DNA of 64,000 nt from an uncultured Bacteroidia bacterium. GTDB lineage: Bacteria > Bacteroidota > Bacteroidia > Bacteroidales > UBA932. Below, one piece after another: positions 1-64,000 of this stretch. A program made the position numbers and the translations under genes. Where the stretch lies: contig CACXPG010000001.1 of NCBI GenBank assembly GCA_902769525.1, forward strand, positions 62,001 through 126,000, written 5' to 3'. Within the stretch, counting starts at the first letter, position 1, and each line of letters starts with the position of its first letter. The notes under the pieces are model-generated. The model saw only the letters and a list, made by a program, of their open reading frames with translations, was not told the DNA's origin and made no database searches.

Positions 1-1532
1 TTCTCCTCTGCAAGATACAGGAAGCGGGCATAGTCCATAATGGAGGATGCGTGGCCGTACTTCTTCAGGAACTCGACGTTCTTGAGGTTGTCAACTGTGT
101 AGATCGGGCAGTTGCTGCCGGCAAAGTTATGCCTCAGGCCGAGGGTGTGGCCTACCTCGTGGGATGACACGAAGCGGATAAGTTCGCCCATAAGCTCGGT
201 AGGAAGCTGCATGTTCCTGGCCATAGGATCGGATGGAGAGCACTGGACAAAGTACCAGTTCCTCAGAAGGTTCATAACGTTGTGGTACCAGTTGATGTGG
301 GTCTCGATGATCTCACCGCTTCTAGGGTCGGATACGTGAGGGCCGCTGGCGTTTGCAACGTCGGACGGCTTGTAGACGATGGCTGAATGGGTGGCGTCAT
401 CCAAAGACCAGGTAGGATCTTCTTCCTTGGTAGGAGCCACCTTTGCCATGATGGCGTTCTTGAAGCCTGCCTTCTCGAATGCAACCTGCCAGTCGTTTAC
501 GCCGGCTATCAGATAAGGAACCCACTCCTTAGGAGTCGTAGGGTCTATGTAGATAACGATAGGTTTCTGAGGCTCTACCAGTTCTCCGTTTAGATATTTC
601 TGAAGGTCTTCCGGTTTTGGTTCCAGTCTCCAGCGAGCTGCGAGGGCAACGCTCTTTACGCCCTGAGGGTTCATGTCGAAGTCTGTGTACCTTACGGTGA
701 AGTATCCTACCCTAGGGTCAACGATACGGCCCATCATAGGCTCCTTAGGAAGAAGAACCATGGAAGCGTTGTACTCGTAGGTTGCGCTCTGGCCGTTCTC
801 CTTTCCGTAGGTTATCACGCTGCGGAACTCGGTGTTGATAGGATAAGTCTGGATTCCAGAAACATAGCAGCGGTCTTTCATGAAGTTCTGAAGGGTGAAA
901 GTCCTCTTCAGATATTTGTTGAAATGCAGAAGCGGATTTTCCGTCAGAAGGAAGTTGGAAACATCGATAACGCTCTCGGTCTTGTCCGCGTTCTGGGCAG
1001 CGATATCGAAGGAAGCCACGATAGCCGTGGTGTTGGAATTCTTCACGTTCTGGGCCATGCTTCCGGTTGCCCTTTCCCTGAGCATTACCTGATGCAGGAA
1101 TATCTTGTTGCCAGGGCCCTTGGAGAATCTTACCATAGCCTCGCCGACAATGTCACCGGCATAGCCGTTGAATCCCTTTCTTCCGCCCTCGGCGCTCTTG
1201 CCGATTCTGGAAACCAGCTCGATGTCCCTTCCGATTATGGAATCGTTGATAGTGATGTACCATTTGTCTTCCTGATTGTAGACAGTGGTGAAACCTTTCA
1301 TCACCTTGGCATCTTTCTTAACGAATTTCTCGAGAGACTCAGGACCTTTCTTCTTTGGAGGCTGGCCAGGGGTCTGTCCGTCCTTAGGAGGAGCCTGGGC
1401 AGTTGGAGCGTCCTTTTTGGCGTCCTTGTTCCTTCTCTGCGCTGAAGCCTGGGATACGCTCAGGCACATAACTGCAGCGATGCAGAGGGCTGACACAAGA
1501 GTTGTCAGACGTGCTTTAGTAGTTAATCTCAT
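1..1532 (-). CDS. Secreted zinc metalloprotease, DUF5117/DUF4953 type (3' end outside window)
   Basis: The ATG at 1532 opens a protein with an N-terminal signal peptide (hydrophobic residues about 8-30, ending in ASAQ) and then a Lys/Pro/Gln-rich linker. About 470 residues in is the zincin motif HEVGHTLGLRHNF, where two His and the Glu bind zinc and catalyse, and the third His completes the site. Upstream blocks such as IDPTTPKEWVPYLIAGVNDWQ are typical of large Bacteroidota exported metalloproteases with DUF5117 and DUF4953 domains. It should act in the periplasm or at the surface; the substrate is unknown. The family is usually over 800 residues, so the missing C-terminus lies left of base 1. 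It has its own promoter and no same-strand partner in the window. Confidence 0.9.
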   Translation of the reverse strand, partial: MRLTTKARLTTLVSALCIAAVMCLSVSQASAQRRNKDAKKDAPTAQAPPKDGQTPGQPPKKKGPESLEKFVKKDAKVMKGFTTVYNQEDKWYITINDSIIGRDIELVSRIGKSAEGGRKGFNGYAGDIVGEAMVRFSKGPGNKIFLHQVMLRERATGSMAQNVKNSNTTAIVASFDIAAQNADKTESVIDVSNFLLTENPLLHFNKYLKRTFTLQNFMKDRCYVSGIQTYPINTEFRSVITYGKENGQSATYEYNASMVLLPKEPMMGRIVDPRVGYFTVRYTDFDMNPQGVKSVALAARWRLEPKPEDLQKYLNGELVEPQKPIVIYIDPTTPKEWVPYLIAGVNDWQVAFEKAGFKNAIMAKVAPTKEEDPTWSLDDATHSAIVYKPSDVANASGPHVSDPRSGEIIETHINWYHNVMNLLRNWYFVQCSPSDPMARNMQLPTELMGELIRFVSSHEVGHTLGLRHNFAGSNCPIYTVDNLKNVEFLKKYGHASSIMDYARFLYLAEE

Positions 1533-1580
1533 ATTTAACAGTTTTTTGTTGATTTGATTTTTGTCGCGATTAAGAGTATT

Positions 1581-1588
1581 CAAATATA
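1581..1588 (-). promoter_or_regulatory. -7 promoter box of the metalloprotease gene
   Basis: Reads TATATTTG on the minus strand, a full match to the Bacteroidota TAnnTTTG box, 48 nt before the ATG. This predicts a leader of about 40 nt. No clear -33 TTTG was found. Confidence 0.6.
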
Positions 1589-1651
1589 CACTTTTAGACT
1601 CAATTTTCAGCGAAAAGGAAACTGGGGGCTATGGTATTTTGTAAAGTTCCG

Positions 1652-1670
1652 AATCTCAGCGATATACAAA
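1652..1670. repeat. Intergenic 19-bp motif, copy 1
   Basis: AATCTCAGCGATATACAAA, directly next to the terminator at 1668. It shares 18 of 19 bases with 39831-39849. The function is unknown. Confidence 0.45.
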
Positions 1671-1702
1671 AAGCACCCCCTGAATTTCAGGGAGTGCTTT
1701 TT
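1668..1702. terminator. Bidirectional hairpin terminator after the rnf run
   Basis: Near-perfect inverted repeat: AAGCACCCCCTGAA faces TTCAGGGAGTGCTT with one mismatch, and A/T runs flank both sides. Read leftward it ends in a T-run and closes transcription of the rnf-TPR genes, whose last stop codon is at 1745. Confidence 0.85.
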
Positions 1703-1744
1703 ATAATGGGCTGCAACTTAACTGATTGCGAAGCACCATAGCCC

Positions 1745-2071
1745 TTACAGAGCCTCTCCGGACATCTGTTCCACCACCCAGTCTACGGCTGAGGCGGCCG
1801 GACCTTCCGGTTCCAGGAGCTTGGCGTTGTTGTAGGCTTCCAGAGCTTCTCTAAACAGTTGCTGCCGGCTGTAAAGGTTCCCAAGCAGATACCAGGCGTA
1901 GGAGTTGTTCGGCTCTTTTTTCAGAAGGGCGGAAAGGCTGGAGTGAGCCTCCTCGTTCCGTCCCTCTCTCATAAGAGCTTCTATCTCCACAGCGGTTATT
2001 AACCGACCTAATATTTTCTTCTTGTCCTCCAATTTGTCTTCTTGTTCTCTGCGTCTGTGCGAGATCCCCAT
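1745..2071 (-). CDS. Small TPR-repeat protein
   Basis: Protein of 108 residues with a basic/acidic coiled N-terminus and then about two tetratricopeptide repeats (residues about 33-95), including the typical W-LG--Y pattern in SYAWYLLGNLYSRQQLF and a second helix pair EALEAYNNAKLLEP. No signal peptide is seen, so it is probably cytoplasmic and a protein-binding adaptor. It lies 22 nt after rnfA and before the terminator, so it is probably the last gene of the rnf transcript. Whether it helps Rnf assembly is inference from position only. The ATG at 2071 was taken; a later start is possible because the first 30 residues are not TPR-like. Confidence 0.7.
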   Translation of the reverse strand: MGISHRRREQEDKLEDKKKILGRLITAVEIEALMREGRNEEAHSSLSALLKKEPNNSYAWYLLGNLYSRQQLFREALEAYNNAKLLEPEGPAASAVDWVVEQMSGEAL

Positions 2072-2093
2072 TGCAACACGGGACCTGACCGCT

Positions 2094-2714
2094 TTAGACG
2101 ATTCCCTGGAATCCCATGAACGCGAGGGCCAGAAGTCCTGCGGTTATAAGGGCGATTGGAGTTCCCTTCAATGCCTTTGGAACATTGCTCAGTTCCAGCT
2201 GCTCTCTCATGCCTGCGAACAGTATGATAGCGATTCCGAAACCGATGGCAAGGCTCATTGAGTAAACCACGCTTTCACCCAGATTCATCATGTGAGACTC
2301 AACTCCCTTGGCGGCAAACTCCTTGGTCACTACCAGAATAGAAGCTCCGAGAACCGCGCAGTTGGTGGTAATCAGAGGCAGGAAGATTCCGAGAGCCTGA
2401 TAAAGGGAAGGATTGATCTTCTTCAGAATGATCTCCACCATCTGAACCAGAGCGGCAATCACCAGAATGAACACGATGGTCTGCATGAAGGTGATGTCCA
2501 TCTTCTCGCCGAACCAGGTGTTTATCAGGACATAGTTCTGGATCAGGTAAGTAACCAGGGTCGCAAGTCCCATAACCAGGACAAGGGCAAGGCTCATTCC
2601 GAAAGCAGTGGAAACTTTCTTGGACACTCCCAAGAACGGGCAGATTCCCAAGAACTGGCTGAGTACTACGTTGTTTACGAATACTGCCGATATTATGATA
2701 ATCAAATATTCCAT
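2094..2714 (-). CDS. rnfA: Rnf complex subunit A (membrane)
   Basis: Polytopic membrane protein of 206 residues with six predicted helices, matching RnfA/NqrE. Conserved cysteines sit in FLGICPFLG (helix 1) and TTNCAVLG; in the family these pairs, one from RnfA and one from RnfE, hold an intramembrane iron-sulfur cluster. The complex couples ferredoxin oxidation and NAD+ reduction to Na+ or H+ export. It is the last subunit gene in the B-C-D-G-E-A order, 30 nt after rnfE. Length and motifs are normal. Confidence 0.96.
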   Translation of the reverse strand: MEYLIIIISAVFVNNVVLSQFLGICPFLGVSKKVSTAFGMSLALVLVMGLATLVTYLIQNYVLINTWFGEKMDITFMQTIVFILVIAALVQMVEIILKKINPSLYQALGIFLPLITTNCAVLGASILVVTKEFAAKGVESHMMNLGESVVYSMSLAIGFGIAIILFAGMREQLELSNVPKALKGTPIALITAGLLALAFMGFQGIV

Positions 2715-2744
2715 AATGAAAATCTTAAAAGTTTAACACTGCGC

Positions 2745-3338
2745 CTAAGCCTTTTTCTTGCGGTCCTTAAGCTTGTTGAACAATACCATCAGGTAGCCCA
2801 GCACCAGGAAAGCTCCGGGAGCCAGTACAAATACCAACATTCCGTCTGATGATGAGAACTTGTTCTCGAATACGGAAAGGTTTCCGAGGATTTCTCTTAT
2901 CAGACCTATGCAGGTCAGAGCCAGGGTAAATCCGATTCCGATTCCGAGGCCGTCCAGCGCGCTCTCTCCTACGGAGTGCTTGTTGGCAAAAGCCTCAGCT
3001 CTACCAAGCACGATGCAGTTAACCACAATCAGAGGGATGAATATGCCCAGAGTCTCGTAAAGGCCAGGAGTGAAGGCCTGCATAACCAGCTGGACAACCG
3101 TCACAAACGCAGCTATCACAACAATATAGCAAGGTATTCTGACCTTGTTCGGAATAACCGGAGCAAGGAGAGATATAACCATATTGGAGCAGAGCAGAAC
3201 CGCCATGGTGGCCAGTCCCATACCCATACCGTTTACAGCAGAAGTAGTTGTTGCAAGCGTAGGGCACATACCCAGTACCAGAACGAAGGTAGGGTTGTTC
3301 TTGACAATACCGTCTATCAGATATTTGAACTTGCTCAT
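2745..3338 (-). CDS. rnfE: Rnf complex subunit E (membrane)
   Basis: Membrane protein of 197 residues, homologous to RnfA and NqrD, with about six helices. The cysteine motifs GMCPTLATT and VVNCIVLGRAEAFA mark the half-site for the intramembrane Fe-S cluster shared with RnfA. The C-terminal tail is short and rich in Lys/Arg. It is placed 3 nt after rnfG, within the same transcript. Confidence 0.96.
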   Translation of the reverse strand: MSKFKYLIDGIVKNNPTFVLVLGMCPTLATTTSAVNGMGMGLATMAVLLCSNMVISLLAPVIPNKVRIPCYIVVIAAFVTVVQLVMQAFTPGLYETLGIFIPLIVVNCIVLGRAEAFANKHSVGESALDGLGIGIGFTLALTCIGLIREILGNLSVFENKFSSSDGMLVFVLAPGAFLVLGYLMVLFNKLKDRKKKA

Positions 3339-3341
3339 AGT

Positions 3342-3941
3342 CTATTTGTTTTCTGAAGTAATATTGCTGAATACGTTTGCGGCAATCTCCATCGCGTCGC
3401 AGAAAGCTCTTGAAGAGATGGTGGAAGCGGTGATGGCGTCAATGTCTCCGCCGTCTTTCTTTACAGAAATGTTCACGCTTCCGTCGGTCAGGTTCTTGTC
3501 TTTCCACTGGGTGATGAAATGGCTTGCCTTGTCTGTAATCTTGGCGCCAAGGCCAGGAGTCTCGGAATGAGACAGGACAGACGTGTTGTAAACTTTCCCG
3601 TCTGGAGTAAATCCAACCATAATGGAGAACGCGCCTCCAAAACCTTTCTTGGTGGTACTCTCGATTGCATAGCCTACAATTTCGCCGCCTTTCTTTGCCA
3701 CGTAAACCTTGTTGGTCTCGTCCGGTTTCTGAAGGTCGGCCGCTATGTTAAGCACCTCTTCTGAAGGGTTGTTGTCAAATGCAGGGACCACTTCTTCTAT
3801 CGCCTTGTTGGTCTTGGCCGTAGCGGCTGCGGCGATAGGATCCTTGGTGACAGAATAAATCACTGCCACTGCGGCGGATGCGCCCAGGCAAACCAGCGTG
3901 AGCACAAGCACCATGTTTCTGAGTGATGATTTGATAGCCAT
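3342..3941 (-). CDS. rnfG: Rnf complex subunit G (covalent FMN protein)
   Basis: Protein of 199 residues with one N-terminal transmembrane helix (about residues 8-30) and a periplasmic FMN-binding domain, including LSHSETPGLGAKI, which is typical of RnfG/NqrC. The flavinylation motif is near residue 171 and reads TASTIS where most homologues have SGATxT; Thr174 is the expected FMN attachment site. Its start codon overlaps the end of rnfD. No ApbE flavin transferase, needed to load FMN, is seen in the window. Confidence 0.95.
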   Translation of the reverse strand: MAIKSSLRNMVLVLTLVCLGASAAVAVIYSVTKDPIAAAATAKTNKAIEEVVPAFDNNPSEEVLNIAADLQKPDETNKVYVAKKGGEIVGYAIESTTKKGFGGAFSIMVGFTPDGKVYNTSVLSHSETPGLGAKITDKASHFITQWKDKNLTDGSVNISVKKDGGDIDAITASTISSRAFCDAMEIAANVFSNITSENK

Positions 3942-4978
3942 TACTTTTTCTGCGCCTCCTCCGCAAATCTCTTAGGTTGGAACTTGTTCAAAAGCGGAAC
4001 GGTCGCGTTCATTATAAGTATCGCGAAGGAAACTCCCTCCGGATATGCGCCAAACGTTCTGATCAGAACAGTGATCACACCGATTCCGATACCGAAAATC
4101 ACCTGCCCCTTTGCTGTCATAGGAGAAGTGACATAGTCCGTAGCCATAAAGAACGCTCCCAAAAGCAAACCTCCGTTAAGCAGGTGGAATACAGGGTCTA
4201 CATACTTGGAAGAATCGCCCAGATAGAGAATTCCTGCAAACACAAACACTGTTGCCAGTATGCTCAGCGATATCCAAGGCTTGATAACTCTTCTGCAAAG
4301 CAGATAGATGAAGCCGAGAATCAGGGCCACTGCAGAAAGCTCACCTGCACTTCCGCCCATATTCGCAAACAGGAGCTGAGTGTATGAGAGGCCTGGAGTT
4401 GCCATTATTTCCTGCATGGAGACTCCCTTTGCCAGCTGCTCCTTCACGAATCCGAGAGGAGTTGCTCCGGAAGTGGCGTCCAGAGCGGCTGAAGCCAGGT
4501 CTGAGTTGCCGAACAGGTAACCGGCTTCAGGTGCGTGGAATGCTGTTCCTGTCATAAGGACCGGGAAAGAAACCAGCAGAACAACACGGGCTACCAGAGC
4601 CGGGTTGAACAGGTTCTGTCCCAGACCGCCGAATGTCATCTTGGCGATTCCGATTGCCACCAGGGCTCCGATAAGTATCAGCCACCAAGGCGAGCATACC
4701 GGAAGGTTGAGAGCCAGCAGCACTCCGGTAACCACAGCGGAGAGGTCTCCGACAGTGCTTCTTTTCTTCATCAGGAACTTCTGGATCAGATACTCGAACA
4801 CCACACAGGCCAGTACGCTCACGCATACCAGGTGTATTGCGCTCAAGCCGAAGAACCAGATTGAAACCAGAACAGCCGGAAGCAACGCTATTATAACGTC
4901 GCCCATAATCTTTCTGGTACTTTCCTTCCCGTGGACATGAGGAGAAGGAGATACAATCAATGTATTCATTTGTTGCAC
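3941..4978 (-). CDS. rnfD: Rnf complex subunit D (covalent FMN, membrane)
   Basis: Membrane protein of 345 residues related to NqrB, with about eight to ten helices. The motif SGATPLG (residues 170-176) is the canonical flavinylation site, with Thr173 as the FMN ligand. The segment FGGLGQNLFNPALVARV is also typical. It forms the membrane electron path with RnfG. Its end overlaps the rnfG start by a base, which indicates translational coupling. Confidence 0.97.
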   Translation of the reverse strand: MQQMNTLIVSPSPHVHGKESTRKIMGDVIIALLPAVLVSIWFFGLSAIHLVCVSVLACVVFEYLIQKFLMKKRSTVGDLSAVVTGVLLALNLPVCSPWWLILIGALVAIGIAKMTFGGLGQNLFNPALVARVVLLVSFPVLMTGTAFHAPEAGYLFGNSDLASAALDATSGATPLGFVKEQLAKGVSMQEIMATPGLSYTQLLFANMGGSAGELSAVALILGFIYLLCRRVIKPWISLSILATVFVFAGILYLGDSSKYVDPVFHLLNGGLLLGAFFMATDYVTSPMTAKGQVIFGIGIGVITVLIRTFGAYPEGVSFAILIMNATVPLLNKFQPKRFAEEAQKK

Positions 4979-4992
4979 GTTTTAATAGTCAA

Positions 4993-6324
4993 TTACTTCT
5001 TGGGACGGCTCCTCATTATTTTCATTACGGCAGCCTTGCTCTGGCGGATGGTATCCAGCAGAGGAATAAATGCCGGACAGGTGAAGGAGCAGCATCCGCA
5101 CTCGATGCAGTCGTAAACGTGATGCTCTTCCAGCTCGTCCATCATAGCCGCCCTTCCAAGCTTGTTCAGCAGATAAGGCTCAAGTCCCATCGGGCATGCG
5201 CTGACGCATTTTCCGCAGCGGATGCAGTTGCTCTCGGCCTTCCTCTTTGTCTGGGCCTCAGTCATATAGAGGATAGAGGATGTTCCCTTCAGGGTAGGAG
5301 CGTCTATGTTGGAGACAGCCTTTCCCATCATAGGGCCGCCGCTTATTATCTTGGCCGCATCCTCAGGAACACCTCCGCAATACTCCATAATGAAGCTGAG
5401 TGGGGTTCCTACTCTGTGGAGGAAGTTTCTCTGAGCCTTGCTGCAGTCTCCGGTAACTGTCATTATGCCTTCGAACAGCGGCTTGTTCTTCTGGACAGCC
5501 TCGTAAACGGCAAATGCAGTACCCACGTTCTGGACTACAGCTCCTGTGTCTACAGGAAGTCCCTGGGAAGGAACTCTCTTGCGGATAACAGCGTCTATGA
5601 GCTGTTTCTCGCCGCCCTGCGGATATTTCTTTTTAAGCGGAACTATTTCAACTCCAGGATATTTCGGAGCAAGAGCGGAAAGCTTCTTGATAGCCTCAGG
5701 CTTGTTCTCCTCTATTCCCACATAGCACTTGTTCACTCCAAGGGCCTTCATCAGTATGGATCCGCCGATGAGCACCTGCTCCGGCATCTCCATCATAACT
5801 CTATAATCTGAAGTAAGATAAGGCTCGCACTCCGCGCCGTTGATTATTACGCAGGTAGGAGTTGCCGTAGGTGGAGGGGAAAGCTTCACGTTCGTAGGGA
5901 AAGTGGCTCCTCCCAGACCTACAACTCCGCAGGCCTTGATTCTGTCCACTATCTCTTTCTTGTCCAGCTTTATTTCCCTGATGATATCTTCCGAGCGGTC
6001 TATGTCTTCCATCCACTCGTCTCCTTCCACCTCAATCGTGATGGTGTTCACAGGCCTCTTAGCCAGGTCGTTGACCATTCCTATAGCCTTTACCGTACCG
6101 CTTACGGAAGAGTGAACCGGCGCTGAAACAAAACCTGTAGGAGTTCCTATCAACTGGCCGACTTTCACCTTGTCGCCAACGGCTACACAAGGTGCTGCCG
6201 GAGCTCCAAGATGCTGTCCCATGGAGATGTACACAATCTTAGGAATAGGAAGTTTCTCGATATTGGCGTCCTTTGAGATTTTCTTGTCTGCAGGATGGAC
6301 GCCTCCCATTCTGAATGTTCTCAT
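4993..6324 (-). CDS. rnfC: Rnf complex subunit C (NADH/FMN/Fe-S)
   Basis: Peripheral subunit of 443 residues. It carries the Gly-rich nucleotide/FMN segment GLGGATFPTNVKL (about residue 137) and a C-terminal double [4Fe-4S] ferredoxin region with CIRCGKCVSACPMG and CIECGCCSFTCPAF. In Rnf it is the NAD+-reducing module. Length matches the short RnfC of Bacteroidota, without the long repeat tail seen in some Proteobacteria. It sits 3 nt after rnfB and 14 nt before rnfD. Confidence 0.97.
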   Translation of the reverse strand: MRTFRMGGVHPADKKISKDANIEKLPIPKIVYISMGQHLGAPAAPCVAVGDKVKVGQLIGTPTGFVSAPVHSSVSGTVKAIGMVNDLAKRPVNTITIEVEGDEWMEDIDRSEDIIREIKLDKKEIVDRIKACGVVGLGGATFPTNVKLSPPPTATPTCVIINGAECEPYLTSDYRVMMEMPEQVLIGGSILMKALGVNKCYVGIEENKPEAIKKLSALAPKYPGVEIVPLKKKYPQGGEKQLIDAVIRKRVPSQGLPVDTGAVVQNVGTAFAVYEAVQKNKPLFEGIMTVTGDCSKAQRNFLHRVGTPLSFIMEYCGGVPEDAAKIISGGPMMGKAVSNIDAPTLKGTSSILYMTEAQTKRKAESNCIRCGKCVSACPMGLEPYLLNKLGRAAMMDELEEHHVYDCIECGCCSFTCPAFIPLLDTIRQSKAAVMKIMRSRPKK

Positions 6325-6327
6325 AGC

Positions 6328-7272
6328 CTATTCTGTTTTTTGAACCGGTATCTCTACTTTCTTTTCTTCTGGCTTTGGAGCCTGGGCAGCTGGCTGAACC
6401 GGCTTTGCCTGGGCCGCTGCGGCAGGAGTGGAAGCGGCAGGCTTCACGGCTGCCGGCCTAGGAGGGAAGTTCACTTCGTGAATTGCCCCGGTAGGACATT
6501 CAGCCACGCACTTGCGGCACATACGGCACTTGGTGAAGTCGATGTAAGCCAGATTGGATTCTACGGTAATGGCCTCGAAAGCGCAAACCTTGGCGCACTT
6601 GCCACATCCGATGCAGGCGTTAAGGCAAGCCTTCCTTGCAACTGCGCCCTTATCCTTGTTGCGGCAGGCAACATATACCCTGCGGCCCTTAGGACCCTTG
6701 TTCCTGAGCTCGAGAAGCTGCTTAGGGCAGGCCTTGGTGCAAGCTCCGCAGCCCGTGCACTTTTCTTCGTCCACTTCCGGAAGCCCTGTTTCAGGGTTCA
6801 CCTTGATGGCGTCAAACTGGCATGCGGCCTCGCAGTCTCCGTAGCCCAGACATCCGAACATACAGTCCGTCTCGCCTCCGTACAGAGAAGCGACCGTGGC
6901 ACAGGAAGCTACGCCCTCATACCTGGTGGTCTTCTTTCTTTTTTCGCAATTTCCATTGCATCTCAAAACTGCAACCTGAGGATCCTTGGCTTCTATTGTC
7001 TGGCCGAGAGCCTCAGCGACTTTCTGCATTACAGCATTGCCGCCTACCGGACAGAAAAGAGAGCCAACTCCCTCTTTAACTGCAGCTTCCGCGAATGCCC
7101 TACAGCCAGCCTTGCCACAGCCGCCACAGTTGGCGCCCGGCATCAGAGCCTCAACGGTATCGATCCTGGGATCTTCTTCTACCTTGAATTTCTGAGCTAC
7201 AATGTAGAGCACAATCGCCAGCAGCAATCCCAAGACTGCAAGTGTGGCGATAGTAAAGATTATTATATTCAT
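6328..7272 (-). CDS. rnfB: Rnf complex subunit B (ferredoxin-type)
   Basis: Protein of 314 residues. It has an N-terminal membrane helix (about 4-26) and a domain with CGGCGKAGC near residue 50. Multiple [4Fe-4S] motifs follow, including CTGCGACTKACPK, CIGCGKCAKVC and CRMCRKCVAECP. It is the likely entry point for electrons from reduced ferredoxin. The last 45 residues form a low-complexity Pro/Ala/Lys tail that probably is disordered. It lies 11 nt after the RseC-like gene. Confidence 0.96.
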   Translation of the reverse strand: MNIIIFTIATLAVLGLLLAIVLYIVAQKFKVEEDPRIDTVEALMPGANCGGCGKAGCRAFAEAAVKEGVGSLFCPVGGNAVMQKVAEALGQTIEAKDPQVAVLRCNGNCEKRKKTTRYEGVASCATVASLYGGETDCMFGCLGYGDCEAACQFDAIKVNPETGLPEVDEEKCTGCGACTKACPKQLLELRNKGPKGRRVYVACRNKDKGAVARKACLNACIGCGKCAKVCAFEAITVESNLAYIDFTKCRMCRKCVAECPTGAIHEVNFPPRPAAVKPAASTPAAAAQAKPVQPAAQAPKPEEKKVEIPVQKTE

Positions 7273-7283
7273 TTAATTGTTTG

Positions 7284-7715
7284 TTAGTTGTCTTCCTCTC
7301 CCGGAGCAATCGAAAAGCTGAAATGGCGGCCGATTCTCTTCCTGAAAAGATAGAGGACGAAGAAATAAACCGCTATGGCGCCAAGGACGGATAAACCCGT
7401 TGCCAACTCGCTCGCTCCCGAATATTGCAAATATAACAAAAATGTTACTAATATGACGGCGGGAATTGCATAAACAAGCCATACGGCTTTCATTCCCATA
7501 GATTCTTCCATGTTGACGGTCACCTTGTCCCCGACTTTGAAGCGGGAAGTGTCCGCTGACTTGACCTCGATTATCTTGTCCGCCATCTCGGAAGCAGAGC
7601 AAAGGCCCTTGGCGTGACAGGCCGCACAGGCGCTCCTGGACACGATGGAAACCTTGTAGCCGGAAGGCGTGATTTCAGAAACAACTCCGTCGTGACCTAC
7701 GATTCCTTTTTTCAT
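7284..7715 (-). CDS. RseC/MucC-family membrane protein
   Basis: Protein of 143 residues with a soluble N-terminal part that holds cysteines at about 30, 33 and 39 (motif CAACHAKGLC), then two transmembrane helices (about 76-96 and 103-122) and a basic tail. This is the layout of RseC family proteins, which in Proteobacteria take part in SoxR reduction together with Rnf. Its place as the first gene before rnfB is common in Bacteroidota. A role in electron transfer or assembly of Rnf is inferred from family and context. Confidence 0.88.
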   Translation of the reverse strand: MKKGIVGHDGVVSEITPSGYKVSIVSRSACAACHAKGLCSASEMADKIIEVKSADTSRFKVGDKVTVNMEESMGMKAVWLVYAIPAVILVTFLLYLQYSGASELATGLSVLGAIAVYFFVLYLFRKRIGRHFSFSIAPGEEDN

Positions 7716-7742
7716 ATCGTTGAAAATAACCGGAAAACTCTG

Positions 7743-8537
7743 TTACTTGACTTTAGAAGAGAGCGGGTACTTGTTGCCTTGAATCGTTGATATCCTGCCC
7801 TGTACCTTGCCCACAATAACAGGAGACTCGAAGAACAAAGGTATCTTGTTCTGGTCGTCAGAAACCCAGATAGTCATATCCTCCTTGCCGTCAAACACAT
7901 TGCCGGCCACAACCTTTGCGGCGAATTTCATGGTCCTGAAAGTGCCTGCCCCGGGAATCTTCTTTGTCTCCTTGCCCAGATAGATGAAATACAGATTGTA
8001 GATTTCCTTGTCTATGACAAACTCCAGGGGCTTCTTCACTCCAATGCTGGACTCGGGAAAATCCATTGTCCTGTACTTGAAGAAAAGCGTAAGAAGGTCA
8101 CGGGTGCCGGCGGTTCCTATTAGCAGGGTGTCCAGCGGCGGGCGGTTCTTCTTCTGGGTGTGGCTGTTGATCGTGTAGTTCTTGTTGAACAGCAGGGTGT
8201 TGTTCATGTAATACTTGCCTTCGGAAGCTTCTCTGTGGAATCTTACCGGACGGAAAGTCTCTTCGCTGAATTTGGTCTCGAACCTCTCCCTTACCTTGAA
8301 GAACATGTCAAAAAACTTGAACGACCTTCCGGTAAGAAGGACATTGTAATAGCCGTCTGAATATGTCACCTGGCAAGTGGCGGCACCCACATCGGTTACA
8401 ACTCCACCCCACGTGTAATTCATCACGAAATTAAGCTTTTCTCCAGACTGGAAAGGGTAATCGTTCTTCTCCTGAGAATAAGCCGAAGAAGAAAAAGCGG
8501 TTATCGCCAAAAACAGAAAAACAAAAAATCTTTTCAT
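7743..8537 (-). CDS. DUF3108 secreted protein
   Basis: Protein of 264 residues with a clear signal peptide (residues 1-21, cleaved after AYS). The rest is a beta-rich domain matching DUF3108, with the typical start FQSGEKLNFVMNYTWGGV and the end block IWVSDDQNKIPLFFESPVIVGKV. It should be periplasmic. The biochemical function is not known. It lies between dnaB (32 nt) and the RseC-like gene (27 nt) on the same strand, so it is probably cotranscribed, though no functional link is evident. Confidence 0.85.
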   Translation of the reverse strand: MKRFFVFLFLAITAFSSSAYSQEKNDYPFQSGEKLNFVMNYTWGGVVTDVGAATCQVTYSDGYYNVLLTGRSFKFFDMFFKVRERFETKFSEETFRPVRFHREASEGKYYMNNTLLFNKNYTINSHTQKKNRPPLDTLLIGTAGTRDLLTLFFKYRTMDFPESSIGVKKPLEFVIDKEIYNLYFIYLGKETKKIPGAGTFRTMKFAAKVVAGNVFDGKEDMTIWVSDDQNKIPLFFESPVIVGKVQGRISTIQGNKYPLSSKVK

Positions 8538-8569
8538 AGCCGTTCAGTTTTTGTCCATTTCTGAAAAAA

Positions 8570-10075
8570 TTATGCCATAGGGTCGTATTCGTCTTCAGGC
8601 ATCGTGGAGAAATCACCCATACCGCTGTTGATTCTGGACTGGTAGGAGATAGGAGAAGGAGCTGACGAAGGAACCTGAGCGTATGCGTTGTTCAGGTCCA
8701 CAAACTTCATCTGGGAAGCGATGAACTTGAGCTGAACCTCTCCCGTGGCACCGTTACGGTGCTTGGCTATAATCACATCGGTAAGGCCTGGCTCCATGTT
8801 CAACGACTCCAGTCCATAATACTCAGGACGATGGAGGAAAAGAACAATGTCGGCATCCTGCTCGATGGCTCCGGACTCTCTAAGATGCGTCAGCTGAGGC
8901 TTTTTCTGGCCGCCTGTGGTAGACTCTGCCTGACGGCTCAGCTGGGCCAGGGCTATAACCGGTACATCCAGCTCCTTGGCGATTGCCTTCAGCGAACGGG
9001 AGATCTCGGCCACTTCCTGCTCACGCACACCTTTCAGTTCCTTGGAACCGGTCATAAGCTGCAGGTAGTCTATGATTATCAGCTTCACACCGCTGTTTCT
9101 GACAAGCCTGCGGGCCTTTGCTCTAAGGTCAACTATCGGAAGAGACGGAGTGTCGTCGATGTAAATCGGAGCCTCGACCAGACGCTTGATGCTGTCGTCC
9201 AGCTGGGTCCAGTCCGCCTGAGTCATCTTGGTGCTTCCCTTGATCTTGTCTGAAGGAAGTCCGGACTCTGCCACCAGAAGCCTCTCGATGAGCTGCGTCG
9301 GAGCCTGCTCCAGGGAGAAGAAGGCTATCGGGATATTGAACTCCACCGCCATATTGCGGGCCATGGTCAGCACAAAAGCGGTCTTTCCCATTCCAGGACG
9401 GCCGGCTATGATAACAAGGTCTGACGGATGCCATCCGAAAGTGATCTTGTCCAGCGCAACGTATCCGCTCGACAGACCGGTCTGCCCGCCCTCCTTTGAC
9501 TGGAGTTCTTCCAGACTGGTGAGCTTGCTCTTGATGATTTCGGAAATCATCTGCTCCTTGCGGCTCATGTTTGTCTGTGACAGCTCGAAAAGTTTCTGCT
9601 GCACGTCGTTCAAAAGCGAATCTACCGGCTCGCTCTCATCGTATGACTTGCGCAGGGCATCGTTCGTGATGGAAATCATCTCTCGCTGGATGTACTTGTC
9701 CACCAGTATCTTTGCATAGTAGCTAACATGCACCGCCGCACCTATGTCGGATGTCAGGCGGGTAAGATAATCCAGGCCGCCGGCCGCGTCAAAGTCTCCG
9801 TTCAGCTTCAGGCGTTCGGCCACCGTCATCATATCCACCGGACGGGATGATGAACACAGCTGGCTGATAGCCTTGTATATCATCTTGTTCTCAGGCTTGT
9901 AAAAACAGTCTTCCTGAAGAATCGTCATAAGTTCTTCCACAATATCCTGGTCCAGCATCAAGGCTCCCAGGACAGAAGCCTCCACCTCCAGAGCCTGCGG
10001 AACCTTCACCCCGCGTTCAAGAGCAGACACCTCGAGGTCTGCATTTACGTTCCTGTTTCTTGCAGTCTTTGCCAT
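8570..10075 (-). CDS. dnaB: Replicative DNA helicase DnaB
   Basis: Protein of 501 residues. The N-terminal DnaB domain (about 25-130) starts with PQALEVEASVLGALMLD. The RecA-like helicase core has Walker A GRPGMGKT (about 225), Walker B LIIIDYLQLM, and the H4 block SRQAE. It unwinds DNA ahead of the replisome and loads primase. Length is normal for Bacteroidota. No intein is seen in the Walker A or H4 sites. It lies 9 nt after the aminotransferase gene and has no promoter of its own visible. Confidence 0.97.
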   Translation of the reverse strand: MAKTARNRNVNADLEVSALERGVKVPQALEVEASVLGALMLDQDIVEELMTILQEDCFYKPENKMIYKAISQLCSSSRPVDMMTVAERLKLNGDFDAAGGLDYLTRLTSDIGAAVHVSYYAKILVDKYIQREMISITNDALRKSYDESEPVDSLLNDVQQKLFELSQTNMSRKEQMISEIIKSKLTSLEELQSKEGGQTGLSSGYVALDKITFGWHPSDLVIIAGRPGMGKTAFVLTMARNMAVEFNIPIAFFSLEQAPTQLIERLLVAESGLPSDKIKGSTKMTQADWTQLDDSIKRLVEAPIYIDDTPSLPIVDLRAKARRLVRNSGVKLIIIDYLQLMTGSKELKGVREQEVAEISRSLKAIAKELDVPVIALAQLSRQAESTTGGQKKPQLTHLRESGAIEQDADIVLFLHRPEYYGLESLNMEPGLTDVIIAKHRNGATGEVQLKFIASQMKFVDLNNAYAQVPSSAPSPISYQSRINSGMGDFSTMPEDEYDPMA

Positions 10076-10084
10076 AAATCTCCA

Positions 10085-11281
10085 CTAAAGTTTGTCCAAA
10101 GCCCTCCTTACCGCCTCAATTCCAAGGTCTATCTCCTCGTCCGAGATGCACAGCGGAGGGGCTATCCTGAAGGATGTCGGCTGGAAAAGGAACCAGTCCG
10201 TCAGCACTCCCTCATCAAGTAGTAAATATAGCACTTTTTTCGCTTTGTCTGCATCGCCAAGATCAACCGCAATCAGCAGGCCCGCCGCACGAATCTCTTT
10301 GACAGCGGGATGGGAAATCAGGGCGTCATGAATTTTCTTTGACTTTCGCTCGACTTCCCCCACCCAGTCTTTTTCGAGAAGCAGTTTCAGCGATGCCAGA
10401 GCCGCCGCGCAGCAAACGGGATGACCGCCAAAGGTGGTGATATGCCCAAGCGGCGGATCTGTCTGCCAGCATTTCATCCTGCCGGAAGAAGTAACCATTG
10501 CGCCCAGCGGCATTCCTCCGCCAAGCGCCTTTGCCAGCGTCAGGATGTCCGGGACAACTCCGTATTTCTGGAAGGCGAACATCTTTCCTGTCCTTCCGAA
10601 TCCGGTCTGAACCTCATCGAATATCAGCAGCGCGCCAGTCTGGTCGCACTTTTTCCTCAGCGACTCCAGAAATCCCGGCCTTGGAACCTGGACTCCGCCC
10701 TCTCCCTGCACCGGCTCGATTATCACGGCGGCCGTGTCTTCGTCTATCGCGGAGAATGATGCTTCGTCGTTGAACTCTATATGCTCCACCATTGGCAGAA
10801 GCGGGCGGAAAGAGTTCTTGAAATCCTCGCTGCTCATCAGGCTGAGGTTGCCCTGGGTGCTTCCGTGATAGGCGTTGCGGCAGCTCACGATTTTCCTTCT
10901 GCCGGTGATTCTCTTTGCCAGCTTGACGGCGGCCTCGTTGGCCTCGCTCCCGCTGTTCACATAGTAAACGCTGTCCAGAGAAGACGGAAGTATCGATGTC
11001 AGAAGCTTTGCGTGCAGCACCTGCGGAGACTCTATCATCTCTCCGTAGACCATAAGGTGCGCATAGTTTTCCATCTGCTGCTTGACCGCATCCACCACTT
11101 CACGCCTTGCATGGCCCACGTTGCTTACGCACACGCCGGAAATAAAATCGAGATATCTTCTGGATTCAGAGTAAAAGAAAACACCCTCTGCCTTCACTAT
11201 GGATAATCCTAGCGGGGAAGAGGATGTCTGTCCAACATGCCTGAAGAAGAGATCCCTTAAAGTATAGGACCTGTCCTCCAT
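10085..11281 (-). CDS. Class III PLP aminotransferase
   Basis: Protein of 398 residues counted from the ATG at 11281, just after the stop of the gene before it; an upstream start would overlap that gene. It shows the class III fold: the NSGSEANEAAVKLAKR motif, the Asp of the cofactor-binding block IFDEVQTGFGRTGK, and the Schiff-base Lys in LTLAKALGGGMPLGAM. It is closest by motif to the acetylornithine/ornithine/4-aminobutyrate group, but no arginine or GABA genes lie nearby, so the substrate cannot be assigned. Confidence 0.9.
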   Translation of the reverse strand: MEDRSYTLRDLFFRHVGQTSSSPLGLSIVKAEGVFFYSESRRYLDFISGVCVSNVGHARREVVDAVKQQMENYAHLMVYGEMIESPQVLHAKLLTSILPSSLDSVYYVNSGSEANEAAVKLAKRITGRRKIVSCRNAYHGSTQGNLSLMSSEDFKNSFRPLLPMVEHIEFNDEASFSAIDEDTAAVIIEPVQGEGGVQVPRPGFLESLRKKCDQTGALLIFDEVQTGFGRTGKMFAFQKYGVVPDILTLAKALGGGMPLGAMVTSSGRMKCWQTDPPLGHITTFGGHPVCCAAALASLKLLLEKDWVGEVERKSKKIHDALISHPAVKEIRAAGLLIAVDLGDADKAKKVLYLLLDEGVLTDWFLFQPTSFRIAPPLCISDEEIDLGIEAVRRALDKL

Positions 11282-11285
11282 AACG

Positions 11286-12149
11286 CTATTTCTTCTTTGC
11301 TGCTTTCTTTGCAGGTTTCTCTTCTGACTCTTGATTCTGGTCTTCTGCAAACCTGGAGCTTACGAGAATTCTTCCGCAGTACTCGCATACGACAATCTTC
11401 CTGCTCTCGTCTATGTCTATTTCTCTCTGAGGAGGTATCTTGTTGAAGCATCCTCCGCAAGCGCCTCTGACCACTGTTACCACGGCCATCTTGTTGCGGA
11501 CGTTGCTTCTTACTTTCTGATAAGCGGCGAGCATCCTGGCATCGAGCTGCTCCTGATATGATTCGCTCACCTGCTGAAGCTGCTGAACTTCCTTTTCGGT
11601 CTCCTTCTCTATGTTCTCCAGTTCCTTGCACTTGATTTCGAGGTCAGCCTCACGGCCTTTTGTCTCCTCTACCAGAAGCGCCAGTTCCTCTTTCTTCTCG
11701 ACAAGCTTCTTGGTGCCTTCATTAGCCCTCTTCTCGGCCAGCTGCACCTCCAGCTGCTGGAACTCTATCTCCTTGGAAATGGACTCGAACTCGCGGTTGT
11801 TCCTTACATTGTTCCTCTGCTGCTCATACTTCTTGATGGACATGCGCCTTTCTTCCATCTCGTTTTTCTTGTCGGCGATGAAAGCCTCTATGTCCTTGAT
11901 TTCTTTCTGGATGGCAGCCTGCTTGGTCTTCAGGCCTGCAACCTCGTCTTCAAGATCCCTCACCTCAAGAGGAAGCTCTCCCCTGAGAAGGTAGATGGAA
12001 TCTATTTTTGAGTCTGTCTGCTGGAGAAGATACAGAAGATGGAGCTTGTGTTCCATTTCCGCTGCGTCAGCGTTCTTTGTGGAAATCTGCAGGGATGTAA
12101 AGGTTTCCCCGCCAGTCTGAGGTTTTTTCGTATTCTTTGTTGTTGCCAT
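11286..12149 (-). CDS. Coiled-coil protein with C4 zinc ribbon (zf-RING_7 type)
   Basis: Protein of 287 residues with a long coiled coil (about residues 30-200, many Glu/Lys/Gln heptads) and a C-terminal zinc ribbon with cysteine pairs in RGACGGCFNKIPP and VVCEYCGRILV. This matches the widespread DUF164/C4-type zinc-ribbon family, which often lies beside nif3-like genes as here (one nt spacing). A Lys-rich tail ends the protein. Nucleic acid binding has been proposed for the family; the role here is unknown. Confidence 0.88.
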   Translation of the reverse strand: MATTKNTKKPQTGGETFTSLQISTKNADAAEMEHKLHLLYLLQQTDSKIDSIYLLRGELPLEVRDLEDEVAGLKTKQAAIQKEIKDIEAFIADKKNEMEERRMSIKKYEQQRNNVRNNREFESISKEIEFQQLEVQLAEKRANEGTKKLVEKKEELALLVEETKGREADLEIKCKELENIEKETEKEVQQLQQVSESYQEQLDARMLAAYQKVRSNVRNKMAVVTVVRGACGGCFNKIPPQREIDIDESRKIVVCEYCGRILVSSRFAEDQNQESEEKPAKKAAKKK

Positions 12150-12150
12150 A

Positions 12151-12936
12151 TCAAAAATAAAATATCGGGCTCTTGTCGGCCTCGCTCAATAGGACGGCAA
12201 ATTTAGGAAATTTTTTCTTAATAATGTGTTCCAGCAGCCCTATTGCCGGAAGTTCAGAGTAATGATGCCCCACGTCCACAACCATAAATCCGTCTGGGCA
12301 ATAGAAATTATGATGCGTAACATCCCCTGTCACAAGCACTTGCGCACCAGCTTCAACTGCATCTGCTATTGCGCCCTGCCCTCCGCCGGAAGAAACGGCC
12401 ACAGTGGAAATCTTTCCTGGAACAAGAGCGGAAGTCCTCACATTGGAGGCTCCGAAAGCCTTCTTCACCTTCTCCACGAAAGCCGTCGCCGAGACTCCGC
12501 GCCCCAGTTTCCCTATCCTTGAGAACCCGTCGGCCCCCAAAACGGAAACATCGCTGAGCCCCAACCTGGAAGCCATTATGTCGTTGAGACCTCCCTGAGC
12601 CTTGTCCAGAGGAGTGTGGGAAGAATAAACCGTTATCCCGGAACGGATCGCGAGCATTATGGTATCTGACCTGACGTCCCCTTCCAGAATGGAAAGGCAC
12701 GGCTTGTGCACAATCAGGGGATGGTGGGTGACTATCATGTCGCACCCTTTCTCCACAGCCTCCCTTACCACCTCCAGGGAACAGTTCAGGGCAATCAGCG
12801 CACAATGAACCTCGGCGGAAGGATTACCTACCGTAAATCCGCTGTTGTCCCACTCGGCCTGCAGACCAAGATGGGCAAACTCCTCTATCGCCTCAGCGAT
12901 TTCCGAGGCCTTTACTTTATACTGTCTCGTTTTCAT
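12151..12936 (-). CDS. Nif3-like dinuclear metal-centre protein
   Basis: Protein of 261 residues of the NIF3/YbgI/DUF34 family. Metal ligands are seen in VTHHPLIVHKP, SSHTPLDKAQGGLND and VDVGHHYSE. The family forms a hexameric ring with two metals per subunit; its reaction remains unsettled, with GTP cyclohydrolase-like activity claimed for some members. Many Bacteroidota members have about 365 residues because of a PII-like insert; this one is the short form. Its start overlaps the end of the MerR-like gene by 20 nt, which indicates coupling. Confidence 0.92.
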   Translation of the reverse strand: MKTRQYKVKASEIAEAIEEFAHLGLQAEWDNSGFTVGNPSAEVHCALIALNCSLEVVREAVEKGCDMIVTHHPLIVHKPCLSILEGDVRSDTIMLAIRSGITVYSSHTPLDKAQGGLNDIMASRLGLSDVSVLGADGFSRIGKLGRGVSATAFVEKVKKAFGASNVRTSALVPGKISTVAVSSGGGQGAIADAVEAGAQVLVTGDVTHHNFYCPDGFMVVDVGHHYSELPAIGLLEHIIKKKFPKFAVLLSEADKSPIFYF

Positions 12937-13291
12937 TGTCTTCCTGATTCAATTCTTCCGGAATCTCTTTCTCCTGCATCACAGCCACTAGCCTTGCCCT
13001 GATAGACCTGAGTTTTTCAATGACTTCCAGCTTGCTGTCCGCTCCTGACAGATTCTGCTTCAGACGGGCCTTGGCCCCCTCCAGAGTCATTCCGCATTCT
13101 TTCACCAGGTGGTGTATCATCTTGAAAGTCCCGATGTCTTTCTGCGTGAAAAAGCGGTTGCCCTTCTTGTTGCGGACCGGCTTGATGAACGACGAAAACT
13201 TGTCTGACCAGAACCTTACCAGAGACGCGTTCTCTCCAAGTATCTTGGAAACATCCCCTACCGTGTAATATAACTTGCTGCCTTCTTCCAT
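12917..13291 (-). CDS. MerR-family transcriptional regulator
   Basis: Protein of 124 residues from the ATG at 13291; the slightly earlier TTG was rejected because a -7 box ends at 13298. The N-terminal winged helix is typical of MerR (YYTVGDVSKILGENASLVRFWSDKF, then NKKGNRFFTQKDI), followed by a short helical region. No metal or ligand cysteines are seen. It heads the long leftward run that includes dnaB and rnf and could regulate its own promoter or the divergent alaS promoter, as an inference from position. Confidence 0.9.
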   Translation of the reverse strand: MEEGSKLYYTVGDVSKILGENASLVRFWSDKFSSFIKPVRNKKGNRFFTQKDIGTFKMIHHLVKECGMTLEGAKARLKQNLSGADSKLEVIEKLRSIRARLVAVMQEKEIPEELNQEDNENETV

Positions 13292-13297
13292 ACTTTG

Positions 13298-13305
13298 CAA
13301 ATTTA
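13298..13305 (-). promoter_or_regulatory. -7 box of the MerR-like gene, very close to the start codon
   Basis: TAAATTTG on the minus strand ends 6 nt before the ATG at 13291, so the transcript would begin at or next to the start codon. It is the only full -7 match I found upstream of the first genes in the leftward run. Confidence 0.65.
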
Positions 13306-13338
13306 AACAAGAAAAACGAGAAGTTCGGCAATAAATGT

Positions 13339-13346
13339 TATTTTTG
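13339..13346 (+). promoter_or_regulatory. -7 box of alaS
   Basis: TATTTTTG lies 47 nt before the alaS ATG at 13394 and faces away from the MerR-like promoter. The two -7 boxes are 33 bp apart, so their -33 regions overlap. Confidence 0.6.
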
Positions 13347-13393
13347 TACGATTATGCCGAAATGTGTGTTTTTGGCAGAGTTATGAAAGTAAT

Positions 13394-16021
13394 ATGGAAT
13401 CAAGAAAGATAAGAGAAACGTTTCTGGAGTTTTTCCGCAGCAAGGAACACTCTATTGTGCAGTCTGCACCTATGGTCGTAAAGAACGACCCTACGCTTAT
13501 GTTCACCAATGCCGGCATGAACCAGTTCAAGGACATCTTCCTGGGCAATGCCGCACCGTTTGCAAAGAGAGCGGCAGACACGCAGAAGTGCCTTAGAGTC
13601 AGCGGAAAGCACAACGACTTGGAGGAAGTTGGGCACGACACCTACCACCATACGATGTTTGAGATGCTGGGTAACTGGAGCTTTGGAGACTACTTCAAGA
13701 AAGAGGCGATAGAGTGGAGCTGGGAGCTGCTGACCAAGGTATTCAAGATAGATCCGGAAAGGCTCTATGCAACCGTGTTTGAGGGATATGAGCCGGACGG
13801 ACTCGGCCTGGACGAGGAAGCCAGGGATAACTGGCTTAAGTTCCTCCCGGCAGACAGGGTGCTGATGGGAAACCGCAAGGACAACTTCTGGGAAATGGGA
13901 GAGCAGGGACCGTGCGGCCCTTGCAGCGAGATACATATAGACCTCCGCGATGACGAGGAACAGGCCAAGGTTCCGGGAAGGGAGCTGGTAAACAAGTCCG
14001 ACCCTCTGGTGATCGAGATATGGAACCTGGTGTTCATGCAATTCAACCGCAAGGCAGACGGAAGTCTGGAGAAACTCCCTCACAACAATGTAGATACGGG
14101 AATGGGATTCGAGAGGCTCTGCATGGCTCTCCAGGGCAAGAAGAGCAACTACGACACCGACGTGTTCACCCCGCTGCTTTCAAAGATCGGCGAGATTGCA
14201 GGAAAGGACTATGCGACCGCAGACGAGAAAGTGAGGATTGCAATGAGGGTGGTTGCAGACCACGTCAGGGCAATAACCTTCTCCATCGCTGACGGACAGC
14301 TTCCGTCTAACGTGAAGGCCGGATATGTTATCAGAAGGATATTGAGAAGGGCCGTAAGATACGCATACACATTCCTGGGAGTGAAGGAGCCGCTTCTTTT
14401 CAAGCTGGTGCCTGTACTGGTAGAGCAGATGGGAAGCTCATACCCTGAGATTGCAAAGCAGGAAAGCCTGATCTCCAAGGTAATCAAGGAAGAGGAAGAC
14501 GCTTTCCTCAGGACTCTGGATAGAGGAATCCGCCTGATGGACGATGTTGTGGCAAAGTGCAAGAGCACCGGTTCTTCGCTTGTCAGCGGAACTGACGCCT
14601 TTGTGCTCTACGACACCTTCGGGTTCCCGATAGACCTTACTGAACTCATCGCAAAGGAGAACAACCTGGAAGTGGATCTGCCGGGCTTTGAGGCTGAACT
14701 TAAGAAGCAGAAAGAAAGAAGCCGCAACGCAGACGCCAAGAAAGAGGGAGACTGGGTGTATGTCTCGGCTCAGGAAGCGGAGTCCGTGTTCACCGGCTAT
14801 GACAGCACCTGCGAGAAGGATGTTAAGATACTCCGCTACAGGGAGGTCAAGACCAAGGGCAAGGACCTGTTCCACATCGTTTTGTCCAAGACTCCGTTCT
14901 ATGCCGAGAGCGGCGGACAGGTGGGAGACAAGGGATGGCTCTGTTCTGCCTCCGGAGAGAAAATCCAGATAGTGAATACCGTAAAGGAAAACGGCCTGTC
15001 CATCCACGTCACCGAGAAACTTCCTTCAGATGTGGAAGGAGTGTTCACCGCACAGATAGATGAGGAAAAGAGGCTTGCCACTACTGCAAACCACAGCGCC
15101 ACCCACCTTCTGGACTATGCGCTGAGAAAGGTGCTGGGAACCCACATCGAGCAGAAAGGCTCCTATGTAAGCCCTCAGAGTCTGAGATTTGACTTCTCCC
15201 ACTTTGAGAAAGTTTCCCCGGAGAAACTCCGCGAAGTGGAAAGGCTTGTAAACTCCCTGATCCGCAAGGATATCAGGAAAGAGGAAATGAGGGATATGCC
15301 TATCGAGGAAGCAAAGAAACTCGGAGCCATCGCCCTCTTCGGAGAGAAATACGGAGACAAGGTAAGGGTGATCAAGTTCGGCGACAGCGTTGAGTTCTGC
15401 GGCGGAACCCACATCCCATCCACCGGAATGATAGGCTATTTCAAGATCCTCAGCGAAAGCGCCATAGCGGCCGGAGTCAGGAGAATCGAGGCCACCACCG
15501 GAAAGACCGCCGAGGACATAGTCTACGCGGCCGAAGATTTGATGCTCAGCCTGAAGGAACTTTTCAAGAGCGCCCCTAACCTGATGGACAGCGCCAAGAA
15601 GATGATCATGGAAAACGACCAGCTCCGCAAGCAGGCCGAAGACATGATGAAGGAAAGAGCCGTAGCCCTGAAGGACAAGGCAAAGGAACTGGCGGTGAAG
15701 ATAAACGGAATAGACTATATCCAGGCAAAGGGCCCGTTCTCTGCGGAACTGATGAAGACCGTGGCATTTATGCTCAGAAGCGAATGCACGAGTACGGTAT
15801 TTGCAGGAGGTATAACAGACCCGGCCAAGCCTGGTCTTGTGCTGATGTATACAGACGACCTGGTAGCCAAGGGAATGAATGCCGGCAAGGATATCCGCCC
15901 TGCCGCCAAGTTCATTAACGGAGGTGGCGGAGGACAGCCGTTCTTTGCCAGCGCAGGAGGAAAGAACGCGGAAGGAATAGACGCCGCTTTGGACAGCATC
16001 AAAGAAAGTTTGGGCAAATAA
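13394..16021 (+). CDS. alaS: Alanyl-tRNA synthetase
   Basis: Protein of 875 residues from the ATG at 13394 ([20 protein letters not shown]), the usual N-terminus of AlaRS; an ATG 30 nt upstream would add residues with no homology. It has the class II catalytic domain ([24 protein letters not shown]), the editing domain with zinc ligands [12 protein letters not shown] and [11 protein letters not shown], and a C-terminal C-Ala domain ending with the [14 protein letters not shown] block. It charges tRNA-Ala. It is followed 7 nt later by an LptF/G permease gene. Confidence 0.98.
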
Positions 16022-16028
16022 TTATCTG

Positions 16029-17615
16029 ATGAGCGCAGAGGAACAGACAAGACAGCCCTGGCTGAAAACAGCAAAGGAATCCTTCAAGGGTTTCTTGAAG
16101 AGGCTGGGAGTAAAGACTTTGGACCTATATATGCTGAAGTCTTTCCTGGGGCCGTTTGTGGCTGTGTTCGCCATCGTGACCTTCATCCTGATGATGCAGT
16201 TCCTCTGGCTATACATCGACGAGCTTGTAGGAAAGGGTCTTGGATTCAAAGTAATAGCCCAGTTCCTGATGTGGGGAAGCTGCACGCTGATTCCTTATGC
16301 CCTTCCGCTTGCCACGCTGCTGGCCTCCATTATGACTATGGGCAATCTGGGAGAGAACTCGGAGCTGCTCTCGATGAAGGCGGCCGGCATCTCGCTCCAG
16401 AGAATCATCAGGCCGCTCAGCTATGTGGCCGTCGTGATAGTTGTGGGAGCCTTCTTCGCTTCCAACAACCTCATTCCAGTGGCTTACAACAAGATCTACA
16501 CCCTCAGGGAAGACATTACCAACACCAAGGAGGAAATCAAGATTCCGGTAGGCATCTTCTATGACGGAATAGAAGGATTCTCCATAAGAGTGGGTGCAAG
16601 AGACAAGAATATGCTCATGCACCAGATAATGATCTACAACCACACCAAGGAGGGCGGTAACTCAGACCTTACTATCGCCGATTCCGGAAGGTTCTCCATT
16701 ACTCCGGACAAGAAGGGATTCCTGATTACCCTGTACAACGGCATCAACTACCAGGAAACCAACGAGAGGACATATACCGACACCACTCTTCAGCTGCAGA
16801 AAATCAAGTTCAAGTTCCAGCAGATAGCCATCCCTCTTGAAAACTACGCGTTCAGCCAGTCCAAAGAAGGCCGCTACAGCGGAGAGGTGATGGCAAAGAA
16901 CATATCTCAGCTCAGCAGAGACAAGGACTCCCTTTCCCACGCCAACGACTCATCTCTGAACTACCACACCCAGAGAGCAATCCACGGAGACTGGCTGGGG
17001 CATCAGGACCAGCTGGACACGGCCCGCAACAAAGGCTACCGCAAGAGTTTCAAGGCAGAAGAACTCTATAAGTGGAAGACTCAGCAGGACAAGGTGAACG
17101 CCCTGCAGACAGTGTACGGGACCCTGAACAACGAGAAAGTTTCACATCCGTTCTTCAACGCCCAGATATACCAGACCGCATATCCTCTAAGAAGAACTAT
17201 CATAGAACGGTTCCGCAAGTTCACCCTGAGCCTTGCCTGCCTGATATTCTTCTTCATCGGCGCCCCTATCGGAGCCATCGTGAGGAAGGGAGGACTGGGA
17301 ACGCCGGCCATTATCTCCATCCTGTTCTTCGTCCTGTACTGGGTTGTGGACATCAGCGGAAAGAAACTGGCAAACGACGGAGCCATTTCGCCGTTCCTGG
17401 GAGCGTTCATTTCAACGATTGTGCTTGCCCCGCTGGCGGCTTACCTTACCTGGAAGTGCACCCAGGACTCTGTCACATTCAACATGGACCAGTTCTTCAA
17501 GAACATAAAGAACTTCTTCCAGAGGCTTTTCAGCAAGACCAAGAGACTCCAGTACAAGCTCAATCTCCAGAAGATCCTCAAAGAGGAAGAAGAGAAGATG
17601 CAGCAAAATGGATAG
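16029..17615 (+). CDS. LptF/LptG-family permease (large form)
   Basis: Protein of 528 residues of the YjgP/YjgQ family. It has an N-terminal membrane group (about 35-135, four helices), a long soluble periplasmic beta-jellyroll region with a charged insert (about 135-390), and a C-terminal helix pair (about 395-470). It should be one half of the LptB2FG transporter that extracts lipopolysaccharide from the inner membrane. A second, shorter paralogue lies at 22055-23188. Which is LptF and which is LptG cannot be settled by eye. The fmt start overlaps its end by 8 nt. Confidence 0.88.
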   Translation: MSAEEQTRQPWLKTAKESFKGFLKRLGVKTLDLYMLKSFLGPFVAVFAIVTFILMMQFLWLYIDELVGKGLGFKVIAQFLMWGSCTLIPYALPLATLLASIMTMGNLGENSELLSMKAAGISLQRIIRPLSYVAVVIVVGAFFASNNLIPVAYNKIYTLREDITNTKEEIKIPVGIFYDGIEGFSIRVGARDKNMLMHQIMIYNHTKEGGNSDLTIADSGRFSITPDKKGFLITLYNGINYQETNERTYTDTTLQLQKIKFKFQQIAIPLENYAFSQSKEGRYSGEVMAKNISQLSRDKDSLSHANDSSLNYHTQRAIHGDWLGHQDQLDTARNKGYRKSFKAEELYKWKTQQDKVNALQTVYGTLNNEKVSHPFFNAQIYQTAYPLRRTIIERFRKFTLSLACLIFFFIGAPIGAIVRKGGLGTPAIISILFFVLYWVVDISGKKLANDGAISPFLGAFISTIVLAPLAAYLTWKCTQDSVTFNMDQFFKNIKNFFQRLFSKTKRLQYKLNLQKILKEEEEKMQQNG

Positions 17616-18570
17616 GAAGACAAGAATCATCTATATGGGCACGCCGGAGTTTGCGGTTGGCCCTCTGAAGGCGTTGCTTGACGCCGGATACGACATTCCC
17701 GCAGTAGTAACCGTGCCCGACAAGCCGAAAGGCAGAGGGCTTCAGATGGCCCAGAGCGATGTCAAGAAATTCGCCCTCGAGCACGGCAATATAGACATTC
17801 TCCAGCCCGAGAAACTCCGCGACGAGGCTTTCCTCGCCCAACTGAAAAGCTACAGTGCAGACCTTTTCATCGTGGTGGCTTTCAGGATGCTGCCTGAAGT
17901 CGTGTGGAAGATGCCAAAGATGGGAACCTTCAATCTCCACGCCTCTCTTCTTCCAAAATTCAGGGGTGCCGCCCCTATCAACTGGGCCATAATCCAGAGG
18001 GAAAAGGAAACCGGAGTGACCACTTTCTTCATCGACGATAAAATAGACACGGGAAGCATCCTGCTGCAGAAGACCACCCCTATTTCAGAAAGGGAAACCG
18101 TGGAAACTCTCCACGACCGTCTTATGGAAATGGGAAGCGGCCTTGTGGTGGAGACCGTGCAGGGTCTTGAAAACGGAACAATTACTCCTTGCCCTCAGGA
18201 CGCCTCCTCTCTTACCGAGAAAACATCTGCCGCCCCTAAACTGAACAAGACAAACTGCCGCATAGACTGGAGCAGGACAGCCGGAGAATGTGACGCGCTT
18301 GTAAGAGGCCTTTCTCCATATCCTGCCGCCCTTGCCACAATGCAGACTGGAAGCGGGGAAACCATCGAGATGAAAGTTTTCGGCTCAGAGATATCAGACA
18401 AAAAATCAGATAGAGTCATCTTCACAGACAAGGCCATCTTTGTTCCTTGCTCAGACAGAATGCTGGAAATCACATCCTTGCAGCCAGCTGGCAAGAAGAG
18501 GATGGGAGCCAGAGACTTTATAAACGGCCACAAAAACCTCATCGGCGATGAAAACATCCGCTTCTTCTGA
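17608..18570 (+). CDS. fmt: Methionyl-tRNA formyltransferase
   Basis: Protein of 320 residues with the N-terminal formyltransferase fold: IIYMGTPEFAVGPL at the start, the loop NLHASLLPKFRGAAPINWAI with catalytic His, and FIDDKIDTGSIL. The C-terminal OB-like tRNA-binding domain follows. It formylates Met on initiator tRNA from 10-formyl-tetrahydrofolate. It overlaps both the permease gene before it and thiN after it, so the genes appear translationally coupled. Length is normal. Confidence 0.97.
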   Translation: MDRKTRIIYMGTPEFAVGPLKALLDAGYDIPAVVTVPDKPKGRGLQMAQSDVKKFALEHGNIDILQPEKLRDEAFLAQLKSYSADLFIVVAFRMLPEVVWKMPKMGTFNLHASLLPKFRGAAPINWAIIQREKETGVTTFFIDDKIDTGSILLQKTTPISERETVETLHDRLMEMGSGLVVETVQGLENGTITPCPQDASSLTEKTSAAPKLNKTNCRIDWSRTAGECDALVRGLSPYPAALATMQTGSGETIEMKVFGSEISDKKSDRVIFTDKAIFVPCSDRMLEITSLQPAGKKRMGARDFINGHKNLIGDENIRFF

Positions 18571-19252
18571 AAAGACAATCATCATTCTCTGCGACGGGAA
18601 TTTCCCGACCAAAGGGCCGGCTCTGAAAGCGCTGAAAGACTCCCGGAAGCAGAAATCAAGATACACACTGATCTCCTGTGACGGGGCCATCCTCAACCTT
18701 CTTGAAAACGGGATGGATGCCGACTGGATAGTGGGTGATATGGACACTCTCCCCAAGAAATACCAGGCCAGATTCAAGGACAAAATCCATAAGGAAGCCG
18801 AGCAGGATTTCAACGACCTGGCAAAGGCTTTCCGCTTTGCACTTGGCCTTATCGCTGAGGATAATAAAGACACTGCATATTCCATCATAATCCTGGGAGC
18901 AACCGGGAAAAGGGAAGACCACGCCCTGGGCAACATTTCCTATCTTCCGATGTTTGCTCAAACCCTCAGGGAAAGGTTTCCTAAAAGAACGATAAGCGTT
19001 TCCGCCGTAACGGATTACGGGGTGTTTGTCCCGATTCTTGACACTACCCGCCTGAAAGGAGAACCGGGAGACAAGATATCCATCTTCGCATTTGACCAGA
19101 CCCTGAAAATCAAGTCAACCGGACTGGAATACAAGACCGACGAGGTAACCTTCGACCTGTGGTGGAAGGCTACCCTCAACACATTTAAAAAGCGGGATGT
19201 GCTGCTTAAATTCAGCCATCCCGCCAAAGCCTTGCTTTATTTTCCTTTCTAA
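18548..19252 (+). CDS. thiN: Thiamine pyrophosphokinase
   Basis: Protein of 234 residues. The TPK catalytic domain shows SCDGAILNLLENGM, the GDMDTLP motif that binds Mg-ATP, and the block ILGATGKREDHALGNI. The C-terminal thiamine-binding beta region is present but diverged. It converts thiamine to the coenzyme thiamine diphosphate in one ATP-dependent step. It overlaps the end of fmt by 23 nt and runs tail-to-tail with the CNT transporter gene, sharing the last bases. Confidence 0.9.
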   Translation: MKTSASSEKTIIILCDGNFPTKGPALKALKDSRKQKSRYTLISCDGAILNLLENGMDADWIVGDMDTLPKKYQARFKDKIHKEAEQDFNDLAKAFRFALGLIAEDNKDTAYSIIILGATGKREDHALGNISYLPMFAQTLRERFPKRTISVSAVTDYGVFVPILDTTRLKGEPGDKISIFAFDQTLKIKSTGLEYKTDEVTFDLWWKATLNTFKKRDVLLKFSHPAKALLYFPF

Positions 19253-20847
19253 GCCAGGAACATTCCTACCATTGCGGCTGAAACCAGTGCAACGAGGGCA
19301 GATCCGAGCAATGCCCTGATTCCGTATTCGCCGAGTATGGACTGCTTGTTAGGAGCCATGCCTCCGACACCTCCGATTATGATACCGATAGAGGCGAAGT
19401 TTGCGAATCCGCAGAGCACGTAAGTTGCCATCACGATGGACTTAGGAGAAGAGAATACGCTGTTCTGGAGCATCTCGGTGAGAGATCCGTAGCCGATAAA
19501 CTCGGTGAGTATGAGTTTCTCTCCAAGGAGTCTTCCCACATATCCGATATCTGCACTAGGAACTCCGATGAGCCATATTACAGGATAGAACAGGTAAGAC
19601 AGTATGCACTCCAGGCTGAGGTCTGTGTATCTTCCGTCAGTAGCAGCTGCAATCCAGCGGTCCATAGCCGGGAAGCTGATGATGTTCAGAATATAGTTTA
19701 CACCTGCAATCAAAGCATAGAACACAAGCAGCATCGCTGCCACGTTTGCGGCAAGCTTCAGACCCTGGGTTGTTCCTATTGAGATAGCATCCAGTATGTT
19801 GCTTCCAAGTTTTTCCTTGGATACCTGAACTGACCTGTCTATCTCCTCTGTTTCAGGCTTGAGAATCTTGGCCATTGCTATAGCTCCAGGAGCCGCCATC
19901 ACGGAGGCGCTCAGAAGGTGCTTTGCAAATTCTACTGTCATCACCGGATCTCCGCATCCAAGCATTCCGATATATGCCGCCAGCACTCCACCGCTCATAG
20001 TGGCCATACCGGAAACCATAATCAGCATAAGTTCGCTTCGGGTCATCTTAGGAATGTACTCCTTAACCATCAGAGGAGCTTCTGTCTGGCCGAGGAACAC
20101 GTTGCCTGCGCAGGACAGAGACTCGGCTCCGGAAACGTTCATGAGTTTTGTCATCACCCATCCCATTGCATAGACAACCTTCTGGAGAATTCCAAGGTAG
20201 AACAGCAGAGATGTCAGTGCAGAGAAGAACACGATAGTAGGAAGAATCTGGAACACGAATATGTATCCCACTCCACCAGTGTCCATCAGAGGCCCGAACA
20301 AGAAGTCCGCTCCGGCCTTTGTCCATCCCAATACTGCCACAAAGCATTTTCCGAAGACTTCAAAGAACCTCTGCACCGCAGGGAACATCAGCACCGAGAA
20401 GGCAATGATGAACTGCAGAAGCAGTGCCATTCCAACTGTCTTCCAGTTGACTTTCTTTCTGTCCGTGGAGAAAATCCAGGCAATGAACAGAATAACCAGA
20501 ATTCCGAGGATTCCCTTTGCAATAGATCCGAAACTGAAGTGCAGTTCTTTTTCCTGCAGAATCCTGCTGAACATCTCCTTTCTCTTGGCAAGAGCCTCGT
20601 CTTTGGAAACTTCCTCTGAATTTGTTTCCGGCTGGACAGTTTCTGCCGCAGACGTGGTTATAGCTTCTGCAGCGGGATCGACTGCCTGGGCTACCTGCTC
20701 AGCTGCCTGAGGCTGTGGATCGGTCTGAACGGCTGCGTTAACCATTCCGCAGATAAATCCCACGGCAATGATAACCAGCGCAACCTTCAGAAACTTAGGC
20801 CCCATGAATCCAATCCTGGGACCGCTTTTCTTTGTAGTTTTCTTCAT
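19249..20847 (-). CDS. Concentrative nucleoside transporter (CNT/NupC family)
   Basis: Protein of 532 residues from the ATG at 20847. The CNT core is clear: LPTIVFFSALTSLLFYLGIL, the substrate-site block GQTEAPLMVKEY, VSGMATMSGGVLAAYIGML, and NFASIGIIIGGVGGMAP near the end. It imports nucleosides with Na+ or H+. NupC proteins usually have about 400 residues; this one has about 130 extra at the N-terminus, with a membrane helix (about 20-40) and an Ala/Gln/Glu-rich linker. It is divergent from tgt. Confidence 0.93.
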   Translation of the reverse strand: MKKTTKKSGPRIGFMGPKFLKVALVIIAVGFICGMVNAAVQTDPQPQAAEQVAQAVDPAAEAITTSAAETVQPETNSEEVSKDEALAKRKEMFSRILQEKELHFSFGSIAKGILGILVILFIAWIFSTDRKKVNWKTVGMALLLQFIIAFSVLMFPAVQRFFEVFGKCFVAVLGWTKAGADFLFGPLMDTGGVGYIFVFQILPTIVFFSALTSLLFYLGILQKVVYAMGWVMTKLMNVSGAESLSCAGNVFLGQTEAPLMVKEYIPKMTRSELMLIMVSGMATMSGGVLAAYIGMLGCGDPVMTVEFAKHLLSASVMAAPGAIAMAKILKPETEEIDRSVQVSKEKLGSNILDAISIGTTQGLKLAANVAAMLLVFYALIAGVNYILNIISFPAMDRWIAAATDGRYTDLSLECILSYLFYPVIWLIGVPSADIGYVGRLLGEKLILTEFIGYGSLTEMLQNSVFSSPKSIVMATYVLCGFANFASIGIIIGGVGGMAPNKQSILGEYGIRALLGSALVALVSAAMVGMFLA

Positions 20848-20886
20848 ATAGATTTGGTTTTGTCTTTCCAAACTGCATTGATATTA

Positions 20887-20894
20887 CAAATATA
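20887..20894 (-). promoter_or_regulatory. -7 box of the CNT transporter gene
   Basis: TATATTTG on the minus strand, 39 nt before the ATG at 20847. It is only 10 bp from the divergent -7 box of tgt, so the two polymerase sites must overlap. Confidence 0.65.
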
Positions 20895-20904
20895 CAATTT
20901 TTCG

Positions 20905-20912
20905 TACTTTTG
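20905..20912 (+). promoter_or_regulatory. -7 box of tgt, very close to the start codon
   Basis: TACTTTTG ends 6 nt before the tgt ATG at 20919. With the usual -7 to start-site distance of Bacteroidota promoters, the mRNA would begin at the AUG or within a few bases of it. Confidence 0.65.
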
Positions 20913-20918
20913 CCGTGT

Positions 20919-22052
20919 ATGTTTTTTGAGCTGATTAAGAATAATCCCGACAGTTACGCCAGGGCTGGAGTCCTCCACACAGACCACGGAGACATTCCAA
21001 CCCCTATCTTCATGCCTGTAGGCACTGTTGGAAGCGTAAAGGGAGTTTATCACAGGGACCTCAAGGAAGACATTAAGGCAAAGATTATCCTGGGCAACAC
21101 TTATCATCTTCTGCTCAGGCCGGGAACTGACCTGATAAACAAGGCCGGAGGGCTTCACAAGTTCGTCAGCTGGGACAGGCCGATCCTCACCGACAGCGGA
21201 GGGTTCCAGGTGTTCTCACTTGCGGCAAGAAGGAAGATCACGGAAGAAGGCTGCACATTCCAGTCTCACATAGACGGATCAAGGCATATATTCACCCCGG
21301 AGAACAACGTGGATGTGCAGAGAATGATCGGGGCGGATATAATTATGGCGCTGGACGAGTGCACCCCGGGAACTGCTGATTTCCAGTATGCCAAGAAGTC
21401 TATGGAAAGAACCCACCGCTGGCTGAAAAGATGCATCGCAAGGTTCAAGGAGACTGAGCCGCTTTACGGTTACCGCCAGTTTTTCTTCCCGATAGTGCAG
21501 GGTTGCGTCTATCCAGAACTTAGAAGAGAAGCGGCCAGAATCATCGCAGAGGCAGATATGGACGGATGCGCCATCGGAGGGCTTTCAGTGGGAGAACCTA
21601 CGGAAAAGATGTACGAGATGCTGGATGTTCTCAAGGAAGAATTGCCGGTCAGCAAGCCGAGATACCTGATGGGAGTTGGAACTCCTGCAAACATACTGGA
21701 AGGCATAGACCGCGGAGTGGATATGTTTGACTGCGTGATGCCTACAAGGAACGGAAGAAACGGAATGCTCTTCACCTGGGAAGGCACAATAAACATAAAG
21801 AACAAGAAATGGGCGGAAGATTTCTCCCCGATTGACCCGCAAGGCACGTCGTTTGTAGACCACACATATACGAAGGCGTACCTAAGGCACATGTTCGTGG
21901 CGGGAGAGATGCTGGGAGCGGAGATAGCAAGCTACCACAACCTGGCTTTCTACCTGGACCTTGTCACAAAGGCAAGAGAGCATATCGTTGCGGGAGACTT
22001 CAAGAAATGGAAAGAAGAGGCTGTAGAGAAACTTGCCAGAAGAATTAGTTAA
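20919..22052 (+). CDS. tgt: tRNA-guanine transglycosylase
   Basis: Protein of 377 residues starting MFFELIKNNPDSYARAG. It shows the catalytic Asp block LTDSGGFQVFSL, the second Asp in GVDMFDCVMPTRNGRNGMLF, and GGLSVGEPTEKM. It exchanges guanine-34 for the queuine precursor preQ1 in tRNAs for Asp, Asn, His and Tyr. The zinc site typically reads CxCxxC plus His near the end; the SFVDHTYTKAYLRHMF segment holds the His but lacks the cysteines seen in many homologues, where Val-Asp-His-Thr replaces the first of them. queG lies nearby at 24300. Confidence 0.96.
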   Translation: MFFELIKNNPDSYARAGVLHTDHGDIPTPIFMPVGTVGSVKGVYHRDLKEDIKAKIILGNTYHLLLRPGTDLINKAGGLHKFVSWDRPILTDSGGFQVFSLAARRKITEEGCTFQSHIDGSRHIFTPENNVDVQRMIGADIIMALDECTPGTADFQYAKKSMERTHRWLKRCIARFKETEPLYGYRQFFFPIVQGCVYPELRREAARIIAEADMDGCAIGGLSVGEPTEKMYEMLDVLKEELPVSKPRYLMGVGTPANILEGIDRGVDMFDCVMPTRNGRNGMLFTWEGTINIKNKKWAEDFSPIDPQGTSFVDHTYTKAYLRHMFVAGEMLGAEIASYHNLAFYLDLVTKAREHIVAGDFKKWKEEAVEKLARRIS

Positions 22053-22054
22053 AG

Positions 22055-23188
22055 ATGTTCAAGCTGAGCTTAGATAAAATAAAGCAGGATATCCGTGATT
22101 TCAAGCCGCAGATAACTACTGTGGACCGGTACATCATAAAGAAGTTCATCGGTACATACATTGTGGCTCTGCTGCTGATTATCGGCATCGTGATAATCTT
22201 TGACCTGAGCGAGAAGGTGGACAAGTTTGTCACCAACCAGGCGCCGCTTAAGCTGATCATCTTCCAGTACTACGCCAACTTCATCCCGTACTTCATCAAC
22301 ATGTTCAGCCCGATGTTCGTGTTTTTGACCGTAATCTTCTTCACTTCCAAGATGGCGGCCAACACGGAGATCATCGCGATACTGGCAGGAGGCATCAGCT
22401 TCAAGAGGCTTATGTGGCCGTACTTTATTTCCGCCACGGCCATTGTCATTTTCTCACTGATCCTCAACCTTTACGTCATCCCTCCCTGCAACAAGGGAAG
22501 GCTTGCCTTCGAGCAGAAGTACGTGAGAAAAAAGTACACCGAATTCTCAAGAAACGTCCATTACCAGATAAATCCCGGAACTTTCCTCTACGTTCAGAGC
22601 TTTGCCCCGAGCAACAACACCGCCTACGGATTTTCGCTTGAAAGCATCGAAGGTCACGACATCGTTTCCAAGCTCAGCGCCACCGAAGCCCAGTGGGACT
22701 CCACCGCCCAGTGCTGGAAACTCAGAAACTATATGCTCCGCACCTTTGTGGACGGAATGGAATCTGTTAAGACAGGCAAGAGCCTGGATACATCCATAGC
22801 GGTGACGGTAGATGATTTCTACCGCAGGAGAAACACCGTCCAGACACTTCCTGACGGACAGCTGAGGCGTCTGATCAGAGACCAGAAAGTGCGTGGAGAC
22901 AAAGACGTGATGTTCTCCCTGATTGAGCAGAACGAGAGATGGGCAATGCCGTTTGCGGCGTTTATACTCACCCTTATCGGAGTTTCACTTTCTTCCAAGA
23001 AACGAAGAGGAGGAATCGGCCTTAACATCGGAATAGGAATCGCGCTGAGTTTCTCCTACATTCTCTTCATGAGATTTGCCCAGATGTTTGTCTATAGCGG
23101 AAGCCTTCCGCCGTTCATAGCCCTGTGGCTGCCGAACGTGCTGTATCTGATTATCGCGATATACCTCTACAGGATAGCCCCTAAATAA
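22055..23188 (+). CDS. LptF/LptG-family permease (short form)
   Basis: Protein of 377 residues of the YjgP/YjgQ family. It begins with a short cytoplasmic segment and the typical DRYIIKKFIGTYI entry into helix 1, has about three further helices to residue 135, a periplasmic domain (about 140-280) and a C-terminal pair of helices. It is expected to pair with another LptF/G subunit, possibly the one at 16029, to export lipopolysaccharide. It lies 2 nt after tgt, a common neighbour in Bacteroidota. Confidence 0.9.
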   Translation: MFKLSLDKIKQDIRDFKPQITTVDRYIIKKFIGTYIVALLLIIGIVIIFDLSEKVDKFVTNQAPLKLIIFQYYANFIPYFINMFSPMFVFLTVIFFTSKMAANTEIIAILAGGISFKRLMWPYFISATAIVIFSLILNLYVIPPCNKGRLAFEQKYVRKKYTEFSRNVHYQINPGTFLYVQSFAPSNNTAYGFSLESIEGHDIVSKLSATEAQWDSTAQCWKLRNYMLRTFVDGMESVKTGKSLDTSIAVTVDDFYRRRNTVQTLPDGQLRRLIRDQKVRGDKDVMFSLIEQNERWAMPFAAFILTLIGVSLSSKKRRGGIGLNIGIGIALSFSYILFMRFAQMFVYSGSLPPFIALWLPNVLYLIIAIYLYRIAPK

Positions 23189-23192
23189 AAAA

Positions 23193-23219
23193 AAAGAGGA
23201 GTTTAATACTCCCCTCTTT
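23193..23219. terminator. Hairpin terminator between convergent genes
   Basis: Imperfect inverted repeat: AAAGAGGAGT faces ACTCCCCTCTTT with a two-base bulge, and an A-run lies on the left side. It separates the permease gene from the convergent dehydrogenase gene, whose stop codon lies inside the loop. Confidence 0.7.
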
Positions 23220-24165
23220 CAACTTTCTGCTTGCAGACCTTAAGCATGTCGTCTATCATTTCCTGAAGCCCCCATTTCGGGTTCCAGCCCCATTCTTCAC
23301 GGGCGCAGCTGTCGTCCATTACATCCGGCCAGCTGGCTGCGATGGCTGCCTTTACAGGATCTATCTGGTAGTCCCAGGTGAATGACGGTATTCTCTTCTT
23401 TATCTCGATAAAGAGCTCTTCAGGAGTGAAGCTCATGGAAGCGATGTTGAAGGAGTTTCTATGGACAAGCTTTGACGGGTCGGCCTCCATCAGCTGGGTT
23501 GTAGCCTCCAGGGCATCAGGCATATAAACCATATCCATATAGGCGTCCTTAGGAACTGTGCAAGTGTATTTTCCGTTCTTTACAACCTCGTAGAAAACCT
23601 CCACCGCATAGTCTGTTGTGCCGCCGCCAGGAAGGCATCCGTTGGAGATGATTCCAGGGAAACGCACGCTGCGGGTGTCAACTCCAAATCTCTTGTGATA
23701 GTAATCGCTGAGAAGCTCTCCGCTTACTTTGCATACTCCGTAGATGGTGTCAGGCCTCATTATAGTGTCCTGCGGAGTCTTGTAATGAGGGGTGCTGTTT
23801 CCGAAGGCGCCTATGGATGAAGGGGTGAACAGGGCGCACTTGAATTCTCTTGCAAGATTCAGCGAGTTCAGAAGGGCTCCCATATTTATCTTCCAGGCAA
23901 GGTCCGGATTCAACTCTCCCTTTGCGGAAAGCAGGGCTACAAGATTGTAGATACCGTCTATTCCGTATTTCTTTATTGCCGCTCCGTAACCTTCAAAATC
24001 GAGAGCGTCCAGCTGTATTGCCTCGCAGGTCTGGGAAAGTCTCTTGACCACCTCAGGCCTTACTTCTGCCGCAATGACGTTTTCTTTTCCGTATGTCTTC
24101 TGCAGGTGCGGAACCAGTTCTGTCCCGATCTGACCGCCTGCACCAACAACCAATATCTTTTTCAT
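23203..24165 (-). CDS. SDR-type L-threonine 3-dehydrogenase-like protein
   Basis: Protein of 320 residues of the extended short-chain dehydrogenase/epimerase family. The NAD-binding motif GAGGQIG is at residues 8-14, Ser/Thr in FTPSSIGAFG, and the catalytic YGVCK pair at about 142-146. The overall pattern, with FPGIISNGCLPGGGTTDYAVE, matches the UDP-galactose-epimerase-like L-threonine dehydrogenases that oxidise threonine to 2-amino-3-ketobutyrate. The partner ligase Kbl is not in the window, so the substrate is a family-based inference. Confidence 0.85.
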   Translation of the reverse strand: MKKILVVGAGGQIGTELVPHLQKTYGKENVIAAEVRPEVVKRLSQTCEAIQLDALDFEGYGAAIKKYGIDGIYNLVALLSAKGELNPDLAWKINMGALLNSLNLAREFKCALFTPSSIGAFGNSTPHYKTPQDTIMRPDTIYGVCKVSGELLSDYYHKRFGVDTRSVRFPGIISNGCLPGGGTTDYAVEVFYEVVKNGKYTCTVPKDAYMDMVYMPDALEATTQLMEADPSKLVHRNSFNIASMSFTPEELFIEIKKRIPSFTWDYQIDPVKAAIAASWPDVMDDSCAREEWGWNPKWGLQEMIDDMLKVCKQKVERGEY

Positions 24166-24190
24166 ATGTCTTTCGTATTTTATCTAAAAA

Positions 24191-24226
24191 CCTTAAAGCA
24201 TTTTTTGCTTTAGGAGAACAAAATTA
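24191..24226 (-). promoter_or_regulatory. Promoter and 5' stem-loop of the SDR dehydrogenase gene
   Basis: The -7 box TAATTTTG is at 24219-24226 on the minus strand. A hairpin with arms AAAGCA and TGCTTT plus flanking pairs (24191-24214) follows at once, so the mRNA would begin with a stem-loop. Confidence 0.55.
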
Positions 24227-24284
24227 ATAAAAATCTTTATTCTTGTCTTAAATAATTAGAAAAATACTATTCTGCTTAATTTCT

Positions 24285-24292
24285 TAAATTTG
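24285..24292 (+). promoter_or_regulatory. -7 box of queG
   Basis: TAAATTTG lies 7 nt before the TTG at 24300 and 64 nt before the first in-frame ATG at 24357. It also contains the in-frame stop that limits the open frame upstream. Confidence 0.6.
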
Positions 24293-24299
24293 TTGTGCT

Positions 24300-25262
24300 T
24301 TGGGAAAATCCGGAAACAATATAAGCGCTGAGGAACTGTGGGAAGGCATCGAGAAGATGGCTGCCGGGCTTGGCTTTGCCGACTGCGGATGCGCTCATCT
24401 GGCCCCCCTTTCCGGAAGCCGGGAAGAAAAGCGCTACAGGGAGGCTGAACAAATGGGGCACTTCGGCAAGATGGAGTATCTGAAGCGCAATGTGGACAAA
24501 AGGATGGACCCAAGTCTTCTTCTCCCCGACGCCAAAAGCGTTATTGTGTTCCTGGCTCCCTACTCGGCAGAAAGCGTCACCACACAGGACGGTCTCCGGT
24601 TTTCCTCATACGCCCTCGGGGAAGACTATCACAAGGTAATAAAGGACAAGCTCTACCGTATAGTATCGTTCATTGAAGAAACTTCCGGCCGGAAGAAAAT
24701 CTGCAGGGTGTTCACCGATTCCGCTCCAGTTATGGAAAGGGCCTGGGCTGTAAAGGCCGGGCTGGGATTCATCGGCAAGAACAATTTCCTGGTAAGCCCC
24801 AGGGCGGGCATAAAGAACTTTCTGGGCATCATTATCACTGCCGTGGAACTCCCGTATTCTGCCAAAACGGCGGAAAACGCCTGCGGACAATGCACCCGCT
24901 GCCTGGACGCCTGCTCCCGCAAAGCCTTGTATGAGCCGTTCCGCATAGACGCATCCAAATGCCTGTCGTACAAAACAATAGAAGAACCACTTGACGAGGC
25001 GGACAAAGGGCGGACAGACACATCCCGGGTGGATTTTTCTCAAAAATGGGTGTTCGGGTGTGACGACTGCGCCGATGCCTGCCCCTACAACCGCTTCAAC
25101 AAGCCCGGATGGCCGGAGTTTTCCTCCAACAGGGAGTTTCTCAAGACCTGCACCAGGGATTTCTGGAACAGTATCACGGAAGAGGAATTCCAGAGCCGGT
25201 TCAAGAATTCCCCTATCCTCAGGGCCGGCCTTTCCAAAATCAGACAAAACATATCGCGATGA
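24300..25262 (+). CDS. queG: Epoxyqueuosine reductase
   Basis: Protein of 320 residues if it starts at the TTG at 24300; the first in-frame ATG is 19 codons later and would cut into the helix that aligns with QueG. It has the cobalamin-binding/catalytic region (YALGEDYHKVI, FTDSAPVMERAWAVKAGLGFIGKN) and two [4Fe-4S] motifs CGQCTRCLDAC and CDDCADACPYN. It reduces epoxyqueuosine to queuosine in tRNA using cobalamin. It lacks the C-terminal HEAT repeats found in long forms. Its stop overlaps the next ATG (ATGA). Confidence 0.93.
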   Translation: MGKSGNNISAEELWEGIEKMAAGLGFADCGCAHLAPLSGSREEKRYREAEQMGHFGKMEYLKRNVDKRMDPSLLLPDAKSVIVFLAPYSAESVTTQDGLRFSSYALGEDYHKVIKDKLYRIVSFIEETSGRKKICRVFTDSAPVMERAWAVKAGLGFIGKNNFLVSPRAGIKNFLGIIITAVELPYSAKTAENACGQCTRCLDACSRKALYEPFRIDASKCLSYKTIEEPLDEADKGRTDTSRVDFSQKWVFGCDDCADACPYNRFNKPGWPEFSSNREFLKTCTRDFWNSITEEEFQSRFKNSPILRAGLSKIRQNISR

Positions 25263-26131
25263 AAATACTTACTCCAGTAGATATTCCGAAACCGGAAAGA
25301 CAGATAGACTTCTCCTGCAAGATCCTTTGCCTGGGAAGCTGCTTTGCAGACAGTATGGGAGAGAAGCTCGCTCAGTACGGCTTTGACTGCCTGGTGAACC
25401 CTTTCGGCACGCTGTACAACATCTGCTCGGTTTTCAATTCGCTTATGAGGCTTGGAGCGGTCTCCGGCCTTCTCAGAAGCAGCGACAACCCTCTGTTTTC
25501 CAAAGAAGACATTATCCTGCGCCCGGACGGGAAGTTTGTCACCTGGAGCCACCATTCAAGGTGCGGCCTTAGACAGACAGAAGGAACTGCGGAAGATTTC
25601 CTCAAAAAAGCCAACCAGGACCTTAATAATGCCGCAGATTTCTTCTGCCAGGCAGATACGGTAATCATCACTCTCGGAACATCTTTCGTCTATAAGCTCA
25701 AGGGCACGGAGTTCGTGGTTTCCAACTGCCACAAATTCCCCGCAAAGGATTTTGAAAGAGTGTTCGTCCCAGCTGAAGACACCACAGAGATGATCGCCCA
25801 GATAAAGGCGATGTTTCCAAAGAAACGTTTCATCTTTACCGTGAGCCCTATCCGGCATCTTGCAGACGGGGCCCACGGCAACAACCTGTCAAAGAGCGCC
25901 TTACTGCTGGCAATAGAAAATGCCGGAGCGGAGTATTTCCCGTCCTACGAGATAATGCTGGATGAACTCCGCGATTACCGCTGGTATGCGGAAGACATGA
26001 CTCATCCTTCCGAAGCCGCAATAAAGTATATCTTTGAGAAGTTTTCGGAGGCTTTCATCGCCGACGACTGCAAGGACCAAATGAAAGAGAACCTCAAGAC
26101 TTTCAAAGCATCACAACATCGCAACAAATAA
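25259..26131 (+). CDS. GSCFA-domain protein
   Basis: Protein of 290 residues from the ATG at 25259, which overlaps the queG stop. The family signature appears as LGSCFADSMGEKL near residue 25, followed by NPFGTLYN, TLGTSFVY and the late Asp/His block WYAEDMTHPSEAA. This is an SGNH-hydrolase-like layout with Ser in GSCF and Asp/His near the end, which suggests an esterase or lipase fold. No signal peptide is seen. The true substrate is unknown. The tight overlap with queG suggests cotranslation. Confidence 0.85.
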   Translation: MKILTPVDIPKPERQIDFSCKILCLGSCFADSMGEKLAQYGFDCLVNPFGTLYNICSVFNSLMRLGAVSGLLRSSDNPLFSKEDIILRPDGKFVTWSHHSRCGLRQTEGTAEDFLKKANQDLNNAADFFCQADTVIITLGTSFVYKLKGTEFVVSNCHKFPAKDFERVFVPAEDTTEMIAQIKAMFPKKRFIFTVSPIRHLADGAHGNNLSKSALLLAIENAGAEYFPSYEIMLDELRDYRWYAEDMTHPSEAAIKYIFEKFSEAFIADDCKDQMKENLKTFKASQHRNK

Positions 26132-26142
26132 AACCAGACAAT

Positions 26143-26997
26143 ATGAAAAAGATTTTTTTATCACTGATTATGCTGCTGGGCATTGGAGTTTCTGCCTTCG
26201 CCAGCAAGATCGTTACAGACAGCATCCACAGCAACATCCTGAATTTCACCCACAAGTACAATGTCTACCTGCCGGACGGATATGACAAGGGTGACCAGAA
26301 GTATCCTGTTGTATATCTTTTCCACGGAATGTACGGCGGTTATTCCGACTGGGTCAAGATGGGAAACATGAAACTTGTTGCAGACGAGCTGATTGCAAGC
26401 GGAGAGGCCTGCCCTATGATTATCGTTATGCCTAATGCCGGTGACTGGGACATCTACAAGGTCCAGAACGGCTATTTCAACATCCCGGGATGGAACTATG
26501 AAGACTTTTTCTTCAAGGAATTCATGCCTGAGGTGGAAAGCAAATACCGCATACAGGCAGACAAGGGTCACCGCTCGGTAATGGGCCTGAGTATGGGAGG
26601 CGGCGGATGCGTGGTCTATTGCCAGAAGCATCCTGACATGTTCTCCTCCTGCTACGCGATGAGCGCCTGGCTGGACACCAAGCAGCTTAACGACGAAAAG
26701 GCCGACAAGGGAGACATGCTCTATACCCTCAACCGCAGCGTAAGGCAGAATTCCGCCCTTGACTTTGTGGAGAATGCAGACGAAGCTACGGTAAACAAAC
26801 TCAGGAGCATCAAGTGGTTCATAGACTGCGGAGACGAAGACAGCCTCCTGGACCAGAACGTGATCTTCTACCAGAAGATGAGGGCAAAGAGAATCAAGGC
26901 TGAATTTAGGGTAAGAAACAGCGGCCACAACTGGGAATACTGGCACACAGCCCTAAAGCTTGCCCTGCCGTTTGCATCGCGGAGCTTTACCAGATAA
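26143..26997 (+). CDS. Secreted alpha/beta-hydrolase esterase (copy 1)
   Basis: Protein of 284 residues with a signal peptide (1-20, cleaved after AFA). It belongs to the putative-esterase family (PF00756; FrmB/Fes/antigen 85-like). The nucleophile is Ser150 in GLSMGGGG, the acid is likely the Asp in WFIDCGDED, and the His is in NSGHNWEYWHTAL. The oxyanion segment is LFHGMYGG. It probably cleaves acyl esters in the periplasm, for example on carbohydrates or xenobiotics. It lies 11 nt after the GSCFA gene, and its end overlaps the convergent fic gene by 11 nt. Roughly two-thirds of its residues match copy 2. Confidence 0.88.
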   Translation: MKKIFLSLIMLLGIGVSAFASKIVTDSIHSNILNFTHKYNVYLPDGYDKGDQKYPVVYLFHGMYGGYSDWVKMGNMKLVADELIASGEACPMIIVMPNAGDWDIYKVQNGYFNIPGWNYEDFFFKEFMPEVESKYRIQADKGHRSVMGLSMGGGGCVVYCQKHPDMFSSCYAMSAWLDTKQLNDEKADKGDMLYTLNRSVRQNSALDFVENADEATVNKLRSIKWFIDCGDEDSLLDQNVIFYQKMRAKRIKAEFRVRNSGHNWEYWHTALKLALPFASRSFTR

Positions 26998-28021
26998 CCA
27001 CCCATCTTCCGCTGCGGTCGGAGCCTTCTCTTTTCAGCAGTCCGTCTCTCTTGAGCCGGGCCAGATGCTTTTCCACTGTCTTGACTGATTTACCTGTCTG
27101 TTCAGCGATGGTCTTGGTGGTCATCCTCGGATAGCGGCCCAGTAGACGGAGGATTTTCACCCGGCTTTTTTCCTTCTTGGGTTTTGCATAACTCCAAGGA
27201 AGGAATCCGGCTTCCCGGAGCAGTCCCGGATCTTCTGTGGATTGCCGGTAAGAATTCAGGTCAGAGGAAATACCTTTTATTGTTTCTTCAAGCATAAACT
27301 CGCGGAAGATGTCCAGTGTTCCGCTTTCCTTTGTCTGGACAAGAGCCTTGATGTAATCTCCCTTGTCTTCCTTGAAAACCTTGGAAGGAATCAGTCCGGC
27401 CTCAAACTGGATCTGGTTCATGAGCAGCCTGGCCATCCTTCCGTTTCCGTCTGCCCACGGATGGATTACAACAAGGTAATAATGAGCATCAAAGCTGAGG
27501 TTATAACGCTCAGGAACGGTCAAATCCTTTGATTTCTCACGGTTGAGCCATTGGCAGAACTCCTCCAGCGCGGCCGGAACCTTGGTGTAACTCAGGTAAG
27601 ATTTTCCTCCGGCTCCGGCAGTCACGTTTAAAAGCCTAAGGTCCCCTTTTGAGGAAGAGAATTCTCCCAATGCCGTTTTATATGAGGAACCCGTGTTTTT
27701 CATCACCAGAGAAGACAGGTGCTTGAGCATACTGACAGTTACCGGAGCCTTCCCTTTGGCCAGGGCGATACTCTCCGTGTAAGCAGCCTTGAGATCCAGG
27801 TTCATCATTTGCTCGGCGATGGTTCTGCCTGAGGCTGTCAGCCCCTGGTCAAACAGCAGCTGGTTTTCTGTCTCGGTAACCGTTGAGCCTTCTATGGCCG
27901 TGGAATGGGTAATGATGGAATACAGATAGAACTTTTCATAGTCTATCTGAGATTCTATGCCCATTGCCCTGTATTTATCTATAAGGGAAAGCAGCTTGTC
28001 TATCTGTTCCGTCTTTGCCAT
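26987..28021 (-). CDS. Fic-domain protein with C-terminal winged helix
   Basis: Protein of 344 residues. The Fic motif reads HPWADGNGR at residues 187-195, a functional form with catalytic His187. An N-terminal inhibitory motif S-TAI-EG (Ser40, Glu44, Gly45) marks a class II, self-inhibited AMP transferase. The last 75 residues form a winged HTH (KILRLLGRYPRMTTKTIAEQ, then KTVEKHLARLKRDGLL), which suggests DNA binding. It would AMPylate a cytoplasmic target and could regulate its own gene. Two exact 13-bp repeats cover its promoter. It sits between two esterase paralogues, in reverse orientation. Confidence 0.93.
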   Translation of the reverse strand: MAKTEQIDKLLSLIDKYRAMGIESQIDYEKFYLYSIITHSTAIEGSTVTETENQLLFDQGLTASGRTIAEQMMNLDLKAAYTESIALAKGKAPVTVSMLKHLSSLVMKNTGSSYKTALGEFSSSKGDLRLLNVTAGAGGKSYLSYTKVPAALEEFCQWLNREKSKDLTVPERYNLSFDAHYYLVVIHPWADGNGRMARLLMNQIQFEAGLIPSKVFKEDKGDYIKALVQTKESGTLDIFREFMLEETIKGISSDLNSYRQSTEDPGLLREAGFLPWSYAKPKKEKSRVKILRLLGRYPRMTTKTIAEQTGKSVKTVEKHLARLKRDGLLKREGSDRSGRWVVIW

Positions 28022-28029
28022 TTCACCCG

Positions 28030-28037
28030 CAAATATA
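28030..28037 (-). promoter_or_regulatory. -7 box of the fic gene
   Basis: TATATTTG on the minus strand ends 8 nt before the ATG at 28021, so the leader would be very short or absent. Confidence 0.65.
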
Positions 28038-28043
28038 GCAATT

Positions 28044-28078
28044 TCTCCCTACTTTTCATATTTTATCTCCCTACTTTT
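28044..28078 (-). promoter_or_regulatory. Candidate operator: two exact 13-bp direct repeats
   Basis: TCTCCCTACTTTT (plus-strand reading) occurs at 28044-28056 and again at 28066-28078, identical in all 13 bases and 22 bp apart, which is two helical turns. The first copy fills the space upstream of the fic -7 box, the second lies where the -33 element or an upstream site would be. Binding by the HTH of the Fic protein itself is a reasonable guess. Confidence 0.6.
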
Positions 28079-28111
28079 TGGCCAATATTCCCTTCTGTCT
28101 GGCTTTTTTGC

Positions 28112-28119
28112 TAATTTTG
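28112..28119 (+). promoter_or_regulatory. -7 box of esterase copy 2
   Basis: TAATTTTG lies 25 nt before the ATG at 28145 and points away from the fic gene. Confidence 0.55.
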
Positions 28120-28144
28120 AATATTGAAATCAATTATCGCGATT

Positions 28145-29002
28145 ATGAAAAAGTATTTCCTCTCTCTGATTGTCCTGCTGGCCTTCTCTATCGGTGCCAG
28201 TGCAAGCAAGATCGTAACAGACAGTATCTTCTCCAAGAAACTCAATTGCTGGCAGAAGTACAACGTGTACCTGCCAACCGGGTTTGAAAAGTCCGGAAAG
28301 CAGTATCCGGTAGTTTATCTTCTGCACGGCCTTTACGGCAACTATTCCAACTGGGAAAAGTCCGGCGGCATGAAGCTGGTGGCAGACGAGCTGATTTCAA
28401 GCGGCGAGGCCTGCGAGATGGTCATCGTGATGCCTAATGCAGGAGATTCAGACGTAAGAAACTACCAGAACGGATATTTCAACGTGGAAGACTGGCCTTA
28501 CGAGGACTTCTTCTACCAGGAATTCCTGCCTGAAGTCGAAAAGAAATACCGGATCATCGGCGACAAGGAGCACCGCGCGATTATGGGCCTGTCTATGGGC
28601 GGCGGCGGAAGCGTGGTTTACAGCCAGAGACATCCTGAAATGTTCTCATCCTGCTACGCGATGAGCGCCTGGCTGGACAACAAGATGGGAGAGGTTGGCG
28701 GAAAGAACCTCAAGAAAGACAAGCTCTATATAGTAGCCAAGAGCGTGTCAGACAACTCAGCCGTTGACTTTGTGGAAAAGGCAGACGAGGAAACCGTCAA
28801 AAAGCTCAGGACCGTGAAATGGTTCATAGACTGCGGAGACGACGACTTCCTGATGGACCTTTCCGTTCTGCTGTACCAGAATATGAGAGCAAAGAAAATC
28901 AAGGCTGAACTCCGCATCCGCAACGGGGTTCACAACTGGGAATACTGGCATACGGCACTCCGCACGGCACTCCCGTTCGCCAGCCGCAACTTCAGTCGCT
29001 GA
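28145..29002 (+). CDS. Secreted alpha/beta-hydrolase esterase (copy 2)
   Basis: Protein of 285 residues from the ATG at 28145; an upstream in-frame start would put charged residues before the signal peptide. It is a paralogue of the gene at 26143, with the same signal peptide style (cleaved after SAS), LLHGLYGN, nucleophile motif GLSMGGGG, acid in WFIDCGDDD and His in NGVHNWEYWHTAL. The middle segment after AMSAWLD differs most between the copies. It has its own promoter and ends before a hairpin terminator. Confidence 0.88.
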   Translation: MKKYFLSLIVLLAFSIGASASKIVTDSIFSKKLNCWQKYNVYLPTGFEKSGKQYPVVYLLHGLYGNYSNWEKSGGMKLVADELISSGEACEMVIVMPNAGDSDVRNYQNGYFNVEDWPYEDFFYQEFLPEVEKKYRIIGDKEHRAIMGLSMGGGGSVVYSQRHPEMFSSCYAMSAWLDNKMGEVGGKNLKKDKLYIVAKSVSDNSAVDFVEKADEETVKKLRTVKWFIDCGDDDFLMDLSVLLYQNMRAKKIKAELRIRNGVHNWEYWHTALRTALPFASRNFSR

Positions 29003-29020
29003 GGCCTTTGGGACAAAACA

Positions 29021-29056
29021 AAAGAGGGGTGACAGAAATGTCATCCCTCTTTCTTT
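29021..29056. terminator. Bidirectional terminator after esterase 2 and rplQ
   Basis: Stem AAAGAGGGGTGACA, loop GAAA, and facing arm TGTCATCCCTCTTT with one G-T pair, with T- and A-rich flanks. It serves both the esterase gene and the end of the leftward ribosomal operon. Confidence 0.88.
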
Positions 29057-29085
29057 GTAGGTCAGGTTTTATGACCTTCTTGGCC

Positions 29086-29559
29086 TTATTCGGCCTTCTC
29101 CTCTGCCTTAGGCTCTTCAGCCTTAGGAGCGGCTTTCTTTGCACGGCTTCTTCTTGTAGTGGTTTTCTTCTCAGCCTTTGCTTCCTTTTCAACAGGAGCT
29201 GCTGCAAAGTCAACCAGTTCGATGTAAGCCATGTCTGCTGCGTCACCAGCCCTGAAACCGGTCTTCAGAATGCGGGTATATCCGCCTGGACGATCGGCAA
29301 TCTTAGGGGCAACTGTACGGAAAAGCTCTGTAACTGCCTCTTTCTGCTTGAGGTAGCTGAATACAACACGACGGTTTGCGGTTGTGTCGTTCTTGCTCTT
29401 TGTTATCAGAGGCTCAACATATTCTCTCAAAGCCTTAGCCTTTGCAAGTGTTGTCTCGATGTGCTTGTGAAGGATAAGTGATGAAGCCATATTGGAGAGC
29501 ATAGCCTTACGGTGACCGCTCTGACGACCAAGATGATTTACTGCTTTATTGTGTCTCAT
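29086..29559 (-). CDS. rplQ: 50S ribosomal protein L17
   Basis: Protein of 157 residues starting [20 protein letters not shown], the conserved L17 opening. After the core (about residue 118) comes a 40-residue Lys/Ala/Glu-rich tail, as is usual in Bacteroidota. Last gene of the ribosomal cluster, 14 nt after rpoA. Confidence 0.97.
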
Positions 29560-29573
29560 TTCTTAAACTATTT

Positions 29574-30557
29574 TCAGATGTTATACTTGCTGATGTCCAT
29601 TCCAAACTTGAGACCGTGCTTGTTAACAAGCTCCTCGATTTCAGTCATAGACTTCTTTCCGAAGTTGCGGAACTTCATAAGCTCGCTCTTCTGATGGGAT
29701 ACGAGGTCTGCAAAGGTCTCGATATCTGCTGCCTTGAGGCAGTTGATGGCCCTTACTGACAGATCCTGGTCAACGAGCTTGCTCTTGAGAAGCTGACACA
29801 TCTTCAAGAAATCAGGATCAATCCTGGAATCTTCGGTCTTGCCCGGAATGTCAACCTCAATCTTTCCTTCGGTGAACAGGTTGAAATGGAAAATCAGAAT
29901 CTTAGCTGCTTCAAAGAGAGCATCCTTAGGGTTGATGCTGCCGTCTGTAGTGATTTCAAGCGAGAGGCTCTCATAATCTGTCTTCTGCTGAACTCTGTAA
30001 GGAGCTACAGTGTACTTGACGTTGATTATAGGAGTGAAGATGGAATCTATAGCGATAGTTCCGACAGGATCATTCTCGTTCTTGTTTTCCTCTGCAGGCA
30101 CCCAGCCTCTACCTTTGCCGATAGTCAGCGTTACAACAAGCTTTACAGACTCTTCCATAGAGCAGATATGCTGCTCAGGGTTGAGAACTCTAAAGTAAGA
30201 AAGCTTCTTTGAAATGTCATCGGCGGTAAATTCTTTCTTACCCCCTACTGTGAAGGTTATCTTTTCTCCTTCCTCAGTCTCGACCATTCTCTTGAATCTG
30301 ACCTTCTTGAGGTTGAGAACTATATCTATAACGCCCTCGATTACTCCAGGGATGGTTGCAAACTCGTGGTCTACACCCTCGATCTTTACTGAAGTGATAG
30401 CAAAGCCTTCGAGAGAGGAGAGGAGCACCCTTCTTAGAGCATTACCTATGGTAATACCGTATCTTGGCTCGAGAGGTTTGAACTCAAACTTGCCAACGGT
30501 ATCCGTAGATTCGAGCACCAGAAGCTTTTCGGGTTTTTGAAATGCTAATATCGCCAT
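29574..30557 (-). CDS. rpoA: RNA polymerase alpha subunit
   Basis: Protein of 327 residues from the ATG at 30557 ([17 protein letters not shown]). It holds the dimerising N-terminal domain with [20 protein letters not shown], the linker, and the C-terminal domain that contacts DNA and regulators ([19 protein letters not shown], then [15 protein letters not shown]). It lies 7 nt after rpsD, the classical alpha operon order. A longer frame upstream is only overlap with rpsD. Confidence 0.98.
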
Positions 30558-30564
30558 ATTAATT

Positions 30565-31185
30565 TTATTTAGAGTAGAGTTCAACGATGAGCTGCTCGTT
30601 AATGTTCTCAGGGATCTCGGTTCTGTCAGGAAGGTTGAGGAACTTGCCTTCAAGTTTCTCAGGATTCCATTCGAGCCATGAGTAGTGAGCAGGAGAAGCT
30701 GCAAGAGCCTCCTGAATAACCTCAAGACTCTTGGATCTCTCTCTAACACCTACGATATCACCTGGCTTAACGTGAGCGGAAGGAATGCCCATCACATTGC
30801 CGTTGAGGACAATATGACGATGGCTTACAAGCTGCCTTGCAGCGGCTCTGGTAGGAGCGATGCCAAGACGGTAAACGATATTGTCGAGTCTTGACTCGAG
30901 GAGCATAATGAGGTTCACACCCTTGATTCCCTTCATTCTGGAAGCCTCTGTATAGAGGTTGCGGAACTGTCTCTCGAGAACGCCGTAAGTGTACTTTACT
31001 TTCTCTTTTTCCTTCAACTGAGTACCGTATTCAGAAACTTTCTTTCTCTTCTTAGCGGCACCATGCTGACCTGAAGGGTAGTTCTTGTTGTCTCTTACCC
31101 TCTTTTCATAAGCCTTGTCAGGTCCATATATCGGCTCGCCGAACTTGCGGGCGATCTTTGTCTTTGGTCCAGTATATCTAGCCAT
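30565..31185 (-). CDS. rpsD: 30S ribosomal protein S4
   Basis: Protein of 206 residues starting [20 protein letters not shown], with the S4 RNA-binding domain ([20 protein letters not shown]). A primary 16S rRNA binder, and in other bacteria the translational repressor of the alpha operon. No zinc cysteines are present near the N-terminus. Confidence 0.98.
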
Positions 31186-31205
31186 ATTCTTATACGATTA
31201 ATCAG

Positions 31206-31595
31206 TTAAACTCTACGGCGGCCCTTAGGACGGCAACCATTGTGAGGCAGTGGGGTAACGTCGATGATTTCAGTTACCTCGATACCTGCGTTATGAATAG
31301 CCCTGATAGCAGACTCGCGTCCGGCGCCAGGACCCTTAACATAAGCCTTTACCTTGTGCAGGCCTGCGTCAACAGCAACCTTTGCACAATCTTCAGCAGC
31401 AACCTGAGCTGCGTAAGGAGTGTTCTTCTTGGATCCTCTGAAGCCCATCTTTCCGGCTGAGGACCAGCTGATAACCTGACCCTTTGAGTTGGTCAGGGTT
31501 ACTATAACGTTGTTGAATGTAGAAGAGATATGGGCCTGACCCACTGCATCTACCTTTACAACTCTCTTTCTGTTTGATACTACTTTCTTTGCCAT
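31206..31595 (-). CDS. rpsK: 30S ribosomal protein S11
   Basis: Protein of 129 residues with the S11 core [19 protein letters not shown] and the end [18 protein letters not shown]. Platform protein near the decoding site. Normal length; 16 nt after rpsM. Confidence 0.98.
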
Positions 31596-31611
31596 AATCT
31601 AAGTCCTCCCA

Positions 31612-31989
31612 TTATTTGGTTGCCTTCTTCTTGTTGGCAACGGTCTTCTTCTTGCCCTTGCGGGTACGGGCATTGTTCTTAGTGCTTTGCCCTCTTACAG
31701 GCAGACCCAGTCTATGACGGATACCTCTATAACATCCGATATCCATAAGACGCTTGATGTTCAGCTGAGTGGCGGTACGGAGCTCGCCCTCAATCTTATA
31801 CTCGTCTGCAATCGTCTTTCTTATTGCAGCAATCTGGTCATCTGTCCAATCCTGCACCTTGATGTTGCGGTCGATACCGTTCTTGTCAAGGATTTTTTGG
31901 GCAGAAGAGCGACCAATTCCGAAGATATAGGTAAGACCTATCTCTCCCCTTTTGTTTTTTGGTAAATCTACACCGGCTATACGTGCCAT
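31612..31989 (-). CDS. rpsM: 30S ribosomal protein S13
   Basis: Protein of 125 residues, [19 protein letters not shown] at the start and the conserved [15 protein letters not shown] block, with a Lys-rich tail that reaches toward the P-site tRNA. 67 nt after rpmJ. Confidence 0.98.
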
Positions 31990-32056
31990 ATTCTATTTGT
32001 TTTTCTTTTGTTTTGATTTTTTCTGTTAAACAATCACTTGCAGGGCAATCTCCCGA

Positions 32057-32173
32057 TTAACCCTGACGCATCTTGAACTTAGGATTCTTCTTGCAGATGA
32101 TGTAAACGCGTCCCTTGCGTCTTACGATCTTGCAATCCTCGCTGCGCTTTTTTACTGATGCTTTGACTTTCAT
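32057..32173 (-). CDS. rpmJ: 50S ribosomal protein L36
   Basis: Small gene found by translating the gap between rpsM and infA: 38 residues starting [20 protein letters not shown] and ending NPKFKMRQG. It holds two cysteines (DCK and ICK) and no full four-ligand zinc ribbon, so it looks like the zinc-poor form. It has the usual place between infA and rpsM. Confidence 0.95.
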
Positions 32174-32215
32174 TGTATTGATATTTTTTAGTATTATCTT
32201 CTAGAGCCGATCACA

Positions 32216-32434
32216 TTATTTGTACCTGAAGGATATACGGCCTTTGGTAAGGTCATACGGAGACATCTCCACCTTTACCCTGTCGCCCGGAAGAATCTTG
32301 ATGTAGTGCATCCTCATCTTGCCGGAGATGTGGGCAATTATGATGGGACCGTTATCCAGTTCCACCTTGAACATGGCGTTGGAAAGTGATTCCAGAATGA
32401 CGCCGTCTCTTTCAATAGCTTCTTGTTTTGCCAT
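32216..32434 (-). CDS. infA: Translation initiation factor IF-1
   Basis: Protein of 72 residues, an OB-fold with [39 protein letters not shown] and ending in GRISFRYK. It binds the A site of the 30S subunit during initiation. It lies one base after map. Confidence 0.98.
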
Positions 32435-32435
32435 A

Positions 32436-33209
32436 TTAGTATTCCTTGATCTTTTTAATGTAATCGAATGTTGTCAGTATCTCAGGTTTGCCTTTCCTTA
32501 CGGCAACGGCAAACTCGAAGTGGGCAGATTTCTTGCCGTCGGCAGTAGCCACTCCCCATCCGTCTCTCTTCTCATAAACCTCTTTGGCTCCTGCATTGAT
32601 CATCGGCTCTATACATATTACCATTCCCTGGCGGAGTTTCTTGCCGCTTCCTGGCTTTCCGTAGTTAGGAACCATAGGATCTTCGTGCATGTCCTTTCCA
32701 AGCCCGTGGCCCACAAGCTCTCTTACAACAGAGAAGCCCCTGGCCTCGCAATAGGACTGGATGGCATGTCCTATATCGCCGATCCTGTTCCCGTCCACAG
32801 CCTTTTCGGCTCCCAGATAGAGGCTCTCCTCAGTAGTCTTGAGAAGGAGAGCCGTCTCCTGGTCAACTTCACCTACCGGAAATGTGTAGGCGGAATCTCC
32901 GTAATAGCCTTTGTAGACTGTTCCGCAATCTACCGAGATGATATCACCCTCCTGAAGTACATAGCCATCGGGAATCCCGTGCACCACCATGTCGTTTACA
33001 GACAGGCAGAGCGTAGCCGGAAAACCTCCGTACCCCAGAAACCCAGGCACTGCTCCGTTGTCGCGGATGAAGGTCTCGGCAATCTTGTCCAGCTGCTTTG
33101 TAGTCACGCCCGGAGCAATGTGCTTGCCAACCTCAGCCAAGGTCTTTGACACAAGTATAGCATTCTCCCTGAGAATATCTATTTCTTCCTCTGTCCTGTA
33201 GTGTACCAT
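32436..33209 (-). CDS. map: Methionine aminopeptidase, type I
   Basis: Protein of 257 residues. Metal ligands of the pita-bread fold are present: Asp in [15 protein letters not shown], His in [14 protein letters not shown], and Glu in CIEPMI and HFEFAVAV. It removes the initiator Met from new proteins. It is placed between secY and infA as in many Bacteroidota. Confidence 0.97.
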
Positions 33210-33244
33210 CTTATACTGACTTCAATGACTCTTTAAACCGTCTG

Positions 33245-34561
33245 CTATCTTCCTTTAAGTCTTCCGGTCTTTGTCAAGCCGTCATAGTGTCTCATAAGCA
33301 GATGAGATTCTATCTGCTGCAATGTGTCAAGCACAACTCCCACCATAATCAGCAGGGAAGTGCCGCCGTAGAACTGAGCGAACTGGTTGTTAACTCCAAC
33401 TATCATGGCCAGCGCAGGAAGGATACCCACGATTGCCAGGAAGATGGAACCAGGCAGAGTGATACGGCTCATTACTGAGTCTATGTATTCAGCGGTGTTC
33501 TTTCCAGGCTTTACGCCAGGGATGAAGCCGCCGTTCTTCTTCATGTCGTCTGCCATCTGAGTCGGGTTGATGATGACAGTTGTGTAGAAGTATGTGAAGA
33601 TTATGATAAGGAATGCAAATACCGCATTGTACCAGAAACCTTTCACGTCTGAGAACGTAGCCGCAAATCCTCTTGTCGCGTCAAACTGGGAGAACAGCAG
33701 AGGGAACATCATCAGAGCCTGGGCAAAGATGATAGGCATAACGTTGGCGGCGTTTATCTTCAAAGGGATATACTGCCTTACACCACCGTACTGCTTGTTT
33801 CCGACAATTCTCTTTGCATACTGTACCGGAATCTTGCGGGTTCCCTGTACAAGAGCGATAGTCAGGGCGAACACTACGAACAGAAGTATGAATTCCACGA
33901 TGAGCATCAGAGGGCCACCTACGCTTGCGCTCATTCTGGTACCGATTTCGGCAACCAGAGCGTGAGGCAGTCTGGCAACGATACCGATCATAATGATCAG
34001 TGAAATACCGTTACCGATACCGCGGTCGGTAATCCTCTCGCCAAGCCACATAATGAACATTGTGCCTCCAATGAGAATCAGTGTCGCGATTATGTTGAAG
34101 CCTGTGCCTTTCATAAGGAATGCCTCTGCCGGAAGCTGGGCATGAAGGTTGGTCAGATAAGCCGGACCCTGGATTGCAAGGATAACGATGGTCAGGTAAC
34201 GTGTCCACTGATTCATCTTTCTCCTTCCGCTCTCGCCTTCTTTCTGGAGCTTCTGGAAGTATGGAACCATAATGCCGAGGAGCTGGAGCACGATGGATGC
34301 GGAGATGTAAGGCATTACACCCAGCGCAAAGATCGAAGCGTTTCCGAATGCTCCTCCGGAGAACATATTGAGCAATCCCAGAAGACCCTCTGATGTCTGA
34401 GCCGTCAGATTTGAATCGGCGATCATGTTAGGGTTGATTCCCGGCATCACTACAAAGCTTCCAAGACGGTAGACCAGAATCAGCAGGAAAGTGTAGATAA
34501 TCCTCTTCCTCAGGTCTTCAATCTTGAAAATGTTCCTTATAGTTTCTATTAACCTCTTCAT
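33245..34561 (-). CDS. secY: Protein translocase subunit SecY
   Basis: Protein of 438 residues with ten predicted helices, the central channel of the Sec translocon. Typical segments are GSFVVMPGINPN, MNQWTRYLTI and GIGNGISLIIMIGI, and the cytoplasmic loop with GTRKIPVQYAKRIVG. It follows rplO by 4 nt. No sign of truncation. Confidence 0.98.
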   Translation of the reverse strand: MKRLIETIRNIFKIEDLRKRIIYTFLLILVYRLGSFVVMPGINPNMIADSNLTAQTSEGLLGLLNMFSGGAFGNASIFALGVMPYISASIVLQLLGIMVPYFQKLQKEGESGRRKMNQWTRYLTIVILAIQGPAYLTNLHAQLPAEAFLMKGTGFNIIATLILIGGTMFIMWLGERITDRGIGNGISLIIMIGIVARLPHALVAEIGTRMSASVGGPLMLIVEFILLFVVFALTIALVQGTRKIPVQYAKRIVGNKQYGGVRQYIPLKINAANVMPIIFAQALMMFPLLFSQFDATRGFAATFSDVKGFWYNAVFAFLIIIFTYFYTTVIINPTQMADDMKKNGGFIPGVKPGKNTAEYIDSVMSRITLPGSIFLAIVGILPALAMIVGVNNQFAQFYGGTSLLIMVGVVLDTLQQIESHLLMRHYDGLTKTGRLKGR

Positions 34562-34565
34562 TTTA

Positions 34566-35015
34566 TTACTTGATTACTGTTGCGGTTCCGTTCAAAGCCT
34601 CAATTTTGGCAACTGCGGACTTTGAGAATGCATTTGCAGATACATTGAGCTTTGCCTTGAGTTCTCCATTGCCGAGAATCTTCACCAGGTCGTTCTTGGA
34701 AACAAGACCGTTCTGGATGAAAGTGTCCAGGTTGATGGTGTCAACTCCGAGCTTCTCGCTCAAGGACTGAAGGGAAGAAAGATTGATAACCTTGTAGACA
34801 ACCTTTCTGGTGTTGGTGAAACCGAACTTAGGCAGCTGTCTCTGGATAGGCATCTGGCCTCCCTGGAAACCAAGCTTGTTGGCATAGCCGCTGCGCTGCT
34901 TGGCACCGTTCATACCGCGTGTGGAAGTTCCACCGTGTCCGGATCCTTCTCCGCGACCAATTCTCTTTTCTCTTCCCAAAGAGCCTTTAGCAGGTTTTAA
35001 TGTATTGAGTTTCAT
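34566..35015 (-). CDS. rplO: 50S ribosomal protein L15
   Basis: Protein of 149 residues, MKLNTLKPAKGSLGREKRIG, followed by the Gly-rich GRGEGSGHGGTSTRGMNG region. Late assembly protein of the large subunit; 12 nt after rpmD. Confidence 0.98.
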   Translation of the reverse strand: MKLNTLKPAKGSLGREKRIGRGEGSGHGGTSTRGMNGAKQRSGYANKLGFQGGQMPIQRQLPKFGFTNTRKVVYKVINLSSLQSLSEKLGVDTINLDTFIQNGLVSKNDLVKILGNGELKAKLNVSANAFSKSAVAKIEALNGTATVIK

Positions 35016-35027
35016 CGATAATCCTCC

Positions 35028-35207
35028 TTAAATTTCCTCAATTGTAACAAGGTGACGAACCTTCTCGATCATACCCTTGACAACTGGGGTCAGTTCAACT
35101 TCTACGGAATGGTGAATCTTTCTGATTCCTAAAGCCTCGAGAGTGGCAATCTGCCTCTTGGTAGCACCGCTCTTTCCTCTTACTTGTGTAACTTTAACCT
35201 TAGCCAT
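35028..35207 (-). CDS. rpmD: 50S ribosomal protein L30
   Basis: Short gene found between rplO and rpsE: 59 residues, starting MAKVKVTQVRGKSGATKRQ, with the L30 core LEALGIRKIHHSVEVE and the end KVRHLVTIEEI. Length and place are as expected. Confidence 0.96.
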   Translation of the reverse strand: MAKVKVTQVRGKSGATKRQIATLEALGIRKIHHSVEVELTPVVKGMIEKVRHLVTIEEI

Positions 35208-35219
35208 TTCTGAATCTCC

Positions 35220-35744
35220 TTATCCGTTAAATACATTGTTCATAGGAACGCCTCTGAGTCCTGCAACGGTGTAAGCGTCTCTCATCTGTGAAAGGGCTGC
35301 GATAGTAGCCTTTACCAGATTGTGAGGGTTGGACGATCCCTTTGACTTGGCGAGCACGTCGTGGATGCCTACAGACTCGAACACGGCACGCATAGCACCA
35401 CCGGCCTTCACTCCAGTACCAGGAGCGGCTGGCTTCATGAATACCTCAGCGCCGCCGAACTTGGCAGTCTGCTCGTGAGGAATAGTGTTCTTGTAGATAG
35501 GAACCTTAACCAGGTTCTTCTTTGCATCCTCGATAGCCTTGGAGATAGCGGTGGTAACTTCGTTGGCCTTGCCAAGTCCGTAACCTACAACGCTCTTCTC
35601 GTCGCCTACAACTACTATGGCTGCGAAGCTGAAGTGACGGCCACCCTTTGTAACCTTGGTCACTCTGTTGATAGCTACCAGCCTGTCCTTGAGTTCAAGG
35701 TCTGTAGTCCTGATATCTTTGTTGTTCTTGTTGTTCTCTGCCAT
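35220..35744 (-). CDS. rpsE: 30S ribosomal protein S5
   Basis: Protein of 174 residues with [20 protein letters not shown] and [20 protein letters not shown], the hallmark of S5. It takes part in decoding fidelity and mRNA helicase activity at the entry tunnel. It starts 5 nt after rplR. Confidence 0.98.
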
Positions 35745-35749
35745 AGCTC

Positions 35750-36106
35750 TTAGAATTTAAGACCGCCCTTGCGTGCGGCGTCTGCCAAACTTTTTACTCT
35801 GCCGTGATAGAGGTAACCTCCACGGTCGAAAGCCACTTCTGTAATTCCCTTTGCTGCTGCAACCTTTGCTGCTGCCTCTCCAACGAGAGCTGCAACTTCA
35901 ATCTTGGTCTTGCCTGCGGTCTGAGGAGCAACGTCCTTGTCCAGAGATGAAGCGGCGGCGAGAGTTACGCCATTAATATCGTCGATGAACTGAACATAGA
36001 TCTGCTTGTTTGATCTGAACACGCTCATCCTTGGTCTTTCCGGTGTTCCGCTGACAACCTTGCGGATACGGTAACGGATTCTCTGTCTTCTTTCTATCTT
36101 ATTCAT
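35750..36106 (-). CDS. rplR: 50S ribosomal protein L18
   Basis: Protein of 118 residues: [20 protein letters not shown] near the start and [20 protein letters not shown] near the end. Binds 5S rRNA together with L5 and L25. Normal length. Confidence 0.98.
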
Positions 36107-36119
36107 ATCCTATCCTCCA

Positions 36120-36677
36120 TTATTTAGCTGCAGCTGTCTTTCCTGCCTTTCTGCGGAGCACCTCGCCTGCGAACTTGATACCCTTGCCCTTGTAAGGTTC
36201 AGGCTTGCGGAATGAACGCACCTTGGCTGCTACCATACCGAGCAGTTGCTTGTCGGAACTTTTCAAAATGAGAATCGGGTTGGCACCCTTCTTTACCTGA
36301 GGAACCTCAGCGGTAACCTCGGCAGGGAGCATGAGCAGGATGTCGTGAGAGAAACCGAGGCTGAACTTCAGAAGCTGGCCGTTGGCTTCAACACGGTAAC
36401 CTACACCTACGAGTTCCTGTGTGGTTGAGTAACCCTCAGAAACTCCTACAACCATATTGTGTATAAGAGCACGATAAAGTCCGTGCATAGATCTGTGGCG
36501 CGGCTGGTCTGTAGGTCTCTTTACAGTAAGCACGCCTCCCTCAACGGAGACTTCCATATCTGGATCTACCTTCTGGCAGAGTTCTCCCTTAGGGCCTTTA
36601 ACCTTTACCACATTGTTTTCTACGGAGACTGTTACTCCTTGTGGCAGGCTTACAGGTAATTTTCCTATTCTTGACAT
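36120..36677 (-). CDS. rplF: 50S ribosomal protein L6
   Basis: Protein of 185 residues, MSRIGKLPVSLPQGVTVSVE, with the two repeated L6 folds and the end EPYKGKGIKFAGEVLRRKAG. Sits near the factor-binding site of the large subunit. 13 nt before rplR. Confidence 0.98.
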   Translation of the reverse strand: MSRIGKLPVSLPQGVTVSVENNVVKVKGPKGELCQKVDPDMEVSVEGGVLTVKRPTDQPRHRSMHGLYRALIHNMVVGVSEGYSTTQELVGVGYRVEANGQLLKFSLGFSHDILLMLPAEVTAEVPQVKKGANPILILKSSDKQLLGMVAAKVRSFRKPEPYKGKGIKFAGEVLRRKAGKTAAAK

Positions 36678-36698
36678 AATATCAATAATGTTTTTCTG

Positions 36699-37094
36699 TT
36701 AGTAAACATAGCAAAGCACCTCGCCGCCTACGTTCTGCAGCCTGGCTTCCTTGTCTGTCATAATACCTCTTGAGGTAGAGAGGATGGCGATACCCAGTCC
36801 GTTGAGGACTCTTGGCATGTTCTCCACTCCCCTGTACTGCCTCAGACCCGGACGGCTTACCCTGACAATCTTCTTGATGGCAGGTGTCTTGGTCTCAGGA
36901 TGGTACTTGAGCGCGATCTTGATAGTTCCTACAGGCTGTCCCTCCACAACCTTGTAGCTGAGGATGTAACCCTTCTCGAAGAGTACTCTGGTCAGCTCCT
37001 TCTTCATTTTGGAGGCAGGAATCTCAACAACCTTATGGTTGGCCCTGTAGGCGTTCCTGATTCTAGTCAAAAAATCTGAAATCGGATCAGTCAT
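36699..37094 (-). CDS. rpsH: 30S ribosomal protein S8
   Basis: Protein of 131 residues with MTDPISDFLTRIRNAYRANH and STSRGIMTDKEARLQNVGGE. Primary 16S binder, and in E. coli the repressor of the spc operon. No S8-like mRNA target was looked for by folding. Confidence 0.98.
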   Translation of the reverse strand: MTDPISDFLTRIRNAYRANHKVVEIPASKMKKELTRVLFEKGYILSYKVVEGQPVGTIKIALKYHPETKTPAIKKIVRVSRPGLRQYRGVENMPRVLNGLGIAILSTSRGIMTDKEARLQNVGGEVLCYVY

Positions 37095-37138
37095 TGTCTT
37101 AAGTTTTTAATAATCGATATCCTTTAGTTAATTAGTTT

Positions 37139-37408
37139 CTACCAGCTGGCCTTGCGAACTCCAGGGATGAGGCCCTTTGAAGCCATCTCTCTGAACTGGA
37201 TTCTGCTGATGCCGAACACTCTCATGTATCCCTTTGGTCTTCCGGTCAGAGAGCAGCGGTTGTGAAGCCTTACAGGAGAAGCGTTCTTAGGAAGCTTGTC
37301 CAGAGCTGCGTAATCACCGGCTGCCTTGAGAGCCTTGCGTTTCTCAGCATACTTGGCGCATAACTTCGCACGCTTTACCTCGCGTGCCTTCATTGATTCT
37401 TTTGCCAT
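37139..37408 (-). CDS. rpsN: 30S ribosomal protein S14
   Basis: Protein of 89 residues, [20 protein letters not shown], with [20 protein letters not shown]. This is the zinc-independent long form, without the CxxC pairs of the short form. 17 nt after rplE. Confidence 0.98.
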
Positions 37409-37425
37409 ATACTATCTCTGTTTTA

Positions 37426-38070
37426 TTATTTCTTCTTGAACGGAACTCCGAATGCTGCCAGAAGAGCTCTTGCCTCCTCGTCCTTTGTAGTGCTGGTAAC
37501 GAAGGTGATCTCCATTCCGAGAACCTTTGATACTTTGTCTATGTCGATTTCAGGGAAGATGATCTGCTCCTTCAGGCCGAGGGTGTAGTTACCCTTGCCG
37601 TCGAACTTCTCCTCAACGCCCTTGAAATCTCTGATTCGAGGAAGAGAAACCTTGATGAGTCTCTCCATGAACTCGTACATCTTGGTCCTTCTGAGAGTGA
37701 CCTTGCAGCCGATAGGCATTCCCTTTCTCAGCTTGAAGGATGCGATGTCCTTCCTTGAGTAAGTCAGAATTGCCTTCTGTCCTGTGATAAGAGCCAGCTC
37801 TTCAGCTGCGTTCTCAACGATCTTCTTGTCAGCAACGCCTGCGCCTACACCCTGGTTGATGGTGATCTTCTCGAGTCTAGGAATCTGCATTGTGGACTTG
37901 AAGCCGAACTGCTTCTGGAGCTCGCCGGCTATTCTTTCCTTGTATTCTTTCTGCAGGTTAGGAATCCATCCTTTAGGAGTTACCTGCTCGCCGCCTTTCT
38001 TGGCCTTTGCCTCGCCTTTAGACTGCTTTGCATTCTTGGCGGCCTGCTCTTTCTTTACTTCCTTTGCCAT
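37426..38070 (-). CDS. rplE: 50S ribosomal protein L5 with basic N-terminal extension
   Basis: Protein of 214 residues. The L5 core ([34 protein letters not shown]) begins at about residue 42. The first 35 or so residues are Lys/Ala/Glu/Gln-rich with no clear fold and are absent from a typical L5 of about 180 residues. No in-frame Met lies near the core start, so the extension seems real. L5 binds 5S rRNA. Its ATG overlaps the rplX stop by one base. Confidence 0.95.
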
Positions 38071-38393
38071 TATTTGATTTCCTCCCCTGATTTTTTAGCG
38101 TAACGAACCAGCTTGCCCTTGTCGTTCAGACGGCGTCCGATTCTGGTTGGACCACCCTTTGAAGGATCGACAACCTGCAAGTTAGAAATATGTATAGGAG
38201 CCTCCTGCTTGATGATACCGCCCTGAGGGTTGTTAGCATTTGGCCTGGTGTTCTTGGTAACCATATTGAGTCCCTCAACTATGGCACGCATGTTCTTGCG
38301 GTCTATCTTGAGAATCTTGCCGGTCTTTCCTTTCTCGTTTCCGGCGTTTACGAAGACCATGTCACCTTTCTTAACGTGGAATTTTACATTCAT
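38070..38393 (-). CDS. rplX: 50S ribosomal protein L24
   Basis: Protein of 107 residues with the KOW motif [20 protein letters not shown] and the end [20 protein letters not shown]. Assembly initiator of the large subunit. Normal length. Confidence 0.98.
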
Positions 38394-38410
38394 TGCAATA
38401 CCTCCTATGA

Positions 38411-38776
38411 TTAAAGTACCTCAGGGGCAAGTGAAACAATCTTCATATAGTTGTCGCGGAGCTCTCTTGCTACCGGGCCGAAAATACGGGTTCCCCTTAC
38501 CTCGCCCTGGTTGTCCAGGAGCACGCAAGCGTTCTCGTCAAATCTGATGTAAGAACCGTCTGCACGGCGGATTTCCTTCTTTGTTCTTACAACTACTGCC
38601 TTGGAAACAGATCCCTTCTTGGCGTCTGCTCCCGGGATTGCGCTCTTTACTGCTACCACAATCTTGTCTCCGACACCGGCATAACGGCGCCTGGTTCCTC
38701 CCAGGACACGGATGCAGAGAACTTCCTTTGCACCGCTGTTGTCGGCTACCATTAATCTTGATTCCTGCTGTATCAT
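38411..38776 (-). CDS. rplN: 50S ribosomal protein L14
   Basis: Protein of 121 residues, [20 protein letters not shown], ending in [13 protein letters not shown]. Contacts the small subunit at a bridge. 17 nt before rplX. Confidence 0.98.
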
Positions 38777-38779
38777 AGC

Positions 38780-39034
38780 TTATTTAACTTTTTCAACGAT
38801 TTCAACTAATCTCCAGCGCTTTGTCTTGGACAGAGGACGGGTCTCCATGATCTTTACAGTATCACCTTCAGAGCACTCGTTCTTCTCGTCGTGCGCTACG
38901 AACTTTGTGGTTTTATTTACGAACTTGCCGTAAATAGGGTGTTTCTCCTTGGTCTTGACAGCTACAACGGCACTCTTGTCCATCTTGTTGCTGACTACAA
39001 CACCTATTCTTACTTTCCTAAGCTTCCTTTCCAT
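38780..39034 (-). CDS. rpsQ: 30S ribosomal protein S17
   Basis: Protein of 84 residues with [20 protein letters not shown] and [22 protein letters not shown]-fold 16S binder. Its start overlaps the end of rpmC by a base. Confidence 0.98.
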
Positions 39035-39237
39035 TATTTGCTCTGTTTTTTGTTCTCGATCTCGGTCAGGACTGTAAGCATCCTGGTGATATCTTTCTTT
39101 GCTTTTCTAATCTGAGACGTATTCTCTAATGGAGAGACAGCGTGGTTGAGAATCATCTGGTTCAGAGCTGCGCGGCTAGTCTCGATGCGCTCCCTGAGAT
39201 CCTTCTCGCTCATTTCACGTATTTCCTTGATATCCAT
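39034..39237 (-). CDS. rpmC: 50S ribosomal protein L29
   Basis: Protein of 67 residues, two helices, [20 protein letters not shown] and the [18 protein letters not shown] block. Lies by the exit tunnel. 14 nt after rplP. Confidence 0.98.
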
Positions 39238-39251
39238 AATACTAATCTCTT

Positions 39252-39674
39252 TTACTGTTTAACATAATCCCTTCTTACCACAAACTTTGTAGAAACAGGG
39301 AGTTTCTGGGCTCCGAGCCTGAGTGCTTCCTTGGCAACTTCCATAGGAACGCCCTCTACCTCTATAAGCATTCTACCAGGGGTTACAGGGGCAACGAATC
39401 CCTCAGGACTACCTTTACCCTTACCCATACGTACTTCTGCAGGTTTCTTTGTGAATGGCTTGTCAGGGAAAATACGGATCCAAACATATCCTTCACGCTT
39501 CATATAACGAACTACTGCCTGACGTGCAGCCTCTATCTGCTGACCGGTCATCCAGCAAGACTCGAGGGTCTTGATGCCGAAAGAACCGAATGCAAGCTGA
39601 GTTCCTCTGTGGGCCTGTCCTTTCATACGGCCCTTCTGCATTCTTCTGAATTTGGTTTTCTTTGGTTGTAACAT
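39252..39674 (-). CDS. rplP: 50S ribosomal protein L16
   Basis: Protein of 140 residues, [20 protein letters not shown], with [18 protein letters not shown] and [19 protein letters not shown]. Organises the A-site region of the large subunit. In most bacteria rpsC lies directly upstream; here there is a noncoding stretch with a strong promoter instead, so rplP is the first gene of its transcript. Confidence 0.98.
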
Positions 39675-39741
39675 AGCTAAAATTGCTTTATCTCGTTAAT
39701 TCTCAACACTTTGGCTGTAACGGAACCGAAATGTCGGGACG

Positions 39742-39772
39742 CAAAGGTAAAACAAATATCTGAATCTGCAAA
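39742..39772 (-). promoter_or_regulatory. Promoter of the rplP-rplQ ribosomal operon
   Basis: On the minus strand TTTG (39769-39772), 19 nt, then TACCTTTG (39742-39749). This is a close match to the full Bacteroidota -33/-7 promoter and one of the best in the window. Predicted leader of about 60 nt to the rplP ATG at 39674. Confidence 0.8.
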
Positions 39773-39830
39773 TTTTTTCGCTAAAAATTTTTAAAGTTTT
39801 GGCCAATTTTTTTTGATAGTCAAAACCACC

Positions 39831-39849
39831 AATCTCAGCGATTTACAAA
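39831..39849. repeat. Intergenic 19-bp motif, copy 2
   Basis: AATCTCAGCGATTTACAAA differs in one base from the motif at 1652-1670. It lies in the noncoding stretch between the dipeptidase gene and the rplP promoter. Confidence 0.45.
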
Positions 39850-39903
39850 TTTGCAAACTTTCGACTTAAGCTATGTTTTGGATTTCTGCCCGAAAAAATT
39901 TTC

Positions 39904-41055
39904 CTATTTGAACCGGGCGGCATAGTCTTCGCAGGCTTTCCAGACACGCAGGAGGTTTCCGCCCCAGAAGGCCTTCAGCTCTTCTGCGGTCCAGCCTCTC
40001 TTGAGCAGTTCCACGGTCAGGTTCTTCATCTGGGCGGAGTTGTCAAGGCCGATTACTCCCCCGCCGCCGTCAAAGTCGGTTCCCAGGCCTACATGGCGGT
40101 AGCCTACAAGGTTCTTGATGTGGTCTATGTGGTTTGCCAGAACGGCAACGCCCACTTTATAGTAAGGAAGGTCATCGCTGAGGAAGAATCTTCCGGTTCC
40201 CACCTGGATCACGCCGTCAACGGCGGCTATGGCGCGGATTTCGTCATCGGTGAGGTTCCTGGTCTGGGAAGGTTTGAGGGCCTTGCAGGAGGAATGGGAA
40301 GCCAGCACAGGGGCTTTGGTTACCTTGAGCACATCGACAAGGGATTCTGAAGAGATGTGTGAAACATCTACCATTATGCCCAGCTGCTGCATCCTCTCCA
40401 CAACCTTGTAGCCGAACGGGCTCAGGCCGTGGCCGGTGTTGGGATACCAGTAATATGTGTTGATGTATCTTGAGCCGTCGCATATCTGGTTAGGAGTGTT
40501 GTGGGAGAGGGTTATGTACTTTACGCCCATCTTGTAGAACTCGTCCAGGTCCTCAAGGGTGCGGACAGGATAGCCGTTCTCGATGCAGAGGACCACGATC
40601 CTCTTGCCTTCCTTCTTCAGGCGATAGACATCGTCAGTTGAATATGCCACTTCGGCCTCGTCGCTGTGGAGAGACACATAGTCCTTCCAGCTCTGGAGCT
40701 CGTTGTGGCACCAGTTGTAGGCGGAATCCAGGGATTTCTGGTTCTGCCAAGGGCCCTGGTCCAGGTAGATGGCGAAGAAAGCCCCGTCCTGGCCGCCGCG
40801 CCTCATCAGCTCGAAGCTTACCTGGCCTTTCGCCACGGTATAGTGGCCGTCCGGATGGAGGGTATAGGTTGGAGTGTCTACGTGGGTGTCAAAGGATATG
40901 GCAACCTTGTGTATACTGTCTGCAAGAGCCATGTACTGGGCATCGGTAAGGTTGAGGGCTCCGCTCTTTTTGCATTTTCCGCAATGTTCCTGAGCCTGTG
41001 CTCCGCATACACACAGCAAAGTCAGCGCTGCAACTATAACAAGTGTTCTTTTCAT
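39904..41055 (-). CDS. Secreted membrane-dipeptidase family enzyme (peptidase M19)
   Basis: Protein of 383 residues with a signal peptide (about 1-21, cleaved after AQA). Binuclear zinc motifs of M19/renal dipeptidase are seen: FDTHVDTPTY near residue 55, LCIENGYPV, VDVSHISSESL and the ASHSSCKAL block, with a late GLGTDFDGGGGVIG. It should cleave dipeptides in the periplasm. A short cysteine stretch HCGKCKKSG follows the signal peptide. It lies 46 nt after the GltS-like gene on the same strand, so both may be used together for peptide and glutamate uptake. Confidence 0.92.
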   Translation of the reverse strand: MKRTLVIVAALTLLCVCGAQAQEHCGKCKKSGALNLTDAQYMALADSIHKVAISFDTHVDTPTYTLHPDGHYTVAKGQVSFELMRRGGQDGAFFAIYLDQGPWQNQKSLDSAYNWCHNELQSWKDYVSLHSDEAEVAYSTDDVYRLKKEGKRIVVLCIENGYPVRTLEDLDEFYKMGVKYITLSHNTPNQICDGSRYINTYYWYPNTGHGLSPFGYKVVERMQQLGIMVDVSHISSESLVDVLKVTKAPVLASHSSCKALKPSQTRNLTDDEIRAIAAVDGVIQVGTGRFFLSDDLPYYKVGVAVLANHIDHIKNLVGYRHVGLGTDFDGGGGVIGLDNSAQMKNLTVELLKRGWTAEELKAFWGGNLLRVWKACEDYAARFK

Positions 41056-41101
41056 AAGTACTACTGAATAAACTGTATTCTATAAGTTAATGCCCGGACT
41101 G

Positions 41102-42496
41102 TCAGTTGACCGACTTGCGGTGCCACCACTTCATCGAGATTGAAAGAAGTATCAGCACAGCGCTGAATATAAGGCAGATCCACATCAGAAGCCCTCCCCA
41201 TCCGGCGGTAAAGGCAATCGGGACAAGCGTGATGAGGATGATTTCCACAGGCGCAATCGGAAGATAGGCCAGGGCGTAGTCGTCCATGGTCTTGCTCTTC
41301 ATCTGAGGGTCCACGATTCTCTCGAGGGCGATTCCCATAGCCATTGTGCCGGTCCACCATCCCCAGGCGAAGATGGAACGCTCGAACCAGAAGCTCGGGC
41401 TGAGCCTGCGGCCAAAATAGAAGGTTATGGCAAATACCACAAGCACTCCCACCAGAACCAGAACCAGCAAAGGAAGCCAGTACTGGACCACCACTCCGAG
41501 CTTGATGGAAGCCACGCCGCAGGTGACAAGCAAATCGGTGAAGAAACTGCCCTCCCTCTGAATGGTCTTGTGGCTGATGAAGCCGGAAACTTTTGTACGG
41601 TCCAAAAACAGCTTGAGAATCAGTCCAGCCACAAAGGCGCAGGAGAATACAGGCAGCTCAAGCCCGCTGTAAGGGGCCGGAAGGTCGCTGCACCAGTTCT
41701 TGACCGCAACGCTTAGGGCATAACCCGCAAAAGCCACCATAAACACCAGGGCAAAGTGGAAAGTCAGGTGCTCTATGGAGATGGAGGAGGTTGTAGCCTG
41801 CCCCAGGGACTCTCTCTTGCCTTCCGGAAGAAGACCGGTCCTCAGCTCCGGAGGAAGGTCTTTAAAATCGGCGATGAACTTGGTGTGCTTGTGCCTGGCT
41901 CCCCATTTTATAATGAACAGGCCGACAATAATGGCCATAATGACTCCGGCGGTGGCTGTAGTCATTCCAAGAGTCATGGCGTCGTCCCACTTAAGACCGC
42001 TCTCCAGGTTCTCGAAGGCGCTTCCGATGGCCGCAGCCGTTCCGTGTCCGCCGTAGAAACCGGTAGGAAGCATCGCTCCGAACGCGCTGTTAAGGTCCGG
42101 CCAGATGGTCTTGAAAAGGTAGATACCCAAAAGACCCATAATTCCCCACTGGAGCAGCATACCCAGCTGCGCGTACACCCACATCGGGCCGACTCTGGTG
42201 ACAACTTCCTTGACGGTTGTCTTCTGCGATGAAAACGGCAGTGTGGCAAACACCAGGGCTATAAGGACAGCGGCGTAGGAAGACAGGTTTCCTGAAAACG
42301 GAAGCCATCCCGCACCGTAAGGCCCCAGACCCAGGCCCAGAAGACCTGCAATCAGGCTAGGCGGTATAAAAAGCTGCTGTACAATCTTTACTTTAACCCT
42401 TATAAGCTTTCCTATAAGCAGAAGGACCGACAAGAGGCCCAGATCCACCAGAAAAGCCCAGGGAGTAAACCCTTCAAATTGAAAGAAACTGTTCAT
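41102..42496 (-). CDS. Sodium/glutamate symporter (GltS-like)
   Basis: Membrane protein of 464 residues with about 11-13 helices. The family block TGFYGGHGTAAAIG near residue 140 matches the GGHGTA pore motif of the ESS/GltS glutamate carriers, and a second inverted half follows. It would import glutamate or a related anion with Na+. It is longer than E. coli GltS (about 400) through a central hydrophilic loop with KDLPPELRTGLLPEGKRES. Substrate is a family inference. Confidence 0.85.
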   Translation of the reverse strand: MNSFFQFEGFTPWAFLVDLGLLSVLLLIGKLIRVKVKIVQQLFIPPSLIAGLLGLGLGPYGAGWLPFSGNLSSYAAVLIALVFATLPFSSQKTTVKEVVTRVGPMWVYAQLGMLLQWGIMGLLGIYLFKTIWPDLNSAFGAMLPTGFYGGHGTAAAIGSAFENLESGLKWDDAMTLGMTTATAGVIMAIIVGLFIIKWGARHKHTKFIADFKDLPPELRTGLLPEGKRESLGQATTSSISIEHLTFHFALVFMVAFAGYALSVAVKNWCSDLPAPYSGLELPVFSCAFVAGLILKLFLDRTKVSGFISHKTIQREGSFFTDLLVTCGVASIKLGVVVQYWLPLLVLVLVGVLVVFAITFYFGRRLSPSFWFERSIFAWGWWTGTMAMGIALERIVDPQMKSKTMDDYALAYLPIAPVEIILITLVPIAFTAGWGGLLMWICLIFSAVLILLSISMKWWHRKSVN

Positions 42497-42513
42497 CGCT
42501 GCAAAATAATGTT

Positions 42514-42521
42514 CAAATGTA
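42514..42521 (-). promoter_or_regulatory. -7 box of the GltS-like gene
   Basis: TACATTTG on the minus strand, 17 nt before the ATG at 42496, predicting a leader of about 10 nt. Confidence 0.55.
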
Positions 42522-42561
42522 CAAAAAAAAGAACGAGTTTTGCAGTGTAGATTGCAGCCTG

Positions 42562-43338
42562 ATGAGAAGGAATTCCTGCATATTGTTCCTGGCGACGGCC
42601 ATTCTTGCGGTATTTCTGCCGCAAGGGCTTCTTTATGCCCAGGACCCGAGAGTTCTGCCTGAAACCGGAAAATCCGACATTGAAAAGACTCTGGAAGAAA
42701 AGAGAGAGCTGGAAAAGCGGGTGGAGCGGAAACAGAAGCGCCAGCTCAAGATGGAGATAGACCAGGCCCGGAGAACTTTCTCGGGAGGCGGATATGCCGT
42801 AGGATATCAAGTGACGGATGGCGACACCATATTTCTGGACAGGCTTCCGCCGGTTTTCAAATTCGACAGGATGAAGGGTAACCGCAGCGGGCGTTCCTGG
42901 AGAAAGTACAGGAGACTGGTCTACAATTTCAAGAAAGTCTATCCTTACGCCCTCCAGGCAAAGGATATCATCCACGAGGCAGACAGCGTGCTCGCCAACA
43001 GCGACTTTTCCGCCCATCAGAGAGAAAAATACATCTCCCAGTACCAGAAACAGCTGTTCTCCCAGTTCGAGAAACCCCTCAGAAAAATGACCATCAGCCA
43101 GGGAAAACTGCTGATGAAGCTCATAGACAGAGAATTGGGAAGAACATCATTCTATATCATAAAAGAATATCGCGGAAGACTGGCGGCCGGATTCTGGCAG
43201 ACAGTGGCCAGAGTGTTCGGCAACGACCTCAAGAAGCCGTACGACAGGTTCGGGGAAGACCGTATGGTTGAAGACCTGATCCTGATCTACAACTCAGGGG
43301 CGTTCGATTACCTGTATTACTCTATGTTCAACGAATAG
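42562..43338 (+). CDS. DUF4294 exported protein
   Basis: Protein of 258 residues from the ATG at 42562 (MRRNSCILFLATAIL), with a signal peptide ending near LYAQ. The next part is a charged coiled region with many Glu/Arg/Lys (about 35-75), then the DUF4294 domain with YRRLVYNFKKVYPYALQAKD and GRTSFYIIKEYRGRLAAGFW. The function is unknown; the domain is restricted mainly to Bacteroidota. It runs tail-to-tail into lpxH with a 22-nt overlap and has no terminator there. Confidence 0.8.
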   Translation: MRRNSCILFLATAILAVFLPQGLLYAQDPRVLPETGKSDIEKTLEEKRELEKRVERKQKRQLKMEIDQARRTFSGGGYAVGYQVTDGDTIFLDRLPPVFKFDRMKGNRSGRSWRKYRRLVYNFKKVYPYALQAKDIIHEADSVLANSDFSAHQREKYISQYQKQLFSQFEKPLRKMTISQGKLLMKLIDRELGRTSFYIIKEYRGRLAAGFWQTVARVFGNDLKKPYDRFGEDRMVEDLILIYNSGAFDYLYYSMFNE

Positions 43339-44099
43339 GAGAACGGCTCGCGGCGAAGAGTCTTTCCGTCAAAAACCAGATAGTCAGGATTGTGAATCCA
43401 GTCGCCGAGAATGGAGATATCCCCTCCTCCCGGAACTTCCTGTGTGAAGGAAAGATGGTAATGGCCGAAGATGAAATGGTCCACCTTCTTGCCTTCCTGA
43501 AGCTTTGACTGGTATTCTGCAGCCCAGCGGACGCTGTCTTCAATAACTTTTTCGCGATACTTCTTCTGGGACTCGTCGTCTTCTCCCTTGTATCTTGTCA
43601 GGCGGTTGTGCCGGCTCCAGCTGTGCCCAAGAAGGAAAGCCCATCTAGGATGGATTGCGCTGAAAAGAATCTGGAGGAAACGGCATTTGAATATGGACTG
43701 GAGAAACCTGTAGGAACGGCTTTTGTCCCAAAGGCCGTCTCCATGTCCAAGGCAGAAACGTGTGCCTTCTATCTCCACCTCCCACGGCTGAGTCTGTATC
43801 TCGACCCCGATTTCTTTCTGGAGGTAACTGTAAGTCCAGATATCGTGGTTGCCGTTCATGAAACTGATTTTCACCCCGCGGTCAGCCAGGTCGGCCAGAG
43901 CCCCCAGAGTGCGGGTGAAACGTCTTGGAATCACGTTCTTGTATTCATACCAGAAATCGAAAATGTCGCCCAGAAGGAAAACCTGCGATGTCTGGGGCGG
44001 GAGATTCTTCAAAAACCCGGCAAAGGCCTTTTCCCTGGCCTCGGGGTTTTTATAGTCCAGTCCCAGATGAGTGTCTGCTATGAAATACCAGAGTCCCAT
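43317..44099 (-). CDS. lpxH: UDP-2,3-diacylglucosamine diphosphatase, LpxH-type
   Basis: Protein of 260 residues of the calcineurin-like phosphoesterase fold. Metal-binding motifs are complete: IADTHLG, LGDIFDFW, MNGNHDIW, LGHGDG and FGHYHL. This pattern with DIFDFW is the LpxH group, which removes UMP from UDP-2,3-diacylglucosamine to give lipid X in lipid A synthesis. It lies right after uppP on the same strand, both acting in envelope lipid metabolism. Confidence 0.9.
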   Translation of the reverse strand: MGLWYFIADTHLGLDYKNPEAREKAFAGFLKNLPPQTSQVFLLGDIFDFWYEYKNVIPRRFTRTLGALADLADRGVKISFMNGNHDIWTYSYLQKEIGVEIQTQPWEVEIEGTRFCLGHGDGLWDKSRSYRFLQSIFKCRFLQILFSAIHPRWAFLLGHSWSRHNRLTRYKGEDDESQKKYREKVIEDSVRWAAEYQSKLQEGKKVDHFIFGHYHLSFTQEVPGGGDISILGDWIHNPDYLVFDGKTLRREPFSYSLNIE

Positions 44100-45038
44100 T
44101 TATCTTATGGCATACGGAAGCACTATGCAGAGCACGCCTGCGATGAAGCAGTAAACGGCAAAGCCCCACAGGCGGAACTTCTTGAGCAGCTTCACCATCA
44201 GGGTGCAGGCAAACAGTCCGGAAACAAATGCCGCTACAAAGCCGCACAGGACAGGAATGCTGAGGAAATTGCCAGCGTCCTGGCCCTTGAATATCTTTAT
44301 CAGCTCAAGGAACGCCTCGCCGAGGATCGGGATAATAACCATAATGAAGACGAACTGAGCCAGAGAGACTCTTCTGACCTTGGCCATCAGACCGGTTGCG
44401 ATTGTGGAGCCGGAGCGTGAAAGGCCAGGAAGCACTGCAAGGCTCTGGGCAACTCCCACCAGGAAAGCCTGCCAGTAGTTGATTCCGTTCTGGAAAGAGA
44501 ATATCTTCCTTCTCTCCGGACCGGTAGCGTTTTCCGCAACAGTCATCCTGTCTGCAATCTTCTGCTCCTTGTCTTCAGCGTCCTTGCCCTTCTTGAGGTC
44601 TCTTACAGCAGAGATGATCTCGCTGATAAGAAGAAGGATAGCTGTAACTATCAGGCAAATGCCAACTACCAGAAGAGGGTTCCCCGTATGGCGGGCTATT
44701 CTCTCTGTATCAAAGATTCTCTCCACCCAGTCCTTGAAGAACAGGCCCACTATCAGAATAGGAATCATCGAGACCAGAATTTTCAGGATATAGTCTTTCT
44801 CGCGATTCATTCCCTTGGCAAAAGCGCCTTTGCCCAAATTAAAAACAGGCTTCCAGAAAATCACCAAAGTACTGAGAACGGTTGCCACGTGAACGGCAAT
44901 GTCGAAGGCCAGATTGCCCTCTCCGCTAATACCTAAAGTTTCCTGCATTATCGTCAGATGTCCGCTGCTGCTTATAGGCAGAAACTCGGCGATTCCCTGT
45001 ACCAGACCTAAAATCAGGCCATGCCACCAGTCCATCAT
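44100..45038 (-). CDS. uppP: Undecaprenyl-diphosphate phosphatase
   Basis: Membrane protein of 312 residues of the BacA/UppP family. Active-site motifs are QGIAEFLPISSSGH near the N-terminus and LPGLSRSGSTIATG in the second half. It recycles the lipid carrier of cell wall synthesis. UppP usually has about 265-280 residues; a hydrophilic insert of about 35 residues (DLKKGKDAEDKEQKIAD and on) sits between the halves. It abuts lpxH with no gap. Confidence 0.95.
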   Translation of the reverse strand: MMDWWHGLILGLVQGIAEFLPISSSGHLTIMQETLGISGEGNLAFDIAVHVATVLSTLVIFWKPVFNLGKGAFAKGMNREKDYILKILVSMIPILIVGLFFKDWVERIFDTERIARHTGNPLLVVGICLIVTAILLLISEIISAVRDLKKGKDAEDKEQKIADRMTVAENATGPERRKIFSFQNGINYWQAFLVGVAQSLAVLPGLSRSGSTIATGLMAKVRRVSLAQFVFIMVIIPILGEAFLELIKIFKGQDAGNFLSIPVLCGFVAAFVSGLFACTLMVKLLKKFRLWGFAVYCFIAGVLCIVLPYAIR

Positions 45039-45041
45039 AAT

Positions 45042-45290
45042 CTATTGCTTTTCTGTTTCTTTCTTGTTTCTGTGCATTATGGCGAAAACCACCAGGCCGC
45101 AGCCCAGGAGCATAACCACAGGCGCTATGTATAATCTCCTGACACTGAAAATCTCGGGAGAATAAACAGAAGGGTCCTTGGCTCCGCCTCCTGCAAGCAG
45201 GATGTAGCCCAGTACCATAACTGCAAACCCTATCGCCATCCACCAAAGGTTCCTCTTGGGAAGCGCAAAATTCTTGTTGTTTTCTGCCAT
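45042..45290 (-). CDS. DUF3098 small membrane protein
   Basis: Protein of 82 residues with two transmembrane helices (about 16-35 and 54-72) and the family start NFALPKRNLWWMAIGFAVM. It lies between ftsX and uppP, the standard Bacteroidota order, and may work with one of them. No biochemical function is known. Confidence 0.85.
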   Translation of the reverse strand: MAENNKNFALPKRNLWWMAIGFAVMVLGYILLAGGGAKDPSVYSPEIFSVRRLYIAPVVMLLGCGLVVFAIMHRNKKETEKQ

Positions 45291-45300
45291 AATCTTATCG

Positions 45301-46179
45301 TCAAATATAAAGCCTGTCCACAGACATGGCTGTCATTTTTCTAACTGTCAAAAACGTGCACACCAGACACAACAGCACACCCAACACCAGCAGTCCGGCG
45401 CCGCAATATAGGAAAGTTTCCGTTCCGATGATTGAAGAAAGCTGAGGAATCTGCTTTCTTGCCGCCGCCTGGGCCGCGTAAAGACCGCCTGCGGCAATCA
45501 CTCCGCCCAGAGCTCCCTGCAACACGGAATTGAGAAGGAACGGCCTCTGTATAAAGCCTCTGGTAGCCCCCACAAGCTGCATCGTGCGCACCGCGAAACG
45601 CCTGGAGAAAATGTTGAGTCTGACCGTGTTGTTTATCAGCACAACTGATATCACCGCCAGAAGCGCGATGAAGAACACGAACGCCACAGACATTCGCCTG
45701 AGGTTGCGGTTAATTGATGAAATCATGTCTTCCTGGTACTCCACCCCGTCCACCATAGGGTCCTCGCACAGAAGATCCTTCAGGACAGAGATGCTGTCCG
45801 CCTCAAAGTACTCCTCTTTCAGCTGAAGTTCCACGCAGGCCGGAAGCGGGTTTGTTTCAAACTCTTCCAGAAAATCTTCGCCCAGAAGCTCCTTCATCTC
45901 CTGGGTTCCCTGCTCCTGGGTTTTAAGCTCGGCAGACAGGACCTGAGGCATCTTTGCAAGGTTCACAGAGAACTGCTCGGCCTGGGCCGGAGACACGCTT
46001 TCGGCAAGGATCACGGAAATTTTCACGTTCTCCTTGAAATAAGCCGATATCCTCCTGACACTGAAAAACAATACGGCAAACAGCCCCACTATGAAAAGAA
46101 CAAGCGAGATGCTGATTACCGACGAAATATATGAACGCCAAAACCTTCGGCGCAAGATTCCCTTTTCCTTCCTGTCCAT
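45301..46179 (-). CDS. ftsX: Cell division ABC-permease FtsX
   Basis: Protein of 292 residues with an N-terminal helix (about 15-37), an extracellular domain (about 40-155), then three further helices, the FtsX layout. The block LINNTVRLNIFSRRFAVRTM is typical. With FtsE (not in the window) it controls peptidoglycan hydrolases at division. Its -7 box ends only 8 nt before the ATG. Head of a compact set ftsX-DUF3098-uppP-lpxH. Confidence 0.92.
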   Translation of the reverse strand: MDRKEKGILRRRFWRSYISSVISISLVLFIVGLFAVLFFSVRRISAYFKENVKISVILAESVSPAQAEQFSVNLAKMPQVLSAELKTQEQGTQEMKELLGEDFLEEFETNPLPACVELQLKEEYFEADSISVLKDLLCEDPMVDGVEYQEDMISSINRNLRRMSVAFVFFIALLAVISVVLINNTVRLNIFSRRFAVRTMQLVGATRGFIQRPFLLNSVLQGALGGVIAAGGLYAAQAAARKQIPQLSSIIGTETFLYCGAGLLVLGVLLCLVCTFLTVRKMTAMSVDRLYI

Positions 46180-46187
46180 TTAATCAC

Positions 46188-46195
46188 CAAAGATA
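46188..46195 (-). promoter_or_regulatory. -7 box of ftsX, very close to the start codon
   Basis: TATCTTTG on the minus strand ends 8 nt before the ftsX ATG at 46179. Confidence 0.65.
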
Positions 46196-46227
46196 TAAAA
46201 TCAGACCGAATAGTTAAAAATTTTTGT

Positions 46228-46235
46228 TATCTTTG
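46228..46235 (+). promoter_or_regulatory. -7 box of the GT5-like gene
   Basis: TATCTTTG on the plus strand, 17 nt before the ATG at 46253, divergent from ftsX. Confidence 0.6.
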
Positions 46236-46252
46236 CATAAACTATTTTACGG

Positions 46253-47080
46253 ATGAAAGCGCCTGTCAGAATATTATACATCAGTTCGGAGATTACCCCG
46301 TACATTCCGGAGAGTCCTTCGGCAATAGTAGGAAGGTATATGCCTCAGGCTGCACAGGAAAGTGGATTCGAAATAAGGTCGTTTATGCCTAAGTACGGCT
46401 GCATAAACGAGCGCCGCAACCAGCTTCACGAGGTTATCAGGCTTTCCGGCATGAACATCGTGGTCAACGAAGTGGACCGCCCTCTTGTAATCAAGGTTGC
46501 ATCCATTCCTCAAGCCAGGGTACAGGTCTATTTCATCGAGAGTGAAGATTATTTCAAGAGAAAGTTCATCTTCAGGGACGAGAAGGACAAATTCTTTGCC
46601 GACAGCGACGAGAGAGCCATTCTCTTTGCCAGAGGCGCGCTGGAAACAGTCAAGAAACTCAGATGGCAGCCTAATATCGTGCACTGCAGCGGCTGGATCT
46701 CCAGTCTGGTTCCTCTCTATCTGAAGAAACTCTTCAAGGCGGACCCTATCTTCACTGACTGCAAGGTGATAGTTTCCCTGTATGACGAAATCAACAAAGA
46801 GCGCTTCTCGTCTGACTTTGCCAAGAAAGTGCTTTCCGGCAACCTCAAGCCGGCAGACGTAGACCTGCTGAACACCCCTACTGGCATAAATCTTGCAAAA
46901 TTGGCTGTAAAATATGCAGACGGTGTCATTTTCGGCAGCAAGAACGTAAGCAAGGAAGTGGTGGACTTTACGGCAAAAGAAAAGAAACCGTCTTTGGCGT
47001 TCTCAGAGATAACAGAAGGCAACACGGCTGCATATACAGGCAAATACATTAAGTTTTACGGAAAATTTTTGAAAGAGTAA
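46253..47080 (+). CDS. Glycogen/starch synthase N-terminal-like protein (GT5 half)
   Basis: Protein of 275 residues that resembles only the first Rossmann domain of GT5 glycogen synthases (ILYISSEITPYIPESPSAIV, then PNIVHCSGWISSLVPLYLKK). The ADP-glucose-binding KTGGL motif is replaced and the whole C-terminal domain is absent, so normal glycogen synthase activity is unlikely. In Bacteroidota this half protein is usually followed by a DUF4270 gene, as here with a one-base stop/start overlap. A regulatory or other sugar-binding role is possible; unknown. Confidence 0.8.
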   Translation: MKAPVRILYISSEITPYIPESPSAIVGRYMPQAAQESGFEIRSFMPKYGCINERRNQLHEVIRLSGMNIVVNEVDRPLVIKVASIPQARVQVYFIESEDYFKRKFIFRDEKDKFFADSDERAILFARGALETVKKLRWQPNIVHCSGWISSLVPLYLKKLFKADPIFTDCKVIVSLYDEINKERFSSDFAKKVLSGNLKPADVDLLNTPTGINLAKLAVKYADGVIFGSKNVSKEVVDFTAKEKKPSLAFSEITEGNTAAYTGKYIKFYGKFLKE

Positions 47081-48486
47081 TGCATTCATTTTTCAAGGCT
47101 GCAGCCTTAACATTTGCGATATCCATATCTTTTTTTGCCTCATCGTGTATAGAAGTTGACAAGACCCTGGGTGCCGGCAACATCCCGGACGACCAGGCAC
47201 TGGTTCTCAAGACCGCGTCTTTCCATCTTCCGCTTCAGACCAAGATGATGGACAGTCTTCAGGCCCTTACCACAAGCTATGCTGTCTTGGGCGCGTTCAG
47301 GACCCCTGAATTCGGCCTGGCCCAGTTCTGCTTTGCCACCAACTACGCACCTTACTACACCCAGAAAAAGATTAATCTCGGAAACGACAGGAAAATCAAG
47401 GAAATATACCTGACCATTCAAAGGACGTCCACCACAGTGATGGACCAGAGCCAGAAAAGCCTTCCTCAGAATATCAGGGTATACAGGATGAACCGCTCCG
47501 TAGACACCACATCCAGATTCGGATATCTGAAAGACTCGGACTATAACCACACGCAGATAGATACCGGTAGCGTTGTCTACACCGGAGGCGACACTCTGAG
47601 AATCTGGCTCAAGAACAGTTTTGGCCAGCAGATCCTGAACGCCAGCCAGCTGGAACTGGACTCTTCCAGAATCTTTATGGACAAGTTCAAGGCCCTGCTT
47701 TTCACCTGCGACCCTCCTGAGGACGGAACCAACGGAGGAAGGCTGAACATCTTGTCCACCACCAACGCCTATATAAACATAACGTTCTCCTTCCAGCCAA
47801 CCTGGAAAAGCGGACTGGCAAGGAAAGACTCTGTCTTTGTGATTCCTCTGGCCGACAACACCTATACCCAGAACTTCTCGACATACGAGTCCAAACCGCA
47901 GGAGAGCACTGCCGCAAAGGAATACGTGATGGTTGAAGGCATCGGCGGACTAAAGGCCTATGTTGACCCTATGGTCCTGAAAGACACTCTGGACAGATGG
48001 GTTGCAAAGCAAGGCTACGACCCGAAGAAAATCCTTATCGGAAAGGCCACATACAAGCTGCCTTTTGTCACCGACAATTCAACCGTGTCCTCGGTTAACT
48101 ACTACTATCCTGCCAACCTGTATCCAAACAACAAGGAATGGGACACTAAAAGCTCTTTCTACTATTACGCTCCACTGGAGGACGTTTACGCCACGTCAAA
48201 CAACGCCGGAGACATAAACAGGTCTTTGAGCTGCTATATGGGAGACATCTCCAGCATGATCCAGAAGCTTGTCATCAACGACAGGGCAGACATTCAGTCA
48301 TCCTGGAAGAAATACGCCATCTGGTTCTCTCCTGTAAACAAGTCAACATCCAGCAACATTTACTCAACCAGTTCAACCACATCCTACTCCACTGACGCGT
48401 CTTCTTATTTCATAGGAAAACTTAACGGGCCGCTTCACGCCAACTACCCTAGAGTGGAAATCATTTACGCGGTGATGAACGACTGA
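47080..48486 (+). CDS. DUF4270 lipoprotein
   Basis: Protein of 468 residues with a lipoprotein signal peptide (lipobox FASSC, Cys at about 23) and the DUF4270 domain, which is beta-rich and full of Tyr, Ser and Thr. It should be an outer-membrane-linked lipoprotein, possibly at the surface. The function is unknown. It is translationally coupled to the GT5-like gene and ends before a strong terminator. Confidence 0.85.
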   Translation: MHSFFKAAALTFAISISFFASSCIEVDKTLGAGNIPDDQALVLKTASFHLPLQTKMMDSLQALTTSYAVLGAFRTPEFGLAQFCFATNYAPYYTQKKINLGNDRKIKEIYLTIQRTSTTVMDQSQKSLPQNIRVYRMNRSVDTTSRFGYLKDSDYNHTQIDTGSVVYTGGDTLRIWLKNSFGQQILNASQLELDSSRIFMDKFKALLFTCDPPEDGTNGGRLNILSTTNAYINITFSFQPTWKSGLARKDSVFVIPLADNTYTQNFSTYESKPQESTAAKEYVMVEGIGGLKAYVDPMVLKDTLDRWVAKQGYDPKKILIGKATYKLPFVTDNSTVSSVNYYYPANLYPNNKEWDTKSSFYYYAPLEDVYATSNNAGDINRSLSCYMGDISSMIQKLVINDRADIQSSWKKYAIWFSPVNKSTSSNIYSTSSTTSYSTDASSYFIGKLNGPLHANYPRVEIIYAVMND

Positions 48487-48508
48487 TAGCACAGGCGAAG
48501 GAATAAAA

Positions 48509-48545
48509 AAAGGGACTGGCCGAAACCAGTCCCTTTCTTTTTGTG
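48509..48545. terminator. Bidirectional terminator between DUF4270 and TonB receptor genes
   Basis: Perfect stem AAAGGGACTGG / CCAGTCCCTTT with loop CCGAAA, an A-run on the left and a T-run on the right. Confidence 0.9.
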
Positions 48546-48557
48546 CTGAAACTTCTC

Positions 48558-51500
48558 TTAGAAGAGGAGTCTCAGACCGAACATCATTCCCCAGGTAGAG
48601 CTTGTTGAAACAGTCTTCTTCCAGGAGTTTGCACTGTAGAAGTTGTCGATAACACTCTGTGGATCGTTAGCAGTTGCTGAAGCGTTCAGCCTGAAGCTTG
48701 GAGTACCGCCAGCGTTGTTAACGAAGGTCAGAGGACGAAGATTGTCATAGCTCTGGTTGGTCATGCTCTTGTAAGCACCCCACTTCTTGTTCAGAAGGTT
48801 ACCTACATTCACGATATCCAGGCTGGCCTGGAGGGTGAATCTGCGGTTAGTTCCGAAGTTGGTGAAGATATCCTGCATGATCTTGAAGTCCCATCTGTTG
48901 TGCCAAGGAGCAACGTATGCGAATCTCTTTGCATATTCTCCCTTGTGCTTGCGCAGATACTTGGTGTCGTTGATATACTGCCAGAAAGCAGCCTGTGCCA
49001 TAGAAGCAGGAACAACAATATTGTGGGAAACACCACTGCCGTCAGTCCACTTGTAAGTGTAGTCAGCAAACTTAATGTCAGTAGCACTTCTAGGAATGTA
49101 CATCAGGTCAGCTGAGTAGCCGTCCTTGTTCATGTCGTTTGAGTACATCCAGTTGCATCTTCCCTGAGCGCTTCCGGTGTAGAGGAGGGAAACGGTGGTT
49201 GCAAAATGCTTTGCCCACTCGAACCTGTAGGAAAGATTACCTACAACTCTGTGAGGAACTGCGAAGTTAGAGTAGCTCAGTTCAGGATCGTTGAGGTAGT
49301 TGATTACAGGGTTGGAGCTCCATGCTGAAGCTGCGGTTGAACCAGGGTTGGATGTAACGTCCTTTGCAATAGTATAGGTGTAAGCGATGCTTCCGCTAAG
49401 ACCTCTGCTTGCATTCTTGGTCAGCTGAGCAGTCAGAGAGTTCTGGAATCCCTTGTTGGTATTGGTAAGGAGCATTGCTGAACTTACATTGCTGTTTATC
49501 TTCTGGTTTGTCCAGTAAGCTCTGCGGTCTGAACCTGAATAGAAGCCGGCTGGAAATTCCATATTGATATTCTTCTGCATTACAGCGTTGATATCCTTGG
49601 TGAAGATTTCCTCAAGGGTGAATACCATGTTCCAAGGAAGCTCAAAGTCTACTGCAATGTTGGTTCTCCATACCTGTGGCATGCGGAAGTCCTTGTCAAC
49701 CTCGCAGAGAGCAGGGCTATTAGGAAGCTTGCCTGGAGTAGTAGGAAGGAGGGTCGGATTGTTGTCAATCTGCTTCCTGAAGTCAGGATTGAACTTGATG
49801 CCGGCAGCTGCAAGCTTGTTGACATCGGTGATCAAAACCTCAGGAGACTGGATCATTCCGGAACCGTTAGGCTGGTTGGTGTACCATACGAATGGCAGGA
49901 AACCAGTGAACAGGCCGGTACCACCGCGCACCTGAACGCTTCTGTCACCCAGAACATCCCAGTTGAAACCAATTCTTGGTGAGAACTGTACTCTGCTCTT
50001 AGGCCACTTGCCGCTCTCGATGCTGTAGTTCTTGGCAGCCGGTTCGCCTACTGAATAGTGGTCTCTCCACTTGTTGTTCCACTTGTTGAACTTGAATGCG
50101 TCAACCTCAGCGTTGGAGTCAAGCTTGTTGTGGTAGACAGGAAGCTCAGCCCTCAAACCGTAAGTCACCTTGAGGTTGTCAGATACTTTCCACTCGTCCT
50201 GAGCGTACAGGGAAGCCATACCGAATGACAGCTCAACACCTGGCTTCTCGCCTGCGGTGTAAGCGTACTGGATAGCAAATGCTGTAGGAGTTGCTCCTGC
50301 ATAGAAAGCTTCCATACCGTCTGCATAGGTAATTCCTGTAGCAGGGTCCTTGGTTCCGTTGTAGTTGTATCTGTAGTAAGAAGTACCCTCTCTCATGTAG
50401 TTGTTCTTGAAGTAGAGCAGGTCATATCCTGCGCCGACAGTGATGGTGTGGGCGCCGAGGGAGAATGACAGGTTGTCCTTCAGGGAAAGGGTATTGTTGA
50501 TTACGTCGTTGTTGTAGGTGAAGAGCTCGTATCCGAATGACATGTACTGGTCACCGCCCTTGTAGATATCTACAAACGGGAACTCGTCAGAATCGGAAGT
50601 TCTCTTGTCCTCGATCATGGTGTAAGAAGCCAGGAAGTTGTTGGAAACCTTGCCCCAGTTGGAGTTCAACTCGGCGGTGATACTTCTTACTGTATTCTCA
50701 AAGCCGTACCATGCGTTCTGGAAAGCGATAGACTGGGCTGAAATACGACCTGAACCTCTTGGATTTGGAGCTGAAGTAGAGTTGGTCAGAACGTCTGAAG
50801 TTCCTACAACCTCGTTGTAACGGAGGGTGAACTTGCTTGACTTGGAAACGTTCCAGTCGAGTCTTGCCAGGATCTTGTGGTTCTTCTCCTCGAAGTTGCG
50901 GAAGTTCTGGTAAGGACCAGCCTCATATCCATAGGTGGAAAGGAGGTAGTCGTGCATCTTCTGAAGGTCATTGACGGTTGTACGGGAAGTTCTGGTGGCG
51001 TTGTCTGCAACACCGCTGGTGCTAGGCTCCCAAGAACCTGAAGGCTTGGTGGTCTTCTCATACTCACCGCTTACAAAGAAGAACAGCTTGTCCTTGATGA
51101 TAGGACCGCCGAGAGTAACACCGTAAGTCTGGGACTTCGCATCGTGAGCTCCTGCAACCTTGCTGTTTCCAACCTTGTCTCCTGTGAAGGATTTAGGACG
51201 GAAATAAGTGTAGACACTTCCTGTGAACCTGTTGGTACCACTCTTTGTTACGGCATTGATGGAAGCGCCGGTGAACTGGCTCTGACGGATGTCAAACGGT
51301 GCCAGGTTAACGGTGATTTCCTCGATAGCGTCAAGAGCGATAGGCTGAGCCTGTCCACCAGGGAGAATCTGGGTGGTGCTAAGACCGAAGTTGTTGTTGA
51401 ATGCGGCACCGTCGATGGTGATGGTGTTCATTCTGTTGTCCCTTCCGCCGAAGGATGTTCCGTTGGCCTGAGGAGTCAGCTTGGTGAAGTCGGTGATACC

Positions 51501-51965
51501 TCTGCTGATAGAAGGAAGCTGGCGCAGCTGTGCGGTGCTGATGTTGGTGGAAGCACCGTCCTTGTCAGAGTTGAGCATCGGGTTGACAAGGCCGCCCTTG
51601 ACAACGATAGCGTCCAAAGCGACAGCCTGCTCGCTCATGGTTATGTTGCGGACAAAGTTCTCACCCAGTTTCAGGTAAGCACCCTCTGTCTTAGCGTCAG
51701 CATAGCCAAGAAGAGAAGCTGTAACTTCGTAAGGACCTCCTACACGCATGTTAGGGATACGGTAATTACCTTTGTCGTCGGTAATGGAGTAGTACTTGGT
51801 ACCAGAAGGAGTGTGGGTTGCAATAACGGTTGCACCGGCAACTCCAGTTCCGTCCTTTTCGCTTACCTTGCCGCTCATGGAGGATGTTGTTACCTGAGCG
51901 TAAACGCTTGAAGCAACGAACAAGCTCAGAGCCATCAAGGCAAACAGCTTAATTGTTTTTTTCAT
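48558..51965 (-). CDS. Oar-like TonB-dependent outer membrane receptor
   Basis: Protein of 1135 residues from the ATG at 51965. It has a signal peptide (1-24, cleaved after VYA), a carboxypeptidase-regulatory-like beta domain (about 28-115), a plug domain (about 120-260, with MNTITIDGAAFNNNFG and AFDIRQSQFTGASINAVTKS-like text) and a long C-terminal barrel that ends in WGMMFGLRLLF, where the last aromatic Phe is the BAM signal. This is the OmpA-related/Oar class, not a SusC, and no SusD gene lies next to it. The ligand is unknown. Confidence 0.93.
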   Translation of the reverse strand: MKKTIKLFALMALSLFVASSVYAQVTTSSMSGKVSEKDGTGVAGATVIATHTPSGTKYYSITDDKGNYRIPNMRVGGPYEVTASLLGYADAKTEGAYLKLGENFVRNITMSEQAVALDAIVVKGGLVNPMLNSDKDGASTNISTAQLRQLPSISRGITDFTKLTPQANGTSFGGRDNRMNTITIDGAAFNNNFGLSTTQILPGGQAQPIALDAIEEITVNLAPFDIRQSQFTGASINAVTKSGTNRFTGSVYTYFRPKSFTGDKVGNSKVAGAHDAKSQTYGVTLGGPIIKDKLFFFVSGEYEKTTKPSGSWEPSTSGVADNATRTSRTTVNDLQKMHDYLLSTYGYEAGPYQNFRNFEEKNHKILARLDWNVSKSSKFTLRYNEVVGTSDVLTNSTSAPNPRGSGRISAQSIAFQNAWYGFENTVRSITAELNSNWGKVSNNFLASYTMIEDKRTSDSDEFPFVDIYKGGDQYMSFGYELFTYNNDVINNTLSLKDNLSFSLGAHTITVGAGYDLLYFKNNYMREGTSYYRYNYNGTKDPATGITYADGMEAFYAGATPTAFAIQYAYTAGEKPGVELSFGMASLYAQDEWKVSDNLKVTYGLRAELPVYHNKLDSNAEVDAFKFNKWNNKWRDHYSVGEPAAKNYSIESGKWPKSRVQFSPRIGFNWDVLGDRSVQVRGGTGLFTGFLPFVWYTNQPNGSGMIQSPEVLITDVNKLAAAGIKFNPDFRKQIDNNPTLLPTTPGKLPNSPALCEVDKDFRMPQVWRTNIAVDFELPWNMVFTLEEIFTKDINAVMQKNINMEFPAGFYSGSDRRAYWTNQKINSNVSSAMLLTNTNKGFQNSLTAQLTKNASRGLSGSIAYTYTIAKDVTSNPGSTAASAWSSNPVINYLNDPELSYSNFAVPHRVVGNLSYRFEWAKHFATTVSLLYTGSAQGRCNWMYSNDMNKDGYSADLMYIPRSATDIKFADYTYKWTDGSGVSHNIVVPASMAQAAFWQYINDTKYLRKHKGEYAKRFAYVAPWHNRWDFKIMQDIFTNFGTNRRFTLQASLDIVNVGNLLNKKWGAYKSMTNQSYDNLRPLTFVNNAGGTPSFRLNASATANDPQSVIDNFYSANSWKKTVSTSSTWGMMFGLRLLF

Positions 51966-52017
51966 AAAATTAAAATATAAGGTTTTGTTGATTTTAAGTT
52001 TGCTTTGTTTCAACAAG

Positions 52018-52053
52018 CGAAAATACAAAATCTCATAGAGATTTCCCAACAAA
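52018..52053 (-). promoter_or_regulatory. Promoter of the TonB receptor gene with internal palindrome
   Basis: On the minus strand TTTG (52050-52053) and TATTTTCG (52018-52025, one mismatch to consensus) 24 nt apart. The palindrome AAATCTCATAGAGATTT (52028-52044, 7-bp arms, 3-bp spacer) fills the space between them, the expected place for a repressor site. Confidence 0.5.
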
Positions 52054-52085
52054 AAAACTGTAAATCAAAAATATTTGCATTTCTG

Positions 52086-52116
52086 TTGCTTGGTATGTAA
52101 AAATATGATACTTTTG
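52086..52116 (+). promoter_or_regulatory. Promoter of metK
   Basis: TTG (52086-52088), 20 nt, then TACTTTTG (52109-52116). Predicted start near 52123, just before the riboswitch-like leader. Confidence 0.65.
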
Positions 52117-52132
52117 CCGCCGATTATAAACA

Positions 52133-52190
52133 CAGGTGGACAGATTTGACTGCTTGCAACCACGCTAAAAAATGCTAAAACGAACCGGGG
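52133..52190 (+). promoter_or_regulatory. Probable SAM-II riboswitch in the metK leader
   Basis: The leader shows the conserved SAM-II elements in order: P1 5' strand GGTGG (52135-52139), GATTTG (52143-52148), GCTTGC (52152-52157), P1 3' strand CCAC (52160-52163), then TAAA (52166-52169) and GCTAAA (52174-52179). SAM-II is known from Alphaproteobacteria and Bacteroidota upstream of methionine and SAM genes. The pseudoknot P2 pairing looks weak by eye. The downstream CCCACCC (52203-52209) could compete for GGTGG. It presumably represses metK when SAM is high. Confidence 0.78.
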
Positions 52191-52252
52191 ACGGAGTTTC
52201 TTCCCACCCACTTCAGCACAAAGTCAGATCATCCGCCATAAACAGAATTGTT

Positions 52253-53518
52253 ATGGCATATTTATTTACATCAGAATCAGTGTCTGAAGGACATCCAGAC
52301 AAAGTTGCGGACCAGATTTCAGACGCTATACTCGACCAATTCCTGATCCAGGACCCTAACAGCAAGGTTGCCTGCGAGACATTCGTCTCCACAGGCCTTG
52401 TGGTAATCGGCGGAGAAGTCCGCTCGGAAGCTTATGTTGACATCCAGCAGACAGCGCGAAACGTCATCAACCGCATCGGCTACACCAAGGCCGAGTACAA
52501 GTTCGACGCCAGCAGCTGCGGCATCCTTTCAGCCCTTCACGAACAGAGCGACGACATCAACCGCGGAGTGGACCGCAAGAATGAAGAAGACCAGGGAGCC
52601 GGCGACCAGGGCATAATGTTCGGCTATGCCTGCCGCGAGACAGAAGACCTTATGCCTCTGCCTATATGGCTGAGCCACAAGATTCTGGTCACTCTCGCCG
52701 ATATCCGCAAGAATACCAAGCTGATGCCTTATCTCAGGCCTGACGCCAAGAGCCAGTTCACCATCGAATATTCAGATGACAGAAAGCCAATAAGGGTTCA
52801 CACCATCGTTCTTTCCACCCAGCACGACGAGTTCGGCAAGGACAGCCAGATGCTGAAGAAAATCAAGGAAGACGTCCAGAACATCGTCATCCCGAGGATG
52901 CTCAAGAACATGCCTGAGAACATCAAGAAGCTCTTTGCCAAAGGCTACAAGCTCTATGTAAACCCAACCGGAAAGTTCGTAATCGGCGGCCCTCACGGAG
53001 ATACCGGTCTGACCGGAAGGAAGATCATCGTCGATACCTATGGCGGAAGAGGAGCCCATGGCGGCGGAGCCCTCAGCGGAAAAGACCCGAGCAAGGTGGA
53101 CCGCAGCGCGGCCTACGCCGGAAGATACATCGCAAAGAACCTGGTTGCAGCAGGAGTTGCAGATGAAGTCCAGATCCAGATCTCATACGCCATCGGAGTG
53201 GCAAGGCCTCTGAGCATTTTCATAAACACCTTCGGCACTACCAAGGCAAAGAAAAACGGCAAGACTCTGACAAACGGCCAGATCGCCGAGGCTGTCGGAA
53301 AAATATTCGATCTGCGCCCTGCCAAGATTATCGAGAAATTCGGTCTGAAGAACCCTATCTACGAGCCGTGCGCCGCTTATGGGCACATGGGAAGAAAGCC
53401 TTATACAAAGGAGGTTACGCTTCTGCGCGATGGAAAGAAGATTCGGAAGAAACTTCAGTTCTTCGGCTGGGAGCTGACAGACTCAGTAGATAAGATACGC
53501 AAGTACTTCAACCAGTAA
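52253..53518 (+). CDS. metK: S-adenosylmethionine synthetase
   Basis: Protein of 421 residues from the ATG at 52253 ([20 protein letters not shown]), the standard MetK opening; the longer upstream frame is the riboswitch leader. It has ATP/Met-binding motifs [12 protein letters not shown] and [20 protein letters not shown]. It makes SAM from Met and ATP. A basic insert [16 protein letters not shown] region and a slightly long C-terminus explain the length over the 385 of E. coli. No neighbour shares the pathway in the window. Confidence 0.98.
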
Positions 53519-53527
53519 CCGGCAGGT

Positions 53528-54400
53528 CTACAAACCTCCCTTGTCAGGACCGTTAGTGCTCTCCTTGGTCTTCGGCGATCCAGCCATAATTCTGACGGAA
53601 GGATTGACTTCTGATCTGAACTGAAAGCCATAACCGCCATTGTTAACGTTACTTTGGCGGTATATGTTGTTTGCCCGGTAAACAGGATTAGATGAACTCC
53701 TGTAATATTGTGGGTTAGGCCTCATTTTGCTGCCGTTTGAATAGAACGGCAACGATATGTAACAGATAGCGTCACAAGGCTGCCCGTCTTCTAGGCTATA
53801 TGCCGGAACAACTCGTTTCAAAGGATTGCGTCCAGCTTTTTCAGCGGCCTGTACAGCTGCACTATCAAGAACCGGATATCCAGAAGACTTTACCACTTTG
53901 ATATCGCGGAGCCTGTTATCCGCACCCATTACACAACTTAAGGTCACCATCCCCTGATGTCCAGCCTTCCTTTCTGAAGACGGATATTTCAGATACTTGT
54001 TGAAAGACCTGTAGAGATACCCGTCCACAACAGATCCGCTTTTGGACATTATTGGAACCATTCTTTTCAACGGATGGACCTTATTCTTGATTCCGTCCAG
54101 GCCTTTTGCATCGTACAGGGCTTTGAGATTCTTCCGGCTGAGCACATTGTATGCAAAAGCAATCTTTCCCATCTCCAGAAGTTTCTCTTTGTCTCCTTCG
54201 GTCTTGGACGGATGGTATTTCTTGAGCTGCCTGACATAAGCACGCCACATCTTTTCTGGCAAAGCCTTCTTCTTTACGCCCAAGATCTGATACAGAGTCC
54301 TTGTTTCCCCGGCCATAAGGCTATCAACCGCAGTATTGTCTTGTGCATGAATGATGGAGGCTGCCAGCACAAAGGCCAAAAACATTAACAGTCTCTTCAT
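53528..54400 (-). CDS. Exported J-domain-like / TonB C-terminal domain fusion
   Basis: Protein of 290 residues. Signal peptide 1-20 (cleaved after IHA). Residues 35-103 look like a DnaJ domain: LYQILGVKKKALPEK for helix I, RAYVRQLKKYHPSKTEGDKE for helix II and loop, and AYNVLSRKNLKALYDAKGLDG for helices III-IV. The catalytic HPD is HPS (Asp to Ser65), so Hsp70 stimulation is not expected, and the periplasm has no known Hsp70. Residues about 128-215 match a TonB C-terminal domain (GMVTLSCVMGADNRLRDIKV, YPVLDSAAVQAAEKA). No TonB membrane anchor other than the signal is seen. The function is unknown. Confidence 0.75.
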   Translation of the reverse strand: MKRLLMFLAFVLAASIIHAQDNTAVDSLMAGETRTLYQILGVKKKALPEKMWRAYVRQLKKYHPSKTEGDKEKLLEMGKIAFAYNVLSRKNLKALYDAKGLDGIKNKVHPLKRMVPIMSKSGSVVDGYLYRSFNKYLKYPSSERKAGHQGMVTLSCVMGADNRLRDIKVVKSSGYPVLDSAAVQAAEKAGRNPLKRVVPAYSLEDGQPCDAICYISLPFYSNGSKMRPNPQYYRSSSNPVYRANNIYRQSNVNNGGYGFQFRSEVNPSVRIMAGSPKTKESTNGPDKGGL

Positions 54401-54425
54401 AAAGCAATATTATTTAGTGTCGGTG

Positions 54426-54458
54426 TAAAGTTATGATTTTTTTTTATTTATACAAAAT
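54426..54458 (-). promoter_or_regulatory. Promoter of the J-domain-like/TonB gene
   Basis: On the minus strand TTTG (54455-54458), 21 nt, then TAACTTTA (54426-54433), which differs from consensus only in the last base. Predicted leader of about 20 nt. It overlaps the end of mutS2. Confidence 0.55.
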
Positions 54459-56962
54459 CAACCAAGGGTTACAACGGTGATTCCGGCTCCACCCAGACGG
54501 ACATCTTCGTCTGCGCAACTTTTAACTGCCGGATTTGTCTTGAGCCATTTCCGGATCTCCTCCTTGAGGACTCCGGTGCCCTTGCCGTGGAGTATTCTCA
54601 CCGTTGAAGCACCCACAAGGGTTGCATCGTCGATAAATTTCGATACACTCATAAGGGCTTCCTCCAGCCTCTGGCCTCTTATGTCTATCTCGTCCTTGAA
54701 AGAAAGCTTGCGCTTTGAGATGCTCTCGTCTATGTTCACGCTGTAATTCCTCAGCGATGCTGCCGGTTTCGCTCCGGCCTGGCTCTGGAACTCCTTGTTG
54801 GAGATTACAGTCACGGAGTCTTTCTTCACGCGGCTGGTGATGTCTCCAACGGAGATGGTGACATTCTTGCCCTCGATCTTGATGACTTCCCCTATCAGGC
54901 CGCTGCCCTGTACCTTGACCTTGCAGCCCGGCTCAAGCTTGAGGACTTTCGGCTCTTCAGCTTTTGGCTGAGGCTGCTGCTTTTCTCTTCTGGCCTTTCT
55001 TTCTTCCCTTCTGGCCTGGCGTTCCTGGAGAGACTTCATCTTGGCCTCGATCTTCCTGTCCTGGTCGGTGTCCGGTTTGTTCTCTATCTTCTCTCCGGCA
55101 TCCTTGAGGGCCTGGCGGGCTTTCTTGGTGGCCTCCTTCTCCGCCTGGGCTTCCTTGATTTTCTTGATGGTGGACTCAACCTTCCTGTTGGCCTCGGCGA
55201 TGATCTGTCTCGCCTCCTCCTTGGCCTGCTCGATTATCTGCTTCTTGGTCTGGCGGATATCTGAAAGTTCCTTGGAATACTTCTCGGTGACACTCTCCAG
55301 AGTCTTGTCCGTATTGCGGATACGGGCCAGCTTATCTTCCAGTTTCCTGCGGTTTTTGGAAATCGTGCGGAGCTGTTTTTCAAGGTCTATGAAATCTTCT
55401 CCGGCCTTCTCCTCGGCTTTCTTGACGATATGCTCCGGAAGGCCCATCTTCCTTGCCAGGTCAAAGGCGAAGGAATTGCCCGGAACCCCTATCTCCAGCT
55501 TGTACAGAGGGGCGATGTTCACGCTGTCGAAGAGCATCGCGCCGTTGACAACACCCTTGCTTCCCTCTGCATAGACTTTCAGGTTTGTGTAATGGGTGGT
55601 AATAACTCCGTAGGTTCCCCTTTCCTCAAGCTCCTCGAGAATTGTCTGGGCGATAGCGCCCCCGGCCGCAGGCTCGGTTCCGCTTCCGAACTCGTCTATC
55701 AGGACCAGCGTACGGTCCGAAGCGGCCTTGAGCAGGTTCCTCATGTTCAAAAGATGGGAACTGTAGGTGGAAAGGTCGTTCTCCATGCTCTGCTGGTCGC
55801 CGATGTCTATCAAGATGTTGTCGAATACAGGAAATTCGCTCTTCTGGCTGCAGGAAGATGGCATTCCCCACTGGAACATATACTGAAGCATGCCTACGGT
55901 CTTCAGCGCCACGGACTTTCCGCCAGCGTTCGGACCGGAGATCACGAGTATATGCCTGTCGCGTGTAAGAGTCAGGTCTATCGGGACTATCTTCTTGCCT
56001 TCCCTCTGAAGAGCAGACTCCAGAAGCGGATGCCTTCCCTCGTAAATCCTCAGCGACCCGTCCTCCGAGACGACAGGTTTCCCCGCTCTCATCTGGTGGG
56101 CGCACTCAGCCTTGGAACGGATAAAATCCACCTCCCCGATAAACCTTGCGCCGTCCATCAGTTCCGGAATATAAGGGCGCAGAAAATCGGTGAACTCCAT
56201 AAGAATCCTGGCAACCTCCCTCTGGTGGTCGAACATCAGGCGGCGGATCTTGTTGTTGAGCTCCACCACTTCCATCGGCTCGATGAAAAAAGTCTTGCCG
56301 GAGGCGGAAGCGTCCTGGACAATGCCCGGAAGACTCCTCTTGCTGGTAGCGTTCACGGGTATGAGCATCTTGCCGTCACGGACGGAAATGGTAGCGTCCT
56401 CGTCCGTTATGTTGTCCGCCTTGGCCTTTTTAAGCAAAGACTCGATTCTCCGGCTGACAGAGGCCTGGGCCTGGCGAAGTTCGGAGGATATTCTGTGAAG
56501 TTCCGCAGAAGCGGTATCCTTTACAAATCCGTTCTTGTCCAGAATGTTGCCTATCTTGGTATTAACCGCCGGAAAATACTGGACCGGAAGAGCCAGGGCC
56601 TTCAGGAACGGATATTTCTCTTCCTTGGTTCCGCTCAGAAAAGAAGTCACGGCTCTGAGGTTCCCCATAAAATCGGCGAGCCGCTTCATGTTTTCAACGG
56701 AAATGGCGCTGCTTTCCTTTTTCAGGCCAGGGAGAAATCCCGTGCAGTCCGTAAAGCCCCCCTGCGGGAACTTGCTTTCCATCACGCTGATTTCCATCAT
56801 CTCCTCCACAAGCGAGAGCCGCCGGGAAATTTCCACAGCATCAGAGGAAACGGTTTCATCTTCTGCCCTTTGAGCGCCATAAGCCGTTGAGCAGCGGCCC
56901 TTGACTTTCTCCCTGACGAAGCTGAAGCCTATCTTGTGTTCCAGTTGTTGTGTATCTTGCAT
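54458..56962 (-). CDS. mutS2: MutS2 ATPase/nuclease
   Basis: Protein of 834 residues. No mismatch-binding domain, but the MutS core with clamp and lever helices, Walker A GPNAGGKS (about 341-348), Walker B LVLIDEFGSGTEP, a long charged coiled coil (about 520-690), and a C-terminal Smr nuclease domain with IDIRGQRLEEALM and ILHGKGTGVL. MutS2 suppresses homologous recombination and in some bacteria rescues collided ribosomes. It is 51 nt after the hisJ-like gene and probably cotranscribed. Confidence 0.95.
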   Translation of the reverse strand: MQDTQQLEHKIGFSFVREKVKGRCSTAYGAQRAEDETVSSDAVEISRRLSLVEEMMEISVMESKFPQGGFTDCTGFLPGLKKESSAISVENMKRLADFMGNLRAVTSFLSGTKEEKYPFLKALALPVQYFPAVNTKIGNILDKNGFVKDTASAELHRISSELRQAQASVSRRIESLLKKAKADNITDEDATISVRDGKMLIPVNATSKRSLPGIVQDASASGKTFFIEPMEVVELNNKIRRLMFDHQREVARILMEFTDFLRPYIPELMDGARFIGEVDFIRSKAECAHQMRAGKPVVSEDGSLRIYEGRHPLLESALQREGKKIVPIDLTLTRDRHILVISGPNAGGKSVALKTVGMLQYMFQWGMPSSCSQKSEFPVFDNILIDIGDQQSMENDLSTYSSHLLNMRNLLKAASDRTLVLIDEFGSGTEPAAGGAIAQTILEELEERGTYGVITTHYTNLKVYAEGSKGVVNGAMLFDSVNIAPLYKLEIGVPGNSFAFDLARKMGLPEHIVKKAEEKAGEDFIDLEKQLRTISKNRRKLEDKLARIRNTDKTLESVTEKYSKELSDIRQTKKQIIEQAKEEARQIIAEANRKVESTIKKIKEAQAEKEATKKARQALKDAGEKIENKPDTDQDRKIEAKMKSLQERQARREERKARREKQQPQPKAEEPKVLKLEPGCKVKVQGSGLIGEVIKIEGKNVTISVGDITSRVKKDSVTVISNKEFQSQAGAKPAASLRNYSVNIDESISKRKLSFKDEIDIRGQRLEEALMSVSKFIDDATLVGASTVRILHGKGTGVLKEEIRKWLKTNPAVKSCADEDVRLGGAGITVVTLG

Positions 56963-57013
56963 CTGACTGTCTTTTTCTGAATTAATATACCTGCCGGAGC
57001 GGGGTTTCTTTCA

Positions 57014-57832
57014 TTACGGGGTGTAAAGCACCGGTTTGCGCCTTTCGAAATACGTCAGGCGCGGAAAGCCGCATCTTTGGCAAACCTGGAAAAATTGCGG
57101 GAACTTGTCGCAGAGCCTTTCGCTCTCGTGCGAGTCCGACCCCAGCGTGATGAACTCCCCGCCCAGTTCCTTGAACCTGCGCAGTATCATCTCGTCCAGC
57201 ACCTGAAGGTGAGAGCCGTGCATGGCGTATGTCTTCGTGTTGATTTCAAGGGCCTTGCCGTCCTGGGCAAGCATTTTCAAAATAGAGTCCATCTCGTCCG
57301 GGAAATCGGCGTAGCGGATGTCTTTCACATCGTAAGGGGCATAGCGGGCAACATAGTCGAAATGTCCTATCACGTCATAGTCCCCGAACTGTTTCGCTGT
57401 AAGATAGACCAGCTCCAGCACCCTTGAATACGCCCTCCTGAAATCTTTCCCCTCATAGTAGTTGCCGTAATACGGGTCTTCCCCGTCCACAAAATGTATG
57501 GAAGCGATTATCTGGTCAAACTCGTGCCCCGAAATGTAATCTTTGCTGTGCTGGAGGCTCTCCCCTGGCTGAAGCCCTATCTCTATTCCCCTGAGCACCT
57601 TGCACTCTCCGCCCGGAAAGACTTCCCTCTCCGCCTGAGCTATGGCCTGCTGCTGAGCAGCTATGGAAAACTCGAACAGCCCGGGATTTCTCGGAGCGTC
57701 CAGGTCCAGATGGTCTGTCAAGGCGATGCCCGCCGCGCCCGTCTCCCTGGCGCGCTCAAGCAGCTCCCGCACAGTAGTCTTGCTGTCCGGAGAAAACTGG
57801 GAATGAGTGTGCGTATCGATAAATTTACCCAT
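57014..57832 (-). CDS. PHP-domain phosphatase, histidinol-phosphatase-like
   Basis: Protein of 272 residues of the HisJ type. PHP metal motifs are DTHTHSQFSPDS near the N-terminus, IALTDHLD, IIASIHFVDG, IGHFDYVARY and ITLGSDSHESE. HisJ enzymes dephosphorylate histidinol phosphate. No other his gene lies nearby, so another phosphoester substrate is possible. Confidence 0.88.
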   Translation of the reverse strand: MGKFIDTHTHSQFSPDSKTTVRELLERARETGAAGIALTDHLDLDAPRNPGLFEFSIAAQQQAIAQAEREVFPGGECKVLRGIEIGLQPGESLQHSKDYISGHEFDQIIASIHFVDGEDPYYGNYYEGKDFRRAYSRVLELVYLTAKQFGDYDVIGHFDYVARYAPYDVKDIRYADFPDEMDSILKMLAQDGKALEINTKTYAMHGSHLQVLDEMILRRFKELGGEFITLGSDSHESERLCDKFPQFFQVCQRCGFPRLTYFERRKPVLYTP

Positions 57833-57862
57833 ACAACAGAGAAGTTTTTACCTTCTGGCGTG

Positions 57863-57870
57863 CAAAAATA
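57863..57870 (-). promoter_or_regulatory. -7 box of the hisJ-like gene
   Basis: TATTTTTG on the minus strand, 30 nt before the ATG at 57832; probably drives mutS2 too. Confidence 0.55.
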
Positions 57871-57979
57871 CTCAATTAATCGCAACTTGCCGGCATACTC
57901 CAAAAAACAGCCAGAATTGATATCGGTAAAAAACATTGCATCCGGCCTGAAAGTCTGGGCCAAGAGCATCGCTTCAGTG

Positions 57980-58663
57980 ATGATAAAAAGAGAGTGCGTC
58001 TGCTGCTCGGGCCCGCTCCAGTCATTTGAAACCGACATCTGCACTAAATGCCTTTTAGACCTGCCGTCCTCCTTCACCTGGGCGGAGGAGGATTCGCCGG
58101 CAGACAAGGTGTTCTGGGGCAGGGTAAGGATAGAGAAAGTCACATCGCTCTTCCTGTATCAGGGACGGTACAGGAATCTGCTGTACTCCATAAAGTACAA
58201 GGGCAACATCCGGCTGGCTCTCAGGCTGGGAAAAATGCTGGGCAGAGCAATCGCCTCTCAGGATATAGACCTGATTGTCCCGGTGCCTCTCCACCCGAGA
58301 AAGAAAAGGAAGAGAGGATACAACCAGTCTGAAATTGTATGCCGGGGGATTGAGGCTTCTCTCAAGCAGACGGCACCCTCTGTCGCTACAGAAAACAGGC
58401 TGCTGGAAAGAAAGAGGTTCACCCGAACCCAAACCCAGAAAGACAGGATCGACAGGTGGAAGAACGTCCAGAACGCCTTCAATGTAAATTTCAAAAAGGC
58501 CGGGCAGATAAGACAGAGGTTCAGAGACAAGGGCAAGACACCTTCCCTGCTGCTTGTGGACGATGTCTTGACCACCGGGGCCACTCTGGATGCCTGCGCA
58601 AGCCTTCTGAAAGAGACTCTGGACTGCAGAATAAGCATAGCCACATTGGCATACGTTCCTTGA
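57980..58663 (+). CDS. ComF-family phosphoribosyltransferase-like protein
   Basis: Protein of 227 residues from the ATG at 57980; an in-frame TTG at 57917 would add 21 residues, and homology slightly upstream of the ATG makes that possible. It has the N-terminal zinc-finger-like cysteines CVCCSG and CTKC, the block VPVPLHPRKKRKRGYNQSE, and the PRPP-binding loop LLLVDDVLTTGATL. ComF helps take up single-stranded DNA in competent bacteria, but in Bacteroidota its role is not settled. Confidence 0.88.
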   Translation: MIKRECVCCSGPLQSFETDICTKCLLDLPSSFTWAEEDSPADKVFWGRVRIEKVTSLFLYQGRYRNLLYSIKYKGNIRLALRLGKMLGRAIASQDIDLIVPVPLHPRKKRKRGYNQSEIVCRGIEASLKQTAPSVATENRLLERKRFTRTQTQKDRIDRWKNVQNAFNVNFKKAGQIRQRFRDKGKTPSLLLVDDVLTTGATLDACASLLKETLDCRISIATLAYVP

Positions 58664-58680
58664 TTTTGAGCGGTTTTTAT

Positions 58681-58688
58681 TAGATTTG
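58681..58688 (+). promoter_or_regulatory. -7 box of cdaA
   Basis: TAGATTTG, 22 nt before the cdaA ATG at 58711 and just after the comF stop. Confidence 0.55.
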
Positions 58689-58710
58689 CACCCGGATAGA
58701 CAAGTTAGAT

Positions 58711-59496
58711 ATGCTGGATTTCATCAACCTGCACTGGATAGACATTCTCGACATACTTTTGGTAGGTCTGCTCATCTATCAGATTTACAAGCTGATACGA
58801 GGAACAACCGCTATGAGTATCTTCATCGGCATCATCATTCTGTATTTCATCTGGCTGGTTGTCAAGACCATCCACATGGAACTGCTGTCGGCGATTCTGG
58901 GGCAGATTCTGGGAGTGGGAGTGCTGGCGCTGATCATCATCTTCCAGCAGGAAATCCGAAGGTTCCTGATCCATCTGGGCAACAATCCTATACACCGCAA
59001 CGGCAACTTCCTTGCCCGCAAGCTCTTCGGAAGTTCAGGCTCAACCGTTCCGCTGGCCACGCTCGACGAGCTTACACAGGCAGTCAGGAAAATGGCCGAG
59101 ACTAAGACCGGAGCCCTTATCGTGATGCTTCACAAGACGCCTCTTGAGGGAATAATCGAAACCGGAGACAGGATAGACGCCATCGTCAACCGCAGGCTGA
59201 TAGAGAACCTGTTCTTCAAGAACTCTCCTCTTCACGACGGGGCGCTGATAATGTCAACTGAAAAGCTTATCGCCGCCAGATGCACCCTGCCGATTTCCGA
59301 CAGCCAGAACATTCCGGCTCAATACGGCATGAGGCACCGCGCCGCCGTGGGCGTTACAGAGCAGACGGATGCAGCCGCCATTGTGGTCTCCGAAGAAACC
59401 GGCGGCATTTCTTTCGTGAAAAACGGGGAAATAAAAACCATAAGCTCCATCACGGAGCTCAGGCTCGCTATTGAGGATTCTTATTCTGCTTCTTGA
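58711..59496 (+). CDS. cdaA: Diadenylate cyclase CdaA
   Basis: Protein of 261 residues with three N-terminal transmembrane helices (about 10-85) and a cytoplasmic DAC domain with the DGA motif in SPLHDGALIMS and the RHR motif in MRHRAAVGVTEQ. It joins two ATP to c-di-AMP, a second messenger for osmotic and wall control. The usual neighbour folP is not seen in the window. It overlaps the convergent small secreted-protein gene by 29 nt. Confidence 0.95.
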   Translation: MLDFINLHWIDILDILLVGLLIYQIYKLIRGTTAMSIFIGIIILYFIWLVVKTIHMELLSAILGQILGVGVLALIIIFQQEIRRFLIHLGNNPIHRNGNFLARKLFGSSGSTVPLATLDELTQAVRKMAETKTGALIVMLHKTPLEGIIETGDRIDAIVNRRLIENLFFKNSPLHDGALIMSTEKLIAARCTLPISDSQNIPAQYGMRHRAAVGVTEQTDAAAIVVSEETGGISFVKNGEIKTISSITELRLAIEDSYSAS

Positions 59497-59905
59497 GTTC
59501 GGACTTCAGGTACCACTTGCCGTCTTTGCCTTTCTTGTAGTCTTTTCCTTTGCCTATGAAGCGGAGGTACCCGATATACTGTTGCTCATCCAGCACCTTC
59601 TTCAGGGCATCCATAGTCTTCTTCTGCCACTGCTCATTTACATAGCGGTAGTTCTCCGGATCCTGCATTCCAGACTTCTGCAAATCGGTCAAAGCGTCTT
59701 TTACCCCAACGTAATTTGTTGTAAGTATGGAATCTACGTAAAATTCCTGAGCTTCGGTAAGGCCTAGTTTCCTGACCAAGTCTTTGGTGTGCTTTTCAGC
59801 AATCTCTTCTATGGAAGGCTCCTTGTCCTGGCTCTGGGCAAAACAGTTTGCCGCCGAGAAGACGAGCAGCAGGGCGGAGATGAGAAATATCTTTTTCATT
59901 GCCAT
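59468..59905 (-). CDS. Small secreted protein of unknown function
   Basis: Protein of 145 residues with a signal peptide (about 1-23, cleaved after CFA). The rest is helical and charged: EIAEKHTKDLVRKLGLTEAQ, DALKKVLDEQQYIGYLRFIG and a Lys-rich tail. This resembles Spy/CpxP-like periplasmic helical proteins in style (helix, LTEAQ, second helix), but I cannot name a family. Its last codons overlap cdaA in antisense. Confidence 0.7.
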   Translation of the reverse strand: MAMKKIFLISALLLVFSAANCFAQSQDKEPSIEEIAEKHTKDLVRKLGLTEAQEFYVDSILTTNYVGVKDALTDLQKSGMQDPENYRYVNEQWQKKTMDALKKVLDEQQYIGYLRFIGKGKDYKKGKDGKWYLKSELKKQNKNPQ

Positions 59906-59931
59906 TCTTTTTTTCTGAGTCTAAAATGCAT

Positions 59932-59939
59932 TATCTTTA
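59932..59939 (+). promoter_or_regulatory. -7-like box of the C69 peptidase gene
   Basis: TATCTTTA, one base from consensus, 42 nt before the ATG at 59982. Confidence 0.4.
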
Positions 59940-59981
59940 CAACAAAAGATGTTCCTTTCAGATAACAAAGTTATAAAATAT

Positions 59982-61694
59982 ATGAGAAACAGATTTCAAC
60001 TTATCGCGATAATGGCGGCTCTGCTGTCTTTCGCGTCCTGGCAGACAGCAATGTCCTGCACCAACATCATTGTCACCAAGGGTGCTTCCAAAGACGGAAG
60101 CGTTATGGTAACATACGCCGCAGACTCCCATACCCAATACGGAGAACTTTATCACCACAACGGGGGCGTGTGGCCGAAAGGCACAATGATCAAAGTCTAC
60201 GAATGGGATTCAGGACGTTACCTTATGGACATTCCTCAGGTTTCCCGCACCTATTCTACAATGGGCAACATGAACGAGTTCCAGCTCATAATCACCGAAA
60301 CCACTTTTGGAGGGCGTGAATCTCTTGTAGACACCACCGGCGGAATAGACTACGGTTCAATAATCTACCTGACTTTGCAGAGAGCCAGGACGGCCAGGGA
60401 AGCCATAAAAGTTATCGCTGAGTTCATGGAAACCTACGGTTACTGCTCTGAAGGAGAAAGCTTCTCCATAGCAGACAAGAACGAGGCCTGGATCATGGAA
60501 ATAGTGGGCAAGGGTGTAAAGAAAGGCAAGGACGGCAAGAACCTCAACAAGGGTGCAAACTGGGTGGCTGTCCGCATTCCGGACGGCTACATTTCCGGCC
60601 ACGCCAACTGCTCAAGAATCTCCACCTTCCCTCTCAACGATCCCGAGAACTGCCTCTATTCCAAAGACATAATAAAGTTCGCCAGGGAAAACGGCTATTA
60701 TGAAGGGCCGGACAACGAGTTCAGCTTCTGCGATGCCTACGCCCCTGCTTCATTCGGAACCCTGAGAGGATGCGAAACCAGAACCTGGAGTATATTCAAC
60801 ATACTTGGAGGAGGAAAGATCGGCGACAAGGACGCTTCCTACTATGTAGACTACGCTGCAGGAACCAACCCTTCCAACAAGATGCCTCTCTATATCAAGC
60901 CTGCCCATCCGCTGACAGTGAAGGATGTGGCAGACGCCATGAGAGACCACTTCGAGAACACTCCTTTCGATTTCCGTTACGACCTTGGCGCAGGCCCTTA
61001 CGAGAATCCTTACAGATGGAGGCCTATGTCTTTCATCTCCGACGGCAAGAAATACGAGTTCGAGAGATCCATCGCAACCCAGCAGACCGGATTCTGGCTG
61101 CTCGGCCAGGCCAGGGGATGGCTGCCTGACGTAATCGGAGGCATTATCTGGTTCGGTGTTGACGATACCGCCACCAGCTCTCTCACTCCTGTATATTCCA
61201 GCGGACTGGAATCTCCTCTGTGCTTCAGGGTAGGCAACGGAAGTATGGTCAGATATTCAGACTCTTCCGCATTCTGGCTGTTCAACAGAATCTCAAACTT
61301 CGCCTATACCCGCTACAAGGACATCGCTCCTGAAGTCCGTGCAGCCATAGACGAGCACGAGAACGGAGCCTTGAAGATCATTCCTGAAATAGACGCCAAC
61401 GCAAGCAGGATTCTCTCCGAGAGCGACGACCAGCAGAAGGTTAAGGCATATCTTACCGAATGGTCCAACAAGTTTGCCGACAGGATGTTCAAGAGGTTCA
61501 AGAAACTTGACGAATACCTGCTTGTCAAGTATATGGACGGCAATATCAAGAAGCAGAATCCGGACGGAAGCTTCAAGACCATCTACAACGAGGACAACGC
61601 CGTGATGCCTGACCAGCCTGGCTATCCGCAGAAATGGCTGGACGCCATCGGCAAGGAAATGACTCCGATCAATCCTGACGAAAAGACTTATTAA
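59982..61694 (+). CDS. Secreted peptidase C69 (dipeptidase, Ntn-hydrolase)
   Basis: Protein of 570 residues from the ATG at 59982. The signal peptide covers 1-25 and ends TAMS, directly followed by Cys26 of CTNIIVTKGASKDG, the expected N-terminal nucleophile of family C69. If signal peptidase cuts after Ser25, it frees the active Cys with no further processing. Conserved blocks include FSIADKNEAWIMEIVG and ANCSRISTFPL. It should hydrolyse dipeptides or amides in the periplasm. It ends before a terminator. Confidence 0.92.
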   Translation: MRNRFQLIAIMAALLSFASWQTAMSCTNIIVTKGASKDGSVMVTYAADSHTQYGELYHHNGGVWPKGTMIKVYEWDSGRYLMDIPQVSRTYSTMGNMNEFQLIITETTFGGRESLVDTTGGIDYGSIIYLTLQRARTAREAIKVIAEFMETYGYCSEGESFSIADKNEAWIMEIVGKGVKKGKDGKNLNKGANWVAVRIPDGYISGHANCSRISTFPLNDPENCLYSKDIIKFARENGYYEGPDNEFSFCDAYAPASFGTLRGCETRTWSIFNILGGGKIGDKDASYYVDYAAGTNPSNKMPLYIKPAHPLTVKDVADAMRDHFENTPFDFRYDLGAGPYENPYRWRPMSFISDGKKYEFERSIATQQTGFWLLGQARGWLPDVIGGIIWFGVDDTATSSLTPVYSSGLESPLCFRVGNGSMVRYSDSSAFWLFNRISNFAYTRYKDIAPEVRAAIDEHENGALKIIPEIDANASRILSESDDQQKVKAYLTEWSNKFADRMFKRFKKLDEYLLVKYMDGNIKKQNPDGSFKTIYNEDNAVMPDQPGYPQKWLDAIGKEMTPINPDEKTY

Positions 61695-61702
61695 AAAAAG
61701 AA

Positions 61703-61732
61703 ACAGCCGGTCGAAAGCCGGCTGTCTTTTTT
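61703..61732. terminator. Bidirectional terminator after the C69 gene
   Basis: Perfect stem ACAGCCGG / CCGGCTGT with loop TCGAAAG and a T-run after it; A-run on the left. It serves the C69 gene and the convergent DUF4465 gene. Confidence 0.88.
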
Positions 61733-61752
61733 CTTCCTGAGCGCAGAAGCTC

Positions 61753-62583
61753 TTACTTGATGTTTGCCTTGTTAGGCTTAACCTCGGTGCCCTTGTCAAT
61801 CCTTACAACGATGCAGTCAATGGCTACATAGGCAGGAGTGTTAAGTCCGTAAGCTCCCTTGTCTGTTCCGTCCATGTCTATCTTCAGAGAGTGGATTCTT
61901 CCGAGGCTGGACAGAGCAACCGGCTGCCACTTGTCCAAGACGAACTTTGAACCGTCCTGGTAGTTGGCAAGATAAACCTCAACCCTTCCCTTTTCGTTTC
62001 CGGCAGCGTCAAGACCGATGAACTTAACCTTGAACCAGCCGTCCTTGATAGGAACGCCGCTTCCCAGGTCGGTGGTCATCTGTGCGACAGCATAGCAGGT
62101 GTTGGTGATGTAGAGGCCATCGATGATTCTGGTGGTTGTGTCGGTGTCGGTGAAAGTCATCTGAGGAGCGTGGTTCCATCCGTTAGGGTCTGCCCATCCG
62201 AAAGAAACCAGGCAGTGCTCGGTGTTGTTATATCCAGGGAAATCCCTGAGGTTCTTGAAGTTTACAGCGAGCTGCTTCTTGTACCAGTTGGCTGCGTCAT
62301 CTGGCCTGAGTTCCTCGGCGGCGAAATTGCCGGCTGCAATTCCTCCGGAATAGAACTGGTCGTCTACAGGCTTTGAGCCAAGGCCGGTGTTCTTGTCGAG
62401 CCAGTAATAGCCCTTGCCGTAAAGGTTTTCTCCGTAAACGTCGCTGGCGTACATCTCAGGAGAGAGGTCGTCGAACATTGCCACTGCCTGATAGAAAGGA
62501 TACTCGTGGTTAGAGCTCTTGTTGCAGGAAACAGCAAGAGCCGCTCCAAACAACACTGTTGCAAAAAAGAATAGTTTTTTCAT
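61753..62583 (-). CDS. DUF4465 lipoprotein
   Basis: Protein of 276 residues from the ATG at 62583. Lipoprotein signal peptide with lipobox AVSC (Cys about 20), then a beta-rich domain matching DUF4465 (GIAAGNFAAEELRPDDAA, HCLVSFGWADPNGWNHAPQM, ITNTCYAVAQM, GWFKVKFIGLDAAGN). DUF4465 lipoproteins are often near surface uptake systems; here the divergent neighbour is feoAB, but no functional link is proved. Confidence 0.8.
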   Translation of the reverse strand: MKKLFFFATVLFGAALAVSCNKSSNHEYPFYQAVAMFDDLSPEMYASDVYGENLYGKGYYWLDKNTGLGSKPVDDQFYSGGIAAGNFAAEELRPDDAANWYKKQLAVNFKNLRDFPGYNNTEHCLVSFGWADPNGWNHAPQMTFTDTDTTTRIIDGLYITNTCYAVAQMTTDLGSGVPIKDGWFKVKFIGLDAAGNEKGRVEVYLANYQDGSKFVLDKWQPVALSSLGRIHSLKIDMDGTDKGAYGLNTPAYVAIDCIVVRIDKGTEVKPNKANIK

Positions 62584-62611
62584 ATCAATCAATTATTTGT
62601 ATTTCCTGATT

Positions 62612-62667
62612 CCGGGGCATATCCCCGCATCATAGATGCCGAACAAGCCCCCGACGTTGCAAATATA
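62612..62667 (-). promoter_or_regulatory. Promoter and hairpins in the DUF4465 leader
   Basis: The -7 box TATATTTG is at 62660-62667 on the minus strand, giving a leader of about 70 nt. The leader holds CGGGG-loop-CCCCG (62613-62627) and a second short stem GCATC/GATGC just upstream in the RNA (62627-62639), or an alternative GGCAT/ATGCC pairing across both. Confidence 0.5.
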
Positions 62668-62691
62668 ATGCATTTAATCAGATAAAAGTCT

Positions 62692-62699
62692 TACATTTG
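62692..62699 (+). promoter_or_regulatory. -7 box of feoAB
   Basis: TACATTTG, 21 nt before the ATG at 62721, divergent from the DUF4465 promoter. Confidence 0.6.
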
Positions 62700-62720
62700 C
62701 GCTCTGAAAATGTAGAGTCA

Positions 62721-64000
62721 ATGAGCAGGCTTAGCGAACTCAATACGGGAGAAAAAGGAGTTATCGTCAAGATTCTCGGCCACGGAGGCTTCCGCAAGAG
62801 AATCATAGAAATGGGCTTCATCCAGGGCAAGACCGTGGAAGTTGTCCACAGAGCCCCTCTTCAGGATCCGGTAGAGTATCAGATTCTGGGCTACCACGTC
62901 TCGCTCAGGCTCAAAGAGGCCTCCCAGATAGAAGTTATTTCTGTAGAGGAAGCCGAGCATCTGGCCCAGGAGCACAATCCCAAGACCGGCAATTTCGTCC
63001 CGACGTGCATCGGATGCAAGGAAGCAGGATGCAAGTTCAGAGACTCCATCCAGCAGACAACACAAGAGGAAGACGCGCTTTATCGCGGAGCTAGAGAAAA
63101 GAGCAAGGAAATAACCGTAGCCCTGGTGGGAAATCCCAACTGCGGCAAGACCAGCCTTTTCAACAGGGCCAGCGGAAGCCACCAGAGAGTGGGCAACTAC
63201 TCGGGAGTGACAGTAGACGCCGTCAAGGGAAAGATGTACTACAAAGGCTACCGGTTCACCCTGATAGACCTTCCTGGAACCTATTCAATCTCCGCCTACA
63301 GTCCTGAGGAGAAATATGTCAGGCATTCAATAGTCAACGACAAGCCGGACGTTATCCTCAATGTGGTGGACTCCTCCAATCTGGAAAGAAATCTCTTTCT
63401 GACCACCCAGCTTATTGACATGAACCTGAGGATGGTCATCGCCCTGAACATGTTCGACGAGCTGGAACACAAGGGCGACTCCCTGAACTACAAGGAACTG
63501 GAAAAGCTCCTCGGAGTGCCGATGGTTCCTACCGTATCTGTAAACGGAAAGGGTATCGCAGAGCTTTTCAACACTATTATAGAACTGTACGAAGAAGGCG
63601 ACGAGATAGAATCCACAGACGCTTCCGGAAAATATCCGCTCCAGAAAAACCGGAAGGACGCCGCTTCCAAAGATTCCGTGATTGGCATTCTCAAGCACAT
63701 CCACATCAACCACGGTCCTGTAATAGAGAAGAGCATAGATGCCATCAGGCAAGAAATATACAAGAACCCTAACGCTATGGACGAGTACACCCCTCGTTAC
63801 ATAGCAATACGTATACTGCAGAAAGACAAGGAGATAGAAAAGGTCCTGGACACCTTCTCCAACAAAGATGAAATCCTTGCGGCAAGAGACCGCGAGGCAA
63901 AGGCCATAGAAAAGGAGCTCGGCGATTCGCCTGAGAACGCCATAATGGACGCCAAGTACGGTTTCATAGACGGAGCGCTGAGAGAAACTTATCGCAGAGG
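62721..64000 (+). CDS. feoB: Ferrous iron transporter, FeoA-FeoB fusion (3' end outside window)
   Basis: Open frame of 426 codons to the window edge. Residues 1-75 are a FeoA SH3-like domain, then a linker with cysteines at 96, 99 and 104 (TCIGCKEAGCKF), then the FeoB G domain with G1 GNPNCGKT (137-144), DLPGTYS and NMFDE, and the start of the helical GDI region. The membrane part lies beyond base 64000. It imports Fe2+ across the inner membrane. The FeoA-FeoB fusion is usual in Bacteroidota. Confidence 0.95.
   Translation, partial: MSRLSELNTGEKGVIVKILGHGGFRKRIIEMGFIQGKTVEVVHRAPLQDPVEYQILGYHVSLRLKEASQIEVISVEEAEHLAQEHNPKTGNFVPTCIGCKEAGCKFRDSIQQTTQEEDALYRGAREKSKEITVALVGNPNCGKTSLFNRASGSHQRVGNYSGVTVDAVKGKMYYKGYRFTLIDLPGTYSISAYSPEEKYVRHSIVNDKPDVILNVVDSSNLERNLFLTTQLIDMNLRMVIALNMFDELEHKGDSLNYKELEKLLGVPMVPTVSVNGKGIAELFNTIIELYEEGDEIESTDASGKYPLQKNRKDAASKDSVIGILKHIHINHGPVIEKSIDAIRQEIYKNPNAMDEYTPRYIAIRILQKDKEIEKVLDTFSNKDEILAARDREAKAIEKELGDSPENAIMDAKYGFIDGALRETYRR

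Follow-up and report, generated by a model that had tools for sequence, protein, structure and literature searches.

A mobile protein of one Bacteroidales genus that joins a J fold lacking the Hsp70-triggering aspartate to a TonB-type domain

The window (the whole 64,000-nucleotide stretch of DNA analyzed here) encodes a mobile protein of two domains, seen in a single genus, in which a J fold without the aspartate that triggers Hsp70 is followed by a TonB-type domain. J domains are the textbook triggers of Hsp70; to our knowledge the periplasm contains no ATP, and we know of no Hsp70 there. The gene is a minus-strand open reading frame with its ATG at 54400 and a stop codon ending at 53528, encoding 290 amino acids; its start is well fixed, as the frame extends just three codons further upstream (293 amino acids). 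The features of the gene and its surroundings are as follows.

53528..54400, minus strand: entire 290-aa reading frame, with signal peptide, pseudo-J domain, TonB C-terminal domain and low-complexity tail (orthologues and a paralogue compared)
54344..54400, minus strand: Sec signal peptide, residues 1-19, MKRLLMFLAFVLAASIIHA followed by Q, no lipobox cysteine (from sequence; Ala-Gln at the cleavage point in 6/6 members)
54092..54304, minus strand: J-like domain, residues 33-103 (Pfam DnaJ, 48.3 bits; AF2 model)
54206..54214, minus strand: HPS in place of HPD, residues 63-65 (Asp absent in 6/6 members)
53996..54091, minus strand: linker between J-like domain and TonB_C, residues 104-135 (family comparison)
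53744..53995, minus strand: TonB C-terminal domain, residues 136-219 (Pfam TonB_C, TIGR01352, Foldseek)
53531..53743, minus strand: fast-evolving tail rich in Tyr, Asn, Ser, Gly and Pro, residues 220-290 (pLDDT 26-33 over most of it)
54427..54456, minus strand: promoter-like site of the Bacteroidota type, TTTG-N19-TAACTTT (motif match)
53150..54800, no strand: recent homologous-exchange tract comprising the metK 3' end, the J/TonB_C gene and the mutS2 3' end (98-100% nucleotide identity to G028)

At the level of sequence, the exported J-like/TonB_C fusion claimed in the initial annotation is confirmed as real and lies far beyond chance. Using hmmscan, the Pfam DnaJ model (PF00226) matched residues 36-97 with 48.3 bits against a cut-off of 27.8 (1.1e-12), and the TonB_C model (PF03544) matched residues 136-193 with 48.4 bits against a cut-off of 24.6 (1.3e-12); as both matches are well over the curated cut-offs, chance resemblance to the two families was rejected. 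The best PDB sequence matches were the J domains of E. coli DnaJ, to which the alignment is ungapped and reads HPD as HPS. An AF2 model built from the window protein and a 99% copy alone was poor (mean pLDDT 42.6), but nonetheless placed helices at residues 33-40, 49-62, 68-86 and 89-98, with TonB-like strands and a helix later in the chain. In a second AF2 job, for which 35 J-domain rows taken from the fetched loci were added to the alignment, the J segment reached a pLDDT of about 68-92 by block, and Foldseek matched it to the J domain of DnaJ in complex with DnaK (5nro_B; TM 0.89, rmsd 1.3 A), as well as to radial-spoke J-protein chains (8j07, 7jtk). The J fold that had been anticipated, with four helices and the II-III hairpin, is thus present in this model, which the canonical J domains among the added rows bias toward such a fold; evidence independent of the model comes from the sequence match.

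The TonB part is also matched by TIGR01352 (TonB family; 52.2 bits, over cut-off) and, in Foldseek, by the H. pylori TonB-CTD (probability 0.99). The Pfam match ends at profile position 59 of 79 and a longer loop precedes the last strand, so that binding to TonB boxes may be altered. While the protein resembles TonB in that its C-terminal domain is significant to both PF03544 and TIGR01352, it differs in bearing a J-like domain and in its amino-terminal layout: by eye, the h-region is short, an Ala-Gln cleavage site follows (a retained transmembrane anchor is not expected), and no Pro-rich, periplasm-spanning stretch separates the signal peptide from TonB_C. Lacking both anchor and spacer, it cannot couple to ExbB/ExbD in the manner of TonB or transmit proton-motive force itself, and we rejected a role as a TonB energy transducer.

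Judged by eye, residues 1-19 form a typical-looking Sec signal peptide that ends in HA before Q and has no lipobox, and all six members of the family share the MK start, the hydrophobic core and A-Q at the cleavage point. Because this signal peptide looks cleavable and no further hydrophobic anchor was noticed, we strongly infer that the protein is exported by Sec and released as a soluble periplasmic protein. Exported J domains occur in eukaryotes, in ER-lumen DnaJ proteins such as ERdj5; an exported J domain is therefore unusual for bacteria, not in general.

The HPD motif is absent from the family, its position reading HPS, HPS, HPS, YPA, YPS and HPL in the six members. The initial annotation had looked to loss of Asp or conservation of Ser among orthologues; Asp is indeed lost in all six, whereas the residue in its place is not always Ser (S, S, S, A, S, L), and His is also gone in two. 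A regular-expression scan of the fetched loci, which misses the more diverged members, found that the J domains of cytoplasmic proteins keep HPD: it stood in 60 of the 62 distinct contexts, and the two exceptions were the window gene and its near-copy. The J core itself is invariant across the family at L36, Y37, V42, L74, A83, L87, Y96 and D97, and the signal peptide is conserved alongside it. Residues R22, K26, R27, D35 and K48 are among those through which DnaJ contacts DnaK (PMC8215388); in the five distinct sequences of the family, D35 is never kept, R22 is kept once, as a basic residue, K26 and K48 are each kept in three and R27 in four. By this comparison the positive patch is eroded and partly lost, not wiped out, and weak Hsp70-like binding by the J segment is possible.

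A recognizable J domain with non-conservative replacement of HPD defines type IV (pseudo) J proteins (PMC13254874), and the protein described here belongs among them. It is like Pam16/Tim16, DNAJB13 and RSP16 in its clear J fold, in its non-conservative replacement of HPD (HPL in DNAJB13 and DKE/DKS in Pam16; PMC13254874) and in an apparent use for binding, but those proteins are eukaryotic and belong to mitochondria or axonemes, whereas this one is bacterial, exported and fused to TonB_C. With DnaJ, CbpA and DjlA (classes A-C) it shares the J fold, and its best sequence matches are to DnaJ; unlike them it is exported, has lost the Asp of HPD and has no G/F region, zinc domain or C-terminal substrate-binding domains. 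The main survey of bacterial J proteins is reportedly that of Barriot et al. 2020. We found no paper on the J/TonB_C pair in the open-access literature, although the architecture may have been listed earlier.

Six genes in five genomes, among 39 genomes of one Bacteroidales genus, encode the architecture of signal peptide, J-like domain and TonB_C, and all six products match both Pfam models at E <= 0.1; the more distant members are about 23-39% identical. The initial annotation called for a search for the domain pair in other Bacteroidota; the pair is not widespread there but was confined to a single genus, among whose genomes it moves. Wider searches, over partly shared sets of 399 family, 393 order and 395 phylum genomes, scored a capped number of candidates per genome, so that remote relatives may escape, and at the thresholds applied none of the matches listed from outside the genus was a family member. 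The sole order-level match above threshold (G301) was to the J domain only, in a 404-aa frame. When viral contigs were scanned with the family, J and TonB_C matches were separate and never fused, and plasmids gave J-only matches. A near-identical copy lies in a public yak-rumen Bacteroidales MAG record, JAGCXV010000069.1, which is probably the same as G028:C35. The J hits G004:C11 and G033:C195 (same genus) and G025:C16 were set aside as non-relatives, having an intact HPD and no signal peptide.

Our tentative reading, the most economical one and possible though far from assured, is that the protein serves as an accessory, soluble periplasmic adaptor with the pseudo-J domain as a binding module. 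For such an adaptor we infer two partners. TonB_C would dock on one or more TonB-dependent outer-membrane transporters, at the TonB box or on the plug side, or else on TonB itself; soluble TonB freed of its anchor does bind TonB boxes (PMC5413942, PMC11658791). The helical hairpin of the pseudo-J domain would bind a second protein, as the inactive J domain of Pam16 binds that of Pam18, a precedent for a J domain used in binding (PMC13254874). The protein might then modulate, compete with or scaffold TonB-dependent transport rather than energize it. An extended form of this proposal, in which a bacterial J fold outside the cytoplasm and apart from Hsp70 acts as a mobile accessory adaptor of TonB transporters that tunes or blocks uptake, including that of phages or bacteriocins, we regard as unlikely.

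Somewhat unlikely, but the strongest competitor to the adaptor reading, is that the J-like segment is a spacer or chance-captured remnant, the working unit being an exported TonB_C with its tail, as in relatives that have no J domain. A TonB_C-tail profile detected many such proteins in the same genus (175-206 aa: signal peptide, TonB_C and short tail); their assignment depends on this profile, as Pfam TonB_C by itself scores them below its cut-off. They are like the window protein in their signal peptide, related TonB_C and short Tyr/Asn-rich tail, and some lie at the alr-adjacent hotspot that the J/TonB_C family also uses, but they have no J module. In a TonB_C tree the J-bearing proteins grouped together, except for a long-branched copy from G003, and one J-less protein (G031) stood beside them; a single origin of the fusion was not rejected (p-AU 0.22), nor is it established, given the long branch. 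Against a mere remnant, the J core is invariant in spite of the low identity among members, and constraint on the J segment is similar to that on TonB_C. Between G004 and G017, whose proteins are 67% identical, identity was 73% over the J segment and 67% over TonB_C, and dN/dS (NG86; one pair, hence rough) was 0.26 in the J segment, 0.22 in TonB_C and 0.32 in the tail. The J module is thus maintained about as strictly as TonB_C. Retention of the module without its Hsp70 trigger fits a repurposed binding domain, the role suggested in the initial annotation.

A recent review regards it as an enigma whether J proteins without HPD are accidents or were selected (2026; PMC13254874). The present family may offer a natural test of the idea that binding alone is enough for a J fold to persist, as every member has lost the trigger and the module is nevertheless under purifying selection, in a compartment deduced from the signal peptide.

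The gene has been inserted between metK and mutS2, the position that it occupies in G000, G028, G004 and G017; in the related species G003, G011, G021, G027, G031, G032, G033 and G036 the gene is absent from this site and metK and mutS2 abut directly. In G028 a second copy lies between alr and a holA-like gene, and in G003 the copy lies behind rplQ. Every copy is on the same strand as the preceding gene and convergent to the next. A tract of ~1.65 kb, at about 53150-54800, is 98-100% identical in nucleotides to another species (G028; L039), with flanks of only 52-93%, indicating that the gene moved recently; the tract is best explained, from these identities, by exchange through homologous recombination in the flanking gene ends. 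The TTTG-N19-TAACTTT motif upstream has three matches in the window against 1.76 expected, which is weak alone; its two boxes are at the equivalent place in G004 and G017.

This mobility bears on a quite unlikely explanation, in which the protein would be a TonB-box decoy: a soluble TonB_C competing with TonB and so protecting against TonB-dependent bacteriocins or phages, whence its accessory, mobile and fast-evolving nature. An exchange tract centered on the gene, patchy presence at three different sites, and same-site copies only 34-35% identical in species whose MutS2 is 90-92% identical would all suit a decoy, and soluble TonB fragments without the membrane anchor still bind TonB boxes (PMC5413942, PMC11658791). 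However, the neighborhood consists of housekeeping genes, not defense genes, and a decoy would neither need nor explain the J module.

That the J domain works despite HPS, recruiting Hsp70 either in the cytoplasm after failed export or through a periplasmic Hsp70 not yet known, is very improbable. Its fold and part of its positive patch are retained, and a designed analogue of the J domain can stimulate Hsc70 even though it lacks HPD (cited in PMC13254874); in natural J domains, however, a D-to-N change alone abolishes Hsp70 stimulation (PMC13254874, PMC8215388), and here both the loss of Asp and the signal peptide extend to all members. PF00012 matched one DnaK without a signal peptide and MreB only, so no Hsp70 was found in the compartment of the J domain, an absence that is not absolute in a genome 92% complete. 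The lone cytoplasmic-type DnaK and the effect of D-to-N make co-chaperone action very unlikely, and a cytoplasmic co-chaperone was rejected. More remote still is a decaying gene or binning artefact, for although the copies have low mutual identity and the assemblies are drafts, six genes have intact frames, dN/dS between G004 and G017 is well below 1 (a dead gene was rejected largely on this ground), and the same insertion site recurs in the assemblies of four species and in JAGCXV010000069.1 (probably G028:C35 itself).

With so many exported J-less TonB_C proteins in the genus, the J/TonB_C fusion represents one variant in a set that is expanding. Elsewhere in this genome TonB_C forms the C-terminal end of exported proteins that are M28-like, M56-like (both names assigned by eye) or lipoprotein-like, besides the small stand-alone form, so that the domain is one added to many exported Bacteroidota proteins and not just that of an energy transducer; the J fusion adds to this picture. 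The M28 peptidase-like protein with a C-terminal TonB_C is at L143:1468-2820.

The small J-less proteins are often paired, and several lie in islands with lipoproteins, Flg_new_2 proteins and a Wzy_C protein. Tandem or expanded loci were seen at L257:2258-2791, L258:2789-4030, L260:2816-4016, L061:1336-2447 and L262:1707-2948. A 175-aa exported TonB_C protein is near-identical at different places in G000, G028 and G032 (L258:2789-3316, L262:1707-2234 and L270:1984-2511), and its G032 copy adjoins an IS30-type-looking transposase, suggesting recent mobility. In islands with a Wzy_C, O-antigen-ligase-like protein, the lipoprotein or exported proteins at L258:1514-2776 and 181-687, L262:100-774 and L265:2797-3372 carry 'TKGGGG', Cys-rich zinc-ribbon-like stretches and an InlB-B-repeat-like (Flg_new_2) end; most of them bear no family name. 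Separately, two genomes of the genus encode coiled-coil-like proteins without a signal peptide that have an internal J domain with intact HPD (L104:3320-4156 and L105:3435-4280), each adjoined by a short conserved protein.
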